The notes below the pieces were generated by a model. The model searched no databases. It had not been told where the DNA came from and worked only from the letters and a program-made list of their open reading frames with translations. Shown here one piece after another: positions 1 to 64,000 of a stretch of DNA of 64,000 nt. The position numbers were made by a program, and so were the translations under genes. The stretch comes from an uncultured Bacteroidota bacterium (GTDB lineage: Bacteria > Bacteroidota > Bacteroidia > JABEUT01), in assembly GCA_903863935.1 (NCBI GenBank), contig CAIPDV010000080.1, forward strand, positions 124,001 to 188,000, read 5' to 3'. Positions within the stretch are counted from its first letter, which is position 1, and each line of letters opens with the position of its first letter.

Positions 1-10
1 AAATATTTTG

Positions 11-526
11 CTATTTATCTCGCATGTATTCTTCAACTTTACTCCAAGAAACATCTTTCTCAATATCCCAACCAAATTCTCTCACTCTCTTATCATCCTT
101 ATGAAGTCGAAAGAAATCGTCTATCTTTTTAGATTCTTGCACATAAAAGAATATATCCAGAAATCCATCATTAAAAAAATGCCCAACATATTGTGCCGGT
201 TCAATATTTCTAATCAAAGCAAGTAAACTATCCTCCGTTTTGTAAGCAATATTGGATTCTTCTGTTTTTGGTAATCCATTCGCAAATAAATTATTAGTAT
301 CCAAAAGTACTATCATATGAAGACACCATGGAAATTCGGCTTTTTTGTCGAAATTTTTAAATTCATGATTCATACTTCCGACTAAAGGCTTTCCTTTTAA
401 CTCTGCGGTAAAACCCACAAAACTTTCCTTAGGATAAATGTTCGTAGTATCCTTGATCTTAGCATTCTGACCATTGCAACCAAACATTAGAATACATAAT
501 AGTGGTATAAGCAATTTAGGTTTCAT
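11..526 (-). CDS. putative lipoprotein of unknown function
   Basis: A 171-residue protein that starts with a short charged and hydrophobic stretch ending in a lipobox (MFGC, Cys17), so it is probably an outer-membrane or periplasmic lipoprotein. The rest is soluble. The C-terminal third (GFLDIFFYVQ, then WDIEKDVSW) faintly recalls DUF695-like proteins, but this is not a firm assignment. The gene lies downstream of the vapBC islet on the same strand. Its start codon is about 40 bases from the outer copy of the ftsY-end repeat, so it may originally have been the next gene after ftsY. No function is assigned. Confidence 0.7.
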   Translation of the reverse strand: MKPKLLIPLLCILMFGCNGQNAKIKDTTNIYPKESFVGFTAELKGKPLVGSMNHEFKNFDKKAEFPWCLHMIVLLDTNNLFANGLPKTEESNIAYKTEDSLLALIRNIEPAQYVGHFFNDGFLDIFFYVQESKKIDDFFRLHKDDKRVREFGWDIEKDVSWSKVEEYMRDK

Positions 527-564
527 ATTCTTAGAATATGATTCAAAGATAATTGAATAATTTT

Positions 565-597
565 ATTGCTTAAAAGACTCTCCACAAACTCATCCTT
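565..597 (-). repeat. outer copy of the ftsY 3'-end direct repeat
   Basis: The last 21 bases (577-597) are identical to 1174-1194, inside the 3' end of ftsY, and the adjoining TGCTTAAA is also shared. Read on the minus strand, this copy would encode DEFVESL, as the FtsY C-terminus does, then diverges. It begins 3 bases past the vapC stop codon. Together with the ftsY copy it brackets the vapBC islet. Confidence 0.85.
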
Positions 598-599
598 AT

Positions 600-971
600 T
601 TACTTTTCGTAAAGAATTAGATTCAATTCCTTTACTTTACTGAATACTTTATCTGAAGTGATAAATGGAATACCAAGAAATAGAGAAGTAGCTCCAATAA
701 TACTATCGGGCAGTTTTAAATTATACGTATTTCTCAATAAAATTGCATTCTCTTTTATCTTAGAAGTAATATCTATTATTTGACAAACGGCCAAAAAAGA
801 AGTAATTTGTGATTTATCTTTTAAAGATAAACCCGGATAACCTAATAGTTCTAACTCGGTAATAAATGATATATAAATGTTCCTTTCATTCAGTAAAGTA
901 GCTAAGGTTTTATCTCCATTCAGAAGATAGAGAACAATGTTTGTATCAACAATTATACTATCGCCACTCAT
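600..971 (-). CDS. vapC: VapC-family PIN-domain toxin
   Basis: A 123-residue single PIN domain, the usual length for VapC ribonucleases, which stop growth by cutting RNA (often tRNA) unless held by their antitoxin. The four acidic metal-binding positions are visible: D9 in IVDTN, E41 in TELELLGY, D89 in LPDSIIGA and D107 in ITSDK. The gene overlaps the antitoxin gene by 14 bases, the typical coupled arrangement. Toxin and antitoxin sit between two copies of the ftsY 3' end, so the pair looks like an inserted islet. The target RNA cannot be read from the sequence. Confidence 0.88.
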   Translation of the reverse strand: MSGDSIIVDTNIVLYLLNGDKTLATLLNERNIYISFITELELLGYPGLSLKDKSQITSFLAVCQIIDITSKIKENAILLRNTYNLKLPDSIIGATSLFLGIPFITSDKVFSKVKELNLILYEK

Positions 972-1122
972 TCCGCATCTTTTTTTGGATGCTCAATGGA
1001 TCTTCTTGTAAATGAATAGTACCGCAGTATTTAAAAGCATCCAACCCTTTCGAATTACGCAGTTTTTTTAATGCCTGACTAATACATCTCGGAGTACTTC
1101 CCTTTTTAATAATTGTTACCAT
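958..1122 (-). CDS. vapB: VapB-like antitoxin, 54 residues
   Basis: This small gene encodes 54 residues starting MVTIIKKGST and ending KKMRNEWR. The DPLSIQKKMRNEW tail resembles short antitoxins that precede PIN toxins in Bacteroidota and probably wraps the toxin. It overlaps vapC by 14 bases. A -7 box (TATCTTTG, 1142-1149) lies 20 bases upstream, giving a leader of roughly 14 bases. The N-terminal half could be a short DNA-binding element for autoregulation, but I see no clear ribbon-helix-helix or AbrB signature. The antitoxin role is inferred mainly from position and size. Confidence 0.78.
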   Translation of the reverse strand: MVTIIKKGSTPRCISQALKKLRNSKGLDAFKYCGTIHLQEDPLSIQKKMRNEWR

Positions 1123-1141
1123 ACAATATTACGTTACTATA

Positions 1142-1149
1142 CAAAGATA
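1142..1149 (-). promoter_or_regulatory. -7 box of vapBC
   Basis: TATCTTTG on the minus strand matches the Bacteroidota TAnnTTTG box. It lies 20 bases upstream of the antitoxin start and 9 bases from the ftsY stop codon, so the islet carries its own promoter. Confidence 0.7.
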
Positions 1150-1158
1150 CTCATTTTT

Positions 1159-2103
1159 CTACTGCTTAAACAAACTCTCCACAAACTCATCCTTGTCGAA
1201 CAAGCGGAGATCATCTATCTTTTCGCCTATGCCAATGTATCGCACGGGAATTTTAAACTGGTCGGAAATACCAATAACTACGCCGCCTTTGGCGGTGCCA
1301 TCTAATTTGGTGAGGGCAAGTGCGGTAACATCTGTTGCTTTGGTGAACTCTTTGCATTGCTCAATCGCATTCTGGCCTGTGGAGGCATCCAACACCAGCA
1401 ATACCTCGTGAGGAGCAGTAGGGATCACCTTTTGCATCACCCTGCGGATTTTAGAAAGCTCAGTCATCAGTCCCACTTTGTTATGGAGACGGCCTGCTGT
1501 GTCAATAATTACCACATCCATTTTTTGTGCAACGGCCGATTGCAACGTATCAAACGCCACCGCTGATGGATCGGCATTCATACCTCTGGAGATAACAGGA
1601 ACATCTACCCGTTTACCCCAAATTTGTAATTGGTCAACCGCTGCTGCGCGGAAAGTATCGGCTGCGCCGAGCATCACTTTCAATCCTGATTTTTTGAAGT
1701 GAGCAGCAAGTTTGCCAATGGTAGTTGTTTTACCAACTCCATTCACTCCTACAACCATTATCACATAAGGTTTTTCTTTGGGAAGTTCGACTGCAGTACC
1801 ATTATTGCTGTTCGCTAAAAGGTGAGCTATTTCAGCTTTCAGCATGGCATAAATATCAGTAGTCTTAGCGCCTTTGGTCGCCTCGACTTTCTTCTGTAAA
1901 CTCTCAATAATTTTTACCGTAGTTGCAATTCCCACATCCGAAGAAATCAACGTTTCTTCAATGTTTTCCATCACCTCTGCATCAATGGTGGATTTGCCCA
2001 GAATAGCCGCAGCAAGCCTGGAGAAAAAACCCTTACGGGTTTTTTCAAGCCCAATATCAAAGCCCGATTTATTACCGCCACCAAAAATGCTTCTTAAGTT
2101 CAT
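1159..2103 (-). CDS. ftsY: signal recognition particle receptor FtsY
   Basis: A 314-residue SRP GTPase that docks SRP-ribosome complexes at the inner membrane for co-translational protein insertion. An N-terminal helical bundle (about 1-95) precedes the GTPase domain, with P-loop GVNGVGKTT near 120, DTFRAAA near 150, DTAGR near 202 and TKLDGTAKGG near 266. The acidic A-domain of E. coli FtsY is absent, as is usual for short FtsY proteins. It follows the ribosomal genes rpmB and rpmG and DUF4295, a common Bacteroidota order, with a DinB-like gene in between. Its last 11 codons are duplicated beyond vapBC at 565-597. Confidence 0.97.
   Translation of the reverse strand: MNLRSIFGGGNKSGFDIGLEKTRKGFFSRLAAAILGKSTIDAEVMENIEETLISSDVGIATTVKIIESLQKKVEATKGAKTTDIYAMLKAEIAHLLANSNNGTAVELPKEKPYVIMVVGVNGVGKTTTIGKLAAHFKKSGLKVMLGAADTFRAAAVDQLQIWGKRVDVPVISRGMNADPSAVAFDTLQSAVAQKMDVVIIDTAGRLHNKVGLMTELSKIRRVMQKVIPTAPHEVLLVLDASTGQNAIEQCKEFTKATDVTALALTKLDGTAKGGVVIGISDQFKIPVRYIGIGEKIDDLRLFDKDEFVESLFKQ
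1161..1194 (-). repeat. inner copy of the direct repeat, within the ftsY 3' end
   Basis: This stretch encodes the FtsY C-terminus (DEFVESLFKQ and stop). Bases 1174-1194 are identical to 577-597, and the two copies are about 596 bases apart. The region between them is almost exactly vapBC plus its promoter. This resembles an integration event that regenerated the end of the target gene. Confidence 0.85.
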
Positions 2104-2109
2104 TTTCCT

Positions 2110-2637
2110 TTAGTACTTTTTTCCTGTCAGCTTATCGTTAAATTCCTTCGACTTCCCCCTTGGGATAGACAGTGAGTTCCAATCTTTGTCTTTACAAACT
2201 TTAGCAATATATATTATTTGTCCGATGTGTGAGCTGTAATGAGCAGTCTGACGTTGCAACGCTTCAATTACTGTATGGTCCTCCCCTCTTATCTTCACAA
2301 TTTTACCCAGGTCCTCATCCGTTAGTGAGTATAGTGTACGGAAAAACAACGCCCAGCCATCTTCCCACATAAAATTTAGCTCTTCGCGGGTAAGTTTTTT
2401 ATCAATTACAAATTCATTGTCACGGTTTCTCCATTCCTTTTCGCCGTCAGTTGTTAGGAAGTCTGTCCAGCGACTAAGCATATTGCCATAAAGATGTTTC
2501 ACAATTAATACTATACTGTTCGATTCCGCCGAAGGAGCCCAGTTCAGTTGCTCTTCGTCCAGTTGATTCATGGCTTTTTCACCCAACTCTTTATACTGAG
2601 CGAAAACTTTCCTGCATATATCTAAATAGTCTTTCAT
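2110..2637 (-). CDS. DinB-fold DUF1572 family protein
   Basis: A 175-residue helical protein of the DinB/DUF1572 type, a metal-binding four-helix bundle. Motifs seen are NSIVLIVKHLYGNMLSRW, with the first conserved His, and HYSSHIGQIIYIAK with further candidate metal-binding His residues. The reaction is unknown; relatives include thiol-dependent transferases. I place the start at 2637 (MKDYLDICRK) because the reading frame further upstream only translates a dispersed palindromic repeat. The gene lies between DUF4295 and ftsY on the same strand but beyond a terminator, so it may have its own promoter. Confidence 0.8.
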   Translation of the reverse strand: MKDYLDICRKVFAQYKELGEKAMNQLDEEQLNWAPSAESNSIVLIVKHLYGNMLSRWTDFLTTDGEKEWRNRDNEFVIDKKLTREELNFMWEDGWALFFRTLYSLTDEDLGKIVKIRGEDHTVIEALQRQTAHYSSHIGQIIYIAKVCKDKDWNSLSIPRGKSKEFNDKLTGKKY

Positions 2638-2663
2638 ATAATTTGTTAACGATTTCTCTTTTG

Positions 2664-2692
2664 CCCCAAATCCGCCAAGGCGGACTTTGAAA
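2664..2692. repeat. palindromic dispersed repeat, copy 1
   Basis: CCCCAAA, then the 14-base palindrome TCCGCCAAGGCGGA (2671-2684), then CTTTGAAA. Near-identical copies occur at 24481-24509 and 25048-25072, each beside a gene start. Confidence 0.8.
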
Positions 2693-2705
2693 TACATCCT
2701 AAACT

Positions 2706-2742
2706 AAAAAAGCTTTCCCCCAAGTTAAGGAAGAAAGCTTTC
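2706..2742 (-). terminator. intrinsic terminator after DUF4295
   Basis: On the minus strand AAGCTTTCTTCC pairs with GGGGGAAAGCTT around a 7-base loop and is followed by a T run. It ends the rpmB-rpmG-DUF4295 transcript. Confidence 0.8.
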
Positions 2743-2760
2743 TCATAGGAAAAAATTTGT

Positions 2761-2916
2761 TTACTTAGCAGCAGCTAACCAATCCTTAACGTGGTCTTTG
2801 TGTACTATTTCCGTTTTAAAGGTAATTCCACCTTTTGGAGTTTTAATGGTCTTTACCACCTTTACAAAATCTTTACCTTTTCCGGTTTTAAATGTCGCAA
2901 CTGTTTTCTTTGCCAT
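2761..2916 (-). CDS. DUF4295 family small basic protein
   Basis: A 51-residue, very basic protein starting MAKKTVATFKTGKGKDF and ending VKDWLAAAK. It matches the DUF4295 family, which in Bacteroidota lies directly after rpmB and rpmG. Length, charge and strict linkage suggest a ribosome-associated role, but the function is not established. It is the third gene of a leftward operon, 49 bases after rpmG, and a strong terminator follows it. Confidence 0.9.
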   Translation of the reverse strand: MAKKTVATFKTGKGKDFVKVVKTIKTPKGGITFKTEIVHKDHVKDWLAAAK

Positions 2917-2965
2917 GACTTTTTAATTTTATTCCTTTATACCCCTCAAAAGGGGATGGGGATTG

Positions 2966-3151
2966 TTACTTAATTTCTTTATGAACGGTCATCTTCCTTA
3001 ACACGTAGTTGTATTTTTTCAACTCAAGTCTTTCAGGAGTGTTCTTTTTGTTTTTCTTGGTAATATACCTCGATGTGCCTGGTAGTCCGCTGGCTTTATG
3101 CTCGGTACATTCCAAAATCACTTGTATGCGGTTGCCTCTTTTCCTTGCCAT
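2966..3151 (-). CDS. rpmG: 50S ribosomal protein L33
   Basis: A 61-residue L33 of the large ribosomal subunit, near the E site. Family features are the [18 protein letters not shown] start, YITKKNKKN in the middle and ELKKYN towards the end. Only one cysteine is present, so this is the zinc-free (C-) form. It follows rpmB by 18 bases in the same operon. Confidence 0.96.
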
Positions 3152-3169
3152 TGTGTTTAGTTTTTAAAA

Positions 3170-3451
3170 TTAAGCCTTTGCAGCTACTGTTGCGGCCGGC
3201 TTTCTAACTCTTTTTTCTGTGTAAAAGCCCTTTTCCTTGGCTTCTTTCAGGCAAGCATATATGCCTCTCACGTTGATAATCTTAATACCAGAGGTACTTA
3301 CCTTTAATGTAACCCATCTTTTTTCTTCAGCAACATAAAACTTCTTTTGCTGGAGGTTTACATTAAACTTCCTCTTGGTCTTAGCGTTAGAGTGGGAAAC
3401 TCGGTTTCCTACTATCGCCTTTTTACCTGTTATTTGACATACTCTTGACAT
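3170..3451 (-). CDS. rpmB: 50S ribosomal protein L28
   Basis: A 93-residue L28 of the large ribosomal subunit. The family start MSRVCQITGKKAIVGN and the later SHSNAKTKRKF stretch are present. It is about 12 residues longer than usual, with a C-terminal Ala/Lys tail (RKPAATVAAKA). It is first in the rpmB-rpmG-DUF4295 operon. A -7 box (TACATTTG) at 3474-3481 places transcription start roughly 16 bases before the ATG. Confidence 0.97.
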   Translation of the reverse strand: MSRVCQITGKKAIVGNRVSHSNAKTKRKFNVNLQQKKFYVAEEKRWVTLKVSTSGIKIINVRGIYACLKEAKEKGFYTEKRVRKPAATVAAKA

Positions 3452-3473
3452 ACTGTACTTTTTTTTCGGGCTG

Positions 3474-3481
3474 CAAATGTA
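3474..3481 (-). promoter_or_regulatory. -7 box of the rpmB operon
   Basis: TACATTTG on the minus strand, 23 bases upstream of the rpmB start, fits TAnnTTTG. The remaining intergenic stretch up to 3717 holds only an AT-rich segment and a CCCCTAAAAGGGG-type palindrome near 3668-3690. Confidence 0.7.
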
Positions 3482-3717
3482 GTAAATTAACTAATACGTG
3501 TGTATAATGATGCCCTAAAAGTCAAAAATTATTGAAATTAATTGGTTTTGTAGGCATTAACCGTCCGCAACCCCTTCCCTTCCTTCCCCCTCGGGGACGG
3601 TGCTACCTAACCATCCTAAATAGGTTTTGCCTGAACCCTCATCAATGATATGTCGCTCTTTTTCAAAGCCCCTAAAAGGGGTTTGGGGATAAGAATCCCT
3701 CACGCAACTCCCCTCCC

Positions 3718-4767
3718 TTATCTCTCCTCCGTAAAATAGATCTTATAGAAGTTCAACCCGGTTTTAGCATCGAATCCTTTTTCAATTAAGTTTTTATCGC
3801 CATGGATATAGACATGGAAATTCTTATCTAGTTTTAACACACTTTTAAAAAACCTCGATTGTTTTTTAACCGCCTGTTGCGACACTTCAAACGTTTCATC
3901 TATTTCAATACCGTTAATATCCTGGTATTCCTTATCGAAATTCCGGAACGATTTTATCATCTCGTTATTCTGAAAAACACTTTTTTCAAACTCCTTTTTG
4001 TCGAACGTATCCGTCGATTTAAAATAATCTACCGAGCGGTTCAGCAGGTCTATCTGGTCGGCTTTTGTAATTTCAAATTCATTGGTAAGCCTGTTGGTTA
4101 CAAAACTTTTGGTGAGCAGCATAACCTCTTTCGTGTGGTGGAAATCATCGTTATAAGGGCTCAGTTGCAAAAAACTTTCTTTCCAGAATTGCGCCTCCGT
4201 TGCCTTATTCGACCGGTCTATAATTGCAACCTTTAATCCGTAGTCTTTTGCAACGTTATATATCAAACAACCTTTGTCGAGTTTGTCAATATTAATACCG
4301 CTGTCGTATTCAATCGAAAAATCTTTATCTGCAGTATCCAGCTTCAGGAACGATTGCCTGTTCTCCGATTTAAATATCCCGAGAGCATCCACAGTTGCAC
4401 CGTCAATCAATACGTTGGTAAAATAGGCCACAAACAGATCGCCCGATTTTATTTGCGGATGCGTAGATAATTCATACAGGTGCTTGGCAATATTTACCGA
4501 CACCTTATGCAGCGACTTGGGAGTTTCAAAAACCTCGCAGGCAAACTTATATATGGGGTTCAAATTAAAATCGCCGTTCGTATAACTGAAAATATAAAAC
4601 TCCGGCTCGGCAAAAGGCGTTAAAAAGAATTTGAATAATAGCTCTTCAACCCGCAAATCGGAGGTATCCGTTACGTTATTCGATAACCTCAGTTCCTCTC
4701 CATTTGTTTTGTTCCCGAGTTGATGTATGGAAACCCGCTCTATATCGCAATTTGTGTAGTCAATCAT
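3718..4767 (-). CDS. nucleoid-associated protein, NdpA/YejK-like
   Basis: A 349-residue protein with the pattern of the 37-kDa nucleoid-associated family (PF04245). It has an N-terminal HQLGNK segment, the central LYELSTHPQIKSGDLFVAYF block typical of the family, and a later FKSENRQSFLKL strand. Family members are abundant DNA-associated proteins of poorly known role, and some homologues lie in defence or mobile regions. There is no signal peptide. It stands alone between the ribosomal block and an accessory patch, with about 250 non-coding bases on each side. The exact role here is unknown. Confidence 0.75.
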   Translation of the reverse strand: MIDYTNCDIERVSIHQLGNKTNGEELRLSNNVTDTSDLRVEELLFKFFLTPFAEPEFYIFSYTNGDFNLNPIYKFACEVFETPKSLHKVSVNIAKHLYELSTHPQIKSGDLFVAYFTNVLIDGATVDALGIFKSENRQSFLKLDTADKDFSIEYDSGINIDKLDKGCLIYNVAKDYGLKVAIIDRSNKATEAQFWKESFLQLSPYNDDFHHTKEVMLLTKSFVTNRLTNEFEITKADQIDLLNRSVDYFKSTDTFDKKEFEKSVFQNNEMIKSFRNFDKEYQDINGIEIDETFEVSQQAVKKQSRFFKSVLKLDKNFHVYIHGDKNLIEKGFDAKTGLNFYKIYFTEER

Positions 4768-4832
4768 AAAATTTAGTTAATCCGGCCGCCAAAGTACTAA
4801 TTTCTTAAGGTTCGGGTTTACCACTTTTCCCT

Positions 4833-4962
4833 TTTAAACTCTTAGCTCTTAGTTCTTAACTCTTAGCTTCATTAGGGCGTGCCGGCTGATGCACAAGCCG
4901 TCGGGCTATTCGCTGCAATGCCTCGCTGCGCTGCGGGCTTTCCGCTACTATCCCTCACGCGA
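4833..4962. repeat. simple CTTAG repeats plus a GC-rich intergenic island
   Basis: Bases 4833-4870 hold tandem variants of CTCTTAGTTCTTAA. Bases 4874-4962 form an unusually GC-rich non-coding island (GCGTGCCGGCTG, CGGGCTATTCGCTGC, GCTGCGGGCTTTCCGC). It has the look of dispersed intergenic repeats seen in Bacteroidota genomes, recognised by pattern only. No reading frame fits it. Confidence 0.5.
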
Positions 4963-5024
4963 AATTCCTGCTCTTTTAGATAGGAATTCTGAAATAGTGG
5001 TGATTTTAGTTTTCCCTATTTTCT

Positions 5025-5225
5025 TTACTTGGACCTTACTTTCTCAACCTCTGCCGTAATTTCATCCAACGATGGCGTTGATTTTGCTTTACCCCGCAGG
5101 CGTTTCAGAACAACGGCAAAACCGTTTTTCGAAGTGTCTTGAATAGAGATAAGATTAAGGTCAGCCAATTCTTTCAGAATCCGTGTTGCTTTCGGATTTA
5201 ATATGTCTATTCTCATGGTATTCAT
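5025..5225 (-). CDS. small antitoxin-like protein, orphan
   Basis: A 66-residue protein starting MNTMRIDILNPKATRILKELADLNLI and ending with a charged helix (DEITAEVEKVRSK). The MRIDILNPKA start and charged C-terminal tail are common in short Bacteroidota antitoxin-like proteins that precede PIN or RelE-type toxins. No toxin gene follows: the next 250 bases downstream on this strand hold only repeats. It may be an orphan antitoxin, or unrelated. The assignment rests on general resemblance. Confidence 0.6.
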   Translation of the reverse strand: MNTMRIDILNPKATRILKELADLNLISIQDTSKNGFAVVLKRLRGKAKSTPSLDEITAEVEKVRSK

Positions 5226-5352
5226 GATTCAAATATACGCAAAATAATATTATTGGGCTGACTTTTACTGTTCCTAACCCCTTCAGGGTGGCATGTTTGT
5301 ATGTAAGGACTGTTATATTATTACATTTGTGACACAAAGCAAAACTTAAAGA

Positions 5353-5685
5353 ATGTATAACACTATCCCAGATTTATTACGGAAAGCATCAATTGAATCC
5401 CTTTTCACAACTAAAACTTTTAATACTTGCTGGGGAGTATGGAAGAATAAAATCGAAAGTATTTTAGGCCCAAATTACTCTGAAAGTGATATTATAAATT
5501 TAGGGGAGCATTTATCTGAGATTTTTAGAACTACGGGCGGTACAGGGAGGGGACAAGGAGAGCTTTCTGGAGGTGGTGTTGCTTGGGAGTCTCTCGTTTG
5601 TTGGTACATTAATTTATGTACCGTTGGAAGTAGAATAGTTGCATTAAAAAAAATGAGTTTAGTTCCAAAGTACAAATACTTATAA
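5353..5685 (+). CDS. possible N-terminal fragment of a restriction-enzyme-like protein
   Basis: A 110-residue frame with a well-ordered N-terminal helical part (about 1-60), then GGTGRGQGELSGGG followed by VAWESLVCWYINLC. The Gly-rich loop followed by WESLVCWYxNL recalls the middle of some type II restriction-endonuclease-like proteins, but I cannot name a family. The frame stops at residue 110, just after that motif, so it is likely the front part of a longer gene whose remainder was lost. A convergent Xre gene starts 40 bases beyond the stop. There is no methyltransferase nearby. Base composition is very AT-rich. Confidence 0.45.
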   Translation: MYNTIPDLLRKASIESLFTTKTFNTCWGVWKNKIESILGPNYSESDIINLGEHLSEIFRTTGGTGRGQGELSGGGVAWESLVCWYINLCTVGSRIVALKKMSLVPKYKYL

Positions 5686-5724
5686 ATAACTACAAATTGT
5701 AGATATCTCCAGTCGAGCCCCTTC

Positions 5725-5961
5725 CTAAAACCCCTCCGAAAAAAATTCCTCCAGTGTAATTCCAAAAGCCTTGCAAATTTTAACCAAACTTGTAAAGCGT
5801 ATATCTTCTCCTTTTTCGTAACGGCCATACTGGGTGCGTGCCAGGTACTTATCAAAAGCAAAGTGCTCGAGGCTGCTATACCCCTGGCGCATACGCAGGT
5901 TTTTAATGCGCTTTGCAAGCCTCTGAATATCCATGTCTTTCTTTTTTACTTTCTTTTTCAT
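5725..5961 (-). CDS. Xre-family helix-turn-helix regulator
   Basis: A 78-residue single HTH_3 domain: IQRLAKRIKNLRMRQGYSSLEHFAFD, then the recognition helix region LARTQYGRYEKGEDIRFTSLVKICKAFGITLEEFF. This size is typical of small cytoplasmic DNA-binding repressors. A second ATG at 5934 (MDIQRL), preceded by an AAGAAAG stretch, is an equally good start. The AT-rich inverted repeat ATACT-ATTT-AGTAT at 5968-5981 lies directly upstream and could be its own operator. The gene converges on the restriction-enzyme-like fragment; a controller role for it is possible but unproven. Confidence 0.85.
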   Translation of the reverse strand: MKKKVKKKDMDIQRLAKRIKNLRMRQGYSSLEHFAFDKYLARTQYGRYEKGEDIRFTSLVKICKAFGITLEEFFSEGF

Positions 5962-5967
5962 ATATGT

Positions 5968-6024
5968 ATACTATTTAGTATCGATATAAAATATCCACTA
6001 ATTCGGTCCCACTACTTAGTGGAT
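5968..6024. promoter_or_regulatory. candidate operators upstream of xre
   Basis: Two inverted repeats occur here. ATACT-ATTT-AGTAT (5968-5981) lies 7 bases before the xre start. The second is the palindrome CCACTA-CT-TAGTGG (6009-6022), with a further CCACTA half site at 5995-6000. Their position suggests autoregulation by the Xre protein. Confidence 0.4.
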
Positions 6025-6148
6025 TTGGGTTATTGCTAGCAATAGAAATCTGAGTTTTGAATTCCAGTTTTCATCTACAAATTTCCACATTAGAATATCT
6101 ATTTTCTGAAAAGTCATTGACTTTTTTAGAAACCACTTTTTGGTGTAT

Positions 6149-6156
6149 TATCTTTG
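6149..6156 (+). promoter_or_regulatory. -7 box without an obvious gene
   Basis: TATCTTTG on the plus strand fits TAnnTTTG, but no convincing coding frame follows before 6530. It may drive a non-coding transcript across the repeat region, or be a relic. Confidence 0.4.
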
Positions 6157-6165
6157 TGGTGTAGT

Positions 6166-6262
6166 TGACAGTGGTCAGTAGTCAGTTGTCAGATATGGCT
6201 TACTATTTACCATTAATAACTACCAAATAACTTCCGGTAACTGACTACTGATGACTGACTAC
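6166..6262. repeat. GTCAGT-type tract in inverted orientation
   Basis: GTCAGTAGTCAGTTGTCAG around 6176-6191 is matched by the inverted AACTGACTACTGATGACTGAC around 6239-6260, so the two arms can pair around a loop of about 45 bases. Similar tracts occur at 62250-62287 and, inside a coding gene, at 60577-60603. Confidence 0.6.
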
Positions 6263-6267
6263 TTTCT

Positions 6268-6410
6268 ATTGCTCTATTGCTTAACATTGCAAAAAGCAAT
6301 AGAATATTTTTTAATATGCTATAAATCAACTATATGCAAAATCAAGTTTTATTGCTTTCTATTGCAAATTCATTGCATTTCCATTGCAAAAGCCATTGCT
6401 AATTCATTGC
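6268..6410. repeat. helically phased ATTGC array
   Basis: ATTGC starts at 6268, 6276 and 6286 (with GCAAT at 6296) and again at 6351, 6361, 6372, 6383, 6395 and 6406. In the second cluster spacing is 10-12 bases, close to one helical turn. The surrounding 5962-6530 stretch has no convincing gene. Confidence 0.75.
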
Positions 6411-6530
6411 TCTTTTACATTTATTTAGAATAAAAAGAATACTTATGAGATATATCCGAATTATAAATATGCAATATCATTTACCACCTTATGGTCATAA
6501 CTTATAACTCATAATTCATAACTCTTGTTT

Positions 6531-7616
6531 TTATTTCGGTGCCCAGCGCACCATGAACCAGGCAATAACCCCAAAAATTATATTGGGTATCCACACCGAA
6601 ACCAAAGGAGAAATAAACCCTCCGGAAGTGGCAAAGGTGGTAGAGACCTGCATAAAGAGTATGAATGAAAAAGCAAGCATAAGGCCTACTCCCAGGTGTA
6701 TGCCCGTGCCTCCCCTAACCTTGCGGCTGGAAAGCGAAACGCCAATTACGGTAAGTATAAAAGTAGCAAACGGAAAGGAAGTGCGCTGGTGTTTCTCAAC
6801 CTCGTACTGTGCAATGTTATTGGAGCCTTCCATGCGCTTTTTGGCAATGTATGCGTTCAGTTCGCCGTAGTTCATGGCTTTCACATCTTCAATACGCTCT
6901 TCAAAATCGTGGGGGCTAAGGTTTATAACGGTGTCTTTTGTCATCCCTGAGGTAAGGTGCTGGTTTCCGTCGGCATCCCATGTCCGCACAAAGTAGTTGA
7001 AGGCTTTCCAGCATTTTTTTGCGCTGTCGTAACTCACCGTTTCTGACATTAATTTGTAAACCACTTTTTGTCCTTTTATCTGTTCAATAGAAAAGCGGAA
7101 CCCAATATTCTGGAAGTTGTCGAAGTGTTCCATATACACATTGGTGCCGGGGCTGATCTGCTTATGTATGTTCACCATTTGGTTGCGGGAACGATCGTTC
7201 ACATAGGTGTTCTCGAACCGCAGACGGGTTTTGTTGGCATTGGGAATTAAAAAGTGATTCAGGTAAAGCGACATGGTAGCAATTAATAAAGCACCTATCA
7301 TGTAAGGGTAAATGAGCCGCCAGAAGCTGGTTCCACAACCCAGTATGGCAATTATTTCGCTGCGTGCAGCCATACGAGAAGTAAAAAATACAACCGAAAT
7401 AAATGTAAATAGCGCGCTGAAAAGATTGACATAATAAGGAAGCAGGTTCACGTAATAATGAACTACAATTTCTTTGAAAGGAGCATGATGTTTCATGAAA
7501 CTTTCCAGTTTTTCAGATATATCAAAAATGATGATGATGACACTTATAATTACAACGGAATAAATGAATGTCCCCAGGAACTTTTTAAGAATATATATGT
7601 CGAGTTTCTTAAGCAT
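6531..7616 (-). CDS. lptG: LptF/LptG family permease (lipopolysaccharide export)
   Basis: A 361-residue inner-membrane protein of the YjgP/YjgQ (LptF/LptG) family. With the ATPase LptB this family extracts lipopolysaccharide from the inner membrane for transport to the outer membrane. The start KKLDIYILKKFLGTF is the family's amphipathic entry helix. TM helices lie at about 13-33, 55-80 and 100-122, then a periplasmic beta-jellyroll (about 130-265), then three C-terminal TM helices (about 275-355). One family copy is present here and the partner was not seen. It is last in the tgt-acyP-lptG operon with a 2-base gap. LptG rather than LptF is a guess. Confidence 0.9.
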   Translation of the reverse strand: MLKKLDIYILKKFLGTFIYSVVIISVIIIIFDISEKLESFMKHHAPFKEIVVHYYVNLLPYYVNLFSALFTFISVVFFTSRMAARSEIIAILGCGTSFWRLIYPYMIGALLIATMSLYLNHFLIPNANKTRLRFENTYVNDRSRNQMVNIHKQISPGTNVYMEHFDNFQNIGFRFSIEQIKGQKVVYKLMSETVSYDSAKKCWKAFNYFVRTWDADGNQHLTSGMTKDTVINLSPHDFEERIEDVKAMNYGELNAYIAKKRMEGSNNIAQYEVEKHQRTSFPFATFILTVIGVSLSSRKVRGGTGIHLGVGLMLAFSFILFMQVSTTFATSGGFISPLVSVWIPNIIFGVIAWFMVRWAPK

Positions 7617-7618
7617 CC

Positions 7619-7891
7619 TTATCTTTCAATCGTAAATTTGGTGAAATTTTTCATGTCTGCATCTTCCGTTGAAATCCGCTCTACACTTGCCCTTTCCGGA
7701 CCTTCGTAACACCAGTGTATAAACTCTTTCAATATGTCTTCGTCGCCTTCGGCTTCTATATAAACGCTGCCGTCTTTTTCATTTCGGGCAAAGCCTTTTA
7801 CACCAAGTTTGTCGGCGGTCTCCTTCGCGCTGGCGCGATAAAATACCCCTTGAACGCAGCCATAAACATGTATGTTAAGATGCTTGATCAT
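7619..7891 (-). CDS. acyP: acylphosphatase
   Basis: A 90-residue acylphosphatase, which hydrolyses carboxyl-phosphate bonds such as those of 1,3-bisphosphoglycerate or acetyl phosphate. The active-site loop GCVQGVFYRASA carries the phosphate-binding Arg19, and the catalytic Asn37 is in GFARNEKDGSV. Length and fold order match the family. It sits 2 bases from both tgt and lptG, so all three are probably co-transcribed. The physiological substrate is unclear, as for most bacterial members. Confidence 0.95.
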   Translation of the reverse strand: MIKHLNIHVYGCVQGVFYRASAKETADKLGVKGFARNEKDGSVYIEAEGDEDILKEFIHWCYEGPERASVERISTEDADMKNFTKFTIER

Positions 7892-7893
7892 TT

Positions 7894-9018
7894 CTATAAT
7901 CGGGTCGTTACTTTTTTCACCATATCCACTTTCCAGGTTGCAAAGTCGCCTGCAATAATATGTCGGCGGGCTTCCTGCATAAGCCAGGTATAAAACGCTA
8001 AGTTATGAATACTGCTTATCATCATACCCAAAAGTTCCTTACACATATGCAAATGCCGGAGATAAGCTTTCGAATAAAACAGATCAACCGGAGATTCTCC
8101 ATCAGGGTCCAGTGGCGAGAAGTCATCTTTCCATTTCGAGTTACGGACATTCACAATTCCATTCTTGGTGAAAAGCCAACCATTACGGGCATTGCGGGTA
8201 GGCATCACACAGTCGAACATATCTATACCAAGTGCGACAGATTCAAGTAGGTTATCGGGGGTACCAACACCCATCAGGTATCTGGGCTTATCATGCGGTA
8301 GGAAAGGAACTACTTTATCCGTCATGGCATACATTTCCTCGGCAGGCTCACCAACCGAGAGGCCGCCAATAGCGTTACCATCCATATTTAAGTCAGCAAC
8401 AAATTTGGCTGATTCTTCACGCAAATCTGCATAAGTGCCACCCTGAATAATTCCAAAAAGCATTTGTTTTTTTTCTCCGGGACGGCTATCATGATAATCT
8501 TTTGCAGTCTTTAGCCACTTATGAGTTAGCTGAACAGACTTGCGCACATAGTCGTGTTCTGCTGGCAACGATACACATTCATCCAATGGCATAACGATAT
8601 CCGAACCAATAATACGTTGAATATCCAATACTGATTCAGGAGTGAAGAAATGCTTGGAGCCATCTAAATAGGAGGTGAACTCAACCCCATTTTCTTTTAT
8701 TTTCCTAGTCGGGGACAATGAATAGACTTGAAATCCTCCACTATCTGTGAGAATGGGTTTGTGCCAGTTCATAAAGTTATGGAGGCCACCGGCTTTTTCA
8801 AGCACTTCCATACCTGGCCTAATATAAAGGTGATAGGTATTTCCCAAAATAATCTTAGCCTTGATGTCATTCTCAAGGTCGGGTTGGGTAACCCCACGAA
8901 CCGAGCCAATTGTGCCAACAGGCATAAACACAGGTGTCTCAATATCGCCATGGGCAGTGGATAATATCCCGGCTCTCGCCTTCGAATTTGGGTCGGTATG
9001 TTGCAGTTTGAAATTCAA
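7894..9018 (-). CDS. tgt: tRNA-guanine transglycosylase
   Basis: A 374-residue enzyme that exchanges guanine-34 of GUN-anticodon tRNAs for preQ1, on the route to queuosine. Substrate and catalytic segments are present: the DSGGFQVYSL loop, PLDECVSLP, GGLSVGEPAEEM and FDCVMPTRNARNG, containing the catalytic Asp. The usual zinc site near the C-terminus (Cys-x-Cys-x2-Cys before YxRAYLRHL) is missing: the segment reads DPDGESPVDLFYSKAYLRHL. I believe this loss is common in Bacteroidota. It is first in the tgt-acyP-lptG operon. queE, of the same pathway, lies at 36722. Confidence 0.96.
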   Translation of the reverse strand: MNFKLQHTDPNSKARAGILSTAHGDIETPVFMPVGTIGSVRGVTQPDLENDIKAKIILGNTYHLYIRPGMEVLEKAGGLHNFMNWHKPILTDSGGFQVYSLSPTRKIKENGVEFTSYLDGSKHFFTPESVLDIQRIIGSDIVMPLDECVSLPAEHDYVRKSVQLTHKWLKTAKDYHDSRPGEKKQMLFGIIQGGTYADLREESAKFVADLNMDGNAIGGLSVGEPAEEMYAMTDKVVPFLPHDKPRYLMGVGTPDNLLESVALGIDMFDCVMPTRNARNGWLFTKNGIVNVRNSKWKDDFSPLDPDGESPVDLFYSKAYLRHLHMCKELLGMMISSIHNLAFYTWLMQEARRHIIAGDFATWKVDMVKKVTTRL

Positions 9019-9115
9019 GTAGTGTTAATTATTTTGTTGAAATGATGCCAAAAGTAAAAGGAATAGTGCTCTCAACTAAAGATAGCTTTGCATGATTTAC
9101 AATTTTTAACTGTTA

Positions 9116-10234
9116 ATGATTGCCGAAATAGTACTTGGTTTACTTTGCATCTGCTCTGCTATCTACCTGTTTTTTTGTGGTATAGCCTACTTCCGGTTTG
9201 CTTTTGGGGGCAAAAAATCGCATCCTTCAAAAAGTGTACAGCCACCTGCCTCTGTAATTATTTGTGCCCGAAACGAGGCGGCACATGTCAAAAATAACGT
9301 TACGCAGGTCCTTGAACAGGACTACCCAACCTTTGAAGTAATAGTTGTGGATGACTGTTCCTGGGATAGTACATTAACTACCTTGAAAGAATTACAAAAG
9401 GATTATCCCCGCCTTAAAGTTTTGGAGATAAAAGAAGATGAGGTTTATAAACATGGTAAAAAGCTGGCATTGACCATAGCCATCAAAAGTGCCCAATATG
9501 AACATTTGGTTTTCATTGATGCGGATTGCTATCCGGCAAGTAAAAATTGGCTGACCCAAATCATGGAAATTTTTGATGATAAAACAGAAATTGTGCTTGG
9601 CTATGGTGCTTACTCCAATAAAAATGGGCTTATTAATAAAATGATTCGCATGGATACATTCCGAATAGGGTGTCAATATCTTTCATTGGCTGCCGGTGGA
9701 ATGCCATATATGGGTGTGGGCCGGAACCTGGCATACCGCAAATCATTATTCCTGAAACAAAAAGGGTTTTCTCCCTATTCTCAAATCCCTTCGGGAGATG
9801 ATGACTTATTTGTAAACAAAGCCGGAACAAAGTTTAATACCCGTGTTGCAGCCAATAAAGACTGCATTACTTTTTCAGAACCTAAAAATACCTTAAAGGA
9901 TTGGATGCGCCAAAAACGCAGGCATGTTTCTACAGCCCAATATTACAGGTCATCTTCCAAATTTATACTTGGGTTAATTACAATTTCACAATATTTTTTC
10001 TGGATTACAGCTATCTCACTATTATTTTTCGAAAAATTTCGTTTTATCGCATTAGGGATAATTGGAGGTTATATTATTATTCAATTTTTGATCAATTGGA
10101 AAGCAATGAAGAGATTAGGCGAAACCAAATTATTTGTATATTCGCTACTGCTAGAATGGCTTTTACTATTTTTCTTTTATCCGTTGATTGCAATTTCCAA
10201 TCTTTTATTTAAACAAGCTGCATGGAAAACTTAG
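9116..10234 (+). CDS. membrane glycosyltransferase, family 2
   Basis: A 372-residue GT2 enzyme with one N-terminal TM helix (about 3-28) and two or three C-terminal ones (about 290-365). The GT-A domain shows ASVIICARNEA, VDDCSWDST, the DxD-like IDADCYP, the acceptor-side SGDDDLFVNK and the RQKRRH motif of processive-type enzymes. It probably transfers sugar from a nucleotide sugar to a cell-surface glycan or lipid. The start at 9116 is ATG. Its 3' end overlaps the sigma-factor start by 13 bases, suggesting a GT2-sigma-rsmG transcript. Donor and acceptor cannot be told. Confidence 0.88.
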   Translation: MIAEIVLGLLCICSAIYLFFCGIAYFRFAFGGKKSHPSKSVQPPASVIICARNEAAHVKNNVTQVLEQDYPTFEVIVVDDCSWDSTLTTLKELQKDYPRLKVLEIKEDEVYKHGKKLALTIAIKSAQYEHLVFIDADCYPASKNWLTQIMEIFDDKTEIVLGYGAYSNKNGLINKMIRMDTFRIGCQYLSLAAGGMPYMGVGRNLAYRKSLFLKQKGFSPYSQIPSGDDDLFVNKAGTKFNTRVAANKDCITFSEPKNTLKDWMRQKRRHVSTAQYYRSSSKFILGLITISQYFFWITAISLLFFEKFRFIALGIIGGYIIIQFLINWKAMKRLGETKLFVYSLLLEWLLLFFFYPLIAISNLLFKQAAWKT

Positions 10235-10827
10235 AGTATCTCTCGGCAAAAGCCTATTATGATTATAATCTTGTACAAAAGGCATCGGGAGGCGACCAGA
10301 AAGCCTACACAGAGCTGTTGAAGCGGTATTACGATGCCATCTATTACATGATGTTCAAGATGGTGAAAAATCAGGATGATGCCGATGACCTGACCATGGA
10401 AGCGTTCGGTAAAGCCTTTAAAAGCCTGCATCATTATACACCTGATTATGCTTTCAGCACCTGGCTTTTCAGGATTGCGACAAACAACTGTATTGACTAC
10501 ATGCGCCGTCAGAAAATAAAACCTCTGTCGATTGATAATACATACGAAAACGACGAAGGTGGCGAAATGACAATGGACCTTAAATCTGGCTACCTTGATC
10601 CGGAAGAGAAATATATTAAAGCGCAAAAAGAAAAGATACTTCGCGAGGTTGTAGACAGATTAAAGCCGCGTTACAAAAAACTTATCGAGTTGCGTTACTT
10701 TAAAGAATGGTCCTACGAAGAAATATCGGCCCATTTGAATATCCCTATTGGTACAGTCAAGGGACAGCTATATCGCGCTAAGGAAATTCTTCTGCAAGTA
10801 TTGAAAGACTCCAGAGAAAAGATTTAA
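10222..10827 (+). CDS. ECF-type RNA polymerase sigma factor
   Basis: A 201-residue sigma-70 family factor of the extracytoplasmic type. Region 2 (about 25-96) includes QDDADDLTMEAFGKAF and FSTWLFRIATNNCIDYMRR. A variable acidic linker follows, then region 4 (about 135-195) with LPP-like turnover sequence RYFKEWSYEEISAHLNIPIGTVKGQLYRAK. There is no adjacent anti-sigma factor, so it may be constitutive or controlled elsewhere. Its start overlaps the glycosyltransferase, and its stop overlaps the rsmG start (TAATG), pointing to translational coupling. The regulon is unknown. Confidence 0.92.
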   Translation: MENLEYLSAKAYYDYNLVQKASGGDQKAYTELLKRYYDAIYYMMFKMVKNQDDADDLTMEAFGKAFKSLHHYTPDYAFSTWLFRIATNNCIDYMRRQKIKPLSIDNTYENDEGGEMTMDLKSGYLDPEEKYIKAQKEKILREVVDRLKPRYKKLIELRYFKEWSYEEISAHLNIPIGTVKGQLYRAKEILLQVLKDSREKI

Positions 10828-11483
10828 TGGAAGAACTAGTTCCGGTTAACGACAGCGTATCTCTTATCGAGAAACATTTTTCATTAAACGAAAAACAAAT
10901 AGAGCTATTTACAAAGCTTGGGGAGCTCTATCATGAGTGGAACCAAAAGATAAATTTGATTTCACGAAAAGATATGGAGCATCTTTATTTACACCATATT
11001 CTACATTCGTTAAGTATTGCCAAGCTAATACAATTTAAAGATGGAACCCGTTTAATTGACGTAGGAACAGGTGGTGGCTTACCCGGATTACCTTTGGCAA
11101 TCATGTTTCCGCATTGTTCGTTCCTTCTAGTTGATTCCATTGGAAAGAAAATAAAAGTAGTGGAAGAAATAATCGCATCACTCGGACTAAAAAATGCGTT
11201 TGCATTAAATGCCCGCTCCGAAGATATTGATGAGGATGTTGACTTTGTTACCGGCAGAGCCGTAAGCAGTGTACAGGATTTTTACAGCCGTGTGCAACAT
11301 CTGATATTACCAAGTAAAAAAAAGAGCGATAATACTTTATCAAACGGACTAATCTACCTCGCCGGGGGCGATGTGGAAACAGGACTTGGCAGATTAAAAG
11401 AAAGGACCACCATTTACCCACTTGATATTTGGTTTAGCGAAGAATATTATAAGCCGAAGTGTATAGTTCATGTGAGGAGGTAG
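10827..11483 (+). CDS. rsmG: 16S rRNA (guanine-527-N7)-methyltransferase RsmG
   Basis: A 218-residue Rossmann methyltransferase that makes m7G527 in the 530 loop of 16S rRNA; loss of it gives low-level streptomycin resistance in many bacteria. The SAM-binding motif is LIDVGTGGGLPGLPLAI (about 74-90), preceded by the family segment NQKINLISRKDMEHLYLHHI and followed by VTGRAVSS. The start codon overlaps the sigma-factor stop by one base. Length is normal for the family (about 205-240). Confidence 0.96.
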   Translation: MEELVPVNDSVSLIEKHFSLNEKQIELFTKLGELYHEWNQKINLISRKDMEHLYLHHILHSLSIAKLIQFKDGTRLIDVGTGGGLPGLPLAIMFPHCSFLLVDSIGKKIKVVEEIIASLGLKNAFALNARSEDIDEDVDFVTGRAVSSVQDFYSRVQHLILPSKKKSDNTLSNGLIYLAGGDVETGLGRLKERTTIYPLDIWFSEEYYKPKCIVHVRR

Positions 11484-11521
11484 GAATCATTTACGTACAG
11501 ATGTAAATCGAAGAAATTATT

Positions 11522-12637
11522 TTGAACGAGGAATTAAGCCCTAAAATTCGAACTAAACTTTTTGGGCTTGACCATTTAAGAGCTCTGGCAATTACCCTTG
11601 TTTTCTTTTTTCATTATCAACTTTCAATATTCAGGCATCCTGAATGGATCCCTGCTTTTGCTAAGTTTGGCTGGACCGGAGTTGACCTTTTCTTTGTTTT
11701 AAGTGGATTCCTGATTTCTTCGCAATTGTTTTCACAGATAAAAAAAGAAGAGCATATTTCACTTTTACGATTTTTCCGGAAGCGATTCTTTAGAATAGTT
11801 CCGGCCCTCGTAGTGGTATTGGCCATTTATTTTTGCTTCCCATCTTTCCATGAAAGGGAAAGCCTGCCCGGTATTTGGAGGTTTTTAACTTTCACCCAAA
11901 ATTTCGGATTAAACATTAAAGACTATGGAACATTTTCCCATTTCTGGTCGCTTTGTGTAGAAGAACACTTTTACTTTTCTTTGCCTTTACTCCTGGTTTT
12001 CTTCCTATCTACAAAGACTTTCAAGAATTCATATTGGCTGTTGGTTCTCTTATTTTTGTTCGGTTTCATATTTAGAAGCTATATCTGGAACAATTATTAT
12101 TTACCTAGATCAAATGAGGAAAACTCCTGGATTTACTGGTATAGATATATTTATTACCCAACCTATAATCGGCTTGATGGGTTATTAATTGGTGTTGCTA
12201 TTGCCGGAATTTATCAATTTCTGCCTGATCTTTGGCATGAAATTTCGAGATTCGGGAATCAACTTATTATTTTCAGTTTGCTGATACTTACCGTGGCATA
12301 TTTTTTATGTTACAACGAAAATTCATATGCAGCCACGGTTTTTGGGTTTCCGGTAGTTGCTTTAGGTTACGGATTTATGGCTTTAGGAGCCTTAAGCCCT
12401 ACAAGTTTTTTATTTAAATGGAATTCAAAAATCACAACATCTATAGCCACCCTTTCCTATGCACTTTATCTTAGCCATAAAGGTATCATTCACGTAACTC
12501 AACAATTATTTGCTAAACTTCATATAGATGCCAACAGTAATTTAATGCTATTAATTTGCATCCTTTCTTGCATATTAGGAGCATGGATACTAAACCTTGC
12601 TATTGAAAAACCATTTATGAAACTGAAAGGAAAATAA
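11522..12637 (+). CDS. acyltransferase 3 family membrane protein (OafA/YrhL-like)
   Basis: A 371-residue integral membrane acyltransferase with about ten TM helices. It transfers acetyl or similar groups to surface polysaccharides, lipids or other envelope molecules. Family hallmarks are GLDHLRALAITLVFFFHY near the start, with the catalytic His, then FFVLSGFLISSQLF, RRFFRI-type basic residues and FSHFWSLCVEEHFYFSLPL. No earlier ATG exists, so the start is probably TTG at 11522, 38 bases after rsmG. The acceptor is unknown. Confidence 0.88.
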   Translation: MNEELSPKIRTKLFGLDHLRALAITLVFFFHYQLSIFRHPEWIPAFAKFGWTGVDLFFVLSGFLISSQLFSQIKKEEHISLLRFFRKRFFRIVPALVVVLAIYFCFPSFHERESLPGIWRFLTFTQNFGLNIKDYGTFSHFWSLCVEEHFYFSLPLLLVFFLSTKTFKNSYWLLVLLFLFGFIFRSYIWNNYYLPRSNEENSWIYWYRYIYYPTYNRLDGLLIGVAIAGIYQFLPDLWHEISRFGNQLIIFSLLILTVAYFLCYNENSYAATVFGFPVVALGYGFMALGALSPTSFLFKWNSKITTSIATLSYALYLSHKGIIHVTQQLFAKLHIDANSNLMLLICILSCILGAWILNLAIEKPFMKLKGK

Positions 12638-12701
12638 ACTCTGTCATTTTTCAAGTCTTAAATAATCCCTACCTTTACATTCCATACAAGCAAATCCAAG
12701 T

Positions 12702-13958
12702 ATGGAACCCACTCCCGACAAAAAAACCAAAAAGAAATTCTGGGAATTATTAGGCCCCGGATTTATTACCGGTGCCAGTGATGATGACCCTTCAGGGATT
12801 GCAACCTACTCTCAGGCAGGTGCAGGTTTTGGTTTATCCACTTTATGGACGGCCTTAGTCACTTTTCCTTTAATGGCAGCCATACAGGGAATGTGCGCCC
12901 GTATCGGTATTGTTACCTCTGCCGGACTAACCACTACACTAAAAAAACACTATTCAAAAACATTACTCTATGTTTTTGTTATCATTTCTTTCCCGGCAAT
13001 CATTCTGAATATCGGCGCGGATATTGCAGGTATGGGGGCAGTGGCAAACATGCTTTGTCCTTCGGTGCATGCCATTATTTTTTCCTTCGTTTTTGTACTA
13101 ATGCTAATCATAACTCTTATTTATTTTCCGTACAAAAAAATCGCAAGCGTATTAAAATGGCTTTGCCTTACATTAATGCTTTACATTATAGTTCCTTTCC
13201 TTGTGAAGCAAGATATTGGAACCATACTGAGAGCCACATTCATTCCTCAAATACATTGGGACAAAGAATATGTCGCCATATTAGTCGCCATCCTCGGGAC
13301 AACCATTTCACCTTACCTTTTCTTCTGGCAAACCTCTATGGAGACGGAGGAACATGGAGCGAGAATGAATCGTTTAATGGTTGACAAAGCAGATGTTAAA
13401 GACATGCGTTTGGATGTAAACGTGGGGATGTTTTTTTCGAATTTTGTGATGTATTTTATTATTCTTGCCACGGGTTCGGTATTATTTAAAGAAGGGGTGA
13501 AAAATATTAATACCGTTCAGGATGCGGCCTCAGCACTTAAACCATTAGCCGGAAATTCTGCTTATCTGCTTTTTGCAATTGGTGTAATCGGAACGGGTTT
13601 ATTAGCTATACCAGTGCTCGCAGGTTCCGTATCCTATATGCTTGCAGAAACGTTCGGATGGAAAGAAGGCCTCAATAAAAAATGGCATCAGGCAAAAAGG
13701 TTTTATTTAATACTTGCTATTTCAATTGCCATAGGATTCGTAATTAATCTCATTGGAATTAATCCAATCAAAGCTCTAATATTTACAGCCATTGCCTATG
13801 GAGTTACGGCACCAATTTTGATTGCCATCATTCTTCACATTTGCAACAATAAAAAAATAATGGGAGAATTCACGAATGGTATTCTCTCAAATATTTTGGG
13901 TTGGGTGACTTTGGTTTTAATGACAGCGGCGGCGGTGGCCTTGTTTGTTACTATGTAA
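12702..13958 (+). CDS. Nramp-related divalent metal transporter with non-canonical metal site
   Basis: A 418-residue transporter of the Nramp superfamily (LeuT fold, about 11 TM helices). In TM1 the canonical DPGN is replaced by DPSG (residues 29-32). In TM6 the MPHN motif is replaced by SPYL (203-206), so the transition-metal-selecting Met is missing. Such changes occur in Nramp-related branches that carry Mg2+ or other hard ions rather than Mn2+/Fe2+, so selectivity cannot be assumed. A weak promoter-like TACCTTTA lies at 12670-12677. No MntR-type regulator is nearby. It converges with a lipoprotein gene 1 base away. Confidence 0.88.
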   Translation: MEPTPDKKTKKKFWELLGPGFITGASDDDPSGIATYSQAGAGFGLSTLWTALVTFPLMAAIQGMCARIGIVTSAGLTTTLKKHYSKTLLYVFVIISFPAIILNIGADIAGMGAVANMLCPSVHAIIFSFVFVLMLIITLIYFPYKKIASVLKWLCLTLMLYIIVPFLVKQDIGTILRATFIPQIHWDKEYVAILVAILGTTISPYLFFWQTSMETEEHGARMNRLMVDKADVKDMRLDVNVGMFFSNFVMYFIILATGSVLFKEGVKNINTVQDAASALKPLAGNSAYLLFAIGVIGTGLLAIPVLAGSVSYMLAETFGWKEGLNKKWHQAKRFYLILAISIAIGFVINLIGINPIKALIFTAIAYGVTAPILIAIILHICNNKKIMGEFTNGILSNILGWVTLVLMTAAAVALFVTM

Positions 13959-13959
13959 A

Positions 13960-14553
13960 TCAGTCGTCGCCCCTAAGCAACATTTCAACTACAGGGTTAT
14001 ATTTTAAGGATTTGGTATAAACTCCTCTTTTTCCCGGCTCCATTTTAATGCAGGTTGTATCATAACCATCCTGGCGAATAACCTTTGCAAATTCCTGCTT
14101 GGTCCGCACGCCTTGCTCATTATAATAGTTGTACATAAGCATTCCGTCTTTTGTAAATGTTTCGAATTTCAATTTGCCATTTTCGTACCACTCTTTATAC
14201 GTCCCTTTCGTTATAGCAGTGAAGATTCTGCTACTATCCGCAGGATTATAAACACTTGAAGTATCTTTTTCCACGAACGATCCTTCCATTCTTTTTGCTC
14301 CACTTTTGTACCATGTTTTCATTTTGGTGCAAGGCCAAACTCCTTTTTTCCACCAACGCACATATTGCTTTTGTCCGTTATCATAATAATAGACGAAACG
14401 TTCCGTAAGGCTGTCACCTTTTTTATAATAACGGATATCCTTTAATTGCCCATTCGGATAACGGCCCAGAATTTTCTTTTCAGGATAGCACGAACCAAGA
14501 AATACGGACACAACAAAAACACCTGCAACTAATTTTGCGCCTGACTTCATCAC
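13960..14553 (-). CDS. MORN-repeat lipoprotein (YwqK-like)
   Basis: A 197-residue lipoprotein with lipobox LGSC near residue 22, followed by MORN/YwqK-type repeats: YPNGQLKDIRYYKKGD, YYDNGQKQYVRWWKKG, WYKSGAKRMEGSF and YENGKLKFETFTKDG. These beta-hairpin repeats bind partners or membranes and are frequent in Bacteroidota envelope proteins. The antitoxin label used for some YwqK proteins is not supported here because no toxin lies nearby. It may be expressed alone. The function is unknown. Confidence 0.82.
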   Translation of the reverse strand: MMKSGAKLVAGVFVVSVFLGSCYPEKKILGRYPNGQLKDIRYYKKGDSLTERFVYYYDNGQKQYVRWWKKGVWPCTKMKTWYKSGAKRMEGSFVEKDTSSVYNPADSSRIFTAITKGTYKEWYENGKLKFETFTKDGMLMYNYYNEQGVRTKQEFAKVIRQDGYDTTCIKMEPGKRGVYTKSLKYNPVVEMLLRGDD

Positions 14554-14622
14554 ATAAAGTTTTGTGTAGACTTAGTATCTCTCAATAAAAATAGAATACT
14601 TCTACCAATAACAGAATCCGTA

Positions 14623-15078
14623 TTACTTTATTGTATCCCTAACCGACTTCACCTCAGCAGGACTAACATTCGGACCATTGTTACCAAAGGAATGGTATAC
14701 ATAGGTAAGAACGTTTGCAATGTCGCTGTCGTTAAGTGCTTGCGGAGGCATTACGCCATTAAACTCCGTTCCATTAACGGTAATTTTTCCCGAAGAACCT
14801 TTGATAACCTGACGTACCGCTCTGAATTTATCAGCCAGTAAATAATCTGAACCTGCTAAAGGAGGAAATGCATTCGGCAAACCTTTACCATCTGCCTGGT
14901 GACAAGCGAAACAGGTGCGTTTGAAAACAGCCTGGCCCGCATCCATAGGAGATACCGAAGCGGCAGCTGGTGTAGGAGTGTTGGTTGTTGTTGTTTTGTT
15001 ATCGTTGCCTCCTCCGCAGGAAAACAGGATAAGCCCCAGTGTTAATGTAACTCCGAGGGTAAGAATTGTTTTTTTCAT
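14623..15078 (-). CDS. lipoprotein cytochrome c
   Basis: A 151-residue monohaem class I cytochrome c. It has a lipobox (LFSC, Cys21), a Thr/Pro-rich linker (about 27-42) and the haem motif CFACH at 56-60. GLPNAFPPLAGSDYL is typical of the family, and GVMPPQ supplies the Met ligand. It is probably anchored to the periplasmic side and shuttles electrons. It lies 15 bases after paaE on the same strand, so the two may share a transcript, although a direct functional link to phenylacetate metabolism is not expected. Confidence 0.92.
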   Translation of the reverse strand: MKKTILTLGVTLTLGLILFSCGGGNDNKTTTTNTPTPAAASVSPMDAGQAVFKRTCFACHQADGKGLPNAFPPLAGSDYLLADKFRAVRQVIKGSSGKITVNGTEFNGVMPPQALNDSDIANVLTYVYHSFGNNGPNVSPAEVKSVRDTIK

Positions 15079-15093
15079 ATTTAATTTAATTGG

Positions 15094-16167
15094 TTAGCCT
15101 CTGTCATAATCCACTACAACAACCGGGGTATTGGGATGTGACTGGCATGTTAAAATATATCCCTCAGCAACTTCTTTATCTGTGAGGGCATAGTTCATGG
15201 TCATAGTTACTTTTCCTTCCATTACTTTGGCGCGGCAGGTAGCGCAAACTGCTCCTTTGCAAGAAAATGGCGCATCAACACCTGCATCCATAGCGGCATC
15301 TAAAATAGCATCGCCATCGGTAGCAAGTTGAAAGGTGGTTTCTTTTCCATCTGCAATTACAGTTACTTCACATACAGAACCATGAATATCGGCAGCGTCT
15401 TTTTTAGGTTCTTCAACTGCAGAAGTAAAGTATTCAATATGAATAAAATTCTTGTTTACATTATTACTTTCCAACACCTCTTTCACATTATCCATCATAG
15501 GGCCCGGGCCGCAAACGAAGTATTCAATGACAGGATTCCGTTCAAGATATTTTGCAATAAGTTCTTTTGTTTTTTCTTTTGTCATCACCCCTATTTTATC
15601 AGCAGGATAATTTGGAGTTGAAGGCTTATCAAAAATATAATGTACGGTTAACTTTTCCTTATTCATTGAAACCAACTCATCCAATTCTTTTTTAAAGATG
15701 GTGGATTCTTCATGAAAGTTTCCATAGAATAAAGTAAGTGAACTATTCGGTTCCGTTATCAAGGTAGTTTTGATAATCGACATCATGGGAGTGATTCCGC
15801 TACCACCGGCAAACAATACATAGTGTTTGCGGTTTGTATTTTTCAATTCAGTATGGAAATTCCCCATAGGAGTCATCACCTCCAGTGAGTCACCTTTTTT
15901 CAGATTGTCATAAATATAGTTGGACCCAAGTCCACCTTTTACCCTTTTAACTGCCACCTTCAATGGTTCTTTGATCATTGGGCAACTGCATAGGGAATAA
16001 GAACGCCTTACTTCTTTTCCGTTCACCAACAACTTTAGTGTAAGGTGCTGGCCTTGTATATATTCATAGTCCTTGCGGAGATCCGAAGGCACATCAAATG
16101 TAACAGACACACAGTCGGGTGTCTCTTTTTTAATATCGGCAACTGTTAGTTTATGGAATTTCGACAC
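15094..16167 (-). CDS. paaE: phenylacetyl-CoA epoxidase reductase subunit PaaE
   Basis: A 357-residue reductase passing electrons from NAD(P)H to the di-iron epoxidase PaaAC. In order: an FAD-binding domain with RRSYSLCSCP (about 54-63) and GGLGSNYIYD; an NAD-binding domain with LFAGGSGITPMMSII near 119 and YFVCGPGPMM; and a C-terminal plant-type 2Fe-2S ferredoxin domain with CKGAVCATC and a distal LTCQSHP cysteine. Length matches PaaE (about 355). It points away from paaAB, with one unknown gene between, and is followed by a cytochrome c. A general ferredoxin reductase role is an alternative. Confidence 0.9.
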   Translation of the reverse strand: MSKFHKLTVADIKKETPDCVSVTFDVPSDLRKDYEYIQGQHLTLKLLVNGKEVRRSYSLCSCPMIKEPLKVAVKRVKGGLGSNYIYDNLKKGDSLEVMTPMGNFHTELKNTNRKHYVLFAGGSGITPMMSIIKTTLITEPNSSLTLFYGNFHEESTIFKKELDELVSMNKEKLTVHYIFDKPSTPNYPADKIGVMTKEKTKELIAKYLERNPVIEYFVCGPGPMMDNVKEVLESNNVNKNFIHIEYFTSAVEEPKKDAADIHGSVCEVTVIADGKETTFQLATDGDAILDAAMDAGVDAPFSCKGAVCATCRAKVMEGKVTMTMNYALTDKEVAEGYILTCQSHPNTPVVVVDYDRG

Positions 16168-16251
16168 GGTTTATTTCTTTGTTTAAAGCGCACAAAATTA
16201 GAATTTTTAGGGAAGTAGGGAAGTGATATACGATATGAGGTATAAGATTTC

Positions 16252-16881
16252 TCAGGTCCTATTGATTCTTTTTACTATTTCCATTCCTATATAATCCGTT
16301 ATTTTAGGAAATTTTTTTCTGTAGTACTCATCCCAATAACTAATTACTCTACTTTGGGTTTGTAGCCAATATTTTGGGTTTTCCGCCGCAAACTTCTTAT
16401 AATTTGCAAGATTCTTTTCAGTGAGATGCTTGTTTAGAACTTCTATAATTTCAATCACGTAGCCTCCTAAAAGTTGCATTGTATATGGCACTACAAAATA
16501 TTCGAATTCGTCAGGCAATTGTTCTAATCTCCTCTGCCTTACATAACCATCGTAATGGCATAAATAAATACAATTCAGAATAGTTCTTTGTCTGTCAGTA
16601 AGCTTTTTCTCTCTTTCACTGTCTGGTTCATTGAAATAAACCCTACGAGGAATTATCAAAGATTCATTCTCTAAATTAATTGGTTGGATGCTTGAATGTA
16701 TTAGTTCCTCAACCTTATGAGTTTGGCCGTCAGCACGAGCAATATCATTTTCATTTAGTGGTATTATATCCAAAACTGCTTCCACCTCATTTTTCATTGC
16801 GCGGGGGAAAGCGTTAAGTATTCGGTCCCTTACCAACTTATGGCTTTTTATTGTAAATAAACTCAGTATTGCCTTAAACAT
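16252..16881 (-). CDS. hypothetical protein, 209 residues
   Basis: I do not recognise this protein. It is soluble, with no signal peptide or TM helix, and rich in charged and aromatic residues (DRQRTILNCIYLCHYDGYVRQRRLEQL, FVVPYTMQLLGGYVIEIIEVL). I prefer the start at 16881 (MFKAILSLF) to an ATG 48 bases upstream. The gene lies between paaE and the divergent paaA, 84 bases from paaE on the same strand. It is not a paa gene I know. It may have entered when the paa cluster was rearranged, but that is inference. Confidence 0.65.
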   Translation of the reverse strand: MFKAILSLFTIKSHKLVRDRILNAFPRAMKNEVEAVLDIIPLNENDIARADGQTHKVEELIHSSIQPINLENESLIIPRRVYFNEPDSEREKKLTDRQRTILNCIYLCHYDGYVRQRRLEQLPDEFEYFVVPYTMQLLGGYVIEIIEVLNKHLTEKNLANYKKFAAENPKYWLQTQSRVISYWDEYYRKKFPKITDYIGMEIVKRINRT

Positions 16882-16976
16882 TACTCTAAAGTAATACTTT
16901 TCAATTAGATATAGCTTGAATTGTATCATTCTGAACTAAGTGAGGAACCTTACTGATTCTGACTTAATGTTTTGCC

Positions 16977-16984
16977 TATATTTG
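16977..16984 (+). promoter_or_regulatory. -7 box of paaAB
   Basis: TATATTTG fits TAnnTTTG and lies 24 bases upstream of the ATG at 17008. It therefore rules out the in-frame starts further upstream, such as TTG at 16972. Confidence 0.7.
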
Positions 16985-17007
16985 CATTTCAACTAAGCAC
17001 GCTATTT

Positions 17008-17952
17008 ATGCCTGAAATAACTCAACAGGAGCAAGAAACAAGGTTTCAAAAGAAGATTGATGACAATCTGTATATTGAACCGAAAGACTGGATGCTTGAT
17101 AAGTATCGTCAGAACCTTATTCGCCAGATATCGCAACATGCCCACTCCGAAGTGGTTGGTATGCTACCTGAAGGTAATTGGATAACCCGAGCCCCTAACC
17201 TTCGAAGAAAAGCTGCTTTATTGGCTAAAATTCAAGATGAAGCCGGACATGGTTTGTACCTATATTCTGCTGCGGAAACTCTTGGCATCAGCAGAGAAGA
17301 ACTCTTAAATCAATTCCTTACAGGAAAAGCAAAATATTCGAGCATTTTCAACTACCCTACCCTTACCTGGGCCGATATTGGTGCCATTGGATGGTTGGTT
17401 GACGGTGCTGCTATTATTAATCAGGTTATGTTGCAAAGGGCTTCCTACGGCCCTTATGCAAGAGCTATGATTAGGATATGCCGGGAAGAAAGTTTCCACC
17501 AAAGACAAGGGTTTGAAATATTATTGACGCTTTGCAGAGGCTCCAAGGACCAGAAAGCGATGGCCCAGGATGCCCTTAACCGTTGGTGGTGGCCATCGTT
17601 AATGATGTTCGGCCCGCACGACAAGGATTCACCGCATACCGGCGATATGACCAAATGGAGAGTGAAACGTGAAAGCAACGATGAACTCCGTCAGAAATTT
17701 ATTGACAGGACTGTTCCACAAGCAGACTTTTTAGGAATTACCGTTCCTGACAACGATTTGAAATGGAACGAAACGACCCAGCATTATGATTATGGCAAAA
17801 TAGACTGGACAGAATTCAATCAGGTGATAAGTGGTAATGGACCATGTAACCGTGAACGCATGAATGCTCGCGTAAAAGCCCATACCGATGGTAAATGGGT
17901 GCGTGATGCAGCTACCGCTTACGCAAATAAAAAACGAAATAAAGCAGCTTAA
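17008..17952 (+). CDS. paaA: 1,2-phenylacetyl-CoA epoxidase catalytic subunit PaaA
   Basis: A 314-residue ferritin-like di-iron subunit that epoxidises phenylacetyl-CoA. Iron-ligand motifs are visible: [15 protein letters not shown] (ExxH) and [11 protein letters not shown] (second ExxH); [10 protein letters not shown] and YGPYARAM are also family segments. Start 17008 is chosen because the -7 box lies just before it. paaB follows after a single base. In known systems PaaA is active only with the structural subunit PaaC, which is not in this window, so either the partner is elsewhere or the enzyme is not functional. Confidence 0.95.
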
Positions 17953-17953
17953 T

Positions 17954-18247
17954 ATGGCAGAACAAGATACTCAATGGCCTCTTTGGGAGGTTTTTATGCA
18001 ATCGAAATCAGGACAACCTTATAAACACGCAGGCAGCGTTCATGCGGCTGATGGTGAAATGGCTCTGGAAAATGCACGTGACGTTTATACCCGTCGCAAC
18101 GAAGGAACCAGTATTTGGGTAGTACCTGCCAATGCCATTGTGGCATCAACCCCTGAAGAAGTGGGCTCTTTCTTTGATCCGGCTAATGATAAGGTTTATC
18201 GCCATCCTACATTTTACGATGTTCCGGAAGGAGTGAAGTATCTTTAG
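17954..18247 (+). CDS. paaB: phenylacetyl-CoA epoxidase subunit PaaB
   Basis: A 97-residue PaaB with the family core WPLWEVFMQSKSGQPYKHAGSVHAADGEMALENARDVYTRRNEGTSIWVV condensed into one domain. It bridges PaaAC heterodimers in the epoxidase complex. The start at 17954 follows the paaA stop by one base. The gene normally next, paaC, is absent: the stop codon overlaps the end of a convergent dienelactone hydrolase gene by 4 bases, which marks an abrupt end to the cluster. Confidence 0.94.
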   Translation: MAEQDTQWPLWEVFMQSKSGQPYKHAGSVHAADGEMALENARDVYTRRNEGTSIWVVPANAIVASTPEEVGSFFDPANDKVYRHPTFYDVPEGVKYL

Positions 18248-19074
18248 AGCTTCGCTTTAATAAATTCTATTGCCGCTTTATTGGCAGCATCGGCTGATGC
18301 TTTGTCATACCCTTTGGGGTTACTAGGGTTGGCAAATGCATGGTCAGCATCGTATGATTTAACTGTAAGGTTTTTATTTGCAGATTTCATATTCGACTCG
18401 AAGGTTTTTACAACATCAGGGTTTATCCATTTGTCTTTTGTACCGAACAAACCAAGCACATCACAATTAAGCGATTTTAGTTTAGTCATATCCGTTTCCG
18501 GCATACCGTAATACATCACACAACCTGAAGCCTGCTTCCCCGCAGCTATGGCAGTTTGCAGAGCATATCCACCGCCAAAGCACCAACCCAACGAAAATAT
18601 ATGTGAGTCATCTCCGGTAATAGTTATGGCTCCTTTTAGTATATTCATGATTCTATCATTAGTTGCCGCCTTCATATACACTGTAGCCGAATCAGGAGTG
18701 CTTGCAACTTTTCCATCATACATATCAACTGCAATCACATTAATATTTCCAAGCGTTTTTTGTAATTCATCGGCACGTTGCTTTATATAATCATTCAATC
18801 CCCACCATTCATGTGTAATGATGAGAAAGTTTTTGGTAGGCGTTGATGCAATCACCTCATAAGCCATGCCAGTCTTTCCATCCGGAGTTGAAAAACTTAT
18901 CATTTTACCGGCCCCAGAATAATTAAAAGGTAATGGTGCCGAATGTGTGGCAACAAATTCTGAATCATTAGCAAATGGCCTCATGTCATTAGAAGGACCT
19001 TTGCAACAACTTATTTTTTGGGCTGAAACCATAGCGGCCACCAACATAAGGATAGAGAATATTTTTGTTTTCAT
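18244..19074 (-). CDS. secreted dienelactone hydrolase family protein
   Basis: A 276-residue alpha/beta hydrolase with a signal peptide (MKTKIFSILMLVAAMVSAQ). The nucleophile elbow GWCFGGGY carries the Cys characteristic of dienelactone hydrolases. FGTKDKWINPD (acid) and DADHAFANPS (His) complete the Cys-Asp-His triad. Family members open lactone rings in aromatic degradation or act as general esterases, and a periplasmic member is unlikely to act on cytosolic ring-cleavage products. It converges on paaB with a 4-base overlap. Confidence 0.88.
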   Translation of the reverse strand: MKTKIFSILMLVAAMVSAQKISCCKGPSNDMRPFANDSEFVATHSAPLPFNYSGAGKMISFSTPDGKTGMAYEVIASTPTKNFLIITHEWWGLNDYIKQRADELQKTLGNINVIAVDMYDGKVASTPDSATVYMKAATNDRIMNILKGAITITGDDSHIFSLGWCFGGGYALQTAIAAGKQASGCVMYYGMPETDMTKLKSLNCDVLGLFGTKDKWINPDVVKTFESNMKSANKNLTVKSYDADHAFANPSNPKGYDKASADAANKAAIEFIKAKL

Positions 19075-19211
19075 GGAGTTTAAATTAATGAGTTTATAGA
19101 TTAATTTTCTATAGAATTAACCCAAATTTAGGATTAATTTTTGATTTTCGAAAGGCAAATAGGTATTCAGAGCATATGGCTCTTCTATGACAATTCCCAC
19201 TTGTATTTAAT

Positions 19212-19236
19212 AAAAAAAGGCTAATGGAAAAAAGCC
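19212..19236 (-). terminator. weak intrinsic terminator
   Basis: On the minus strand GGCT-loop-AGCC is followed by seven T. It lies 8 bases beyond the stop of the nidogen-like gene. The stem is short, so confidence is limited. Confidence 0.45.
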
Positions 19237-19243
19237 ATAAAAC

Positions 19244-20620
19244 TCATTTTCCAATCACAAATTTCCCCTGCGATATGAGGGTTTCATTCGTGTTTATTAA
19301 TCGGTATAAATAAATTCCTTTGGGTTTACCTTTCATATCAATTGCATTATCGCCATTCAGTTGGCTAATGGGTTCAGTTAAGACTTTTTTACCTGTAATA
19401 TCAAACACTTGGATTGTTAAAGAATTTTCAGAATTTGAAGCATTAAGGTTAACCGAAAGGGTGAAAATTCCATTATTAGGATTTGGATAAAGTTCTACAG
19501 TTTGTTCAGACTTTGCAATTGGAACTGAAGTTGATATACATGATGAAGTAACATTTAATACAAAGGAAGCAAATCCAGTATCCTTACTATTGTTCTTATT
19601 ATTTCCATAAAATTGAACAGTATGGTATCCAAGGGTTGAAAGCGGACCAATAACTTTTAAGGTAATACTATCAATACTTCCTTGTTTATTAGAGGTGATG
19701 CTTAATCCGGCAGGCAATGTAGATTGTTGATTTCCTACGACTGTATCATTCTGTTTTGGAGTAAAAAATAAAAGGTGCATGAACGTAGAATCATTACTAC
19801 AGACAATTATGGTATCACAGGGTGTGATACCCGAAATCATTGGAGGTAATGGCAAATAGCATGTATTGTAGTAAAACATTTTATTCGAAAGCCAACCTAC
19901 GCCATTATAAGGCCATCCTGGATATTGCCCCCTATATTGACTTCCGGCTGTATCAAATAAACCGAATTGAATAAAATCAGAATCATTGCCTCTGTTAATA
20001 CCAGAAGTTGCAGGGACACCTCCGAATCCATTTGTATCATAAGATGCATCTCCTGTAGTCCACTGCATATTGCCGTAACAAAACTCTACATTATTCCCGG
20101 CAGGAATAATTGAATCAGTACCATTACTGATAATTACCTGAAACGAATTTAATTTGTCAGAATGCTTATTAAAATATCCCACACTGTCCCATTGAACAAT
20201 CAAATGGGTTGCGGTAATTTTATACCAAACAATTCCCGAAAGGGTATTTCTTGTATCCACATCACCCCAGAAAGGAGCAATCATAGAATAGTTTGTTACA
20301 GGAAATGTATCTGATGAATACGTTGAGTATTGCTGATGGAATGAAATATTTCCGTTATTATTAATGTACACCGTATCTATATTTTTCCCACAATAACAAA
20401 ATGTAAATGGCAGTTTAATGGGGCCTGTGGAACCGTCATCATTTCTATATAATGGTGGCGATGGCGCATAGTATCCGTCACTATCCATGGCAAAAGGCAC
20501 TGGGTGAAAACTGGAATCCCTGCTTTGAAAACAGGTGCAATTTTGGGATTTGGTTTCAATTGAAATGAGCATAAGAATAATTATCCCCGATAAGGTATAT
20601 TTAAATATTCGTGTTTTCAA
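19244..20620 (-). CDS. T9SS-secreted protein with nidogen-like (NIDO) domain
   Basis: A 458-residue secreted protein. A signal peptide (YTLSGIIILMLISIETKSQ) leads to a NIDO-type domain (about 65-255) with the hallmarks VYINNNGNISF, MIAPFWGDVDTR and LIVQWDSVGYF. An Ig-like region (about 265-370) follows, ending in a type A sorting domain: VELYPNPNNGIFTLSV, DITGKKV and GIYLYRLINTN. The sorting domain directs export and surface anchoring by the type IX system. NIDO domains occur in adhesive proteins, so a role in attachment is a fair inference. Confidence 0.85.
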   Translation of the reverse strand: MKTRIFKYTLSGIIILMLISIETKSQNCTCFQSRDSSFHPVPFAMDSDGYYAPSPPLYRNDDGSTGPIKLPFTFCYCGKNIDTVYINNNGNISFHQQYSTYSSDTFPVTNYSMIAPFWGDVDTRNTLSGIVWYKITATHLIVQWDSVGYFNKHSDKLNSFQVIISNGTDSIIPAGNNVEFCYGNMQWTTGDASYDTNGFGGVPATSGINRGNDSDFIQFGLFDTAGSQYRGQYPGWPYNGVGWLSNKMFYYNTCYLPLPPMISGITPCDTIIVCSNDSTFMHLLFFTPKQNDTVVGNQQSTLPAGLSITSNKQGSIDSITLKVIGPLSTLGYHTVQFYGNNKNNSKDTGFASFVLNVTSSCISTSVPIAKSEQTVELYPNPNNGIFTLSVNLNASNSENSLTIQVFDITGKKVLTEPISQLNGDNAIDMKGKPKGIYLYRLINTNETLISQGKFVIGK

Positions 20621-20797
20621 ATTATTGCAAAGTGTTGATTAACAAAACAAAGATAATCTATTTAATCAATCCATAATTCATCTAATTGTTAAATCGTTCC
20701 AATTAAAATAGAATTGCAGATGCATCAAATGTTCATCCTTGAATTGTAACCTATATCACAGTCTTACAAGCCCTTAAATCATTTCCTGAAATTACCG

Positions 20798-20805
20798 TAT
20801 CTTTG
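20798..20805 (+). promoter_or_regulatory. -7 box of the desaturase gene
   Basis: TATCTTTG fits TAnnTTTG, 16 bases before the ATG at 20821. The rest of 20621-20797 is AT-rich with nothing recognisable. Confidence 0.7.
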
Positions 20806-20820
20806 CACAAATTTTAAAAA

Positions 20821-21789
20821 ATGGCCAAGAGGCACGACTTTTATTATACCGAGGAAAAAGATATCCATTTCATTCGCCCGATTGAAATTATAAAGGAACA
20901 TCCCGAGGTTAGAAATTATATTGGAAAGAACCCTGCAACTTTTATTGTGATAACCGTGCTTGTTAGCTTACAATTTGGTATTGCCTATGGAGTAAAGTTT
21001 TTACCATGGTGGGGCGCATTAATTGCTGCTTATGTATTCGGAGCTTTTTTAGTTCATGCTCTTTTTGTAATGGTTCATGAATGTTCGCATAACCTTATTT
21101 TCCAACGCAAACAGATGAACACGCTGGCAGGGATTTTTGCTAATTCGGCCATGTTTTTTCCGAGTTCAGTATCATTTCAACGATACCATCTGAAGCATCA
21201 TGCACATCAGGGAATTCATGAATTCGATGCCGACCTTCCATCAAAAAGGGAAGCTGAAGTTGCTAATAATACGTTTATTGGCAAAGCAATGTGGCTATTG
21301 TTTTACCCAATTGTTCAAACGTTGAGATTACCCCGCATGCAGGAAGTAAAGCACCTTGATAAATGGGTTGTTCTGAACTTTGTAATTGTAGTTGGCGCCG
21401 ATGTAGCGGTATGGTTTTTACTCGGGCCCATTTCATTTGTTTATATTGTAGCTTCACTTTTCTTTTCAGTTGGCTTGCATCCATTGGGTGCACGCTGGGT
21501 ACAAGAGCATTTCCTTACGAGCGACGAAGTTCAGGAAACACATAGTTATTATGGTCCTTTGAATCTTATTGCATTTAATGTTGGCTACCATAACGAACAC
21601 CATGATTTCCCGTCGGTGCCATGGAATAATTTACCCAAGGTGAAAAAAGCCGGAGAAAAATGGTATAATGGTATTGCCTCTCACAACTCCTGGACCTTGC
21701 TCTGGTTAAGGTTTCTGTTCGACCCGAAAATATCCATCTACTCGCGTATGTTGAGAAGAAGACAGGAAAAACCGGCTAAAACAAAATAA
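20821..21789 (+). CDS. membrane fatty-acid/sphingolipid desaturase, DEGS1-like
   Basis: A 322-residue membrane di-iron desaturase with three His boxes: HECSH (86-90), HLKHH (123-127) and HNEHH (257-261). The whole protein resembles eukaryotic dihydroceramide delta-4 desaturases. Its N-terminus (FYYTEEKDIHFIRPIEII) recalls the Lipid_DES segment. SYYGPLN, FNVGYHNEHHDFP and the closing SW...ISIYSRM block match human DEGS1 closely by memory. It probably desaturates a long-chain base or acyl chain of membrane lipids. It precedes gpsA by 10 bases, a glycerolipid link. Ordinary acyl-lipid desaturation remains possible. Confidence 0.85.
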   Translation: MAKRHDFYYTEEKDIHFIRPIEIIKEHPEVRNYIGKNPATFIVITVLVSLQFGIAYGVKFLPWWGALIAAYVFGAFLVHALFVMVHECSHNLIFQRKQMNTLAGIFANSAMFFPSSVSFQRYHLKHHAHQGIHEFDADLPSKREAEVANNTFIGKAMWLLFYPIVQTLRLPRMQEVKHLDKWVVLNFVIVVGADVAVWFLLGPISFVYIVASLFFSVGLHPLGARWVQEHFLTSDEVQETHSYYGPLNLIAFNVGYHNEHHDFPSVPWNNLPKVKKAGEKWYNGIASHNSWTLLWLRFLFDPKISIYSRMLRRRQEKPAKTK

Positions 21790-21799
21790 GCGTATTAGG

Positions 21800-22798
21800 A
21801 TGTCCGAAAATAAAATTGGAATACTTGGAGCCGGAAGCTGGGCAACCGCCCTAGTTAAAATACTTTCCAATAATGCACCTCATCTTAATTGGTGGACCAG
21901 GAAACAGGAGACTATTGATCACATTAAAAAGTACAGGCACAACCCCAATTACTTAAGTGATATTGATCTGCCAATAGAAAAGATAACTCTCTACGCGAAT
22001 TTAAAAGAGATAATTGCTCAATCTGATGTATTGTTGATTGCAGTTCCATCCGCATTTATGAGTGAAACTTTTAAGGGTTTAACGAAAGATGATTTCAAAG
22101 GGAAGATGATTTTCTCTTTGATAAAAGGAACTCTGCCTGATAAGAAATTAATGGTTAGCCAATATTTTAATTCTCATTTTGGAGTTGATTTGAATTCCTT
22201 CGGAATGATTGCCGGGCCTTGCCATGCTGAAGAAGTGGCACTTGAAAAACTTTCCTATTTAACGGTTGCCTGTTCCAATCAAACGGAAGCCGAAAAGATG
22301 GCAAAACTTTTGAACTGCCGATATATTAAGGCATGTACTTCACCGGATATGCAGGGTATTGAATATACGGCTGCACTAAAAAATATTTATGCGGTTGCAA
22401 GCGGTATCTGCCACGGACTTGGAGGATATGGAGATAATTTTCAGGCAGTGCTGGTTGCGAATGCAATTCAGGAAATAAAACGCTTTATTGATGTTGCTTA
22501 TCCAACTCACAGAGATACCAATCTTTCCGCTTATTTAGGAGATTTGCTGGTAACTGCCTATTCACCCTTCAGCCGTAACCGTATGCTTGGAAGCCTTATA
22601 GGTAAAGGCTACTCAGTTATGTATGCACAAGGAGAAATGAATATGATAGCTGAAGGATATTATGCTGTAAAAACAATTTATAGCCTTAATCAGGATTACA
22701 AAGTTGATATGCCGATTTGCGATGCTGTGTATCGCATATTATATGAAAAAATATCCCCTTCCGTTGAAATCCGTTTACTTGCAGAACGACTAGCTTAA
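21800..22798 (+). CDS. gpsA: glycerol-3-phosphate dehydrogenase [NAD(P)+]
   Basis: A 332-residue enzyme reducing dihydroxyacetone phosphate to sn-glycerol-3-phosphate for phospholipid synthesis. The NAD-binding motif GILGAGSWATAL opens the protein, IAGPCHAEEV is the GpsA signature, and EYTAALKNIYAVASGIC carries the catalytic Lys. It lies 10 bases after the desaturase and 2 bases before a methyltransferase, suggesting an operon. Length is normal. Confidence 0.96.
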   Translation: MSENKIGILGAGSWATALVKILSNNAPHLNWWTRKQETIDHIKKYRHNPNYLSDIDLPIEKITLYANLKEIIAQSDVLLIAVPSAFMSETFKGLTKDDFKGKMIFSLIKGTLPDKKLMVSQYFNSHFGVDLNSFGMIAGPCHAEEVALEKLSYLTVACSNQTEAEKMAKLLNCRYIKACTSPDMQGIEYTAALKNIYAVASGICHGLGGYGDNFQAVLVANAIQEIKRFIDVAYPTHRDTNLSAYLGDLLVTAYSPFSRNRMLGSLIGKGYSVMYAQGEMNMIAEGYYAVKTIYSLNQDYKVDMPICDAVYRILYEKISPSVEIRLLAERLA

Positions 22799-22800
22799 TT

Positions 22801-23694
22801 ATGGAAACCCTTATCAATTGCCCTATATGTCAATCAACCGAGCTCAAACAGTTTGTTGATTGTATTGATTATACCGTAAGTAAAAACACTTTTACAATAG
22901 TGCAATGTGAGGGATGTGGATTCCGATTTACCAATCCGCGCCCGACAGAGGCTGAATGCGGGAAATATTACCAGAGTGAAGATTACGTTTCACATTCCGA
23001 TACTAAAAAGGGACTCATTAATAGTCTTTATCATTATGCACGAAAATTTACGTTAAAAAAGAAACTGAAATTAGTCATTTCAATCAGCAAAAAACAGCAA
23101 GGAAACTTGCTTGACTTAGGTTGCGGTACCGGTGCATTTTTAAATATCTGTAAAGAGAATGGCTGGAACGTAAAAGGGATAGAGCCTTCTGCCGATGCCA
23201 GAGAAGTGGCAAAAAAGAATTACGGAATTGAATTGAATGATGTAAACACCTGGGAAAAAATTCAGGATAACTCACTTGACGTTGTATCTGCCTGGCATGT
23301 TTTGGAGCATGTGTATAATTTAGAGAATGAAGTAAATCAGGTTAAGAGGGTACTTACAAAAGATGGAACTTTTGTTGTAGCCTTACCTAATTGCAGTTCA
23401 GCGGATGCACAGTTTTACGGAAAATTCTGGGCCGCTTACGATGTTCCCCGTCATATTTGGCATTTTACCCCGGCAGATGTAAAACGATTTTTTGAAAAAC
23501 AAGGCTTTGCACTGGAATCCGTATTACCTATGCCCTGGGATGCTTACTATATTTGTATGTTAAGCGAAAAGTACAAAGCAGGTAATGTTAACTACGGCAG
23601 AGCTATGGTTCATGGTTGGGCTTCGAATAATCAGGCAAAAAAGAACGGCAATACCTGGAGCAGCCAGATTTATATTTTGAAGCCCGTTAAGTAG
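22801..23694 (+). CDS. class I SAM-dependent methyltransferase with N-terminal zinc ribbon
   Basis: A 297-residue protein. Residues 1-45 form a Cys4 zinc ribbon (C7, C10, C36, C39), then a Methyltransf_23-type domain with LLDLGCGTGAFL (about 102-113), WHVLEHV and a DVPRHIWHFTPADVKRFF segment. This layout is common among methyltransferases near sugar or lipid biosynthesis genes. The substrate cannot be inferred. It starts 2 bases after gpsA, so translation is probably coupled. Confidence 0.88.
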   Translation: METLINCPICQSTELKQFVDCIDYTVSKNTFTIVQCEGCGFRFTNPRPTEAECGKYYQSEDYVSHSDTKKGLINSLYHYARKFTLKKKLKLVISISKKQQGNLLDLGCGTGAFLNICKENGWNVKGIEPSADAREVAKKNYGIELNDVNTWEKIQDNSLDVVSAWHVLEHVYNLENEVNQVKRVLTKDGTFVVALPNCSSADAQFYGKFWAAYDVPRHIWHFTPADVKRFFEKQGFALESVLPMPWDAYYICMLSEKYKAGNVNYGRAMVHGWASNNQAKKNGNTWSSQIYILKPVK

Positions 23695-23709
23695 AGGTTA
23701 AAACCTTTA

Positions 23710-23717
23710 TATATTTG
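23710..23717 (+). promoter_or_regulatory. -7 box of the C26 hydrolase gene
   Basis: TATATTTG fits TAnnTTTG, 17 bases before the ATG at 23735. Confidence 0.7.
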
Positions 23718-23734
23718 TAGTATAAAATTTACCT

Positions 23735-24466
23735 ATGCCATTAACTATTGGTATTACAGATTGCGATGAATGGGCCAACTACGAACGTTGGATAAAAAAT
23801 GCCAATGAAGATATTGGAGTTGTTTTGCTTAAACCGGGTGACGGAGAAGATAGTTTTGTAAGCCATTGCGATGGTATAATTATTTCCGGCGGTGAGGACG
23901 TAACCCCTGCTTTATATGGCAAACCTGAGTATGTAAAAGACTACAATATCACAGATTGTAACCCTGAACGTGATAAGTTCGAATTAGCTATTTTAAAAGA
24001 AGCGGAAGATTTTAAAATACCAGTACTTGGTATTTGCAGAGGATCTCAACTAGGCAATGTTTATTTCAAGGGAACTCTTATACCCGATTTGCCAAGCATT
24101 GGAAAGACAGGTCATTCAGGAGGGCCTAAAACCGATACAACACATGGAGTAACTCTAACAAAAAACAGCAGGCTTTATGATATCATTGGTGTTGAAAAAG
24201 GAGAAATAAATTCACATCATCACCAGGCAACTGACAAGCCTGGCAAGGTGCTTATTATAACTGCCATTTCGGATAATGGCGTGGTGGAAGGCCTTGAAAA
24301 AGCAAAGAAACACGACGAAGAATTTTTCTTGCTCGTGCAATGGCATCCGGAAAGGATGGATGAAAAAAATCCGTTCTCAGGAAAGCTGAGAGCGGCTTTT
24401 CTTAAAGCCTGTGAAGAATACAACCAGTATTCCAACCTTAATCAATATTTAAGTGTTACTCCGTAA
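23735..24466 (+). CDS. gamma-glutamyl hydrolase-like class I amidotransferase (peptidase C26)
   Basis: A 243-residue class I glutamine amidotransferase fold of the C26 family, which includes gamma-glutamyl-GABA hydrolase PuuD. The catalytic Cys101 lies in LGICRGSQL; INSHHHQATD and VQWHPERMD carry the His-Glu pair, and GIIISGGEDVTPALYG is a family segment. It probably hydrolyses a gamma-glutamyl amide in the cytosol. It has its own -7 box. No polyamine genes are nearby, so the substrate is uncertain. Confidence 0.88.
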   Translation: MPLTIGITDCDEWANYERWIKNANEDIGVVLLKPGDGEDSFVSHCDGIIISGGEDVTPALYGKPEYVKDYNITDCNPERDKFELAILKEAEDFKIPVLGICRGSQLGNVYFKGTLIPDLPSIGKTGHSGGPKTDTTHGVTLTKNSRLYDIIGVEKGEINSHHHQATDKPGKVLIITAISDNGVVEGLEKAKKHDEEFFLLVQWHPERMDEKNPFSGKLRAAFLKACEEYNQYSNLNQYLSVTP

Positions 24467-24480
24467 AAAAATAAATACAA

Positions 24481-24509
24481 CCCCAAATCCGCCGAGGCGG
24501 ACTTTGAAA
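24481..24509. repeat. palindromic dispersed repeat, copy 2
   Basis: CCCCAAA, palindrome TCCGCCGAGGCGGA (24488-24501), CTTTGAAAA. It lies just before the thioesterase start codon, so its hairpin would fall in the mRNA leader. Confidence 0.8.
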
Positions 24510-24519
24510 AAATAAAATT

Positions 24520-25041
24520 ATGAAAACTAAAACGCCTAAAGAAAGTTATACAATATCCACGGAAATAGTTCTTCCCAATGATACCAATGTTCTTGGTAAT
24601 TTAATGGGCGGCCGGCTTTTACACTGGATGGACATTGCTGCAGCTATTTCCGCACATAGGCATTGCCAAAGAGTAGTTGTAACAGCTTCCGTAAATCATG
24701 TTTCGTTTGAGCGCGCCATAAAACTGGGCGATTATGTAACTATTGAAGCTAAAGTATCGCGGGCATTTACTACCTCTATGGAGGTATTTATTGATGTGTT
24801 TCTGGAAGAAAGCAATACGGGTAAAAAAGTAAAATCGAACGATGCCACGTATGTATTTGTAGCGGTTGACCAGCTTGGCAGGCCTATTGAAGTCCCGCAA
24901 ATAGTTCCGGAATCTCCCGAAGAAAAGGAACGTTATGACAAAGCCCTTAGAAGAAAACAATTAAGTTTGTTATTGGCAGGAAAATTAAAACCTCACGAAG
25001 CACCTGAACTGAGAGAATTATTTCTTGAAAAGGAAAAATAG
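24520..25041 (+). CDS. hotdog-fold acyl-CoA thioesterase
   Basis: A 173-residue YciA/BACH-type acyl-CoA hydrolase. The single hotdog domain has the family pattern NVLGNLMGGRLLHWMDIAAAI, TASVNHVSFERAIKLGD and FVAVDQLGRP. It cleaves acyl-CoA to free acid and CoA in the cytosol; chain-length preference is unknown. A palindromic dispersed repeat sits immediately upstream, and another lies immediately downstream before the adenosyltransferase gene. Confidence 0.92.
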   Translation: MKTKTPKESYTISTEIVLPNDTNVLGNLMGGRLLHWMDIAAAISAHRHCQRVVVTASVNHVSFERAIKLGDYVTIEAKVSRAFTTSMEVFIDVFLEESNTGKKVKSNDATYVFVAVDQLGRPIEVPQIVPESPEEKERYDKALRRKQLSLLLAGKLKPHEAPELRELFLEKEK

Positions 25042-25047
25042 GAATAT

Positions 25048-25072
25048 CCCAACTCTGCCTTAGGCGGACTTT
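25048..25072. repeat. palindromic dispersed repeat, copy 3 (diverged)
   Basis: CCCAAC followed by TCTGCC-TTA-GGCGGA (25054-25068) and CTTTAAAA. Same orientation as copies 1 and 2, with one arm changed. It sits just before the next start codon. Confidence 0.7.
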
Positions 25073-25084
25073 AAAAAAATAGAA

Positions 25085-25639
25085 ATGGCTTTAAAAATAT
25101 ATACCAAGACCGGAGACAAAGGCCAGACTGGGCTTTTAGGTGGCACTCGTGTTCCAAAATATCACATTCGTATTGAAGCTTATGGAACGGTAGATGAATT
25201 GAATTCATGGATTGGAATGCTGAGAGATTCAATATCTGACGAACATCAGAAAGCTATCTTAGTTGAAACACAAGACAGGCTTTTTACTATCGGATCATCT
25301 CTGGCATCGGACCCTGAAAAATCGAAAGTTAAAATACCTCATTTAACCGAAGAAGATATTACCCTTTTTGAAAAAGAGATGGATGCAATGGATGAAGTGT
25401 TGCCTCCCATGAAGCATTTTGTTTTGCCCGGAGGTCATGAGATTGTTTCCAAATGTCATATTGCCCGTTGCGTTTGCCGCAGGGCGGAAAGAAGGGTGAA
25501 CCACTTGGCAGAACATGAACAGGTAGACGAATTAGTAATAAAATATCTCAACCGCCTTTCTGATTATTTATTTATGCTTTCCCGCAAACTGGCCTATGAT
25601 TTGAAAGCCCCGGAAACTCCTTGGAAGCCAAGGTTGTAA
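25085..25639 (+). CDS. ATP:cob(I)alamin adenosyltransferase, PduO type
   Basis: A 184-residue enzyme that adenosylates cob(I)alamin to coenzyme B12. The N-terminal ATP-binding signature KIYTKTGDKGQTGLLGG, EAYGTVDELNSWIG and the C-terminal RCVCRRAERRV and LNRLSDYLFMLSR segments are all present. Many Bacteroidota use B12-dependent methylmalonyl-CoA mutase, which could be the consumer. No cobamide biosynthesis genes are nearby. Confidence 0.95.
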   Translation: MALKIYTKTGDKGQTGLLGGTRVPKYHIRIEAYGTVDELNSWIGMLRDSISDEHQKAILVETQDRLFTIGSSLASDPEKSKVKIPHLTEEDITLFEKEMDAMDEVLPPMKHFVLPGGHEIVSKCHIARCVCRRAERRVNHLAEHEQVDELVIKYLNRLSDYLFMLSRKLAYDLKAPETPWKPRL

Positions 25640-25691
25640 ATTTTTTGTATCTTTTTGTTTAATTTGCATTATGAGTTAAGTAATACTTACT

Positions 25692-26576
25692 ATGAAGCAT
25701 TCTTATTCATTATTTTTCGTTTATCTTTTATCACTTATCTCTTATTGCTGTGTAGGTCAGCAATTATATTCAATTCCAAAGCAAACAATAGATCCTTACA
25801 AAATTCTTGGACCTCAGTCATCTGATAAATATAACGTTCCGTGGACTTATACAATTACGCCAAAAACCATGAAACTTGACATGGACTCTTTTGAAATAAG
25901 TAAGCTCGTAACCTATGGTGAGTATAAACAATATTTGAGTGTTCTAAAAAAGGATTCTTCCAATAAATTCTATTTGTCTCAAATGCCGGATACCTTAATG
26001 TGCTTGCCTGAGGTCTATAAGGAATATACAACCGGAAATAAATATGATGACTATCCTGTAATGGGCATCCGTTGGGATGCGGCCATGAATTATTGTAGAT
26101 GGAAAACAATTCAAAGCAATAAGGACAGTATAAAATATATTTACCGATTGCCTTGTGAATCGGAGTGGTTGGATGCATTCAATTATTTGAATTCAGCACA
26201 AATTAAAAATGACTTAAGCCAAAATTATTCCGATTGGTTATTGAATACCTTTGATGAGGGTGCATACGATATGGTTGATGAAAAGAATAATGTTCATGGT
26301 AATAACTTCGATTATATTTATCTGGCCACTAAAATTGATCCCCCTGTTTTGAAACGAAAGCGCGTAATAGGAGATTCCTATCTTTTTAAAATGCCTTCCC
26401 TAGCAGACTATGACGGAATTTGTTATCATTTCAATCAGGGTTATAGACAGGTTGGGTTCAGATGCATTAAAGAAATTGTGGATTCAAAAGATATAATCAA
26501 CAGGTTTGGAAAGTCTCAATCAAGCATGGATATTCAACTTTTAAAAAATTGGGGATTAAACTATTCAAAACAATGA
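25692..26576 (+). CDS. secreted protein with SUMF1/formylglycine-enzyme-like domain
   Basis: A 294-residue protein with a signal peptide ending near residue 23 (SYCCVGQ, possibly a lipoprotein). The body shows the SUMF1 fold markers YPVMGIRWDAAMNYCRWKT, YRLPCESEWLDAF and a closing QVGFRCIKE. The active-site cysteines of true formylglycine-generating enzymes cannot be placed. In Bacteroidota such domains often belong to GldJ/GldK-like gliding/T9SS lipoproteins. It is shorter than those, so a structural role is a guess. It overlaps the next gene by 4 bases (ATGA). Confidence 0.78.
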   Translation: MKHSYSLFFVYLLSLISYCCVGQQLYSIPKQTIDPYKILGPQSSDKYNVPWTYTITPKTMKLDMDSFEISKLVTYGEYKQYLSVLKKDSSNKFYLSQMPDTLMCLPEVYKEYTTGNKYDDYPVMGIRWDAAMNYCRWKTIQSNKDSIKYIYRLPCESEWLDAFNYLNSAQIKNDLSQNYSDWLLNTFDEGAYDMVDEKNNVHGNNFDYIYLATKIDPPVLKRKRVIGDSYLFKMPSLADYDGICYHFNQGYRQVGFRCIKEIVDSKDIINRFGKSQSSMDIQLLKNWGLNYSKQ

Positions 26577-27568
26577 ATGCAAAATTGAAAATTGTTTTTG
26601 TATTATTTCTTCTGCTGGCTGTATTTGTGAATGCCCAGCAGGTATTGCATGAGCATAACGGTCGTTTATTCTCTTGCAAATATCACATCACCTCCGGTAT
26701 GCTGAACGGGCCTTACGTTTCATATTATAAAAACGGTGCCAAAAAATCAGAAGGTACTTTTCAATATAATTCACGAATTGGCGAATGGAGTGTTTGGGAT
26801 TCTACAGGTAAACTAAGGGTTAAACGTATTTATACCAATCCATATGAGTATAAACAAACCTTTCCTGTTGTTACTTCAGAAGGACCAATCCCTATTCTTA
26901 GTGAACCTGTTTATAAAATAGAGCGCGACAGCCTTGGGCTATGGAAATACTATAAACTTGAACAAAGGATGATAGCCTATTCGCAACGGAATTTCAAATG
27001 TTTTTACACAAGTGAAAAACAACTATTCTTTGATTGCAAAACACTTTTTGAGGTGCTTTATTCAAATGCCAGAAAAAAGAAATATGCTATATATATAGGC
27101 AAAAAGGGCAATGAGGATGATACCTACAGTTCAAGATTTGATTTAGCTACTGCGGATTCTTCATTGGTTGATTCTTCTAAGATAAAACTAGTTGGCTTTA
27201 GAATAAAATCAGATTTTGTCTTTGACAATGCTCGTCTTCTTGGTGAGGACCGTACTCTTTTTATAACGCCTCTTGTTGTCGATAAGATAAACCCCAAAGA
27301 TACCTTTGACCTATTTCATGTATACTATCCACACGCAAGAAAGTATTTGTCACAGGTTAAAATAAATTATTCCGGCATCCCTAACTGTGTGCAAAATTTG
27401 GATGATGTTTTCTTCTTCAGTTATTTCAAAATAGATAAATGGAATGTGAGTAATTCTAACGACCGCGAGTTAAATGAGTATGTTAATACTTCCACCACCA
27501 ATGCTAATAGTCGCTTACTTAGGGAAGTAGAGACCGAAAATGATCTGTGGCTGTATTTTAATAAATAG
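26573..27568 (+). CDS. secreted MORN-repeat protein
   Basis: A 331-residue protein with a signal peptide (IVFVLFLLLAVFVNAQ) and one clear MORN/YwqK stretch near the N-terminus (GPYVSYYKNGAKKSEGTFQYN, RIGEWSVWD). The remaining 230 residues are not recognised. The start at 26573 overlaps the SUMF1-like gene (ATGA), so the two are probably translationally coupled and act in the same envelope process. Nothing in the window identifies it. Confidence 0.75.
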   Translation: MNAKLKIVFVLFLLLAVFVNAQQVLHEHNGRLFSCKYHITSGMLNGPYVSYYKNGAKKSEGTFQYNSRIGEWSVWDSTGKLRVKRIYTNPYEYKQTFPVVTSEGPIPILSEPVYKIERDSLGLWKYYKLEQRMIAYSQRNFKCFYTSEKQLFFDCKTLFEVLYSNARKKKYAIYIGKKGNEDDTYSSRFDLATADSSLVDSSKIKLVGFRIKSDFVFDNARLLGEDRTLFITPLVVDKINPKDTFDLFHVYYPHARKYLSQVKINYSGIPNCVQNLDDVFFFSYFKIDKWNVSNSNDRELNEYVNTSTTNANSRLLREVETENDLWLYFNK

Positions 27569-27609
27569 TTTTCTTCCGTTCCAGTGTTTTTCCATTTAAC
27601 AAGGCTGCG

Positions 27610-27617
27610 TATATTTG
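27610..27617 (+). promoter_or_regulatory. -7 box of ppx/gppA, close to the start codon
   Basis: TATATTTG ends 6 bases before the ATG at 27624. Since transcription starts about 5-7 bases after this box, the mRNA is probably leaderless or nearly so. Confidence 0.65.
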
Positions 27618-27623
27618 CAGTAT

Positions 27624-28550
27624 ATGTCACGCATTGCAATTCTCGATTTAGGGACCAATACATTTAACTTGCTTATCGCTGAAAAAGATGAGCAGGGGAA
27701 GCTTGTTTTCATTTATTCGAAAGAGTTGCCTGTGGAACTTGGTAAAGGTGGTATACATAAAAAGGAAATAACTCCGGACGCAACTCAGCGCGCAATTAAT
27801 GCACTTCATACCCACCGAAATAAAATGGGTGAATTTAACGTGGATGAATACTATGCTTTCGCTACCTCAGCTGTCCGAGATGCTGAAAATGGGAAGGATT
27901 TTACCCGTAGGATGCGTATTGAAACCGGAATTGAAATTAGAATCCTATCCGGTGATGAAGAAGCAGGCTGGATTTATGAAGGTGTGAAACATGCATCGTT
28001 GCTGAGTAAAAAACCTTCTCTTATAATGGATATTGGAGGCGGCAGTACAGAATTTATTATTGCAGATGAAAAAGAAATATTCTGGAAGAAAAGCTATCCC
28101 CTTGGCGTATCAAGGCTTTTTGAAATATTCCATCCTGCAGACCCAATTGGACCTAAAAAAACGGAAGTAGAAAAGCATATTTCAGGTATGCTAACCGATT
28201 TATTTGAAGTTGCCAAAACACATAAACCGGTTGAATTAATTGGGTCCTCAGGTTCATTTGAAAGCTTTGCTGAAATGATCATCCATCGAACAACATCAGG
28301 TGAAAAAGCAATAAATGGATATGTATTCCCCTTGTCTGAATTTGAAAAACTCTATGATGATTTAATTATTTCTACCGTTCAGGAACGTTTACAAATGCCT
28401 GGACTGATTCAAATGCGTGCGCCGTTTTTTGCCTATTCCGTTATACTTGCAGAGCTTGCATTAAAAACCTTGTATGTTAAAAAGATGGTACTGTCTCGCT
28501 ACGCTATGAAGGAAGGAATTGCCAATAGCCTGATGGCTAAACGCAATTAA
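27624..28550 (+). CDS. Ppx/GppA phosphatase family protein
   Basis: A 308-residue ASKHA-fold enzyme that hydrolyses polyphosphate or pppGpp. Phosphate-binding and catalytic motifs are ILDLGTNTFNLLIAE at the start, FATSAVRDAENG, SGDEEAGWIYEG and MDIGGGSTEFIIAD. It is the short single-module form (about 300 residues). I prefer ATG 27624 over an upstream in-frame TTG because that TTG lies inside the -7 box. It converges with a LuxR gene 1 base away. Confidence 0.92.
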   Translation: MSRIAILDLGTNTFNLLIAEKDEQGKLVFIYSKELPVELGKGGIHKKEITPDATQRAINALHTHRNKMGEFNVDEYYAFATSAVRDAENGKDFTRRMRIETGIEIRILSGDEEAGWIYEGVKHASLLSKKPSLIMDIGGGSTEFIIADEKEIFWKKSYPLGVSRLFEIFHPADPIGPKKTEVEKHISGMLTDLFEVAKTHKPVELIGSSGSFESFAEMIIHRTTSGEKAINGYVFPLSEFEKLYDDLIISTVQERLQMPGLIQMRAPFFAYSVILAELALKTLYVKKMVLSRYAMKEGIANSLMAKRN

Positions 28551-28551
28551 G

Positions 28552-28938
28552 TTACTCCTGGAACATTTCAATGGCAAACTTAATAAGCCCTGAAGTGTTT
28601 TTCACACCTATTTTTCGAAGAAGGTGCTGTTTGTGAGTTTCTACAGTACGTTTACTTATGCTTAATTGTTCCGCAATTTCATCATTCGATTTTGCTTCGC
28701 CAATAAGTTTTAACACTTCCATTTCACGTGTTGAGAGGTCATCATAAATTTTTGTTTTTGAGCTTCTCAACCTGCTTCGGAATGAATCGGGGTTTGTATT
28801 TTCAAAGTTCAGTAATTTAATCGCTACATCATTCGAAAAGTAATTACTGCCATTCAGTATAGTGTCTATTGCCTTTATAAGCTCTTCAGGGGTTACGTTT
28901 TTCAGGCTGAGGCCAAAACGCTGAAGGGTACCTGGCAT
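28552..28938 (-). CDS. LuxR-type regulator lacking its receiver domain
   Basis: A 128-residue protein. Residues 1-35 (GLSLKNVTPEELIKAIDTILNG) match the last helix region of a NarL-type receiver, and residues 65-125 form a LuxR HTH (LSTREMEVLKLIGEAKSNDEIAEQLSISKRTVETHKQHLLRKIG). The rest of the receiver, including the phosphoacceptor Asp, is missing and no frame upstream supplies it. It is therefore a truncated response regulator, possibly phosphorylation-independent or decaying. It lies next to other shortened signalling genes (29151, 32136). Confidence 0.85.
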   Translation of the reverse strand: MPGTLQRFGLSLKNVTPEELIKAIDTILNGSNYFSNDVAIKLLNFENTNPDSFRSRLRSSKTKIYDDLSTREMEVLKLIGEAKSNDEIAEQLSISKRTVETHKQHLLRKIGVKNTSGLIKFAIEMFQE

Positions 28939-29150
28939 AATATTGTAACAAATATATATAATTCCAACAGAGATTTCTGTATTGACTCATAAATCCCCGG
29001 AAACATATAGAGCAAATAAAATACAGAATATTAAGTTTAAATTACTGAATACATGCATGTTTCCCACATGACAAAAGTCATGTTTTTTAATGACATCTGA
29101 TATAACTACTATAGGATATAAATAGGTTCTTTGTAAAAATTACGATATTA

Positions 29151-29420
29151 ATGCTCGCTCCAAAAAAGAAAAAACTAGTTGAACGATCTATTCTGGGTAT
29201 AACCGACTTTACCAAGAGTTCGACTAATGCTGTCCTTTTTGCAGCTAACCTTTTAAAAAACACAGCCATTAAGCTAAAACTTCTTAATGTCTATGAAACC
29301 CCCACAGAAAAAGCGACTTTATTAATATCTGTTGATGATATTCTGACACAGGATTCAGAGTCCGGCTTAAAGAAACAAACTACGGAAATTACAAGTGGTT
29401 TAAAGAATATTACTCCTTAA
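29151..29420 (+). CDS. truncated universal stress protein-like protein
   Basis: An 89-residue frame whose first 50 residues read like the N-terminus of a UspA domain: ILGITDFTKSSTNAVLFAANLL, then LKLLNVYETP, corresponding to the strand-helix-strand that begins the nucleotide-binding fold. The C-terminal half with the ATP loop (GxxG...S) is missing; normal lengths are about 140 or 280 residues. It ends 11 bases before the oxoamine synthase fusion, so it may be co-transcribed and could act as a small leader protein or be a remnant. Confidence 0.6.
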   Translation: MLAPKKKKLVERSILGITDFTKSSTNAVLFAANLLKNTAIKLKLLNVYETPTEKATLLISVDDILTQDSESGLKKQTTEITSGLKNITP

Positions 29421-29431
29421 TACAATACAAT

Positions 29432-31882
29432 ATGAAAGAATCAATCTCCTTAATCGACACCATCGACGAAATTGCAACTTATGGGGCAAAAAAAGGTGTA
29501 TTCCATTTAAACACAGGAAATTTCAAAATCAACGGAAGTAAAATTTTCCTGAATGGGGAAATAAACAAAGAAGTTGTAAATTTTGGGTCCTGCAGCTATT
29601 TAGGCCTTGAATTTGACAGTCGGTTAAAACAAGCAGCTAAAGATGCTATTGATTGTTATGGAACCCAGTTCTCATGTTCACGCACTTATATTTCTAACCG
29701 CTATTATAAAGAACTCGAAACTTTGCTTGGGCGCTTATTTGAGGCCCATGCAGTAGTTACTCCAACGACTACGTTAGGTCATATTGGAGCCATCCCTCTC
29801 TTTATCGGAAGCAACGATGCGGTTATTCTCGATCACCAGGTTCACCACTCAGTTCAAACCGCAGTGAACCTGGTTAAATCGAAAGGTGTGCATACAGAAT
29901 TGGTTAGGCATAACAGAATGGATCTGCTTGAAGAGCGTATAAAATTGTTACGCCAAACCTATAAAAAGGTATGGTATATGGCTGATGGCATCTATTCTAT
30001 GTTTGGTGATGCCACACCGGTTGAAGACATTTACCGTTTACTTGAAAAATACCCTGAGTTTCATTTTTATGTTGATGACGCCCATGGCATGAGTTGTTTT
30101 GGGAAAAATGGCCGGGGATATGTATTAGGCAAGAAACCAATTCACGAAAGAATGATTGTGGCTGTTTCCTTTGCAAAAGCATTTGCCACCGGGGGAGGAG
30201 CATTGATTTTCCCTACTGAAGAAATGGCACGCCGTTTCAGAACATGCGGTGGCCCAATGATCTTTTCAGGACCAATGCAGCCATCTCAATTAGATGCTGC
30301 AATTGCATCCGCTAAAATCCATCTTTCCGATGACATTAAACTCTTCCAGGAACAATTGCATGCAAGTATCAAATATACCAATGCAATGATCAAAAAATAT
30401 GAACTCCCTGTAATATCAGAATCCGATTCACCGGTATTCTTTATTGGTGTAAGCTTACCCAAAATAGGATACAAGATGATAACCCGGATGATAAATGACG
30501 GGTTCTTCCTGAATTTGGGGATCTTTTCTGCGGTTCCTATGAAAAACACAGGGGTAAGGTTCACCATTACCCGCAATCATAGTTTCCGTGAAATTGAAAA
30601 GATGGTTCAGGCCCTTGCCAAGAACCTAAAAGAAGTACTTGTAGAGGAAAACTTCACCATTGAACAAATTTACAAGGCTTTTAAAATGAACCCTGTACAA
30701 CAGGTAAAACCAGTGCAATTAGCACCGGCAGAAATTACCGAAACTAATTTTGAAGTAATCCATTCCAAAACTATCAATCAAATTGATAAACAACTTTGGG
30801 ATCAGTTATTAGGAGAAAGAGGTTCTTTTAACTGGGAAGGAATGAAATTCCTGGAGAATACCTTCACCGGAAATGAAACCGAAGAAAATAACTGGGCATT
30901 TGATTATATCATTATTAAAGATGCGCTCCAGACTCCGATACTTGCAAAATTCCTTACCACTGCCATGTGGAAAGATGATATGCTTGCGCCGGAAGGAGTT
31001 TCATCTCAAATTGAAGTTAAACGTGCAGCAGGCGACCCTTACCACCTTGTTTCAAAAGTGCTTTGCACAGGTGCTTTGGTAACAGGCGGCAATCACCTTT
31101 ATATTGACCGTACATCGCCCTTATGGAAAGATGCCCTGGATATATTGTTGAAGAAAATAACAGCTCTTCAGGAAGAATACCATACAAGTTCCACCATGCT
31201 TAGGGACCTTGCACAGGGCGACAGCGAAATGGATGGATTTATGATGGAGAACGGCTACTTTAAAGTTAACATGCCTAAAAATCATGTAGTAGAAATTTCT
31301 AAATGGAATACACGGGAAGAGTTTATGCATACTCTATCTAAAAGAGGACAGAAACACATGAAGCAAGATGTATTTCGCCATGAAAACAAATATGAAGTTT
31401 CGGTTTGCAAAAACCCGACAACAGAAGAGATTCAACATTGGTATCAATTATATCTGAATGTGAAAAACAAGAGTCTTGAATTAAACACATTCACTTTGCC
31501 TTATAAAATGTTTGAAAATATGGCCCAAAACCCAAATTGGGAAATTTTAACCCTCACCTTAAAGCCTGAATTTGATACCAGAATTGAAAGAAAACCTGTA
31601 GCTGTAATGCTTAGCTTTCTTACTGAAAAGGCCTACAACTTTATGATGGTTGGAATTGATTACGAATTTCAGGAAAAATATAAACCGTACCGCCAGGCTA
31701 TGTACAACGTACTATTACAAGCAAAGGAATCCGGTAAAGAGCTGGTATATCTCGGATATTCCGCATCCATTGAAAAAAGAAAATTCGGGGCTACGGTAAT
31801 TGATTCTGCAGGATATATGCAAGCCAAGGATAATTATTCTATGGAGGTAATCGAATCAATGAGTGCACTTCAGGAAAAGTAA
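29432..31882 (+). CDS. bifunctional alpha-oxoamine synthase / GNAT-like acyltransferase fusion
   Basis: An 816-residue two-domain protein. Residues 1-410 are a PLP-dependent alpha-oxoamine synthase, the fold of serine palmitoyltransferase, KBL and BioF: stacking His in DHQVHHSVQ (about 134-142), DGIYSMFGD, YVDDAHGMSCFG and the Schiff-base Lys249 in SFAKAFATGGG. Residues about 445-816 resemble a FemAB/GNAT-type N-acyltransferase (RGQKHMKQD, GIDYEFQEKYKPYRQAMYNVLL). One chain could thus condense an acyl-CoA with an amino acid and acylate the product, as in sphingolipid or sulfonolipid synthesis. The substrate is unknown. Confidence 0.85.
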   Translation: MKESISLIDTIDEIATYGAKKGVFHLNTGNFKINGSKIFLNGEINKEVVNFGSCSYLGLEFDSRLKQAAKDAIDCYGTQFSCSRTYISNRYYKELETLLGRLFEAHAVVTPTTTLGHIGAIPLFIGSNDAVILDHQVHHSVQTAVNLVKSKGVHTELVRHNRMDLLEERIKLLRQTYKKVWYMADGIYSMFGDATPVEDIYRLLEKYPEFHFYVDDAHGMSCFGKNGRGYVLGKKPIHERMIVAVSFAKAFATGGGALIFPTEEMARRFRTCGGPMIFSGPMQPSQLDAAIASAKIHLSDDIKLFQEQLHASIKYTNAMIKKYELPVISESDSPVFFIGVSLPKIGYKMITRMINDGFFLNLGIFSAVPMKNTGVRFTITRNHSFREIEKMVQALAKNLKEVLVEENFTIEQIYKAFKMNPVQQVKPVQLAPAEITETNFEVIHSKTINQIDKQLWDQLLGERGSFNWEGMKFLENTFTGNETEENNWAFDYIIIKDALQTPILAKFLTTAMWKDDMLAPEGVSSQIEVKRAAGDPYHLVSKVLCTGALVTGGNHLYIDRTSPLWKDALDILLKKITALQEEYHTSSTMLRDLAQGDSEMDGFMMENGYFKVNMPKNHVVEISKWNTREEFMHTLSKRGQKHMKQDVFRHENKYEVSVCKNPTTEEIQHWYQLYLNVKNKSLELNTFTLPYKMFENMAQNPNWEILTLTLKPEFDTRIERKPVAVMLSFLTEKAYNFMMVGIDYEFQEKYKPYRQAMYNVLLQAKESGKELVYLGYSASIEKRKFGATVIDSAGYMQAKDNYSMEVIESMSALQEK

Positions 31883-31918
31883 TTTCTTCAATCAGCAACA
31901 ACAACACACCAAATAAAC

Positions 31919-32083
31919 ATGAAAAACTCAACAGAAAATTCAAAACAAAATGAACCGGGAAGGTTCTATTCCGCCATTCATTGGCTCTTTAAAAAGAAGT
32001 ATTCCGCTCGTTACAATTCCAATGTATGGGTATTTGATCCTTTTGCGTTTTTAAGTACTCGTGAAAAAGCAAATGTTATTTAA
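31919..32083 (+). CDS. small 54-residue protein downstream of the oxoamine synthase fusion
   Basis: A short frame encoding MKNSTENSKQNEPGRFYSAI, then HWLFKKKYSARYNSNVWVFDP, ending in FLSTREKANVI. It has an AACAACAACACACC leader but no clear Shine-Dalgarno, which is normal for Bacteroidota. The basic-aromatic centre suggests a real small protein, perhaps membrane-surface or RNA-binding. It lies 36 bases after the synthase and 52 before the kinase, so it may be a third component of that locus. I know no family for it. Confidence 0.5.
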   Translation: MKNSTENSKQNEPGRFYSAIHWLFKKKYSARYNSNVWVFDPFAFLSTREKANVI

Positions 32084-32135
32084 TCGTTGACCTCCCTCTG
32101 TTAAAAAGAAAGCAAACAAGCAAAAACAAAAAGTC

Positions 32136-34187
32136 ATGCAGCTTAAAATTCTAATGCTTGAGGATTCGCGCCATGAAGCTGAGTTTATCGAAAAGGTACT
32201 CCGCAAGGAGAAGATAGACTTTATCAGCAAGCGCGTGGAGTTTGCAGACAGTTATGTTAATACAAGGATCATTGACAATGATGTGGTAAATGCCCAAAGT
32301 ATTTTTCAACAAGTAACCGAACGAAAAAAGGCAGAAGACACTTTAATGCAACATGAGGCCTATTACAGGGCTTTGGTTGAGCATGGCAGTTATCTTAAAA
32401 CCCTTATTTCGGCGGAAGGTCGCCTTACGTATGTAAGCCCCTCTGTAACAAAAATTCTTGGGTTTATTCAGGATGAGTTTATAGGGCAATCACTTTATGA
32501 AATAATTCATATTGATGAAGTGCATAAAATGAATGAAATGATGTGCCAGTTGATAAAAACACCCGGAAAATCATTTTATCTGCAATTGCGTGTAAGGCAT
32601 AAAAATAACAGCTATCGCTGGTGCGAAGGCACAATCACTAATTTGTTGAACGATTCGCATGTAAATGCCCTGGTATTGAACCTGCGTGATATTTCGGAAA
32701 AAAATAAAACCGAAGATACTTTACGCGACAGTGAACAGTTTCACCGGGTAATTACCAACATTTCTACTATTGGCATTGCCTGGGCTACAATTGATAAAAA
32801 AATTGTGAATGCCAACAATAGTATGTGCGAAATGCTGGGATATACAAATGAAGAAATTAAAGGACTGTCATTTGAATATCTTACCCATCCGGCCGATGTT
32901 ATGATTGATAAGGTTCAGATTGAAAGGATGATCAATGGAGAAATAGAAGGGTATAGAGTTGAAAAAAGATACGTGACCAAAAACAAACGCATAATCTGGG
33001 TCAACTTGAATATTTCCTGCTCACGCGACCAGCTTGGTAAAATACAGTACCTGATTGGTATTACCGAGGATATTACATCCAGAAAACAAACCGAGGAAGC
33101 ACTCTTGAAATCGGAAGCTAACCTGCGCACTATTCTGGATAATATTGAAATATCCTACATCCTGCTCGATAGGGAATTAAAAATTGTTTCCTTTAATAAT
33201 TATGCCGCCAGAGAATTTATGGAAACTCTTGGAAAGCCATTGAAGGAAGGGGATTTTATTGGAGATTTTTTACTCGATACTCCACGAGAAGCCACACTGG
33301 AAATGTACCGCAGAGTTATAAATGGCCAGTATTTACAGAATGAAGGAAGCTATCTGAAAAATGATGGAACAATTGGCTGGCATTCCAGGAAATTGTCGCC
33401 CGTAAAAGACAGTAACAAGGCAATAGTAGGTATGGTAGTTAGCATGCGCGATATTACTTCCTCGAAACTGGCAGAACTGGAACGCGAAAAAATGACTACA
33501 GATATTGTTGAACGAAATAAAGACCTTGAACAATTCGCCTACATTGTATCGCATAATTTACGTGCTCCTGTTGCCAATATCATAGCACTAAGCGATACCA
33601 TTTCAAACTATTCACTAACTGAAAATGAAAGAAACGAAATGCTTGAAGGCCTATCGGGCAGTGTTCAAAAGCTCGACGGTGTTATAATGGATTTAAACCA
33701 GATATTGCATACAAAGCGCCAATTAAACCAGCAAAAGGAAAAAGTTAATTTATCTAATCTTATTAATGAAATAAAAGTTCAGCTCCGCCCCCTCGTTAAA
33801 AAGCAAAACGTTAAGATTATTACAAACTTTAATTCGTTAGATTCAATTTTTACAATCAAAAGCTACCTCTACAGTATTTTTTATAACCTGATTTCAAACA
33901 GCATAAAATTTCAAAAACCCGGTGTTACACCGGTTATTGAAATAACAGCTAAAAAACCGGGAGACAAAATAGTTATAACCTTTAGAGATAATGGTTTAGG
34001 TATTGATCTTTCAAAACACCGGGATCATTTATTCGGTTTATATAAACGTTTTCACAATCACGTTGAGGGAAAAGGAATTGGATTATATATGTGTAAAGTA
34101 CAGGTAGAAGCACTTGAAGGAAAGATCAACATTAAAAGCAAACCAAATGAAGGCACAACAATTAGCATTGAATTCGCTTCCCATTAA
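32136..34187 (+). CDS. multi-PAS sensor histidine kinase with receiver remnant
   Basis: A 683-residue cytoplasmic kinase with no TM helices. Residues 1-37 (KILMLEDSRHEAEFIEKVLRKEKIDF) are the first strand, helix and second strand of a receiver, which then breaks off before the phosphoacceptor Asp. Three PAS/PAC units follow (about 72-190, 200-315, 325-442). The dimerisation helix has phosphorylatable His473 (VSHNLRAPV), then the HATPase with N588, DNGLGI (618-623) and GKGIGLYMC (645-653). The response regulator starts 1 base after its stop, so they form a two-component pair. The signal is unknown. Confidence 0.9.
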   Translation: MQLKILMLEDSRHEAEFIEKVLRKEKIDFISKRVEFADSYVNTRIIDNDVVNAQSIFQQVTERKKAEDTLMQHEAYYRALVEHGSYLKTLISAEGRLTYVSPSVTKILGFIQDEFIGQSLYEIIHIDEVHKMNEMMCQLIKTPGKSFYLQLRVRHKNNSYRWCEGTITNLLNDSHVNALVLNLRDISEKNKTEDTLRDSEQFHRVITNISTIGIAWATIDKKIVNANNSMCEMLGYTNEEIKGLSFEYLTHPADVMIDKVQIERMINGEIEGYRVEKRYVTKNKRIIWVNLNISCSRDQLGKIQYLIGITEDITSRKQTEEALLKSEANLRTILDNIEISYILLDRELKIVSFNNYAAREFMETLGKPLKEGDFIGDFLLDTPREATLEMYRRVINGQYLQNEGSYLKNDGTIGWHSRKLSPVKDSNKAIVGMVVSMRDITSSKLAELEREKMTTDIVERNKDLEQFAYIVSHNLRAPVANIIALSDTISNYSLTENERNEMLEGLSGSVQKLDGVIMDLNQILHTKRQLNQQKEKVNLSNLINEIKVQLRPLVKKQNVKIITNFNSLDSIFTIKSYLYSIFYNLISNSIKFQKPGVTPVIEITAKKPGDKIVITFRDNGLGIDLSKHRDHLFGLYKRFHNHVEGKGIGLYMCKVQVEALEGKINIKSKPNEGTTISIEFASH

Positions 34188-34188
34188 T

Positions 34189-34647
34189 ATGTTAACCATG
34201 GAAGCAAAAACCAATAACTTTCAATTTGTAGTTATTGATGATGACACTATAAACAACATGGTTTGTAAGGCCGCCATAAAAGCAGCCACAGGCGGAATGA
34301 CAGCATCTTGTTTTAATAACCCGGTTGAAGCATTATCCTATTTTGAAAATGAATTCGGTACTGTTCAAAAAGCAGGGGTTACGGTAGTTTTATTAGATAT
34401 AAATATGCCGGAAATGAATGGATGGGAGTGGCTTGAAAAATATAGTATGTTGCCCCAAAAGGTTAAAGAACATGTTATAATTTATATTCTTTCGTCATCC
34501 GTTAATCCAACCGATATTGATCATGCCCGTTCAAATGATCTTGTGAAAGACTACCTTATTAAACCATTATCCAAGGCCAAAGTTCTTAATCTGATTGAAG
34601 AAACAAACTCGACAGGAATTGCACAACTAAATAAAATACTTACTTAA
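34189..34647 (+). CDS. single-domain response regulator
   Basis: A 152-residue CheY-like receiver. Acidic pocket VVIDDDTIN, phosphoacceptor Asp in VVLLDINMPEMNGWEWL, the switch Ser in IYILSSSVNP and the conserved Lys in YLIKPLSKAK are all present. It has no output domain, so it probably signals by protein contact or passes phosphate on. Start 34189 (MLTMEAK) follows the kinase stop by 1 base; the alternative is ATG 34198. It is the likely partner of the histidine kinase. Confidence 0.92.
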   Translation: MLTMEAKTNNFQFVVIDDDTINNMVCKAAIKAATGGMTASCFNNPVEALSYFENEFGTVQKAGVTVVLLDINMPEMNGWEWLEKYSMLPQKVKEHVIIYILSSSVNPTDIDHARSNDLVKDYLIKPLSKAKVLNLIEETNSTGIAQLNKILT

Positions 34648-34680
34648 CAATAGAAACCTATTTAACTTAACAGGCCGAAA

Positions 34681-34786
34681 CCTCGTTCGTAAAAAAACAC
34701 ACACATAACAGGTCGCGAACAGAGGTAATACAGAGGATGGAGGGAGGAAGCAAGTTCCTCCCGCCCACCCTCCTCGTTAAAGGAAG
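34681..34786 (-). ncRNA. candidate structured small RNA
   Basis: This non-coding stretch is far richer in G+C than its surroundings and rich in hairpins. These are GGGAGGAA-GCAAG-TTCCTCCC (about 34742-34762), an imperfect stem CCTCGTTCG...CGAACAGAGG (34681-34724) and CTCG...CGAG (34774-34790). A minus-strand -7 box TATATTTG (34792-34799) would start a transcript near 34786 running leftward; a run of seven T at 34697-34691 lies inside the last stem's loop. I cannot match it to SRP RNA, 6S, tmRNA or RNase P. Ends and strand are inferred. The rest of 34648-34999 is AT-rich with nothing recognised. Confidence 0.45.
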
Positions 34787-34791
34787 CGAGC

Positions 34792-34799
34792 CAAATATA
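34792..34799 (-). promoter_or_regulatory. -7 box of the candidate small RNA
   Basis: TATATTTG on the minus strand, a perfect TAnnTTTG, placed directly upstream of the GC-rich structured element and pointing into it. Confidence 0.55.
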
Positions 34800-34999
34800 G
34801 TGCTTTTTGTAAATTACTTGCATGATTTGGCTTAAAAAGCTGCTGATTTTGTACAAATCAGTCTGAAAATCTATTATTTTTCATATCTTGCAATTCAAAA
34901 GGATTGGGTGCGAAAACTCCCCTGTCTTCTATAATTTATAACTTTCATATCTTGCGTTTTTTTCATTAACCCCCTACAGAGGCAAATTAGTTTAAGAAG

Positions 35000-35563
35000 T
35001 TGGAGTATTTTCAAAATATAAGGAAACGAGTAGGAGAATATTATTTACTCAAACAACATTCCCGTTATACCAGGACCCGTACTATCATGAATCTTGACCG
35101 TGCTATCAATATTGGCATTTTATATTGCGGTGATAATCCGGATGAGGTAGAATTCATTAAAAACTATGTTCAAACCTTGCGCAACCTTGGCAAACAGGTA
35201 AAATCGCTGGGGTTCATTCATGTTAAAGAACTTCCATTGGGACTTAATGGTTCAATGATGCATCAGTATTATGCCCTTAAAGAATTGAACTGGTATTATA
35301 AACCTTCTTCACAATTTATTGATAACTTTGTAAATGACGAGTTTGATATACTAATGGATTTTGGAATTCCAAGCCAATTACCTATTAAGTTTATCAGTTC
35401 AATGTCGAATGCAAAATGCAAAGTGGGACGATTCGAACAAAAATATGTAGACTTTTATGATGTTATGATTGAATCGGATGAAAATAAGAATCTTGAATAT
35501 GTTGTTAAAACAACTCATGATTATATGACAGTATTAAATAAGAAAGCGATAGATATTATTTAG
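35000..35563 (+). CDS. DUF6913 family protein
   Basis: A 187-residue protein I match by pattern to DUF6913, a family found in Bacteroidota. Residues 1-30 are a basic helix, followed by AINIGILYCGDNPDEVEFIKNYVQTLRNLGKQVKSLGFI, an alpha/beta core, and a C-terminal segment ending YMTVLNKKAID. No ATG gives the complete N-terminus, so the start is probably TTG at 35000. The function is unknown. It is the first gene of a rightward run with a 382-residue unknown protein and queE, with gaps of 4-5 bases. Confidence 0.72.
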   Translation: MEYFQNIRKRVGEYYLLKQHSRYTRTRTIMNLDRAINIGILYCGDNPDEVEFIKNYVQTLRNLGKQVKSLGFIHVKELPLGLNGSMMHQYYALKELNWYYKPSSQFIDNFVNDEFDILMDFGIPSQLPIKFISSMSNAKCKVGRFEQKYVDFYDVMIESDENKNLEYVVKTTHDYMTVLNKKAIDII

Positions 35564-35567
35564 TTTT

Positions 35568-36716
35568 ATGGAAAACAAGGAAAATCTTCCTGCTCACTTA
35601 AAACAGGAGGTGGATGAAGCACAAAAAGAAGCGATTGCCCGCATGGAGATCGAGTATGACCTCCGTAACGAAACCAGATACAAAGAATTTTTTTCCGGCT
35701 ATCATCCGGATGATGTAGAGGAATTTATAAAGGCGTATTCAGGCCGTAAAATTACCTGGATAAACTGGGGCAAGTTTTATTATGAACATAATGAAGACCA
35801 TCAGTTGCGTTTTTATAACCAGGCACAAATGTGCTTATGGCAAATTCAGCAAAAAAAACTTTTTAATCTGCAATGCCAGTGGCGGGCCGAAAAAATTAAA
35901 ATACCCGGAATACTCACCACTATTGATTTCAGGTATTGGGAATATAATATCAAACAATGTACATTCATTCCACCGATTACTCAGTGGGAGTTTGAATTGT
36001 ATATGGAATATCTGCAAAGCGAAGAGGTGGAGATCGATCCGGCTGAAGCAGATTTTGAATTCGAGTGGCAGGATTTTGTGCGGTATTCCGAAGACTATAA
36101 TTCGGTTAATGAAGACAGTGAACTAATAATCCCATTGTGGTATCAGTTTTATGATAACCGAATGGGAACTGATACACTTATGGCCCTGTCTGATAAAAGA
36201 GGAGACAAAGAAAGCAAGTACCTTAAAACATATTACGAGCATATAAACAGAGCGATGCCGGATGAAAAATCAGATATATTGAAAGCTGAAAAAAAAGACA
36301 CCGATTACCTTTCAGTTTATAATCAGGGCGTAATTGAAAAGTTTGTGCGTACATATGAGGATAAAGAGATATTAAAGTATTTTTTATCGTATGAAAAGAG
36401 CCACAAACCAATGGAGTTTGCTGATGAACTGGCCGAAATGGCATTTAAAGAATTACGTGAACTGAGCGAAGAAGTACCCATTAAATCTTCACCCGACTGG
36501 CGAGAAGCATTGATTGATGCCTGGGAAAACTACAGGCGTAAACAAATTCTTAAACTTCTGCCACTTGTGTATGAAGATTATTTGCAAAAACAGGAACTCG
36601 GAATTTCATACCAGGCCGACGAAACCAAGGAAATAAGCCAGGAGGTTGAAGAATGGAGAACGGCTATTACTAAAGGCCGTGAATTATTAATGGAACCACC
36701 TGATTTTAATTTTTAA
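35568..36716 (+). CDS. hypothetical protein, 382 residues
   Basis: I do not recognise this protein. It is soluble, acidic and unusually rich in Trp, Tyr and Glu (VRYSEDYNSVNEDSELIIPLWYQFYD). Helices dominate, and there is no signal peptide or TM helix. It lies 4 bases after DUF6913 and 5 bases before queE, so it is translated with them. The fold may be an alpha-helical repeat, but no motif supports a catalytic role. Confidence 0.75.
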   Translation: MENKENLPAHLKQEVDEAQKEAIARMEIEYDLRNETRYKEFFSGYHPDDVEEFIKAYSGRKITWINWGKFYYEHNEDHQLRFYNQAQMCLWQIQQKKLFNLQCQWRAEKIKIPGILTTIDFRYWEYNIKQCTFIPPITQWEFELYMEYLQSEEVEIDPAEADFEFEWQDFVRYSEDYNSVNEDSELIIPLWYQFYDNRMGTDTLMALSDKRGDKESKYLKTYYEHINRAMPDEKSDILKAEKKDTDYLSVYNQGVIEKFVRTYEDKEILKYFLSYEKSHKPMEFADELAEMAFKELRELSEEVPIKSSPDWREALIDAWENYRRKQILKLLPLVYEDYLQKQELGISYQADETKEISQEVEEWRTAITKGRELLMEPPDFNF

Positions 36717-36721
36717 AAAAA

Positions 36722-37345
36722 GTGATACCGGAAACAAAAATAAGCAGGGATACCCTTCCTGTAATGGAGTGTTTTTACAGTATCCAGGGAGAGGGACTGC
36801 ACACGGGCAAAGCAGCTTATTTCATAAGGCTTGCAGGATGCGATGTAGGATGCCACTGGTGCGACGTTAAAGATAGCTGGGATAAAAACACGCATCCCGA
36901 AAAAAAAATTTCAGATCTTGTAAAGGATGCTAAAAATTCCGGAGCCCCCATTGTTATAATAACCGGGGGCGAACCCACGATGTATGATTTAAGCAAAATT
37001 ACTGAAGATTTAAAAAATGAGAAATTGGCTGTACACCTTGAAACTTCGGGTGCTTATCCAATATCAGGAACTTTTGACTGGATATGCTTATCGCCAAAAA
37101 AAACAAAAGCCCCATTGGCCGAAAGCCTATTGATGGCTGATGAATTGAAGGTTGTTATTTATAATAAAGATGATTTTAATTGGGCTGAAAAAAATGCCTC
37201 AGGAATAAAAATGAATTGTAAACTTTTTTTGCAGCCTGAATGGAGTAAAGCTTCTGATGTAATGCCCTGGATTACAGATTATATAAAAACAAATCCAGCA
37301 TGGAGGGTTTCGCTGCAAACCCACAAATATTTGAATATCCGTTAA
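36722..37345 (+). CDS. queE: 7-carboxy-7-deazaguanine synthase QueE
   Basis: A 207-residue radical SAM enzyme converting 6-carboxytetrahydropterin to 7-carboxy-7-deazaguanine, the committed ring contraction towards preQ0 and queuosine. The cluster motif is C40-x3-C44-x2-C47 (AGCDVGCHWCD), preceded by CFYSIQGEG and followed by GGEP (about 79-82). The start is probably GTG at 36722, 5 bases after the previous stop. tgt (7894) uses the downstream product preQ1. Confidence 0.94.
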   Translation: MIPETKISRDTLPVMECFYSIQGEGLHTGKAAYFIRLAGCDVGCHWCDVKDSWDKNTHPEKKISDLVKDAKNSGAPIVIITGGEPTMYDLSKITEDLKNEKLAVHLETSGAYPISGTFDWICLSPKKTKAPLAESLLMADELKVVIYNKDDFNWAEKNASGIKMNCKLFLQPEWSKASDVMPWITDYIKTNPAWRVSLQTHKYLNIR

Positions 37346-37385
37346 AAATTAGGGATAATATATACCGTGGATACTAAATAAATAA

Positions 37386-37393
37386 TATATTTG
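37386..37393 (+). promoter_or_regulatory. -7 box of the 667-residue T9SS cargo gene
   Basis: TATATTTG fits TAnnTTTG, 23 bases before the ATG at 37416. Confidence 0.7.
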
Positions 37394-37415
37394 ACCCCAC
37401 TAAACCCAAAAAAAA

Positions 37416-39419
37416 ATGAAAAAACTACTATTAGGCTCTGCCTTCGCACTGGGTGCAATATTCAGTGCCAATGCTCAATTGCCTTATCTGCAAAATTTCG
37501 AAGTATCGAAAACAACCCTTCCGACCAACTGGTCGACAGGCGTTGCCGGAAGTCATCCAAAGAATCCTGGATGGACCTTTAACAACGTGTTCCCTACAAA
37601 GAACAATTCATTGTTCCAACTTTACACTCCAAGCCACACCTATTGTGCGTTTGTAGATGATATCGATTATGATTATACAGGTTCAACATGGGCTAACAAT
37701 TTGCCAACTTTAAACTATGATACCTTGTATACAGGTACATTTGACTGTTCAGCTGCTTCTCACGTATTCCTTTCTTTCGACTACAACTACAACAACTATA
37801 CAGGTGGTGAAAACGCTACTATAGCTGTATCAAAAGATGGTGGTTTAACATGGACCACTGCTGTTACTCTTCCACAAGTTAATGATGTAAGCTGGTACAA
37901 CGGTCAACTTTTTGACCTTTCAGCTTATGCAGGTGGAAATACCAATGTAATGGTTGCTTTCACCTGGGATAATGCAGGTGCTGTTAGCCAAGGTTATTGC
38001 GGATGGGGTATTGCTATTGATAATATCAATATCTATGCTCCTGCCAGTTATGACTTAGCTACAACCAGCCAAAACACTGTACCGTATTTATTGCTACCTT
38101 CTTCCGTAAATACATTTGGCGGAACCATCTTCAATAATGGTTACACTACCATCACTTCCATGAATATGAACTATTCAGTTAATGGCGGACCAGTTCAAAC
38201 CAAAACCATTTCCGGTATTGCAGGTTTCTCCCAGTTAACTTCATATAATTGGAGCATGAGTACACCAACATGGAACCCGGGCGCACCTGGTTTATATACC
38301 ATTAAATATTGGGCAGACAACCTGAACGGTTCAAATGCTGACGGAAACAATGTTAATGATACCTTGGTTAACCAATTTATTGTTACTGACTCTATCCAGG
38401 CTAAACAAGTTCTTTTCGAAGAATTTACTCAAGCTTCATGCGATCCTTGTGCAAATGCAAAAGCGAATGTGGATTCAGTATGTGCCAAGAATGTTCCTGT
38501 GTTGAATTCTGTAAGATACCACGTTAACTGGCCAGGTACCGACTATATGAATAGTGAAATTCAAGTTCCTTTTATCGGAACAAGAGTTAGCTACTATAAT
38601 GTAGGTGGTGTTCCAGACGGAAAATTGGATGGTATGGATATTTACCCAGGTAACGGTTATTTCAACTCAAATGTTGTTCAACCTGAATCACAAGTAGGTT
38701 CTCCTTTCAGAATCAGCATCAACTCCTGCATTTATAACTTAGCATTGGATCAATATAGCATCAGCTTTGATATTAAAGCTTTTGCTGCTTTCAACGCCGG
38801 TTTAAAAGCTCAGACAGTTGTAGTGGTTGACACTATTAATTATTCTGCTAATCAAAGCACTGAAACTATTCCTCAGTACAACTTCCCGCAAGTTGCTGAA
38901 GATATGATTCCAAATGCTGGAGGAACCAATTTGGCTTCCTTCGCACCATTGTCTACCCAAACATTTAATTTGAGCTGGACCAAGAATCACCCATGGGGAT
39001 ATAAACCAAAAACTTATATCTACGATTCTACCAAATGTCATATGACTGTGTTTATTCAGGATAACAATGGAAATCCTTTAATGGGTATCCCTCCTGCTTA
39101 TGTATATCAATCTGCTACCGCACTTGCTAAACAAGTTACCGGTATGGAAGAAATATCACAAGGTGTATTGTTCAACCTGTATCCTAACCCAACCAATGGC
39201 GATGCAAACGTTCAATTCAATTTGGAAAAAGAGCAAAACGTAACAGTTGAGCTTTATAACATGATTGGAGAGAAAGTATACAGCAACAACAACGGTAAAA
39301 CCGCTGCTGGTGCTCATATGATCACCATTGCTGGTAACACTTTACAAAATGGTATCTACATTGTTAAGTTTACTACTGACAATGTAACCACCACCAAGAA
39401 ACTTGTTATTCAGAAATAA
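37416..39419 (+). CDS. T9SS-secreted protein with Omp28-like domain
   Basis: A 667-residue secreted protein. A signal peptide (LLLGSAFALGAIFSANAQ) leads to a jellyroll-like domain (about 20-210, with GWGIAIDNINIYAP), an Ig-like region, an Omp28/thioredoxin-like segment starting at LFEEFTQASCDPCANAKANVD (CDPC where thioredoxins have CxxC), and a type A sorting domain (LYPNPTNGDANVQFNL, NMIGEKVY, GIYIVKFTTDN). It is exported by the type IX system. Codon usage looks biased to abundant codons, suggesting high expression. A strong terminator follows. Confidence 0.85.
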   Translation: MKKLLLGSAFALGAIFSANAQLPYLQNFEVSKTTLPTNWSTGVAGSHPKNPGWTFNNVFPTKNNSLFQLYTPSHTYCAFVDDIDYDYTGSTWANNLPTLNYDTLYTGTFDCSAASHVFLSFDYNYNNYTGGENATIAVSKDGGLTWTTAVTLPQVNDVSWYNGQLFDLSAYAGGNTNVMVAFTWDNAGAVSQGYCGWGIAIDNINIYAPASYDLATTSQNTVPYLLLPSSVNTFGGTIFNNGYTTITSMNMNYSVNGGPVQTKTISGIAGFSQLTSYNWSMSTPTWNPGAPGLYTIKYWADNLNGSNADGNNVNDTLVNQFIVTDSIQAKQVLFEEFTQASCDPCANAKANVDSVCAKNVPVLNSVRYHVNWPGTDYMNSEIQVPFIGTRVSYYNVGGVPDGKLDGMDIYPGNGYFNSNVVQPESQVGSPFRISINSCIYNLALDQYSISFDIKAFAAFNAGLKAQTVVVVDTINYSANQSTETIPQYNFPQVAEDMIPNAGGTNLASFAPLSTQTFNLSWTKNHPWGYKPKTYIYDSTKCHMTVFIQDNNGNPLMGIPPAYVYQSATALAKQVTGMEEISQGVLFNLYPNPTNGDANVQFNLEKEQNVTVELYNMIGEKVYSNNNGKTAAGAHMITIAGNTLQNGIYIVKFTTDNVTTTKKLVIQK

Positions 39420-39440
39420 TTAGTTTCAGACTTATAAAAA

Positions 39441-39471
39441 AAGCCCTGACTATAAACGTCAGGGCTTTTTT
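39441..39471 (+). terminator. intrinsic terminator
   Basis: AAGCCCTGAC-TATAAAC-GTCAGGGCTT is followed by a T run, 21 bases after the stop at 39419. Confidence 0.9.
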
Positions 39472-39511
39472 ATTTATGTCCTGTTTCTGTTCTATATTCC
39501 TAAAAAAGAAT

Positions 39512-39519
39512 TATATTTG
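39512..39519 (+). promoter_or_regulatory. -7 box of T9SS cargo A
   Basis: TATATTTG fits TAnnTTTG, 22 bases before the ATG at 39541. In-frame TTG codons upstream of 39541 overlap it and are not used. Confidence 0.7.
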
Positions 39520-39540
39520 CATTACTTATATACACCTATC

Positions 39541-40287
39541 ATGAAAAAAATAACTCTTTTAGTAATGTTCGCAGTTGCGGCATTTTCTTTTTCAAATGCC
39601 CAAGGCCTTGAAATTATTGGTCAAAATGGAAATCATTCTTTAAATGATTCAACCGTAATGTACTGGGGTAATCCAACCAATGAAATGGTTTCCATTCTTT
39701 GGGTTATTAACACCGGAGCTACCGCTGATACAGTAAAAGTGAAAAGATGTTACATCTCTGTACTTGGCAACACTACTAATGCTATTTGCTGGGCCGGATT
39801 ATGTTATGACTCAACTCATAATTTTTCTGACCTTACTTACATTATAGGCCCGGGTGATACCGCTAAGCTGGCTAATCAATTCAATGGCGACTATTATCCT
39901 AACGGACAAATTGGAACCAGCCGTATTCAATATACCTTTTTTGATATCGGAAGACCTTCCACAATTTCTGATACCGTTTATGTTGATTACATAACCACCC
40001 CAACCGGTATTCCAACCGAAACCGCTAAAGCAATTAATTTTTCTGCACCTTATCCAAACCCATCTAATAGCACTGTAAACTTCAGCTACAGCCTTGCAAG
40101 CGGAGTTTCTACTGCCAGCATGAAAATATTCAATTTGCTTGGCGAGTGCATTCAAACATTACCTTTAAACACAAACAAAACAAAGACTGCTTTAAATGTT
40201 CAGTCTATCCCATCCGGAATTTATGTTTGCGAAATTGAAGCCAATGGTTGCAAACCAGCCTACCAAAAGATGATTGTTTCTCATTAA
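39541..40287 (+). CDS. T9SS-secreted protein, tandem paralogue A
   Basis: A 248-residue secreted protein: signal peptide (ITLLVMFAVAAFSFSNAQ), a beta-rich domain (about 20-165, with TNEMVSILWVIN, CWAGLCYDS and GDYYPNGQIG) and a type A sorting domain (APYPNPSNSTVNFSYSL, KIFNLLGECIQ, GIYVCEIEANG). The next gene is a paralogue with the same layout. The last 240 bases of the two genes are nearly identical whereas the N-terminal domains have diverged. Own promoter and terminator flank it. The function is unknown. Confidence 0.85.
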   Translation: MKKITLLVMFAVAAFSFSNAQGLEIIGQNGNHSLNDSTVMYWGNPTNEMVSILWVINTGATADTVKVKRCYISVLGNTTNAICWAGLCYDSTHNFSDLTYIIGPGDTAKLANQFNGDYYPNGQIGTSRIQYTFFDIGRPSTISDTVYVDYITTPTGIPTETAKAINFSAPYPNPSNSTVNFSYSLASGVSTASMKIFNLLGECIQTLPLNTNKTKTALNVQSIPSGIYVCEIEANGCKPAYQKMIVSH

Positions 40288-40309
40288 TTGAGTTTATAAA
40301 GAAATATTA

Positions 40310-40336
40310 AAAAGTCCTGCTTAGCAGGACTTTTTT
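40310..40336 (+). terminator. intrinsic terminator
   Basis: AAAGTCCTGC-TTA-GCAGGACTTT is followed by T residues, 23 bases after cargo A. Confidence 0.88.
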
Positions 40337-40358
40337 ATGTCTGTTAGTTACAATTTCA

Positions 40359-40366
40359 TATATTTG
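40359..40366 (+). promoter_or_regulatory. -7 box of T9SS cargo B
   Basis: TATATTTG fits TAnnTTTG, 20 bases before the ATG at 40387. Confidence 0.7.
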
Positions 40367-40386
40367 TTTAACAGAAATAAAGTATC

Positions 40387-41136
40387 ATGAAAAAAATAAC
40401 GCTTTTAGTTGTTATTGCTTTTGTATCTGTTTCTTTTTCCAAAGGCCAATACATTAAGATTCTACGGGCGGGCGGAAACCATATAATGAATGATTCTATC
40501 GTAGTTTGCACTGGTAAATCCACCAATGAAATGGTTGCTACATTATATGTTATTAATGCTGACACTGGTATAGTAAGACTTTCCGCAAGAAGAAACCCAG
40601 AGCATCTTGTTGGAGGCACGTCCAATTCTTTTTGCTGGGCTGGAAATTGTTATCCTACCACAGTTAATATTTCTACTTCAACTCAGTTTCTCAATCCCGC
40701 TGATACTGCAAGCACTAGATTTCTTGATCCGTTCAAAGGAGATTATTATCCAAACGGAAATTTAGGCAACAGCCTTATCAAATATACTTTTTATGATACC
40801 ACACGAACTTGGGATAGTGCCTCTGTTTATGTTCTATATAAGTCGACAGCTACCACTATTGCTCAATTGGCAGACAGTCAAACTACTTTTTCAGCACCTT
40901 ATCCAAACCCTGCTAACAGCACTGTAAACTTCAACTACAGCCTTGCAAGCGGAGTTTCTACTGCCAGCATGAAAATATTCAATTTGCTTGGCGAATGCAT
41001 TCAGACTCTGCCTTTGAACACTAACAAAACAAAGACTGCTTTAAATGTTCAGTCCATCCCTTCCGGAATTTATGTTTGCGAAATTGAAACCAATGGTTGC
41101 AAACCAGCCTACCAAAAGATGATTGTTTCGCATTAA
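40387..41136 (+). CDS. T9SS-secreted protein, tandem paralogue B
   Basis: A 249-residue paralogue of the preceding gene: signal peptide (ITLLVVIAFVSVSFSKGQ), the same domain pattern (TNEMVATLYVIN, CWAGNCYPT, GDYYPNGNLG) and a type A sorting domain almost identical to that of cargo A (STVNFNYSLASGVSTASMK). The stop context is also shared. The N-terminal domains are only about half identical by eye, so the conserved 3' part has probably been kept alike by recombination or strong constraint. The function is unknown. Confidence 0.85.
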   Translation: MKKITLLVVIAFVSVSFSKGQYIKILRAGGNHIMNDSIVVCTGKSTNEMVATLYVINADTGIVRLSARRNPEHLVGGTSNSFCWAGNCYPTTVNISTSTQFLNPADTASTRFLDPFKGDYYPNGNLGNSLIKYTFYDTTRTWDSASVYVLYKSTATTIAQLADSQTTFSAPYPNPANSTVNFNYSLASGVSTASMKIFNLLGECIQTLPLNTNKTKTALNVQSIPSGIYVCEIETNGCKPAYQKMIVSH

Positions 41137-41211
41137 TTGAACTGACCCTATTTATTTAAAGCTCTGTTAAACAACACGGCTTTTTTCATGTCTTCTTCAT
41201 TCATATTTTCA

Positions 41212-41219
41212 TATATTTG
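41212..41219 (+). promoter_or_regulatory. -7 box of the TlpA-DUF6029-Omp28 cluster
   Basis: TATATTTG fits TAnnTTTG, 25 bases before the ATG at 41245. Confidence 0.7.
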
Positions 41220-41244
41220 AAGCCTAATTAAACAATTCTGCACC

Positions 41245-41754
41245 ATGAAAAAACTGTTGCTCTGCTTTTCATTTCTATCTTTTGGCTTTTCATTCATCCA
41301 TGCACAAAGCCTAATGAATTCAAAAGTTCCTGCTATTGCAGTAAAAACAATTAATGGTGCTGCTATTAACACTTCCACTTTTTCAAATAATGGAAAACCT
41401 ATTATCATTGACTTTTGGGCTACCTGGTGCAAACCTTGTATTGCCGAACTGGAAGCAATTAACGATGACTATGCCGACTGGCAGAAGGAAACAGGCGTAA
41501 AACTTATTGCCATATCGGTAGATGATGCGCGTACCATGGCAAAAGTACAATCGTTTGTAAGGGAAAAAGGATGGACCTACGATATTTATCTCGATCCGAA
41601 CCAGGATTTCCAGCATGCCATGCAGGTTATAAATACCCCATGCACTTTTATTATTGACGGAACAGGAAAAATATCTTTCATTCATAATTCCTATATGGAA
41701 GGGGATGAAAAGAAACTGCACGCAGCCCTGTTAAAGGTTGCCGGGAAAAAGTAA
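41245..41754 (+). CDS. TlpA-family secreted thioredoxin
   Basis: A 169-residue periplasmic thioredoxin-like protein: signal peptide (LLLCFSFLSFGFSFIHAQ), active-site motif WATWCKPC with C62 and C65, cis-Pro segment VINTPCTFIIDG and the TlpA-type start of the fold. Such proteins reduce disulfides of exported partners. It begins a rightward cluster with a DUF6029 beta-barrel-like protein (23-base gap) and an Omp28-like lipoprotein that carries its own CxxC-type motif, so they may cooperate. Confidence 0.92.
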   Translation: MKKLLLCFSFLSFGFSFIHAQSLMNSKVPAIAVKTINGAAINTSTFSNNGKPIIIDFWATWCKPCIAELEAINDDYADWQKETGVKLIAISVDDARTMAKVQSFVREKGWTYDIYLDPNQDFQHAMQVINTPCTFIIDGTGKISFIHNSYMEGDEKKLHAALLKVAGKK

Positions 41755-41777
41755 TACCATATTAAAATCAATCAGCA

Positions 41778-43412
41778 TTGAAAAAAATAATTCTCCCTAT
41801 TCTCCTTTTGTTATGCCCTGTATTTTATGCCGGCGCACAAATACTTAATGGAGAAGGCCAGCTCCATGGCAGCATTGAGGTGGATGCTCAATATTATAAG
41901 GCCGATTCACAGATTGGGGCACCGAATGTTCCTGAAAAAATGCTAATGAATACCTACGACCAGTTGGAATATACCAATGGAAAAATATCGGCTGGTGTAA
42001 GGTATGAAGCATACCAAAATGCCTTGCAGGGCTATGATTCCCGATACAATGGCAGCGGATTTCCGTATAAATACATTGATTATAAATCCGAAAATATGGA
42101 GGTTACCGTTGGTAACTATTATGAACAATTCGGCAGTGGCCTTGTTTTGCGTACCTATTGGCAACCACAGTTGGGAGTAGATAATTCATTGAACGGCGTG
42201 CGCGTTAAATACAATCCGGCACACGGTGTTTACCTGAAAGGAATCATTGGCGACCAGCGTTATTATTGGAGTTTAGGCTCGGGCCTTGTGCGAGGTTTTG
42301 ATGGTGAAATAAACATCAATGAACTTGATTCTGCATGGAACAATATGAAAACTAAAATTATAGTGGGTGGAAGTTTTGTAAGCAAATACCAGGCTGCTAA
42401 CGACCCTACGTATAATTATCCTCAAAATGTAGGAGCCAGTGCAGGAAGAATTAGCATTATTAACGGCGGTTTTTCTTTCTATTCGGAAGGTGCTTATAAG
42501 ATCAATGATCCGGGCATTGTAAACGGACTTATTTATAAACCGGGCACCGCAGTATTGATAAGAACCGGTTATTCCCAAAAAGGGTTTTCGCTTATGCTTA
42601 GCGGCGAACGTATTGATAACATGAGTTTCAAATCGGACCGTTCGGCCATAAAAAACGATTTGGATATTAATTACCTCCCTGCCCTGCCCCGGGATGAAAC
42701 CTATCAGTTAGCGGCATTCTATCCTTATGCTACTCAACCTAACGGCGAACAAGGCGTGGATGCTGAAATAAAGTATAAACTGAAAAAAGGCAGTCTCCTT
42801 GGCGGGAAGTATGGAACCGAACTGAATGCAGAATACTCCATGGTTACATCGCTTGATACTGTTAGCCTGAATGATAAAACCACCAATGATTTGGGATATA
42901 GTTCGAAGTTAGGCGCAGGCCAGACGAATTATTTTCAAAATGCAACCTTTGAAATTCAGCACAAGTTTTCATCGAGTTTCAGGTTGATAGCTCAATATGA
43001 TTATGAATTTTACAACAAGGCAATCATTCAGCAGGAATTGGGTTCACCAAACATCACTTCCAATATCGGAATTTTAGATGGTTATTATTCTTTCTCCGAT
43101 TCTCACACGTTGCACATGGAAGTACAAGGCTTGCAAACTAAGCAGGATCAAGGCAACTGGGCTTTCGCACTGGCCGAATATAACTTTGGCTCCGACTGGT
43201 TTTTAGGTGCACTTGATGAATATAATTATGGAAACTCGAACACCAATATGCGCATACATTACTTTACCGTTACGGGTGGCTATTCGCATAATGCACTCCG
43301 CATTGTTTTAGGCTATGGCAAACAAAGAGCCGGAATATTGTGTGTTGGCGGTGTATGCCGTACTATTCCTGCCTCCAACGGACTTACCTTATCTATTACC
43401 GACAGCTTCTAA
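41778..43412 (+). CDS. DUF6029 family outer-membrane-like protein
   Basis: A 544-residue protein with a signal peptide (KKIILPILLLLCPVFYAGAQ) and many alternating beta strands ending in aromatic residues, consistent with an outer-membrane barrel. The block RYEAYQNALQGYDSRYNGSGFPYKYIDYK, GNYYEQFGSGLVLRTYW and NGVRVKYNPAHGVYLKGI matches DUF6029. No ATG fits the signal peptide, so the start is probably TTG at 41778. It sits between TlpA and Omp28-like genes. The function is unknown. Confidence 0.82.
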   Translation: MKKIILPILLLLCPVFYAGAQILNGEGQLHGSIEVDAQYYKADSQIGAPNVPEKMLMNTYDQLEYTNGKISAGVRYEAYQNALQGYDSRYNGSGFPYKYIDYKSENMEVTVGNYYEQFGSGLVLRTYWQPQLGVDNSLNGVRVKYNPAHGVYLKGIIGDQRYYWSLGSGLVRGFDGEININELDSAWNNMKTKIIVGGSFVSKYQAANDPTYNYPQNVGASAGRISIINGGFSFYSEGAYKINDPGIVNGLIYKPGTAVLIRTGYSQKGFSLMLSGERIDNMSFKSDRSAIKNDLDINYLPALPRDETYQLAAFYPYATQPNGEQGVDAEIKYKLKKGSLLGGKYGTELNAEYSMVTSLDTVSLNDKTTNDLGYSSKLGAGQTNYFQNATFEIQHKFSSSFRLIAQYDYEFYNKAIIQQELGSPNITSNIGILDGYYSFSDSHTLHMEVQGLQTKQDQGNWAFALAEYNFGSDWFLGALDEYNYGNSNTNMRIHYFTVTGGYSHNALRIVLGYGKQRAGILCVGGVCRTIPASNGLTLSITDSF

Positions 43413-43447
43413 ATTCATTTAACTAATTTAGTTTTAAGAATAATATC

Positions 43448-44377
43448 ATGAAATTGAAAAACATATTTTTGGGAGTATTCCTTGCAGCACTGGCACTTTC
43501 AGGTTGTGATGTAATTACCAATCCCCTGGTGCAAAAAACGAAGAACAGTAAACTTCCGAGTACAGTTCCTGCATTTATTGACAGCAGCGCAACTTCTGGC
43601 AAATACAGTTACCAGAATTATAAAGTATTGGTTGAAGATTGCATGGGACATACCTGCTCCAACTGCCCTCCGGCTGTTTATGCCGGTGATGCACTAATTG
43701 CTCCAGCAAGTTCTGTGGCTGGCCAGGTAGTACTTATGGAAGAAAATATGGGAGGTTTTGCTGACACAGTAACGTATGCTCAGTACCCTGATTCAGCGTT
43801 CAGAAAGGACTACAGAAGCGAGGCTGGTAATAACTGGCTTGTCGAATTCGCTGTAGGTTCATATCCCTGGGGAATGATTAATAGAATGGGCTTCCCGGCA
43901 ACAGATGTTCTTTTCCCTAACTGGCTTGATAGTGTAAATGCTAATATCAACAGAAACCATTCGGCTATTGCTACTATTCAAATTCATGACAGTGTATGGA
44001 CCTCTCCACGTATTATTGGCGCAGATTTTGAGGTTACTTTCAAACAAACTCTGACAGGTACATATTTACTTGAAACTGCCATCATTGAAGATAGTATAAA
44101 TGACTGGCAACTTGATGGAGCCACAATTTACGGTGCCGATTCAGTATTTTGGCATCGTAATGTATTAAGAGGTTCTTTCGATTACACTGGTATTGGTACT
44201 ACCATCTCTGCTACCACAGCGGGCAGCACCTGGTCCACTTTCCAAACCTATGACTTTACTACCGGAGAGAATGGAAAAGCAGCCAAATGGAATATGGCCC
44301 ATTGCTATTTAGTGGCTTTTGTCTATAATTCCACTACCAAAGCAGTAGTTCAGGCTGAAATGATAAAGATGGAATAA
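43448..44377 (+). CDS. Omp28-like outer-membrane lipoprotein
   Basis: A 309-residue lipoprotein with lipobox LSGC (Cys20). The Omp28/thioredoxin-like segment starts VLVEDCMGHTCSNCPPAVYAG, with C65, C70 and C73. Family members are surface lipoproteins of Bacteroidota, first described in Porphyromonas. The pairing of a CxxC-bearing lipoprotein with the upstream TlpA reductase suggests thiol exchange between them, which is inference. It is last in the cluster; the region 44378-44550 holds CCCC-x-GGGG palindromes and no gene. Confidence 0.82.
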   Translation: MKLKNIFLGVFLAALALSGCDVITNPLVQKTKNSKLPSTVPAFIDSSATSGKYSYQNYKVLVEDCMGHTCSNCPPAVYAGDALIAPASSVAGQVVLMEENMGGFADTVTYAQYPDSAFRKDYRSEAGNNWLVEFAVGSYPWGMINRMGFPATDVLFPNWLDSVNANINRNHSAIATIQIHDSVWTSPRIIGADFEVTFKQTLTGTYLLETAIIEDSINDWQLDGATIYGADSVFWHRNVLRGSFDYTGIGTTISATTAGSTWSTFQTYDFTTGENGKAAKWNMAHCYLVAFVYNSTTKAVVQAEMIKME

Positions 44378-44550
44378 GCTGCTTTTACTGGCCCCAAACT
44401 CCTGAAGGGGCTTTGAATAGGTGCATTCATAGGTAACTTAATGAATTTAATGCCCCTTTAGGGGTTTGCGGCAAACAAAATAGAAAGCCAAAAAATCACA
44501 AAAAAAATAATCTTAATACAAACACTTGTATTTGCATAAATATCTTTTTC

Positions 44551-44558
44551 TATATTTG
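44551..44558 (+). promoter_or_regulatory. -7 box of the exbB-exbD-tonB operon
   Basis: TATATTTG fits TAnnTTTG. The start codon is 85 bases downstream, so the mRNA has a comparatively long leader of about 78 bases. Confidence 0.65.
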
Positions 44559-44642
44559 CCCCCCACAATAAATAAGAGTTTATACGTTAATTATCCACAC
44601 AGAATAAACAAACAATAAAAATTCAATTCTAAAAAACCTGTT

Positions 44643-45452
44643 ATGGCACAAGAAAATAAATCAAAAGGTATCCCGGCATTTACAATGATTGTAATTGTTG
44701 CCGCTATTGTTGTAGGCTATTTAATTTATTATGGTATCCTTGGCAATGGTAGTAATTTTGAAGGTCGCAACCATGATAACAAACCTTTGCCAAACAATTT
44801 TCTGGCCATTATGTTTAAAGGTGGCTCTATCGTTCCATGGCTTATCGGAATTTTGCTCATCATTATAACCTTTGCAATCGAGCGCAGCTTGACTATTATT
44901 AATGCAAGCGGAAAAGGAAGTGTAAATACTTTTGTAAAGAAAGTGCGTGAAATGCTTTCCAACGGTAAAATACATGATGCAATTGCAGAATGCGATAAAC
45001 AAAGAGGTTCTGTTGCAAATGTGATCCGTACCGGGTTAGTGAAATACGAACAGGTTGAAGGTGAAAACACCATGGATAAAGAAGCTAAGCTAGCTTCAAT
45101 TGAAAAAGCCCTGGAAGAAGCTACCGCACTTGAACTTCCAATGCTTTCAAAGAATCTGGTTATCATGTCTACCTGCGCATCCATCTCTACACTGGTAGGA
45201 TTGCTTGGAACAGTGCTTGGTATGATCAAGGCATTTGCTGCGTTGGCACAAGCCGGTGCACCGGATGCTATCGGTCTTGCGAATGGTATCTCAGAAGCAC
45301 TTATCAATACAGGTCTTGGAATCTTCGCTGCTGCGTTGGGTATTGTTGCTTATAATGTATTCACCAATCTTATAGATACTTTAACCTATGGAATGGATGA
45401 GGCTGGATTCAGCATTGTTCAAACCTATTCTTCAACTCACAGAGAAAAGTAG
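44643..45452 (+). CDS. exbB: MotA/TolQ/ExbB proton channel protein
   Basis: A 269-residue inner-membrane channel subunit that converts proton-motive force into work on TonB. An N-terminal TM helix (about 13-31), a second (about 55-78), a long cytoplasmic loop, and two C-terminal TM helices with the family pattern STCASISTLVGLLGTVLGMIKAF and GISEALINTGLGIFAAALGIVAYN. It opens an operon with two exbD genes and tonB. It is slightly longer than E. coli ExbB because of the N-terminal helix. Confidence 0.93.
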   Translation: MAQENKSKGIPAFTMIVIVAAIVVGYLIYYGILGNGSNFEGRNHDNKPLPNNFLAIMFKGGSIVPWLIGILLIIITFAIERSLTIINASGKGSVNTFVKKVREMLSNGKIHDAIAECDKQRGSVANVIRTGLVKYEQVEGENTMDKEAKLASIEKALEEATALELPMLSKNLVIMSTCASISTLVGLLGTVLGMIKAFAALAQAGAPDAIGLANGISEALINTGLGIFAAALGIVAYNVFTNLIDTLTYGMDEAGFSIVQTYSSTHREK

Positions 45453-45480
45453 TCTATAACTTTACGTTCAAGCTTAAGCA

Positions 45481-46131
45481 ATGCCAAAAATAAAACTTCC
45501 TAGGAATAGTCCTTCCATTGACATGACCCCCATGGTGGATCTGGCTTTCCTGTTGGTTACTTTTTTCATGCTCACTACAAAATTCAGGCCCGAAGAACCG
45601 GTGAAAGTGGTTATTCCTTTTTCTGTAACAACCACTAAAATTCCTGACAACGTTATGACTTTGTCAATTGACAGTGCTGGACGTGTGTTTTTTGATATGG
45701 ATGGCAAAGACGTTCGCCCGGAAGTGCTGAAGTCTGTAATGTCAAAATACAAAATAGAATTAACAACAACTGATATAAGCCGTTTTGCAGTTATGGGAAC
45801 TTTCGGAGTGCCTATAACCAAAGTAAAGGCCTATATAAAAGCGGATGATTCCCAGCGTAAAGCTATGAGTGACGCTTCAGCCGGTATTCCTATGGATACA
45901 CTCAGGGATAATCAGCTTGCCGATTGGGTGTATGCAGGATTTACGTATGGACTTGCAGCTTACAATGAAAAGAAATCGAAAGGTGAAAATGCACGACCTC
46001 CCAAATATGCTATTAAAGCGGATGGTAGGGCAAAATATAAATTGGTAAAAGAAGTTATAGATATTTGCCAGAAGGCAGGAATACAGCACTTTGAACTCAT
46101 AACAAGTTTAAAAGCGATGCCTAAAGGCTAA
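45481..46131 (+). CDS. exbD: ExbD/TolR family protein, copy 1
   Basis: A 216-residue ExbD-like protein with the TM segment MTPMVDLAFLLVTFFMLTTKF, whose Asp is the proton-carrying residue, followed by a large periplasmic domain (about 45-216). At 216 residues it is longer than E. coli ExbD (141), typical of Bacteroidota. The C-terminal part (LVKEVIDICQKAGIQHFELIT) resembles the usual ExbD end. It is 28 bases after exbB and 15 before a second exbD. Confidence 0.92.
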   Translation: MPKIKLPRNSPSIDMTPMVDLAFLLVTFFMLTTKFRPEEPVKVVIPFSVTTTKIPDNVMTLSIDSAGRVFFDMDGKDVRPEVLKSVMSKYKIELTTTDISRFAVMGTFGVPITKVKAYIKADDSQRKAMSDASAGIPMDTLRDNQLADWVYAGFTYGLAAYNEKKSKGENARPPKYAIKADGRAKYKLVKEVIDICQKAGIQHFELITSLKAMPKG

Positions 46132-46146
46132 TACGAGGGAAATAAA

Positions 46147-46773
46147 ATGGCAGAAGTAAATACAGGCGGCGGCGGTGGTGGTAAACACCAGAAAAAGAGA
46201 GCGAAAAAACTCTCTACCAGGATAGACATGACCCCTATGGTGGATCTTGGCTTCCTGCTTCTTACCTTTTTTATGCTTACTACAACATTCAGCCAGCCTA
46301 AGGTTATTGAACTTACACCTCCAATAAAAGATATTACCAACCCTACGAAGGTTGATACAACCACCCTAACTTTGTTATTAGGTAAAAGTGATACCGTTTT
46401 TTACTATAACGGGCTACTCAGAGCCAACCACGACAGTAATAACATTTTGCAAACTGATTTATCTGATAATGGATTGCGTAAAGTAGTTTTGGGCCAGAAC
46501 CAGTTTGTATTAAACAGCATTAAAGATATCCAGACACAGCATAATGCCAATAAATTGTCTGATACTGCTTACGCCCGATTATTAGATAAGGCGGAAGGAA
46601 ATAAAAATGCGAGATTTGTAATTATTAAAACGGATAGTACAACCAAGTATATCAATGTTGTAAGGGCCCTTGATGAAATGAACATTTGTAACATTGGTAA
46701 ATATTCGTTGATTGATGCAAGTGATGACGATTTGAAGATGATTGCTGACTATAAACTAACCCATAAAAAATAA
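46147..46773 (+). CDS. exbD: ExbD/TolR family protein, copy 2
   Basis: A 208-residue second ExbD with a Gly-rich and basic N-terminus (TGGGGGGKHQKKRAKK), the TM segment DMTPMVDLGFLLLTFFMLTTTF with the functional Asp, and a periplasmic domain ending in YINVVRALDEMNICNIGKYSLID. Two different ExbD copies behind one ExbB are common in this phylum and may form a mixed dimer. Gaps to neighbours are 15 and 6 bases. Confidence 0.92.
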   Translation: MAEVNTGGGGGGKHQKKRAKKLSTRIDMTPMVDLGFLLLTFFMLTTTFSQPKVIELTPPIKDITNPTKVDTTTLTLLLGKSDTVFYYNGLLRANHDSNNILQTDLSDNGLRKVVLGQNQFVLNSIKDIQTQHNANKLSDTAYARLLDKAEGNKNARFVIIKTDSTTKYINVVRALDEMNICNIGKYSLIDASDDDLKMIADYKLTHKK

Positions 46774-46779
46774 CCCAAC

Positions 46780-47589
46780 ATGGCTGGTAAAACTGTGGGC
46801 GGTTGGATGGATGTTACGAGTGCTACTCGTAATGAAATTGTTTTTGAAGGCAAGAACAAAGAGTATGGTGCCTATTTTGTAAGGAAAAAATATTCAAGGG
46901 TAATGCTTATTGCCATGGGTGTTGCTATTGTCTCCATGGTTATTGGGATTAGTATTCCACTGCTTTTAAAAGTATTGAATTCAAAGAAAAAGGATGATAC
47001 CGTTACGGTGAAGGTTGATTTGAAAGCTCCGCCGCCTCCTGACAAAAACACGCCTCCTCCTCCGCCACCACCTCCACCACCACCGCCAAAACCTGTGATT
47101 AACCAGTTGAAGGTTACTCCTCCGGTAATTGCTAAGGTGAATGTGGATACAACTATTGCAACTGTTAAGCAGGTGCAGGTTACCAATGCCGGAACACAGA
47201 ACGTGAAGGGTAAGGACACCATGATCATTCAGCCGATTGTAACCAACAATGTTATTGGAGATAACCCCGATCAGATTTTCACTATTGTAAAGGAAAATGC
47301 AAAATTCAATTGCAATGGGACAACCGAAATTAATAAATGGCTCGGCGAACATATAGACTATCCAGAACCTGCTAAAGATGCTCAGATCCAGGGAACCGTG
47401 TATGTATCTTTTGTTATAGAAAAAGATGGACGTGTATCCAATGTAAAGTTGTTACGCGGTGTAAATAAATATTTGGATGAAGAGGCTAAACGGGTTCTTA
47501 GTACTATGTGCCCATGGACCCCCGGCCAGCAAAACGGCCACTCTGTACGTCAGCTTTTTAACGTTCCGATCCACTTTATTCTCAAATAA
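46780..47589 (+). CDS. tonB: TonB-like energy transducer
   Basis: A 269-residue TonB: cytoplasmic N-terminus with NEIVFEGKNKEYGAYFVRKKY (a Bacteroidota TonB signature), a TM helix (about 44-66), a proline-rich periplasmic spacer with twelve consecutive Pro (about 93-104), and the C-terminal domain (about 178-269) with YPEPAKDAQIQGTVYVSFVIEKDGRVSNVKLLRG. It transmits ExbBD-derived energy to outer-membrane transporters. Last of the four-gene energiser set, 6 bases after exbD copy 2. Confidence 0.95.
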   Translation: MAGKTVGGWMDVTSATRNEIVFEGKNKEYGAYFVRKKYSRVMLIAMGVAIVSMVIGISIPLLLKVLNSKKKDDTVTVKVDLKAPPPPDKNTPPPPPPPPPPPPKPVINQLKVTPPVIAKVNVDTTIATVKQVQVTNAGTQNVKGKDTMIIQPIVTNNVIGDNPDQIFTIVKENAKFNCNGTTEINKWLGEHIDYPEPAKDAQIQGTVYVSFVIEKDGRVSNVKLLRGVNKYLDEEAKRVLSTMCPWTPGQQNGHSVRQLFNVPIHFILK

Positions 47590-47614
47590 AAATTTCTCCC
47601 GGAGAAATCGAAAA

Positions 47615-47818
47615 ATGAAAACCTTTTATCTTTTAACAGGCTCTGTTTTTTCGTTTGTATGGCTCTTCACAGGGATTTTACTTATCACCGATAAGCTGGA
47701 TTTCAACCTTGAGAAAAATACCCGGATCATATTCGGCAGCATTATATGTTTTTACGGCTTGTTTCGTATTTATATGTTTTACAGAAGGCTGAAAGCATAC
47801 AGGAATGATGAAAACTAA
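47615..47818 (+). CDS. small two-helix membrane protein
   Basis: A 67-residue protein with two TM helices (about 4-24 and 39-57) and a basic C-terminus (YRRLKAYRNDEN). It lies 25 bases after tonB and overlaps the start of the PstS-like lipoprotein gene by 14 bases, so it is part of the operon. I believe similar short proteins follow tonB in related genomes, but the family has no known function. Confidence 0.75.
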   Translation: MKTFYLLTGSVFSFVWLFTGILLITDKLDFNLEKNTRIIFGSIICFYGLFRIYMFYRRLKAYRNDEN

Positions 47819-48734
47819 ATCTCACCATACCCTTTTCATTAGCCCATTTTTACTTTTGGGCTTGTTGCTTTTTTTTACCGGTTGCGGACAAGAGGGTAAA
47901 GGCCATACTGATACCACTACTTCAGGCGTTACTTCAATTGGCTCAGATGATTCATATAAACCACTAGTAGATACAGAGGTTCAGGTGTATCAATCGTTAT
48001 ACACAAAAGCGACTTTTCATATAAAATATGAACCCGAAGATTCCTTGTTCAGTGATTTGAAGCGCGATTCGGTCCGTTTAATTGTTGCCGGAAGACAACT
48101 GAGCAAAGAGGAAGAAGATTATTTCCACTCCAGGCAACTGAACCCTGAACAGGTTAAAATTGCTACAGATGCCCTTGCTATTATAGTGAATAATGATAAT
48201 CCCGACACCGTTTTCACGATCGACCAGATTAAAGCTATTCTGCATGGCGACAGTATGTGGCATGCACCGGGTAGCGGAAAGATTACTGTAGTATTCGACC
48301 ATCAAAACTCAAGTAATTCCCGCTATATGCGCGAAAACCTGATGAAAGGCTATAAGTTTCCGGCTAATTTCTATGCCTTGAATGGTAATTCACAGGTGAT
48401 TGATTATGTTTCCAAGAACAAGCAAGCCTTTGGAATTATTGCTGTTAACTGGATAAGTAACGACCACGATACGGCTACTCAGGGCTTCCTGAATAAGATA
48501 AAGGTAGTTTCCGTTGCATCAACTGCCGGAGTACCTGCTCGTCAGCCTTACCCCTATTACATTAACAGCGGAGAGTATCCTCTTTCCCGCGATGTGTATG
48601 TAATTAAAACAGAACCGTATGTTGGCCTTTGCAGTGGTCTTCTTTCTTTTATTACGGCAGATAAAGGGCAGCGTATCATACTTTTGGAAGGACTTGTACC
48701 CTCTCACGCTGTAAATCATATAATAAGTTTTTGA
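47805..48734 (+). CDS. PstS-like substrate-binding lipoprotein
   Basis: A 309-residue lipoprotein with lipobox FTGC near residue 26 and a periplasmic binding protein fold of the PstS/phosphate type (DALAIIVNNDNPDTVFTIDQIKAILHGD, DHQNSSNSRYMRE, AFGIIAVNWIS, GLLSFITADKGQRIILLEGLVP). No ABC permease or ATPase is present, so it is not part of a normal pst operon. In this position it may serve TonB-linked uptake or sensing. Start 47805 or 47808 (tandem ATG). A TPR gene follows. Confidence 0.82.
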   Translation: MMKTKSHHTLFISPFLLLGLLLFFTGCGQEGKGHTDTTTSGVTSIGSDDSYKPLVDTEVQVYQSLYTKATFHIKYEPEDSLFSDLKRDSVRLIVAGRQLSKEEEDYFHSRQLNPEQVKIATDALAIIVNNDNPDTVFTIDQIKAILHGDSMWHAPGSGKITVVFDHQNSSNSRYMRENLMKGYKFPANFYALNGNSQVIDYVSKNKQAFGIIAVNWISNDHDTATQGFLNKIKVVSVASTAGVPARQPYPYYINSGEYPLSRDVYVIKTEPYVGLCSGLLSFITADKGQRIILLEGLVPSHAVNHIISF

Positions 48735-48828
48735 TTTTAGCGTTTATTTAATATCTATTCCGCACCCGAAGGGATCCAAACGGAAAAAAACTGGCGATTA
48801 TTTCACATTATTCCTTAGTTTTCTTTTT

Positions 48829-48836
48829 TACCTTTG
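48829..48836 (+). promoter_or_regulatory. -7 box of the TPR protein gene
   Basis: TACCTTTG fits TAnnTTTG, 22 bases before the ATG at 48858. It overlaps an in-frame TTG at 48834, excluding that start. Confidence 0.65.
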
Positions 48837-48857
48837 CCAACTTTCAAATCAATTAAA

Positions 48858-50519
48858 ATGAAAAGTTCAGGATTCCATGTGTCGCTTCTGTCTGCAGGAG
48901 TAATGTTTGTTTCAATGGTTGCGCATTCACAATCATTGCAGGATGCTATTAAGCTAACCAACAATGAAGAGTTTGAGCAAGCTGATAAAGCTTTCAAATC
49001 GCTTCAAATGGCACAGCCTACAGTTGGCAATATCTATTTTTACCGTGGTGAGAATTTTTACAACTGGGGAAAACTGGATTCAGCTCAAAACACTTTTCAG
49101 AAAGGCGTTAATGTAAATGCTTTGGAACCGCTTAACTACGTGGGGTTGGGAAAAACACAGCTTGCCAACGGAGACAAAGCTGCCAATGATAATTTCTTTA
49201 AAGCTAAAACCATTTCAAAAAGCAAGGACCCGCTGGTTCTTTCAAAAATAGCGGAAGCCTATATCGGCCTTGCCTCGAAAGACCAGACAACCTCTGCCGA
49301 TTTACTAAAACAAGCTGTAGATCTGCTGAAGCAAGCCATTGCCATGGATGGTAAAAATGCAACTTATCATATCGATTTGGGTGATGCTTACCTGGCCCAA
49401 CATCCTACCGATGGTTCTCCTTCTATTGATGAGTACAACCAGGCACTCGCTATCGACCCTAAGAATGTAACTGCCATGCTACACCTTGGCAAATTGTGGG
49501 AGAATGCACAGCAAGCTACCAATGCCTACGACTTTTTCAATAAAGCCATAAAACTTGATTCTACATTCGCCCCTGCATATCGCGAACAAGCTGAACTGCT
49601 GAAAAATCTTGGAAAAATTGATGAGGCCATTACCATGTATATCAAGTACCTCAAACTAAATAATTCCCTTACTGCCAGAGGCCGCTACGGTTCTTTTCTT
49701 TTCGTTGCAAAAAAGTACGACAATGCCATTACTGAAATGCAGAACGTACTTAGCCAGGATTCGAGCAATATTGTGCTCTACCGCTTGCTCGGATATTCCC
49801 AATACGAGAAAAAAGACTACAAGAATGGTTTGGTGAATATGAATAAATTCTTTACCAAATCTAAAACCTCACAAACTAAAATATTGGGAAGCGATTATTC
49901 CTACTTAGGTAAGCTGCTTTCGAAAAACGGACAGGATTCACTTGCTATTATTATGCTTAATCAGGCTGTAACCATTATCAACAGCGAAACCTCTACGGAT
50001 GTTCAGGACATTTACCTGCTTATTGCGCAGCTTTATGCCAATGATCAGAACTATCCGATGGCAATTACCTACTTCAAAAAGAGAATTAAATCAAGAACAC
50101 AGGTAGATGTGAACGACTATTATTATTTAGGCCAAACGCAAATGAAGAACAATCAGCCTCAATCGGCCGATTCATCGTTCCTAATGATTACCCAAACCAT
50201 GCCCGACCTTTTATTAGGATACCAGTTGCGTGCAAGAGCCAATGGTGCCATGGATTCTACCCAAACAACAGCAAAACCTATTTGGGAAACCTACATACAG
50301 AAAGTTGGAGCAGATACCATTAAAAATAAAACAGGTTTAGTAGAAGCCTATTTGGAATTGGGTTATTACTACTACCTTAAAAAGGATAAGGAAAATGCTA
50401 CCATTTCTTACAAAAGAGTGTTAGGTATTGACCCGGCTAACGAAGCCGCTAAAGCTTACTTTGAAAGCTTGAAACCAAGGCCTGCTCCAAAGCCTAAAAC
50501 GGAAGGAAAAACAAAGTAA
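48858..50519 (+). CDS. secreted tetratricopeptide-repeat protein
   Basis: A 553-residue protein with a signal peptide (VSLLSAGVMFVSMVAHSQ) and TPR units across most of its length, for example DSAQNTFQKGVNVNALEPLNYVGLGKTQLANGD, YHIDLGDAYLAQHP and YYLGQTQMKNNQPQSADSSF. It ends in a Pro/Lys-rich tail (KPRPAPKPKTEGK). TPR scaffolds assemble protein complexes in the periplasm. It follows the ExbBD-TonB-PstS genes but has its own -7 box. I think this linkage is conserved in the phylum, but the role is unknown. Confidence 0.88.
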   Translation: MKSSGFHVSLLSAGVMFVSMVAHSQSLQDAIKLTNNEEFEQADKAFKSLQMAQPTVGNIYFYRGENFYNWGKLDSAQNTFQKGVNVNALEPLNYVGLGKTQLANGDKAANDNFFKAKTISKSKDPLVLSKIAEAYIGLASKDQTTSADLLKQAVDLLKQAIAMDGKNATYHIDLGDAYLAQHPTDGSPSIDEYNQALAIDPKNVTAMLHLGKLWENAQQATNAYDFFNKAIKLDSTFAPAYREQAELLKNLGKIDEAITMYIKYLKLNNSLTARGRYGSFLFVAKKYDNAITEMQNVLSQDSSNIVLYRLLGYSQYEKKDYKNGLVNMNKFFTKSKTSQTKILGSDYSYLGKLLSKNGQDSLAIIMLNQAVTIINSETSTDVQDIYLLIAQLYANDQNYPMAITYFKKRIKSRTQVDVNDYYYLGQTQMKNNQPQSADSSFLMITQTMPDLLLGYQLRARANGAMDSTQTTAKPIWETYIQKVGADTIKNKTGLVEAYLELGYYYYLKKDKENATISYKRVLGIDPANEAAKAYFESLKPRPAPKPKTEGKTK

Positions 50520-50744
50520 TATAACCTTACTCTAGTTTCCTGAATGCACACGTTGTACTTAATAAGTAACTGCGAAGTTGCAATTTGTGGTTTAGCAACC
50601 CTTTAAGTTCTGCCTCAATTTATTTGCAATAATGTATTAAAACTTACTTATTAGCAGCCACCAAGTGAAACTTCGAGGGTACTTTGAGTCACCTATTTCC
50701 TGGTTAAATAAATTTGATAAACTGCCGTCAGGCTCCGAACCGCC

Positions 50745-51188
50745 TTATTTTTTAGGCTTATACACATATTGAATACGTATCAGGTCGGGAGTTTGATACT
50801 CCAGCACCATGCGGTTATCAGCCAGGCTGATAATTTTAAAACTCATTTTAGCATCGGGGCTGGTGGTAACCGTATTTATCCGGGCACCGCCATAAGTCCA
50901 TTTCCCGGTAGATGCAACACCTTCCATGGTCATAAATAAACTACCATCTGCTACAAAGGTTATTCCGTCTGCGGCTTGTTTAGAGGTAGGTCTGCTATCC
51001 ACACCAAATTCCGAAATAGTATCGACCTTCCATGCTTTGCAAAGCATTTTGCTTTTCTCGTCAGAAAGAGAAGCTCCGCCTGATGACGGAGCTTTCTTTG
51101 TGGTTGTAGCTTTTTTTTGAGAGAATAATGGTGTTGTAAACATGCAGCCTATTATTAACAGAGCTGCTATCTTCAATGAGGTCTTCAT
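50745..51188 (-). CDS. secreted lipocalin-like protein
   Basis: A 147-residue protein with a signal peptide (IAALLIIGCMFTTPLFSQ), a basic Ala/Thr/Ser linker and a small beta-barrel-like domain resembling Bacteroidota lipocalin-like proteins (LCKAWKVDTISEFG, GITFVADGSLFMTMEGVASTGKW, MVLEYQTP). The ATG overlaps the stop of the upstream OmpA/PorE-like gene by one base (TAATG), so the two are translated together and probably act together at the envelope. Region 50520-50744 has no feature I can name. Confidence 0.75.
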   Translation of the reverse strand: MKTSLKIAALLIIGCMFTTPLFSQKKATTTKKAPSSGGASLSDEKSKMLCKAWKVDTISEFGVDSRPTSKQAADGITFVADGSLFMTMEGVASTGKWTYGGARINTVTTSPDAKMSFKIISLADNRMVLEYQTPDLIRIQYVYKPKK

Positions 51189-53257
51189 TACTTATCTTCC
51201 CTGATATATGCTTTTACATATTGGAACTTCTCATACTTAGCGTGGTTGGTAGCATCATTATCATACTCCGGACCATTAACGCTAGGTTTCAATTCGAATT
51301 TCACATTTGCCATGTTCTTAACCTTCTTGCTCAGGATCTTCTTAAGTGCTTCAGCACGGGCTGATGCAAGCTTGTCGTTTGAACCGAACTTGGTGGTAGG
51401 CACGTTAGATGCGCTTGATACTAAAGAAACAATGATCTTGGTATCCTTAGCTGCATTGCTGATATTATCAACTAATGTTCCAAAGTCAGGATCACTTTCT
51501 ACAATTTCATCTAAGTTATAACCGAAGTATTTCACGAAGTATGCTTCGTTGCTGAATTTAGATACAACAGGAGGTGCTTTTACAACTGGAGGAGTTGTTA
51601 TACCATTATTAGCATTGAATGCACGGCCGAGTTTGCAATATGTGCTGTCGCCCGAAACCATAATATTATAGGTCTTTACAGTTTGACCACCTGCGGTAAT
51701 TGCAACTGAATAATTAACATTCGGTTTGATAATAGCAAGGTATTTTCCGGTTTTAGAGTTAACAACAGCAGTAATCGTATTTGTACCATCGGTGCAGGTT
51801 ACTTTAGCATCTGCCGGAATTTGGCCGCCATCTGGCTTATAATAACCAACCATTACACCAACACAATTAACAGGTAATGCATTAGCAAAAGTAATTTCAG
51901 ATATATCTCTTTCGCCCATGGTGCCTAATCTTACAGTATTATAATAAGCTCTTTTTCCGTCAGGTGACAGAACAAAGAATTTATCATCATCCGGGGTATT
52001 TACAGGATAGCCCAGGTTTTGAGCTTCTCCCCATCCACCTTGTCCGTCTGATTTACACATGAATACATCATATCCGCCCATAGAGTTATGGCCTTTTGAG
52101 CTGAAGAATAATATAGAGCCGTCATACGATACAAATGGACAATCTTCATCATATTTAGTATTAACACCTGCACCCAGATTTACTGGAGATCCCCAGCTTC
52201 CGTCGTTTTGTTTATCTGATCTGTAGATATCAAGTCCACCTGTTCCGCCTGTTCTGTCGCTGGAGAAGTAGAGGGTCTTTCCATCAGGGCTCATACAAGC
52301 ACTTGGTGTGGAATATCTTGAACCTTTCACGTCAATAAGTCCCGAATTGGTTGAATCGATCTTTCCAGGATTTGACCAGGTAGTGCCGGTTAATTTCGTA
52401 ATGTAAACTTCTCCGTTAGTGATTCCGATACTTTGGTAATCGATCATCGATTGTCCGTCAGGAGCAAGCCAAACAGTTGCGGCATTAAAACCAACTTTAT
52501 TTAATGGTCCGCCAACATCCACCGGAGAACTCCAAGGTTTGCCTGGTCCATTTGATGTTGACATCCAAATACCTTCTCTGTCGGCAGCGGTGTCTTCAAT
52601 AAGCGGACGCTTGGAAGTGAAGTACATTGCAGTTTCATCAGCAGTCATAGTTGGTGCATAATCATCATATGTGCTATTAACCACTTCGCCAATATTTACC
52701 ACTTTGCAGTTTACAGGATTTTGCATAAGGTCTTTACCATTATTAGCACAAGCGGTCCAGTAAGCCAAGTCTTTAGGCCTTTCTCCTCCACCGTCTTTCA
52801 ACATTTTCTTAAAGGTGTTGAAGTTATCAATAGCTGCATCAAACTGGTAATTCACGAGTTGAGCGCGGCCCAGATAATAGAATGCCATTGGCGGTGCATG
52901 CCTTTCTGAAGGATCATTTGGATGGTATTTCTTTTTAATATTGGTAACTGCCTTTTGTAAATAAGGAAGTGCCGATGCTTTGTGCATTGCGCTTGCAATT
53001 AACAGTTTTCCAATAAGGTATGACACATTTGCATTGGTTGAATCAAGTGCATAACAACGTTTGAAGTAGCTGATAACAGTATCCGACAAACGTTCGTCAG
53101 ACCTGTTTTCCAAGCCATTATTCATTATTAAAGTGGCTTCCTTGAAATTCTTTTTGAATATTTTCTTCTGCGCACTGGTCATATTCTGCGCATTCATAGT
53201 TACAACCATTCCAAGTGTAAACATTAAACTTAAAAGGCCTACTTTCTTCATAAACAT
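51188..53257 (-). CDS. PorE-like OmpA-family protein with TPR and PD40 repeats
   Basis: A 689-residue envelope protein. Signal peptide (VGLLSLMFTLGMVVTMNAQ), TPR-like helices (about 25-170), a PD40 beta-propeller (about 190-440, with DGQSMIDYQSIG, SPDGKTLYFSSDRTGGTGGLDIYRS and YDGSILFFSSKGH), a carboxypeptidase-regulatory-like domain (about 460-545) and a C-terminal OmpA-like peptidoglycan-binding domain (about 575-685, degenerate). This order matches PorE, which anchors the type IX system to peptidoglycan. Several paralogues exist per genome, so PorE identity is not certain. Start 53257 is preferred; the -7 box lies upstream. Confidence 0.85.
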   Translation of the reverse strand: MFMKKVGLLSLMFTLGMVVTMNAQNMTSAQKKIFKKNFKEATLIMNNGLENRSDERLSDTVISYFKRCYALDSTNANVSYLIGKLLIASAMHKASALPYLQKAVTNIKKKYHPNDPSERHAPPMAFYYLGRAQLVNYQFDAAIDNFNTFKKMLKDGGGERPKDLAYWTACANNGKDLMQNPVNCKVVNIGEVVNSTYDDYAPTMTADETAMYFTSKRPLIEDTAADREGIWMSTSNGPGKPWSSPVDVGGPLNKVGFNAATVWLAPDGQSMIDYQSIGITNGEVYITKLTGTTWSNPGKIDSTNSGLIDVKGSRYSTPSACMSPDGKTLYFSSDRTGGTGGLDIYRSDKQNDGSWGSPVNLGAGVNTKYDEDCPFVSYDGSILFFSSKGHNSMGGYDVFMCKSDGQGGWGEAQNLGYPVNTPDDDKFFVLSPDGKRAYYNTVRLGTMGERDISEITFANALPVNCVGVMVGYYKPDGGQIPADAKVTCTDGTNTITAVVNSKTGKYLAIIKPNVNYSVAITAGGQTVKTYNIMVSGDSTYCKLGRAFNANNGITTPPVVKAPPVVSKFSNEAYFVKYFGYNLDEIVESDPDFGTLVDNISNAAKDTKIIVSLVSSASNVPTTKFGSNDKLASARAEALKKILSKKVKNMANVKFELKPSVNGPEYDNDATNHAKYEKFQYVKAYIREDK

Positions 53258-53338
53258 GCCATATTGCATAGTCTTAGTATTATAATTCATAGCTGAGGAT
53301 TTTTTGCATGATTTAGTACTATTACATAAACGACCTGA

Positions 53339-53346
53339 CAAAAGTA
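53339..53346 (-). promoter_or_regulatory. -7 box of the PorE-like operon
   Basis: TACTTTTG on the minus strand fits TAnnTTTG, about 82 bases upstream of the chosen start. It excludes starts further upstream (such as 53401). The 53258-53620 interval holds this and a divergent promoter but no gene. Confidence 0.6.
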
Positions 53347-53592
53347 TATTTTTTTTTCTTTGATAGCTATTTATTGCTAAAAAAAAATAAAGAATCTTCA
53401 TTTATTTCTATTCTCCAACGTAGTTAGCTGGTATTCTGCTTCTACTTAAGGGATTAGTGGAAGACTCTTTTTCAGGTTTTAATCGGAACACCTCATTTTG
53501 AGTTGTTTTGTATTGCCCTTTTGGGGCTTTTTATATGATTTTTATAGGTTTTCCGAGAAAACTTGCGTAAATTCTTATACAAATTATTTTTT

Positions 53593-53600
53593 TATCTTTG
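53593..53600 (+). promoter_or_regulatory. -7 box of the 352-residue T9SS cargo gene
   Basis: TATCTTTG fits TAnnTTTG, 21 bases before the ATG at 53621, and decides against in-frame codons upstream of it. Confidence 0.7.
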
Positions 53601-53620
53601 TTTTTGAAAAAAATCAAATT

Positions 53621-54679
53621 ATGAAAAAGAGATTATTCCATTTTTTAGCCATTTCAGTAATGTTCCAATTTCCTGTTTCTCACCTATTAGCACAAATTAC
53701 CATTACTCAGGCAGACATGCCGGTTTCCGCAAAGGTTTTTAATATGGCAATAGATACATCAGGCAGTTTAGCCCCACAGGCAGCCAGTTCTACTGCGCAA
53801 ACCTGGAACTATAGCACACTTAAAAATATTGAAATGTATTCCTTCAGTTTTGTAAATCCTGATTGGACCCGGTATTATTCTACATTTCATTCATCTACAC
53901 TTGCCGATAGCTTACTTTTTGCACCCGGATATACATACTATTCTTTAACTCCTGCCGCATATTCCGAAACGGGATTTGTTACAACCTTATACAGCTACAC
54001 GGCCGGTGTTAATCTGCATCCCTATTTTACTCAATTACCATTACCTGCCACGTATGGAACTATTGATGGTGGTTTATCGAAGGGAGATACGGCAGCTGCC
54101 ATTTCTATTTTAGCCTATGATTCGGCCAGAATTAAAACCTATATAACATACTCTGATAGCGTGGATGCTTTTGGAGTAATGACAACCCCCTATGGAACTG
54201 ATAGTGTAATAAGGCAAAAACATTATGATGATGCGCTTGACTCCGTTTTTGTTCAAACCACTGTTGGGCATACCTGGTCGTGGTATACTAACCGCGAATC
54301 AAAAAACTATCAATACCGCTGGTATGCAAAAGGCATCAACTATTACTTTGCACTTATGCAGATGAATGCCAAAAACACCAAGGATTCGCTTATTCAATGG
54401 TATAATGGAACTACCGTTGGTATGAATGAAATTTCACACTCATCTGTTACTAAAGTTTATCCTAACCCATGCAAAACAGAAGTTACGTTTAACTGCTCCT
54501 CGGCAGAAGCAAAATATATTTCCGTTTTTGATATTACCGGAAGACAGCTTTCGACCAATGAAATGAAGAATGGCTTGTTAAACCTTAATACCACAGGGTT
54601 TTCACCGGCTATGTATTTTTACCTTATTACAAATACTACAGGTACTATTATAGACCGGGGTAAGTTCACGGTTCAATAA
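53621..54679 (+). CDS. T9SS-secreted protein of unknown function
   Basis: A 352-residue secreted protein: signal peptide (LFHFLAISVMFQFPVSHLLAQ), a beta-rich body with many Tyr, Ser and Thr, and a type A sorting domain (VYPNPCKTEVTFNCSS, DITGRQLS, AMYFYLITNTTG). No catalytic motif is visible. ATG 53621 is supported by the -7 box and the well-formed signal peptide. A terminator follows; the gene is transcribed alone. Confidence 0.85.
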   Translation: MKKRLFHFLAISVMFQFPVSHLLAQITITQADMPVSAKVFNMAIDTSGSLAPQAASSTAQTWNYSTLKNIEMYSFSFVNPDWTRYYSTFHSSTLADSLLFAPGYTYYSLTPAAYSETGFVTTLYSYTAGVNLHPYFTQLPLPATYGTIDGGLSKGDTAAAISILAYDSARIKTYITYSDSVDAFGVMTTPYGTDSVIRQKHYDDALDSVFVQTTVGHTWSWYTNRESKNYQYRWYAKGINYYFALMQMNAKNTKDSLIQWYNGTTVGMNEISHSSVTKVYPNPCKTEVTFNCSSAEAKYISVFDITGRQLSTNEMKNGLLNLNTTGFSPAMYFYLITNTTGTIIDRGKFTVQ

Positions 54680-54700
54680 ACTTTACCTTATTCAAAATAA

Positions 54701-54730
54701 AAAAGGCATCCAAAACGGATGCCCTTTTTA
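54701..54730. terminator. bidirectional intrinsic terminator
   Basis: AAAAGGCATCC-AAAAC-GGATGCCCTTTT has A and T runs on both sides, serving the T9SS gene (plus) and the peptide transporter (minus). Confidence 0.88.
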
Positions 54731-54756
54731 TTTTATCAATATTTATTTTTGATTTA

Positions 54757-56622
54757 TTACTCTCCGGTCTTTTCTTTCACTACCGCACTCAGCCACTTAA
54801 CCATAAATAATATGATTACTGCTGATGCCAGAGCCAATACAAACAGCAACATGAAATAGTTGCTCTTATCTTCAAACTTATCCCAGTAGCTGGCCATCAT
54901 CCCTGATATTTTACCTGCTATGGCATTAACCAGGAACCAGGCTCCCATCATAAGGGCTGTTAACCTTGCAGGAGCAAGTTTCGATACCATTGATAAGCCG
55001 ATAGGGCTTATCAATAATTCCCCGACCGAGAAGACCCCATAGGTACTGCATATCCATATAAAGCTGGTTTTATCCATGTAAATGTTAGTGCTCTTTACTG
55101 CAAAAACCATAACCAATGAAGATAATCCTGCAACCACCATTCCAAGTGCAATTTTCAGCGGTGTACTTAATGGTACTCCTTTCCTTTTCATAAAACCAAA
55201 CAGGCCAAGAATAATAGGTGTGAGAATTACAATATAAAATGGATTGAGCGATTGGAACAATTCTGTAGAACCCAGATTAATTTCTTCCTTAGGTTTTGGC
55301 CATTTATCCTTTGGCAGGTTTTGCAGATACGGATCTAAGGCAAGTATATTCAACCCTTCGCCATTGGTAGTATCCGCCATCGCATTGCGTCTTTCTTCTT
55401 TCATGCCTTTTTCATCTGCCACAGCATCAAATATTCCTCTTCCTATATATGAATTATCTTTTTTGGAGTGGAAGGTGATAGTATATACAGGATATGGTTT
55501 CGCAGGCTTTACGCTGGTATCCATCTTCATTGCGGAATCGAGTGTAGCACGCATCTCTTTCGTATTAATGCTTTGCTGCACAAAACGTTCATTGATCTTA
55601 CCCTGGGTAGAAGAATCAAGTGTAACTTTTTGAAGGAGATACAATGGTTTGGCAACTTTTTCAACTGCCTTTGGAATCGATCTGTCAGTATATTGATCAG
55701 CCCAGATAGTCAGAGCTGTACTGTTCTGATTATAAATAACCCAGAAAACTGTAGATGCAACAAAAAACGCAAGCAATGCGCTTAATCCTCTTTTATCTTC
55801 TTTAGAGGAACGCATTAATATTCCGATATAAAAGATAATGATCGGAATGCAAGCACAGAAGAAAGCATCGTTCGATACAGTAGCAAAAAGCGGATGGCCG
55901 ATAATTGCATGCAAGTTCCAACCGAAGATACCGGTTAATATTGCCGGAACAAATACATATCCGAATATCTTTGATAATGGCATATCTTCTTTCGTTACAG
56001 GCTTAACAACATCGCCAACCTTAACATGTTTAGTTCCTGAAAGAAATATAACCAAGGCAAGCAACATTCCTACACCTGCAGTGGAGAACGCAGCACCCCA
56101 TCCTATCCAGTGGCGCATAATATCGGCAACAAAATTACAGAAGAACGCTCCTATATTTATACCCATGTAAAAGATGTTGTATGCAACATCCTTTTTACTC
56201 TTTAAATCGGGAGCATTGTAAATATTACCTAAAAGGGTACTGATGTTTGGTTTGAAAAAACCATTACCTACAATAATACACAACAATGAAATAAACATGG
56301 AAGGAAGTCCAGGCAAGGCTAGCCCGAAATATCCGGCAGCCATAAGCAAACCACCAATAATAATAGCCCGCCGGTAACCTAAAAACCGGTCGGCTAAAAG
56401 CCCCCCGATGAATGGAGTTAAATATACAAGTGCAATATACGAGCCAACTATATCAGCCGCTACCAGCGTATCAAATCCTTTACCTCCATGCGCCTTTGAG
56501 CCTACTAAATAGAGGAAGAAAATTCCCACCATAAGGTAATACCCGAAACGTTCGAACATTTCGGTAAGGAATAGAATGTAAAGGGAACGTGGGTGACCTT
56601 TTCTAGGGGTTGTATTTTCCAT
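54757..56622 (-). CDS. proton-dependent oligopeptide transporter, POT/PTR2 family
   Basis: A 621-residue major-facilitator protein of the POT family importing di- and tripeptides with protons. The ExxER-like motif of TM1 appears as FLTEMFERFGYYLMVG, and FYMGINIGAFFCNFVADIM is the PTR2 signature. The C-terminal helices include APARLTALMMGAWFLVNAIAG. An insertion of about 150 residues between TM segments (about 305-455) is hydrophilic and seen in Bacteroidota members. ATG 56622 (MENTTPRKGH) is preferred over an upstream ATG. Confidence 0.93.
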   Translation of the reverse strand: MENTTPRKGHPRSLYILFLTEMFERFGYYLMVGIFFLYLVGSKAHGGKGFDTLVAADIVGSYIALVYLTPFIGGLLADRFLGYRRAIIIGGLLMAAGYFGLALPGLPSMFISLLCIIVGNGFFKPNISTLLGNIYNAPDLKSKKDVAYNIFYMGINIGAFFCNFVADIMRHWIGWGAAFSTAGVGMLLALVIFLSGTKHVKVGDVVKPVTKEDMPLSKIFGYVFVPAILTGIFGWNLHAIIGHPLFATVSNDAFFCACIPIIIFYIGILMRSSKEDKRGLSALLAFFVASTVFWVIYNQNSTALTIWADQYTDRSIPKAVEKVAKPLYLLQKVTLDSSTQGKINERFVQQSINTKEMRATLDSAMKMDTSVKPAKPYPVYTITFHSKKDNSYIGRGIFDAVADEKGMKEERRNAMADTTNGEGLNILALDPYLQNLPKDKWPKPKEEINLGSTELFQSLNPFYIVILTPIILGLFGFMKRKGVPLSTPLKIALGMVVAGLSSLVMVFAVKSTNIYMDKTSFIWICSTYGVFSVGELLISPIGLSMVSKLAPARLTALMMGAWFLVNAIAGKISGMMASYWDKFEDKSNYFMLLFVLALASAVIILFMVKWLSAVVKEKTGE

Positions 56623-56737
56623 GTATGTTAATTTTGTTGCGTCCAAATATAAAAATTAATTTACAATGCAGGGTTTATCAATAGTATTTGAAGTTCAAGT
56701 TCACAATATGTTCTACTAACAATATGAGGAGAAATGA

Positions 56738-57205
56738 TTACCATATACCTTTTTTAGCAAGCACTTTGTTATTTTGTAAATCATCCAATAGATGCACTAG
56801 GACTTCCTTCCATCCCCATTGGGAATAAAGCCTTAATAAAAAATCACCCTTATACTCTATCTCCAGGTAGTTACCTGACCCGCCATTTGATACACCCCGC
56901 TTGAAAATAAATTTTTCCACTTTGTCGGTTATATCATTTTCTACACCCCTGCCGGTAAAAACAATATGAACAACACTATCCTTTATTTCAAATAAAGTAA
57001 TGTAATAGGCATTACGCTTATCAATAATATACCATAAGTAAGCATAACTAAGGCAGGAAATACCAAGCACCATTTGCCATGGGCCTTTCATCAAATAGAC
57101 AAACAATATCCCCACACCCATAAATATGGAACATCCCAGGGTAACGTACAATATCCGCTGCCAGTATGTTTTCTTCTCCTCTACTTCTATTTTAATATTC
57201 TTCAT
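56738..57205 (-). CDS. small membrane protein of unknown function
   Basis: A 155-residue protein with two TM helices (about 19-37 and 44-60) followed by a soluble PH-like beta domain (YYITLFEIKDSVVHIVFTGRG, NYLEIEYKGDFLLRLYSQWGWKE). The layout of a two-helix hairpin plus a cytosolic beta domain recalls bacterial PH-domain membrane proteins, but no family is assigned. It lies upstream of the POT transporter on the same strand, 115 bases away, probably transcribed separately. Confidence 0.7.
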   Translation of the reverse strand: MKNIKIEVEEKKTYWQRILYVTLGCSIFMGVGILFVYLMKGPWQMVLGISCLSYAYLWYIIDKRNAYYITLFEIKDSVVHIVFTGRGVENDITDKVEKFIFKRGVSNGGSGNYLEIEYKGDFLLRLYSQWGWKEVLVHLLDDLQNNKVLAKKGIW

Positions 57206-57293
57206 TGGGTATGTACATCCAAATATAAAAATTAATTTACTTTTGAAGGGGAATCTGATTTTTAATTTTTGTTATGGTTTTGAAATTAACAAA

Positions 57294-57335
57294 TACCAAC
57301 CACGGAGATACGGAGAACACAAAGATCCACAGAGA
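57294..57335 (+). repeat. left 42-bp inverted repeat of the GxxExxY unit
   Basis: Left arm TACCAACCACGGAGATACGG... to 57335. Its reverse complement matches 57746-57787 at 37 of 42 positions. It ends on the A of the GxxExxY start codon. Confidence 0.9.
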
Positions 57336-57745
57336 TGATAACTCAAAAAAGCATAAATGAAATTTCGTATACGATTATCGGTTGTGCTATTGAGGTACAT
57401 AAACACCTTGGCCCTGGATTATTGGAATCGGTTTATGAATCGTGTTTGATTGATGAAATGAGAATTTCAGGATTGAATGTAAAATCCCAAATACATGTTC
57501 CAGTCCTATACAAAGGAAAAGACTTGGGTGGAACCTTAAAACTTGATATTCTAGTCAATGATTTGGTTATTGTTGAAGAGAAAGCTGTAGAACAAATGAT
57601 TCCACTTTTCAGGGCACAATTACTTTCTTATTTGAAACTTACTGGAAAACCTAAAGGTTTACTTATTAACTTTCATTGTGAAAATATTAAAGAGCATTTA
57701 GTATCGCTGGTTACAGATGAGTTTGCAAAATTGCCGAAAGTTTAG
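57335..57745 (+). CDS. GxxExxY protein, PD-(D/E)XK nuclease-like
   Basis: A 136-residue protein of the GxxExxY family (TIGR04256): IGCAIEVHKHLGPGLLESVYESCL holds the naming motif G-LLE-SVY. LKLDILVNDLVIVEEKAVE resembles a PD-(D/E)XK nuclease core (Asp, then E-x-K). RAQLLSYLKLTGKPKGLLINF is the family's C-terminal block. The biological role is unknown. The gene is packed exactly between two 42-bp inverted repeats, with the ATG at the end of the left arm and the stop codon just before the right arm, so it may be the cargo or the mover of a small mobile unit. Confidence 0.93.
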   Translation: MITQKSINEISYTIIGCAIEVHKHLGPGLLESVYESCLIDEMRISGLNVKSQIHVPVLYKGKDLGGTLKLDILVNDLVIVEEKAVEQMIPLFRAQLLSYLKLTGKPKGLLINFHCENIKEHLVSLVTDEFAKLPKV

Positions 57746-57787
57746 TCTCCGTGAAACTTTGTGTTCTCCGTGTCTCCGTGGTTAGTA
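57746..57787 (-). repeat. right 42-bp inverted repeat of the GxxExxY unit
   Basis: Right arm, beginning directly after the TAG stop. Read in reverse it gives TACTAACCACGGAGACACGG..., matching the left arm with 5 differences. The unit 57294-57787 spans 494 bases. I see no clear target-site duplication. Confidence 0.9.
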
Positions 57788-57799
57788 TTATAAATTCAT

Positions 57800-57807
57800 T
57801 ACATTTG
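57800..57807 (+). promoter_or_regulatory. -7 box of the OPT transporter gene
   Basis: TACATTTG fits TAnnTTTG, 30 bases before the ATG at 57837 and 13 bases beyond the right inverted repeat, so the repeat unit sits just upstream of the promoter. Confidence 0.65.
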
Positions 57808-57836
57808 AGGAACTTGACAAATAAACCCCCATCAGT

Positions 57837-59801
57837 ATGTCAGAAGAAAAAAAATTCAAACCGTTTATTTCAGCCAGTGAATTAATTCCTGAGTTCTCCC
57901 TGAGGGCCATCATTATGGGAGCCATCTTCGGAATTATATTTGGTGCAGCCTCGGTTTATTTGGGTCTCAAAGTCGGCTTAACGGTTAGTGCTTCCATACC
58001 AATTGCCGTATTGGCGATCTCGGTATTCAAACGTTTGGGTAAGGCCAGTATCCTCGAAAGTAACATCGTTCAAACAATAGGTTCAGCCGGAGAATCAGTT
58101 GCTGCGGGAGTAGTGTTCACTGTCCCGGCATTGCTGTTTCTTGCCGGCGGCAGAGATTATTTCCACTATTACCAGATTTTTGTGCTGGCTTTTGCAGGCG
58201 GTATTCTTGGTGTGCTATTCATGATTCCGCTAAGGCGTTCACTTATTGTTAAAGAACATGGCTACTTACCCTACCCCGAAGGCACGGCTTGTGCCGACGT
58301 ACTTGTAGCCGGAGAAAAAGGCGGCAAGCTTGCTCAGAAGGTATATTATGGTGTTGGCATTGCATTCTTCTATAAATTATTCATGTCTATTTTAGGTTTC
58401 TGGAAAGATGTTCCGGCCTATATATTTTCCAAAAAATCGGCTTTGCCAAATGCCACCATCAGCGGGGAAATTACTCCTGAGTTGTTGGGTGTAGGATATA
58501 TTATCGGTCCCCGCATAGCGGGAATTATGGTAGCCGGTGGTGTACTCTCATGGTTTGTGTTGATACCACTTATTACTATGCTCGGCAGCGGACTTACTAC
58601 AGTCTTCCCTCCTGAAACCACTCAGCTCATTACGAATATGAGTGCCGATGATATCTGGGGGCGTTACATCCGATACATTGGAGCAGGTGCAGTAACCTTC
58701 GGTGGATTGATGACCCTGATAAAAACATTCCCTACCATTGTTAGTGCATTTAAAGATTCCTTTAAAGACCTGAAAGAAAGCAGGGGCGAAAAAGCAGTTG
58801 AAAAATCACGTACTGAAAAAGATATACCTCTTATATATGTATTGATTGGAAGTATTGCCCTGGTTGTTTTTATGTCGGTAATACCAAACATACCTACCAA
58901 CTTCCTTTCGGCTGTAATGATTGTAGTATTCGGGTTTTTCTTTGTCACGGTTTCTTCCCGAATAGTCGGGTTGATCGGGTCCTCATCCAATCCTATTTCT
59001 GGTATGACGATTGCCACGCTAATGGCGACCTCGCTCATATTTGTGGGCATTGGCTGGACCGGAGATGTATATCAACCCATTGCATTGGTAGTAGGTTCAA
59101 TAGTATGTATTGCATCGGCAAATGCAGGTGCAACCTCCCAGGATTTAAAGACCGGATATATTTTAGGTGCTACACCTATCAAACAGCAGTTAGGCTTGAT
59201 AATAGGGGTATTGGCGGCTACACTGGCCATTGGCTTTACCCTTACTTTGCTGGAACACAATATTGGTGTTGGCGCACCTACTCCTGAACATCCGCATCCT
59301 TTACCGGCCCCTCAGGCTATATTAATGGCAACCGTTATTAAAGGACTATTGAGTCATAATCTGCCTTGGGGATTGGTGCTTACCGGAATGGGAATTTCTG
59401 CAGTAATGGAACTTTGCGGAGTAAGTTCACTTGCATTTGCAGTGGGTGCTTACCTGCCGCTTTCCAGCACTACACCTATATTTGTTGGCGGACTTGTAAA
59501 ATGGTTGGTAGACCGCAAAAACAAATCCAAGGAAGCGGAATCGGATATCGGGCCGGGTGCATTGTTCAGTTCGGGGTTGATTGCCGGAGGTGCCATAACA
59601 GGAATTATAATAGCTATTTTAATTGGGGTGAATGTGGGTATTGGTGCGGATGGAAAACCTGTATCGCTAGCCGACAAACTCAACTTCGGACTTGGCGATA
59701 AAATGGGTAATATGGGCGACCTTATTGCGCTAGGGTTCTTCTTACTGCTTGGGTTTATTTTGTATAAATTCGCAACAAGCAAGAAAGAAGAGCTTACATA
59801 A
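57837..59801 (+). CDS. OPT family oligopeptide transporter
   Basis: A 654-residue membrane protein of the bacterial OPT family, with about 14-16 TM helices. Family segments include MGAIFGIIFGAASVYLGLKVGLTVSASIP near the start, YPEGTACADVLVAGE, GSSSNPISGMTIATLM and TSQDLKTGYILGATPIKQQ. Members take up oligopeptides or, in related clades, metal chelates. Substrate cannot be told here. It has its own promoter just right of the GxxExxY unit. Confidence 0.93.
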   Translation: MSEEKKFKPFISASELIPEFSLRAIIMGAIFGIIFGAASVYLGLKVGLTVSASIPIAVLAISVFKRLGKASILESNIVQTIGSAGESVAAGVVFTVPALLFLAGGRDYFHYYQIFVLAFAGGILGVLFMIPLRRSLIVKEHGYLPYPEGTACADVLVAGEKGGKLAQKVYYGVGIAFFYKLFMSILGFWKDVPAYIFSKKSALPNATISGEITPELLGVGYIIGPRIAGIMVAGGVLSWFVLIPLITMLGSGLTTVFPPETTQLITNMSADDIWGRYIRYIGAGAVTFGGLMTLIKTFPTIVSAFKDSFKDLKESRGEKAVEKSRTEKDIPLIYVLIGSIALVVFMSVIPNIPTNFLSAVMIVVFGFFFVTVSSRIVGLIGSSSNPISGMTIATLMATSLIFVGIGWTGDVYQPIALVVGSIVCIASANAGATSQDLKTGYILGATPIKQQLGLIIGVLAATLAIGFTLTLLEHNIGVGAPTPEHPHPLPAPQAILMATVIKGLLSHNLPWGLVLTGMGISAVMELCGVSSLAFAVGAYLPLSSTTPIFVGGLVKWLVDRKNKSKEAESDIGPGALFSSGLIAGGAITGIIIAILIGVNVGIGADGKPVSLADKLNFGLGDKMGNMGDLIALGFFLLLGFILYKFATSKKEELT

Positions 59802-59836
59802 TAAATCAAGGCTAAAGCCTTAAAATAGTGTTATGC

Positions 59837-59866
59837 TTTAACCCCCACTTTAAAGTGGGGGTTAAA
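59837..59866. repeat. perfect 30-bp palindrome
   Basis: TTTAACCCCCACTTT followed by its exact reverse complement (59852-59866). It could act as a bidirectional terminator after the OPT gene or as a mobile palindromic repeat. A smaller inverted repeat GGACT-TT-AGTCC lies at 59884-59895. Confidence 0.8.
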
Positions 59867-59908
59867 ATAAACCCAATACATTTGGACTTTAGTCCTCAAT
59901 ACATAATT

Positions 59909-60358
59909 ATGACAAACGAAACCCAAAAATATTCATTCAAAGACTTCGCTTTAAATAAGTCTTTCGACATGGGAACTATTACCCTGAGTGAACAAGAAAT
60001 TATTGATTATGCCAAACTCAATGATCCATTACCCATTCATATTAATAAAGAAGCAGCCGAAAAAAGTATTTTCAAAGGGCTTGTAAGCAGCGGCTCACAG
60101 ATATTAAATACTTTCCATGTAAGAAGTTGGTTTAAAATGTTTAGCGATTCCATTATTTGCGGACTCGAAATAAATAAATGGAAACTCTTAAAGCCCGTCT
60201 ACGCCAATCAACCCATTCATGGTAAAGTGACAATCGTTTTCTTTAAACCCAATCCCGAAAAAAGACATTGTGTTATTACCTGGGGTTATGAATTTACCAA
60301 CGAAAAAGGAGAGCATGTGCAGACTTTAGAGATAACTGTGATGCACAGGATGGAGTGA
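59909..60358 (+). CDS. MaoC-like hotdog dehydratase
   Basis: A 149-residue single hotdog domain of the MaoC/FabZ-like type: FDMGTITLSEQEIIDYAKLNDPLPIHINKEAAEKSIFKGLVSSG is the MaoC segment, with the catalytic Asp-x4-His pattern (D in NDPLPIH). Members hydrate enoyl-CoA or related thioesters. The C-terminal part with HVQTLEITVMHRM completes the fold. The start ATG 59909 (MTNETQKYSF) is preferred over upstream codons that run through a palindrome. Substrate unknown. Confidence 0.85.
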   Translation: MTNETQKYSFKDFALNKSFDMGTITLSEQEIIDYAKLNDPLPIHINKEAAEKSIFKGLVSSGSQILNTFHVRSWFKMFSDSIICGLEINKWKLLKPVYANQPIHGKVTIVFFKPNPEKRHCVITWGYEFTNEKGEHVQTLEITVMHRME

Positions 60359-60400
60359 GATTTCCCACTCCTCGCAGGAGAGGGCAGGGTGAGGTCTTAT

Positions 60401-61999
60401 TTACTTTTCTAGTACAACCTTCCCTTCACCAAGCAAACTTCCATCTGCTTTAATCACTCTGTAAAGGTATATTCCGTTGGGTTGATTACTCAAGTCTATG
60501 ACTTTGCCATCCTTAGCAGAGCGAAGGATCTTTGTTAGCATCTTTTGCCCCATTATATTATAAATTTCAACAGAAGACTGACCACTGACCATTGATGACT
60601 GAATAGTGAAAATGCCTGTAGTAGGGTTGGGGAAAATGCTTATTTCGTCAATCCTGTCAGTTAATGCATTTATACTTTCGGCATTGCTACAAACACTGCA
60701 ATTCTTCCAGCGAATAACAAAAGGGTCATCATTTCCATAAGAAATTAATGTGTCAGGGCCGCAAAACAAAGAATCATTTGCAAATACATTTGCCACATAA
60801 ACATAATTACCCGTTTTATCGGTAGCTATATTCAAGGGAGTAAATAAATAAGGCATTAATACAGAACTGCATATCACATTGCCTGAAGTATCGAACTTAA
60901 TAACTCCGTTCCCAGACATATATATATTATCACATTCATCTGATGCAAGCACCCCTCCTCCTGAAGGAATATTCTTCGCCCATTTAACATTCCCGTTTGC
61001 ATCATATTTTACAAAGTAGTTACCACCGCCCACTAATGTATAAGACCCGAAAGTAATTGTGTCATTATAAATCCCATCTATATATACATTTCCAATTGAA
61101 TCTGTAATTATTGAAATTCCCATTCCAATATTATTAAGTGAAGGAGTTGCAGATTCTCTTGCCCAAAGCACGTTTCCGGCTGGGTCATATTTCACAATAA
61201 ATACATTTTCCACATCAGTTAAACAATTTATGGTACTGCTTCCAAAAGCAGTACTCCCCTTAAAGTTGCCTGTTATATATGTGTTCCCGGCTTTATCTGC
61301 GGTAACAGCATTACTTCCGCAATTATACTTCGAAATGCTATTTTTTGCCCAAAGAACTTTTCCATTACTGTCCAACTTTTCAATAAAAGTATTTGCAGCA
61401 GTACCCGCAACAACTAATCGAACTCCCCCTAATAGCATCGTCCCATTAAATGTTCCTGTAACAAAAATGTTTTTTAACTTATCGGCTGCCGAGCCATAGA
61501 AGTATGCATAATTTGTATTGGGATAAACAATGCTATCCGCAAGTGCCCATAATGCCTTACCGTTATTATCGAATTTTGCAATGAAAAAATTCATTCCTGC
61601 CGCTCCATCTAAATTATATGGACCAATTCCTATCGAACCATTAAAATTTCCTGATATTATGACATTATTCGAGACATCTGTTATAATTGAGTTAGGATAT
61701 TCCCAATAAAATTGCGAACCAAATTGTTGAGCCCAAAGAACTGTTCCGGCTGAATTGTATTTTACAAAATAAAGATTGTAGCCCCAGTCAATCAAAGTAT
61801 CATTACTAAAGATTATTGAATCTCCGGCGTCAATACCAAAATTCCCGGTTAAAAAAGCATTTCCGGCAACATCTGTTGCAACATAACAATTTGCAATGGC
61901 TTTATCTCCTACCAGCTGTCCTTGCCTCCCCCATTGCCAACTCTGTGCGTTGCAAAGTGAAAAGCCAAAAATTAAAATTAAAAGGCATATTCTTTTCAT
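60401..61999 (-). CDS. T9SS-secreted protein with SBBP-type beta-propeller repeats
   Basis: A 532-residue secreted protein: signal peptide (ICLLILIFGFSLCNAQ), then repeats such as DVAGNAFLTGNFG, KLKNIFVTGTFNGTM, DKAGNTYITGNFKGST and DSIGNVYIDGIYNDT, the SBBP/NHL-like propeller pattern (about 30-400). It ends in a type A sorting domain (FPNPTTGIFTIQ, EIYNIMGQKML, GIYLYRVIKAD). Within the sorting domain the stretch SSMVSGQSS is encoded by a GTCAGTGGTCAGT tract like those found between genes (60577-60603). Probably a surface-exposed or adhesive protein. Confidence 0.88.
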   Translation of the reverse strand: MKRICLLILIFGFSLCNAQSWQWGRQGQLVGDKAIANCYVATDVAGNAFLTGNFGIDAGDSIIFSNDTLIDWGYNLYFVKYNSAGTVLWAQQFGSQFYWEYPNSIITDVSNNVIISGNFNGSIGIGPYNLDGAAGMNFFIAKFDNNGKALWALADSIVYPNTNYAYFYGSAADKLKNIFVTGTFNGTMLLGGVRLVVAGTAANTFIEKLDSNGKVLWAKNSISKYNCGSNAVTADKAGNTYITGNFKGSTAFGSSTINCLTDVENVFIVKYDPAGNVLWARESATPSLNNIGMGISIITDSIGNVYIDGIYNDTITFGSYTLVGGGNYFVKYDANGNVKWAKNIPSGGGVLASDECDNIYMSGNGVIKFDTSGNVICSSVLMPYLFTPLNIATDKTGNYVYVANVFANDSLFCGPDTLISYGNDDPFVIRWKNCSVCSNAESINALTDRIDEISIFPNPTTGIFTIQSSMVSGQSSVEIYNIMGQKMLTKILRSAKDGKVIDLSNQPNGIYLYRVIKADGSLLGEGKVVLEK

Positions 62000-62249
62000 T
62001 TAACAAATATAAGATATTATTACATAATAAATACCACACAATTACCACGCACGCCGAAATGTTACAAATGTTAAAATGCGTAATTTGGTTTCAACTATTT
62101 GTTAATCAGACAATAAAATTGAATTATTATACTTTCAAAATGCGGCAAAAGTGAAACATTTCAAATTGAAAATTTGGGAGAAAAAAATAAAAACAGATTC
62201 TTCGCTACACTCAGCCTGCCCGAACTGGTATAGGCGGGAATGACAAAGT

Positions 62250-62287
62250 CAATTGACTGACCACTGACTACTGTTAACTGACCACTA
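62250..62287. repeat. GTCAGT-type tract overlapping the end of purQ
   Basis: CAATTGACTGACCACTGACTACTG and so on: a dispersed tract of the same type as 6166-6262. It supplies the last codons and stop codon of purQ. The rest of 62000-62273 is AT-rich with nothing else recognised. Confidence 0.6.
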
Positions 62288-63008
62288 ATCTTTCCGCCTT
62301 CCTTGCCTGCACCGTTTTAACAAGTGCACTCAGAATATATTTTCCGTCGGTGTTGCCGAGATGCTCGTCAGAAGCCCGTTCAGGGTGAGGCATCATGCCA
62401 AATACATTTTTGGTTTCGTTGCAAATACCGGCAATGTTCTCGAGAGAGCCGTTCGGGTTCGAATCAGGAGTTATCTTGCCTTTCTCATCGCAATATCTGA
62501 AAATAATTTGTCCGTTTTTGTTTAATTTTTCCAGTGTTTCAGCATCGGCAAAGTATCTGCCTTCGCCATGTGCAATAGGGATAGTAAGGGCTTTACCTTT
62601 TGGAATTCCTGTAGTGAGTGCCGTATTGTCGTTTTCTGCAATCAGGTGAATATTTTTGCAGGAGTAATTTATTCCGGAGTGTGGTTGCGTGTTGAGTAGT
62701 AATGCACCCGGCAGTAATCCTGCTTCGCATAGGATTTGAAAACCGTTGCAGATACCCACTACAATACCGCCGTTTTTAGCAAATTCAGCCACAGCATTCA
62801 TCATGGGTGAGTAACGTGCCAATGCTCCGGCGCGCAAATAGTCGCCATATGAAAATCCTCCTGGGACAATAATAGCATCGCAGCCTTGCAGGTCGCTGGT
62901 TTTATGCCACAGCGGAACTGCATCTTGCTTATATATATGTTTCAATACATAAATGGTATCGTGGTCGCAATTGGACCCGGGAACTACTACAACTCCAAAC
63001 TTTAACAT
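62274..63008 (-). CDS. purQ: phosphoribosylformylglycinamidine synthase glutaminase subunit PurQ
   Basis: A 244-residue class I glutaminase supplying ammonia for the fourth step of purine synthesis. MLKFGVVVVPGSNCDHD opens the family fold, catalytic Cys87 lies in VGICNGFQIL, and the C-terminal GMMPHPERASDEH gives the His and Glu. PurL and PurS are not in the window. ATG 63008 is chosen because an upstream ATG would overlap the -7 box (63030-63037). The C-terminus (LVVS and stop) is read from a dispersed GTCAGT tract. Confidence 0.94.
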   Translation of the reverse strand: MLKFGVVVVPGSNCDHDTIYVLKHIYKQDAVPLWHKTSDLQGCDAIIVPGGFSYGDYLRAGALARYSPMMNAVAEFAKNGGIVVGICNGFQILCEAGLLPGALLLNTQPHSGINYSCKNIHLIAENDNTALTTGIPKGKALTIPIAHGEGRYFADAETLEKLNKNGQIIFRYCDEKGKITPDSNPNGSLENIAGICNETKNVFGMMPHPERASDEHLGNTDGKYILSALVKTVQARKAERLVVS

Positions 63009-63029
63009 TTTCTGCGGTTTTTTATACTG

Positions 63030-63037
63030 CAAAGATA
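63030..63037 (-). promoter_or_regulatory. -7 box of purQ
   Basis: TATCTTTG on the minus strand fits TAnnTTTG, 22 bases upstream of the ATG at 63008. Confidence 0.7.
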
Positions 63038-63092
63038 GGGCAAAAAATCGTTTTTCGCACTGTTTTTAAAATAATTGCCAGTCGGGCTCCGA

Positions 63093-63998
63093 CTAAAAAA
63101 TCATGCTGATTATTACCCCCACCAACAAGGAAAGAAATAAAAGTTCGGGTAAAAGTTTCGCTTTCGTTTTAAGGAAATAAGCTGACAAAATGAATGAGCC
63201 AGGAATGGCGAGCAACGAAAAAGCGCGGGAATCTTTTTCGGGACATATCAAGATTGACAAGGCGGCGATTGGTATGAACCACAATAGTAAGGTCCAGAAT
63301 TTTTGCGACTTGACAACGTTGTCGGTAATGCGGTTCACGTAAAACCAAAGACTTCCGGTAGCCGTTAAAAAGATTATCATCATAATGGTGATCTGTTCCC
63401 ATGAAAAGGACAGATGCACACTATGGTACAAGAACTCACTCGTAATTTTATTGTACCAGGGATAGTTGGGGTTAAATACAAGATTATAGGTAAACGTAAA
63501 AACAAATGGTAGCAGAAACCCGATAATTGTACATGCCCATTCTCTCCAGTTTATGGTGCGGAGTAATAGTAACCCGATCCATAAAAGGACAAGAAACACC
63601 ATGGACGGTATGTAGAATATGGTAGCAATACCCACAAAAAACCCGGAATCGAAGACCTCTGAAAGAGCGCGTTCTTTCATGTAGGCTGAAATGAGTTTGT
63701 TTACGGCAAGAACAAGGAACAATGAAGATACAAGTGCCGGGTAAAAGCCAACCAACGAGGTACGGCAACTAAGCAGTATCACCATAAAGAAAAAGGGGAA
63801 CCAGGTAGTTTGGCGGAGCAGCGAATGCCGGTTTACAATACGGTTCCATATTCCGGCTTCAAGCAGAAGGATGGCAAACCCCAATATTTCCTTCACCACC
63901 GGAAAATCATGGATACGGTCGAAGAAAGGGGCAAGCAGGGTGATATCGGTATAGGGACGGGCAACTTGAGCCGGGTGAAGTACTGTAAATGCCCACAA
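63093..63998 (-). CDS. DUF6427 family membrane protein, partial
   Basis: A 301-residue frame open to the window edge, so the 5' end is missing. It has about eight TM helices (for example ILGFAILLLEAGIWNRIVNRHSLL, FYPALVSSLFLVLAVNKLI and IFYIPSMVFLVLLWIGLLLLRTINWREWACTIIGFLLPFVFTF condensed). The pattern RTINWREW with the following helix matches DUF6427, a Bacteroidota family often close to purine or tRNA genes. The function is unknown. It lies upstream of purQ, on the same strand, with 84 bases and a promoter between. Confidence 0.8.
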   Translation of the reverse strand: MWAFTVLHPAQVARPYTDITLLAPFFDRIHDFPVVKEILGFAILLLEAGIWNRIVNRHSLLRQTTWFPFFFMVILLSCRTSLVGFYPALVSSLFLVLAVNKLISAYMKERALSEVFDSGFFVGIATIFYIPSMVFLVLLWIGLLLLRTINWREWACTIIGFLLPFVFTFTYNLVFNPNYPWYNKITSEFLYHSVHLSFSWEQITIMMIIFLTATGSLWFYVNRITDNVVKSQKFWTLLLWFIPIAALSILICPEKDSRAFSLLAIPGSFILSAYFLKTKAKLLPELLFLSLLVGVIISMIF

Positions 63999-64000
63999 TC

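Follow-up and report, generated by a model that had tools for sequence, protein, structure and literature searches.

The question raised by this locus is whether a small gene of the GxxExxY family, which two papers of the open-access literature searched mention without treating its function, and the inverted repeats packed tightly around it form a single unit able to move. In the 64-kb stretch of DNA analysed here (the window), the gene occupies positions 57335..57745 on the plus strand and encodes, from ATG to TAG, a protein of 136 aa. It is preceded by a left arm (57292..57335, plus strand) that starts with ACCAC, contains four CACNNAG-like heptads separated by spacers of 1, 2, and 3 bases, and has the A of the start codon as its last base, and it is followed by a right arm (57746..57789, minus strand), the reverse complement of the left one, which begins right behind the stop codon. 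A preliminary description of this DNA had reported arms matching at 37 of 42 positions (57294-57335 and 57746-57787) and packed exactly against the gene (left arm ending at 57335 on the A of ATG, right arm starting at 57746 after TAG); both features were confirmed, the match becoming 39/44 once the arms are extended to 57292-57335 and 57746-57789. This inverted repeat is not a product of chance: it scores 31.5, whereas the best of 2000 shuffles reaches 13.5, and it is by far the strongest inverted pair with a spacing of up to 1.5 kb across the window. The arm pattern CCACNNAGNCACNNAGNNCACNNAG has two matches in the window with at most three mismatches (0.16 expected), both at the unit. The whole unit measures ~500 bp, carries a single ORF, and is located at an intergenic site outside rRNA, flanked by protein genes, the left one on the minus strand and the right one on the plus strand.

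The window protein matches the profiles TIGR04256 (GxxExxY; 135.3 bits, cut-off 35) and PF13366 (PDDEXK_3; 129.4 bits, cut-off 22), and its active-site residues comprise E31 and Y34 in the GxxExxY helix, D71, E81-x-K83, and Q95xxxY99. The codons of the GxxExxY motif (E31..Y34, 57425..57436, plus strand) are invariant among 86 armed elements, E31 and Y34 being found in 86/86; in the PD-(D/E)XK catalytic motif (D71..E81-x-K83, 57545..57583, plus strand), D71 is conserved in 86/86 and E81 and K83 in 85/86. An AlphaFold2 model built on an alignment of more diverse relatives reached a pLDDT of 94.5 and a pTM of 0.88 (a model from a narrow alignment, with a pLDDT of 50, was discarded). The nearest solved folds retrieved with Foldseek are SSO0001, a Cas4, and lambda exonuclease, with weak E-values (best 0.0055), and the profile also matches SSO0001 weakly (E 0.037); the QxxxY motif (Q95, Y99) fits the RecB family. 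The window protein is thus confidently predicted to be a RecB/Cas4/lambda-exonuclease-like PD-(D/E)XK nuclease, in agreement with the nuclease-like protein of the preliminary description, since the modelled fold is that of a nuclease and the D..ExK active site (D71, E81, and K83) is intact. As estimated from codon comparisons (median dN/dS ~0.07 over 25 pairs, with high synonymous change in many of them), GxxExxY is under strong purifying selection.

Looking for arms at other GxxExxY genes, a check that had been proposed at the outset, we found them to be frequent. Counting inverted repeats with a score of at least 14 as arms, 55% of the 132 GxxExxY genes examined are surrounded by them, whereas among 214 neighbouring ORFs the proportion is 0.9%; the 132 genes came from the host genome, relatives, and public genome contigs, the contigs having been selected by similarity to the window protein and the relatives by profile. 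Arms are also present at 70% of 40 further copies picked within one large genus, and in 30-45% of GxxExxY genes no arms could be detected. Conversely, a 400-kb scan independent of the gene retrieved, as single-ORF units flanked by inverted repeats, four GxxExxY units and one RAYT. Arm similarity follows that of the proteins: with syntenic pairs set aside, the Mantel r is 0.56 and the null reaches at most 0.14. The gene is widespread, being found in 41/60 relatives and in 93/98 species of one genus. Armed copies lie between co-directional genes in plasmid records of Bacteroides finegoldii and Bernardetia, and a Sphingomonas GxxExxY gene located between fabD and fabG retains, as judged by eye, the left arm alone. 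Separately, ~28 species of one genus possess an armless GxxExxY gene (L201, L208, and ~26 more loci) at a fixed position downstream of a CutC-like gene, which we regard as a vertically inherited, possibly domesticated copy.

The window arms are quasi-periodic, consisting of four heptads rather than of a simple unique sequence. Their template, ACCACNNAG-N-CACNNAG-NN-CACNNAG-NNN-CACNNAG-A, corresponds to four degenerate heptads spaced 8, 9, and 10 bases. At forty GxxExxY loci, both sides conform to this template and the last heptad mostly lies at 15 bases or less from the start or stop codon; among 40 arm-anchored copies the extension of the inverted repeat outward past the heptads is weak and chiefly limited to the first 7 bases. 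Other GxxExxY genes keep the inverted plan with different heptads (CACTAAG, CACAGAT, CGCAAAG, TACGAA, and CACATAG). No known RNA family matched the unit, and the arm strings are absent from the open-access literature searched. One GxxExxY gene with ACAGGAT arms (L021, in G011:C2) lies between apparent cas4 and cas1 genes and is followed by several tandem copies of a full heptad palindrome.

Two elements (L039 and L045) share 87% identity over 514 bp within unrelated flanks, in MAGs labelled Deltaproteobacteria and Porphyromonadaceae, where mis-binning of contigs is possible; for elements in unrelated contexts, similarity ends at the arms or just outside them. For the window locus, the OPT gene was found in seven congeners, and in four of them it adjoins the MFS gene with no unit in between; because these four likewise lack the neighbouring 155-aa ORF in that interval, the insertion point is not base-precise. 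In another genus, a single site between mutase-like and methyltransferase-like genes (named by eye) is empty in five species, with 7-20 bases between the two genes, occupied in several species by GxxExxY with CACAGAT arms, occupied in two species by a different GxxExxY subfamily with GCCACGAAT arms, and marked by single-arm remnants in further species. Two of the ‘empty’ sites (L266 and L267) may represent losses, since a few arm-like bases persist there. The sequences show that arms accompany the gene at unrelated sites and in different phyla, and that relatives differ in whether a given site contains the unit. We considered phages and plasmids as carriers and rejected them: there were no matches in 50,697 phage records, two viral contigs matched, and 8 of 72,556 plasmids did so. 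A DNA search found no copy in E. coli.

In two genomes, the ends of such elements can be recognised. The gene-less heptad units of G036 end in GTTACTACTCA...TGAGTAGTAAC, measure 146-148 bp, and in several cases have 8-bp duplications; one GxxExxY unit of this genome (L356) carries these ends too, together with the perfect duplication AAAATTGC. Overall, the gene-less MITEs that share ends and heptads with such units are 146-149 bp long, and perfect 8-bp duplications surround many of them. In G017, three loci (L128, L134, and L136) combine GTTACTRYTCA-like ends with perfect 8-bp duplications, and a fourth one (L016) has a duplication matching at 7/8 positions. GTTACTRYTCA is abundant in both genomes compared with a reversed control (80 vs 9 in G036, 138 vs 7 in G017) and is not enriched in the host genome of the window (4 vs 7 in the control). 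Overall, terminal inverted repeats (TIR) with an 8-bp duplication were detected in 16 of 201 loci, versus two and zero with re-paired flanks, in a test for which five settings of duplication length and mismatch were tried and L356 was included once its ends were already known. Without mismatch, the figures are six loci versus zero. GTTACT-type ends are found in only five of the sixteen passing loci, and some of the other ends fall inside arms; among the 40 arm-anchored copies, duplications placed directly at the arms are not in excess. At the window copy, neither a terminal repeat nor a target duplication could be convincingly recognised. At the sequence level, the evidence from TIR plus duplication therefore holds for G036 and G017 and not for the window copy, which has no visible ends and seems to be an older member or one inserted by another route. 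The terminal repeats and 8-bp duplications of these two genomes suggest a transposase acting in trans. No transposase bearing GTTACTRYTCA ends was found, and two candidate partners were rejected: IS66, represented by one sub-threshold fragment in two genomes and by nothing over the cut-off, and RAYT, with seven Y1 genes in the host, the six readable ones having ordinary REP-type hairpins and no heptads. The same two genomes, G017 and G036, also contain large MITE families (L364-L381) that end in GTTACTRYTCA and have perfect 8-bp duplications; heptad palindromes lie inside many of them, and CCCTCTCC palindromes take their place in some.

Arms also exist without the gene. Our searches of the host genome yielded 17 arm-pattern matches, two at the window unit and the others as single arms or short palindromes, and gene-less arms at about ten other places, several directly behind stop codons. 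The coupling of arms and gene proposed in the preliminary description thus stands insofar as other GxxExxY genes do have arms, and is loosened by these gene-less arms. Among the 60 relatives, GxxExxY is present in 12/13 genomes with exact arm matches and in 29/47 without (Fisher p 0.045), a weak link at the genome level. In addition, of 25 four-helix-bundle genes (TIGR02436), 80% have arms, built of different heptads. Because gene-less arms are many and four-helix-bundle genes share the same plan, arms are not unique to the GxxExxY nuclease. In L167-L196, the TIGR02436 genes lie between inverted tandem heptads (GTATTGA, GCTAAGA, GTTTCAG, and AATTAGG) resembling the heptanucleotide repeats reported in Beggiatoaceae, cyanobacteria, and some Bacteroidetes (PMC4679880).

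Orientation is strongly biased: between co-directional neighbours, 65 units are in sense and two in antisense, and the armed four-helix-bundle genes in this context are in sense in 16/16 cases. The window copy, whose neighbours are not co-directional, is an exception in this respect. The free-standing four-helix-bundle genes of the studied genomes thus have heptad arms and a sense bias, like GxxExxY units, which suggests a common way of life. When folded as RNA, the unit forms a structure in which the paired arms enclose the entire ORF (z = -8.6). In the CACTAAG class, arms within one element pair no better than arms between elements (p 0.38), which suggests that the heptad sequence, and not just the stem, matters; in the CACGGAG class, within-element pairing is better kept (p 0.0002).

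The best explanation for these observations, to which we assign a probability of roughly 0.6, is a minimal single-gene mobile DNA unit of ~500 bp made of heptad arms around one PD-(D/E)XK nuclease ORF. It is probably moved in trans by a putative transposase, and on the most economical reading it is MITE-like, with the nuclease gene as a resident, and is mobilised in trans in two genomes or more; the arm-gene-arm package behaves as a mobile gene of one of the smallest types. A DDE-type transposase would act in trans on the GTTACTRYTCA ends to move the unit in G036 and G017, and the nuclease may recognise or cut the heptad arms of its own unit when these form cruciforms or hairpins, an action that could aid the spread of the unit or retain the copy at its site. 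The gene would depend on the host operon for its transcription, because there is no promoter room between arm and start codon, and this reliance would account for the sense-orientation bias. Of the functional mobile or self-copying unit suggested in the preliminary description, we retain one recurring, moving unit of arms and gene, in view of their association, their boundaries, and the ends seen elsewhere, but not self-copying. A bolder version, in which the PD-(D/E)XK nuclease alone, acting on hairpin or cruciform arms, would excise and insert an element of less than 600 bp, with 8-bp target duplications, and also mobilise the gene-less heptad MITEs, seems very unlikely to us; if true, such nuclease-driven movement would define a transposon class without DDE, HUH, or site-specific-recombinase transposase.

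Three other readings compete with that of a mobile unit. GxxExxY might be a simple passenger, captured as cargo between two arms and unconnected with the arms or the movement, the heptad palindromes being parts of transposase-driven MITEs. Gene-less MITEs with identical TIR and heptads do outnumber gene-bearing units, the arms of four-helix-bundle genes (80% of 25) indicate that arms are not nuclease-specific, and an 8-bp duplication beside TIR is the signature of ends processed by a DDE transposase; we nevertheless consider this unlikely, given that one gene family fills most of the units flanked by inverted repeats, that most GxxExxY units have arms without TIR, and that arm type tracks GxxExxY subfamily at non-syntenic loci (though common descent of the unit would produce the same pattern). 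We hold to be just as tentative an RNA-level scenario, in which the arms would pair in the transcript and RNase III would excise the ORF hairpin, the unit being tolerated in operons as are the intervening sequences (IVS) of 23S rRNA, elements with a four-helix-bundle ORF and terminal inverted repeats that are cut by RNase III (PMC4990558). The arm-closed RNA fold, the strict sense orientation of both gene families (65 vs 2 and 16 vs 0), and the fact that the four-helix-bundle family is the ORF of those elements are consistent with it, whereas movement with target duplication occurs at the DNA level, the need for host transcription would equally generate the sense bias, and better pairing within elements is kept in the CACGGAG class only. 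This scenario and the mobile unit are not exclusive. Finally, lone arms right behind stop codons in the host genome and the conserved armless copy in many species of one genus could be taken as signs of an ordinary host gene beside REP-like intergenic repeats serving as terminators or mRNA stabilisers. We find this extremely doubtful in view of the 55% versus 0.9% arm association, the presence, absence, and replacement at one site, the similarity that stops at the arms, and the ordinary REP hairpins, instead of heptads, of the host RAYT genes.

The mobile unit that we favour shares features with several known systems, although we found no description of such an arm-gene-arm unit in the open-access literature searched. 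As in REP/REPIN sequences and their RAYT (TnpA-REP, a Y1 transposase; PMC3116915, PMC2817692, PMC3733652), a small gene lies between inverted palindromic repeats that have many gene-less intergenic copies, but the only ORF of the window unit is a PDDEXK_3 protein, not a Y1/HUH transposase, and its arms are heptad repeats. With the IVS of 23S rRNA (S23/four-helix-bundle ORF, TIGR02436) it has in common a single small ORF inside a hairpin that terminal inverted repeats close, but its ORF is unrelated, its heptads are different, and it is located outside rRNA. MITEs such as BrickBuilt of Porphyromonas gingivalis, which has IS5-like ends, an internal minisatellite with a 23-nt repeat, and no gene (PMC4596501), also combine terminal inverted repeats and internal repeats without a transposase, as do the gene-less copies described here with TIR and 8-bp duplications; GxxExxY units differ by the conserved nuclease gene inside. 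Compared with the PD-(D/E)XK nucleases of the Cas4, lambda exonuclease, and RecB families, with which it shares the predicted fold and the D..ExK and QxxxY motifs, GxxExxY is about half as large as the solved relatives and forms its own arm-bounded unit, and the structural relationship is weak (E 0.0055). The window unit also differs from an autonomous insertion sequence in having no DDE, HUH, or serine/tyrosine transposase ORF. GxxExxY, a common annotated family in this bacterial class without known role, can in this way be recast as a testable mobile unit on the basis of its heptad arms, its presence or absence at fixed sites, and the TIR-plus-duplication MITEs of some genomes, and becomes linked with the equally unexplained four-helix-bundle/IVS genes of shared plan.

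Two other repeats of the window deserve mention. A gene-less inverted pair of GTAGTCA-type heptads, the type found in four-helix-bundle arms, lies at 6163-6263, its members 51 nt apart, beside a GCAATA-periodic repeat common to other intergenic places of the host genome. Close to the GxxExxY unit, an exact 23-nt direct repeat, TCCAAATATAAAAATTAATTTAC (56642-56664 and 57218-57240), lies on either side of the 155-aa ORF (56738-57205, minus strand) and may reflect a second insertion or a duplicated promoter.
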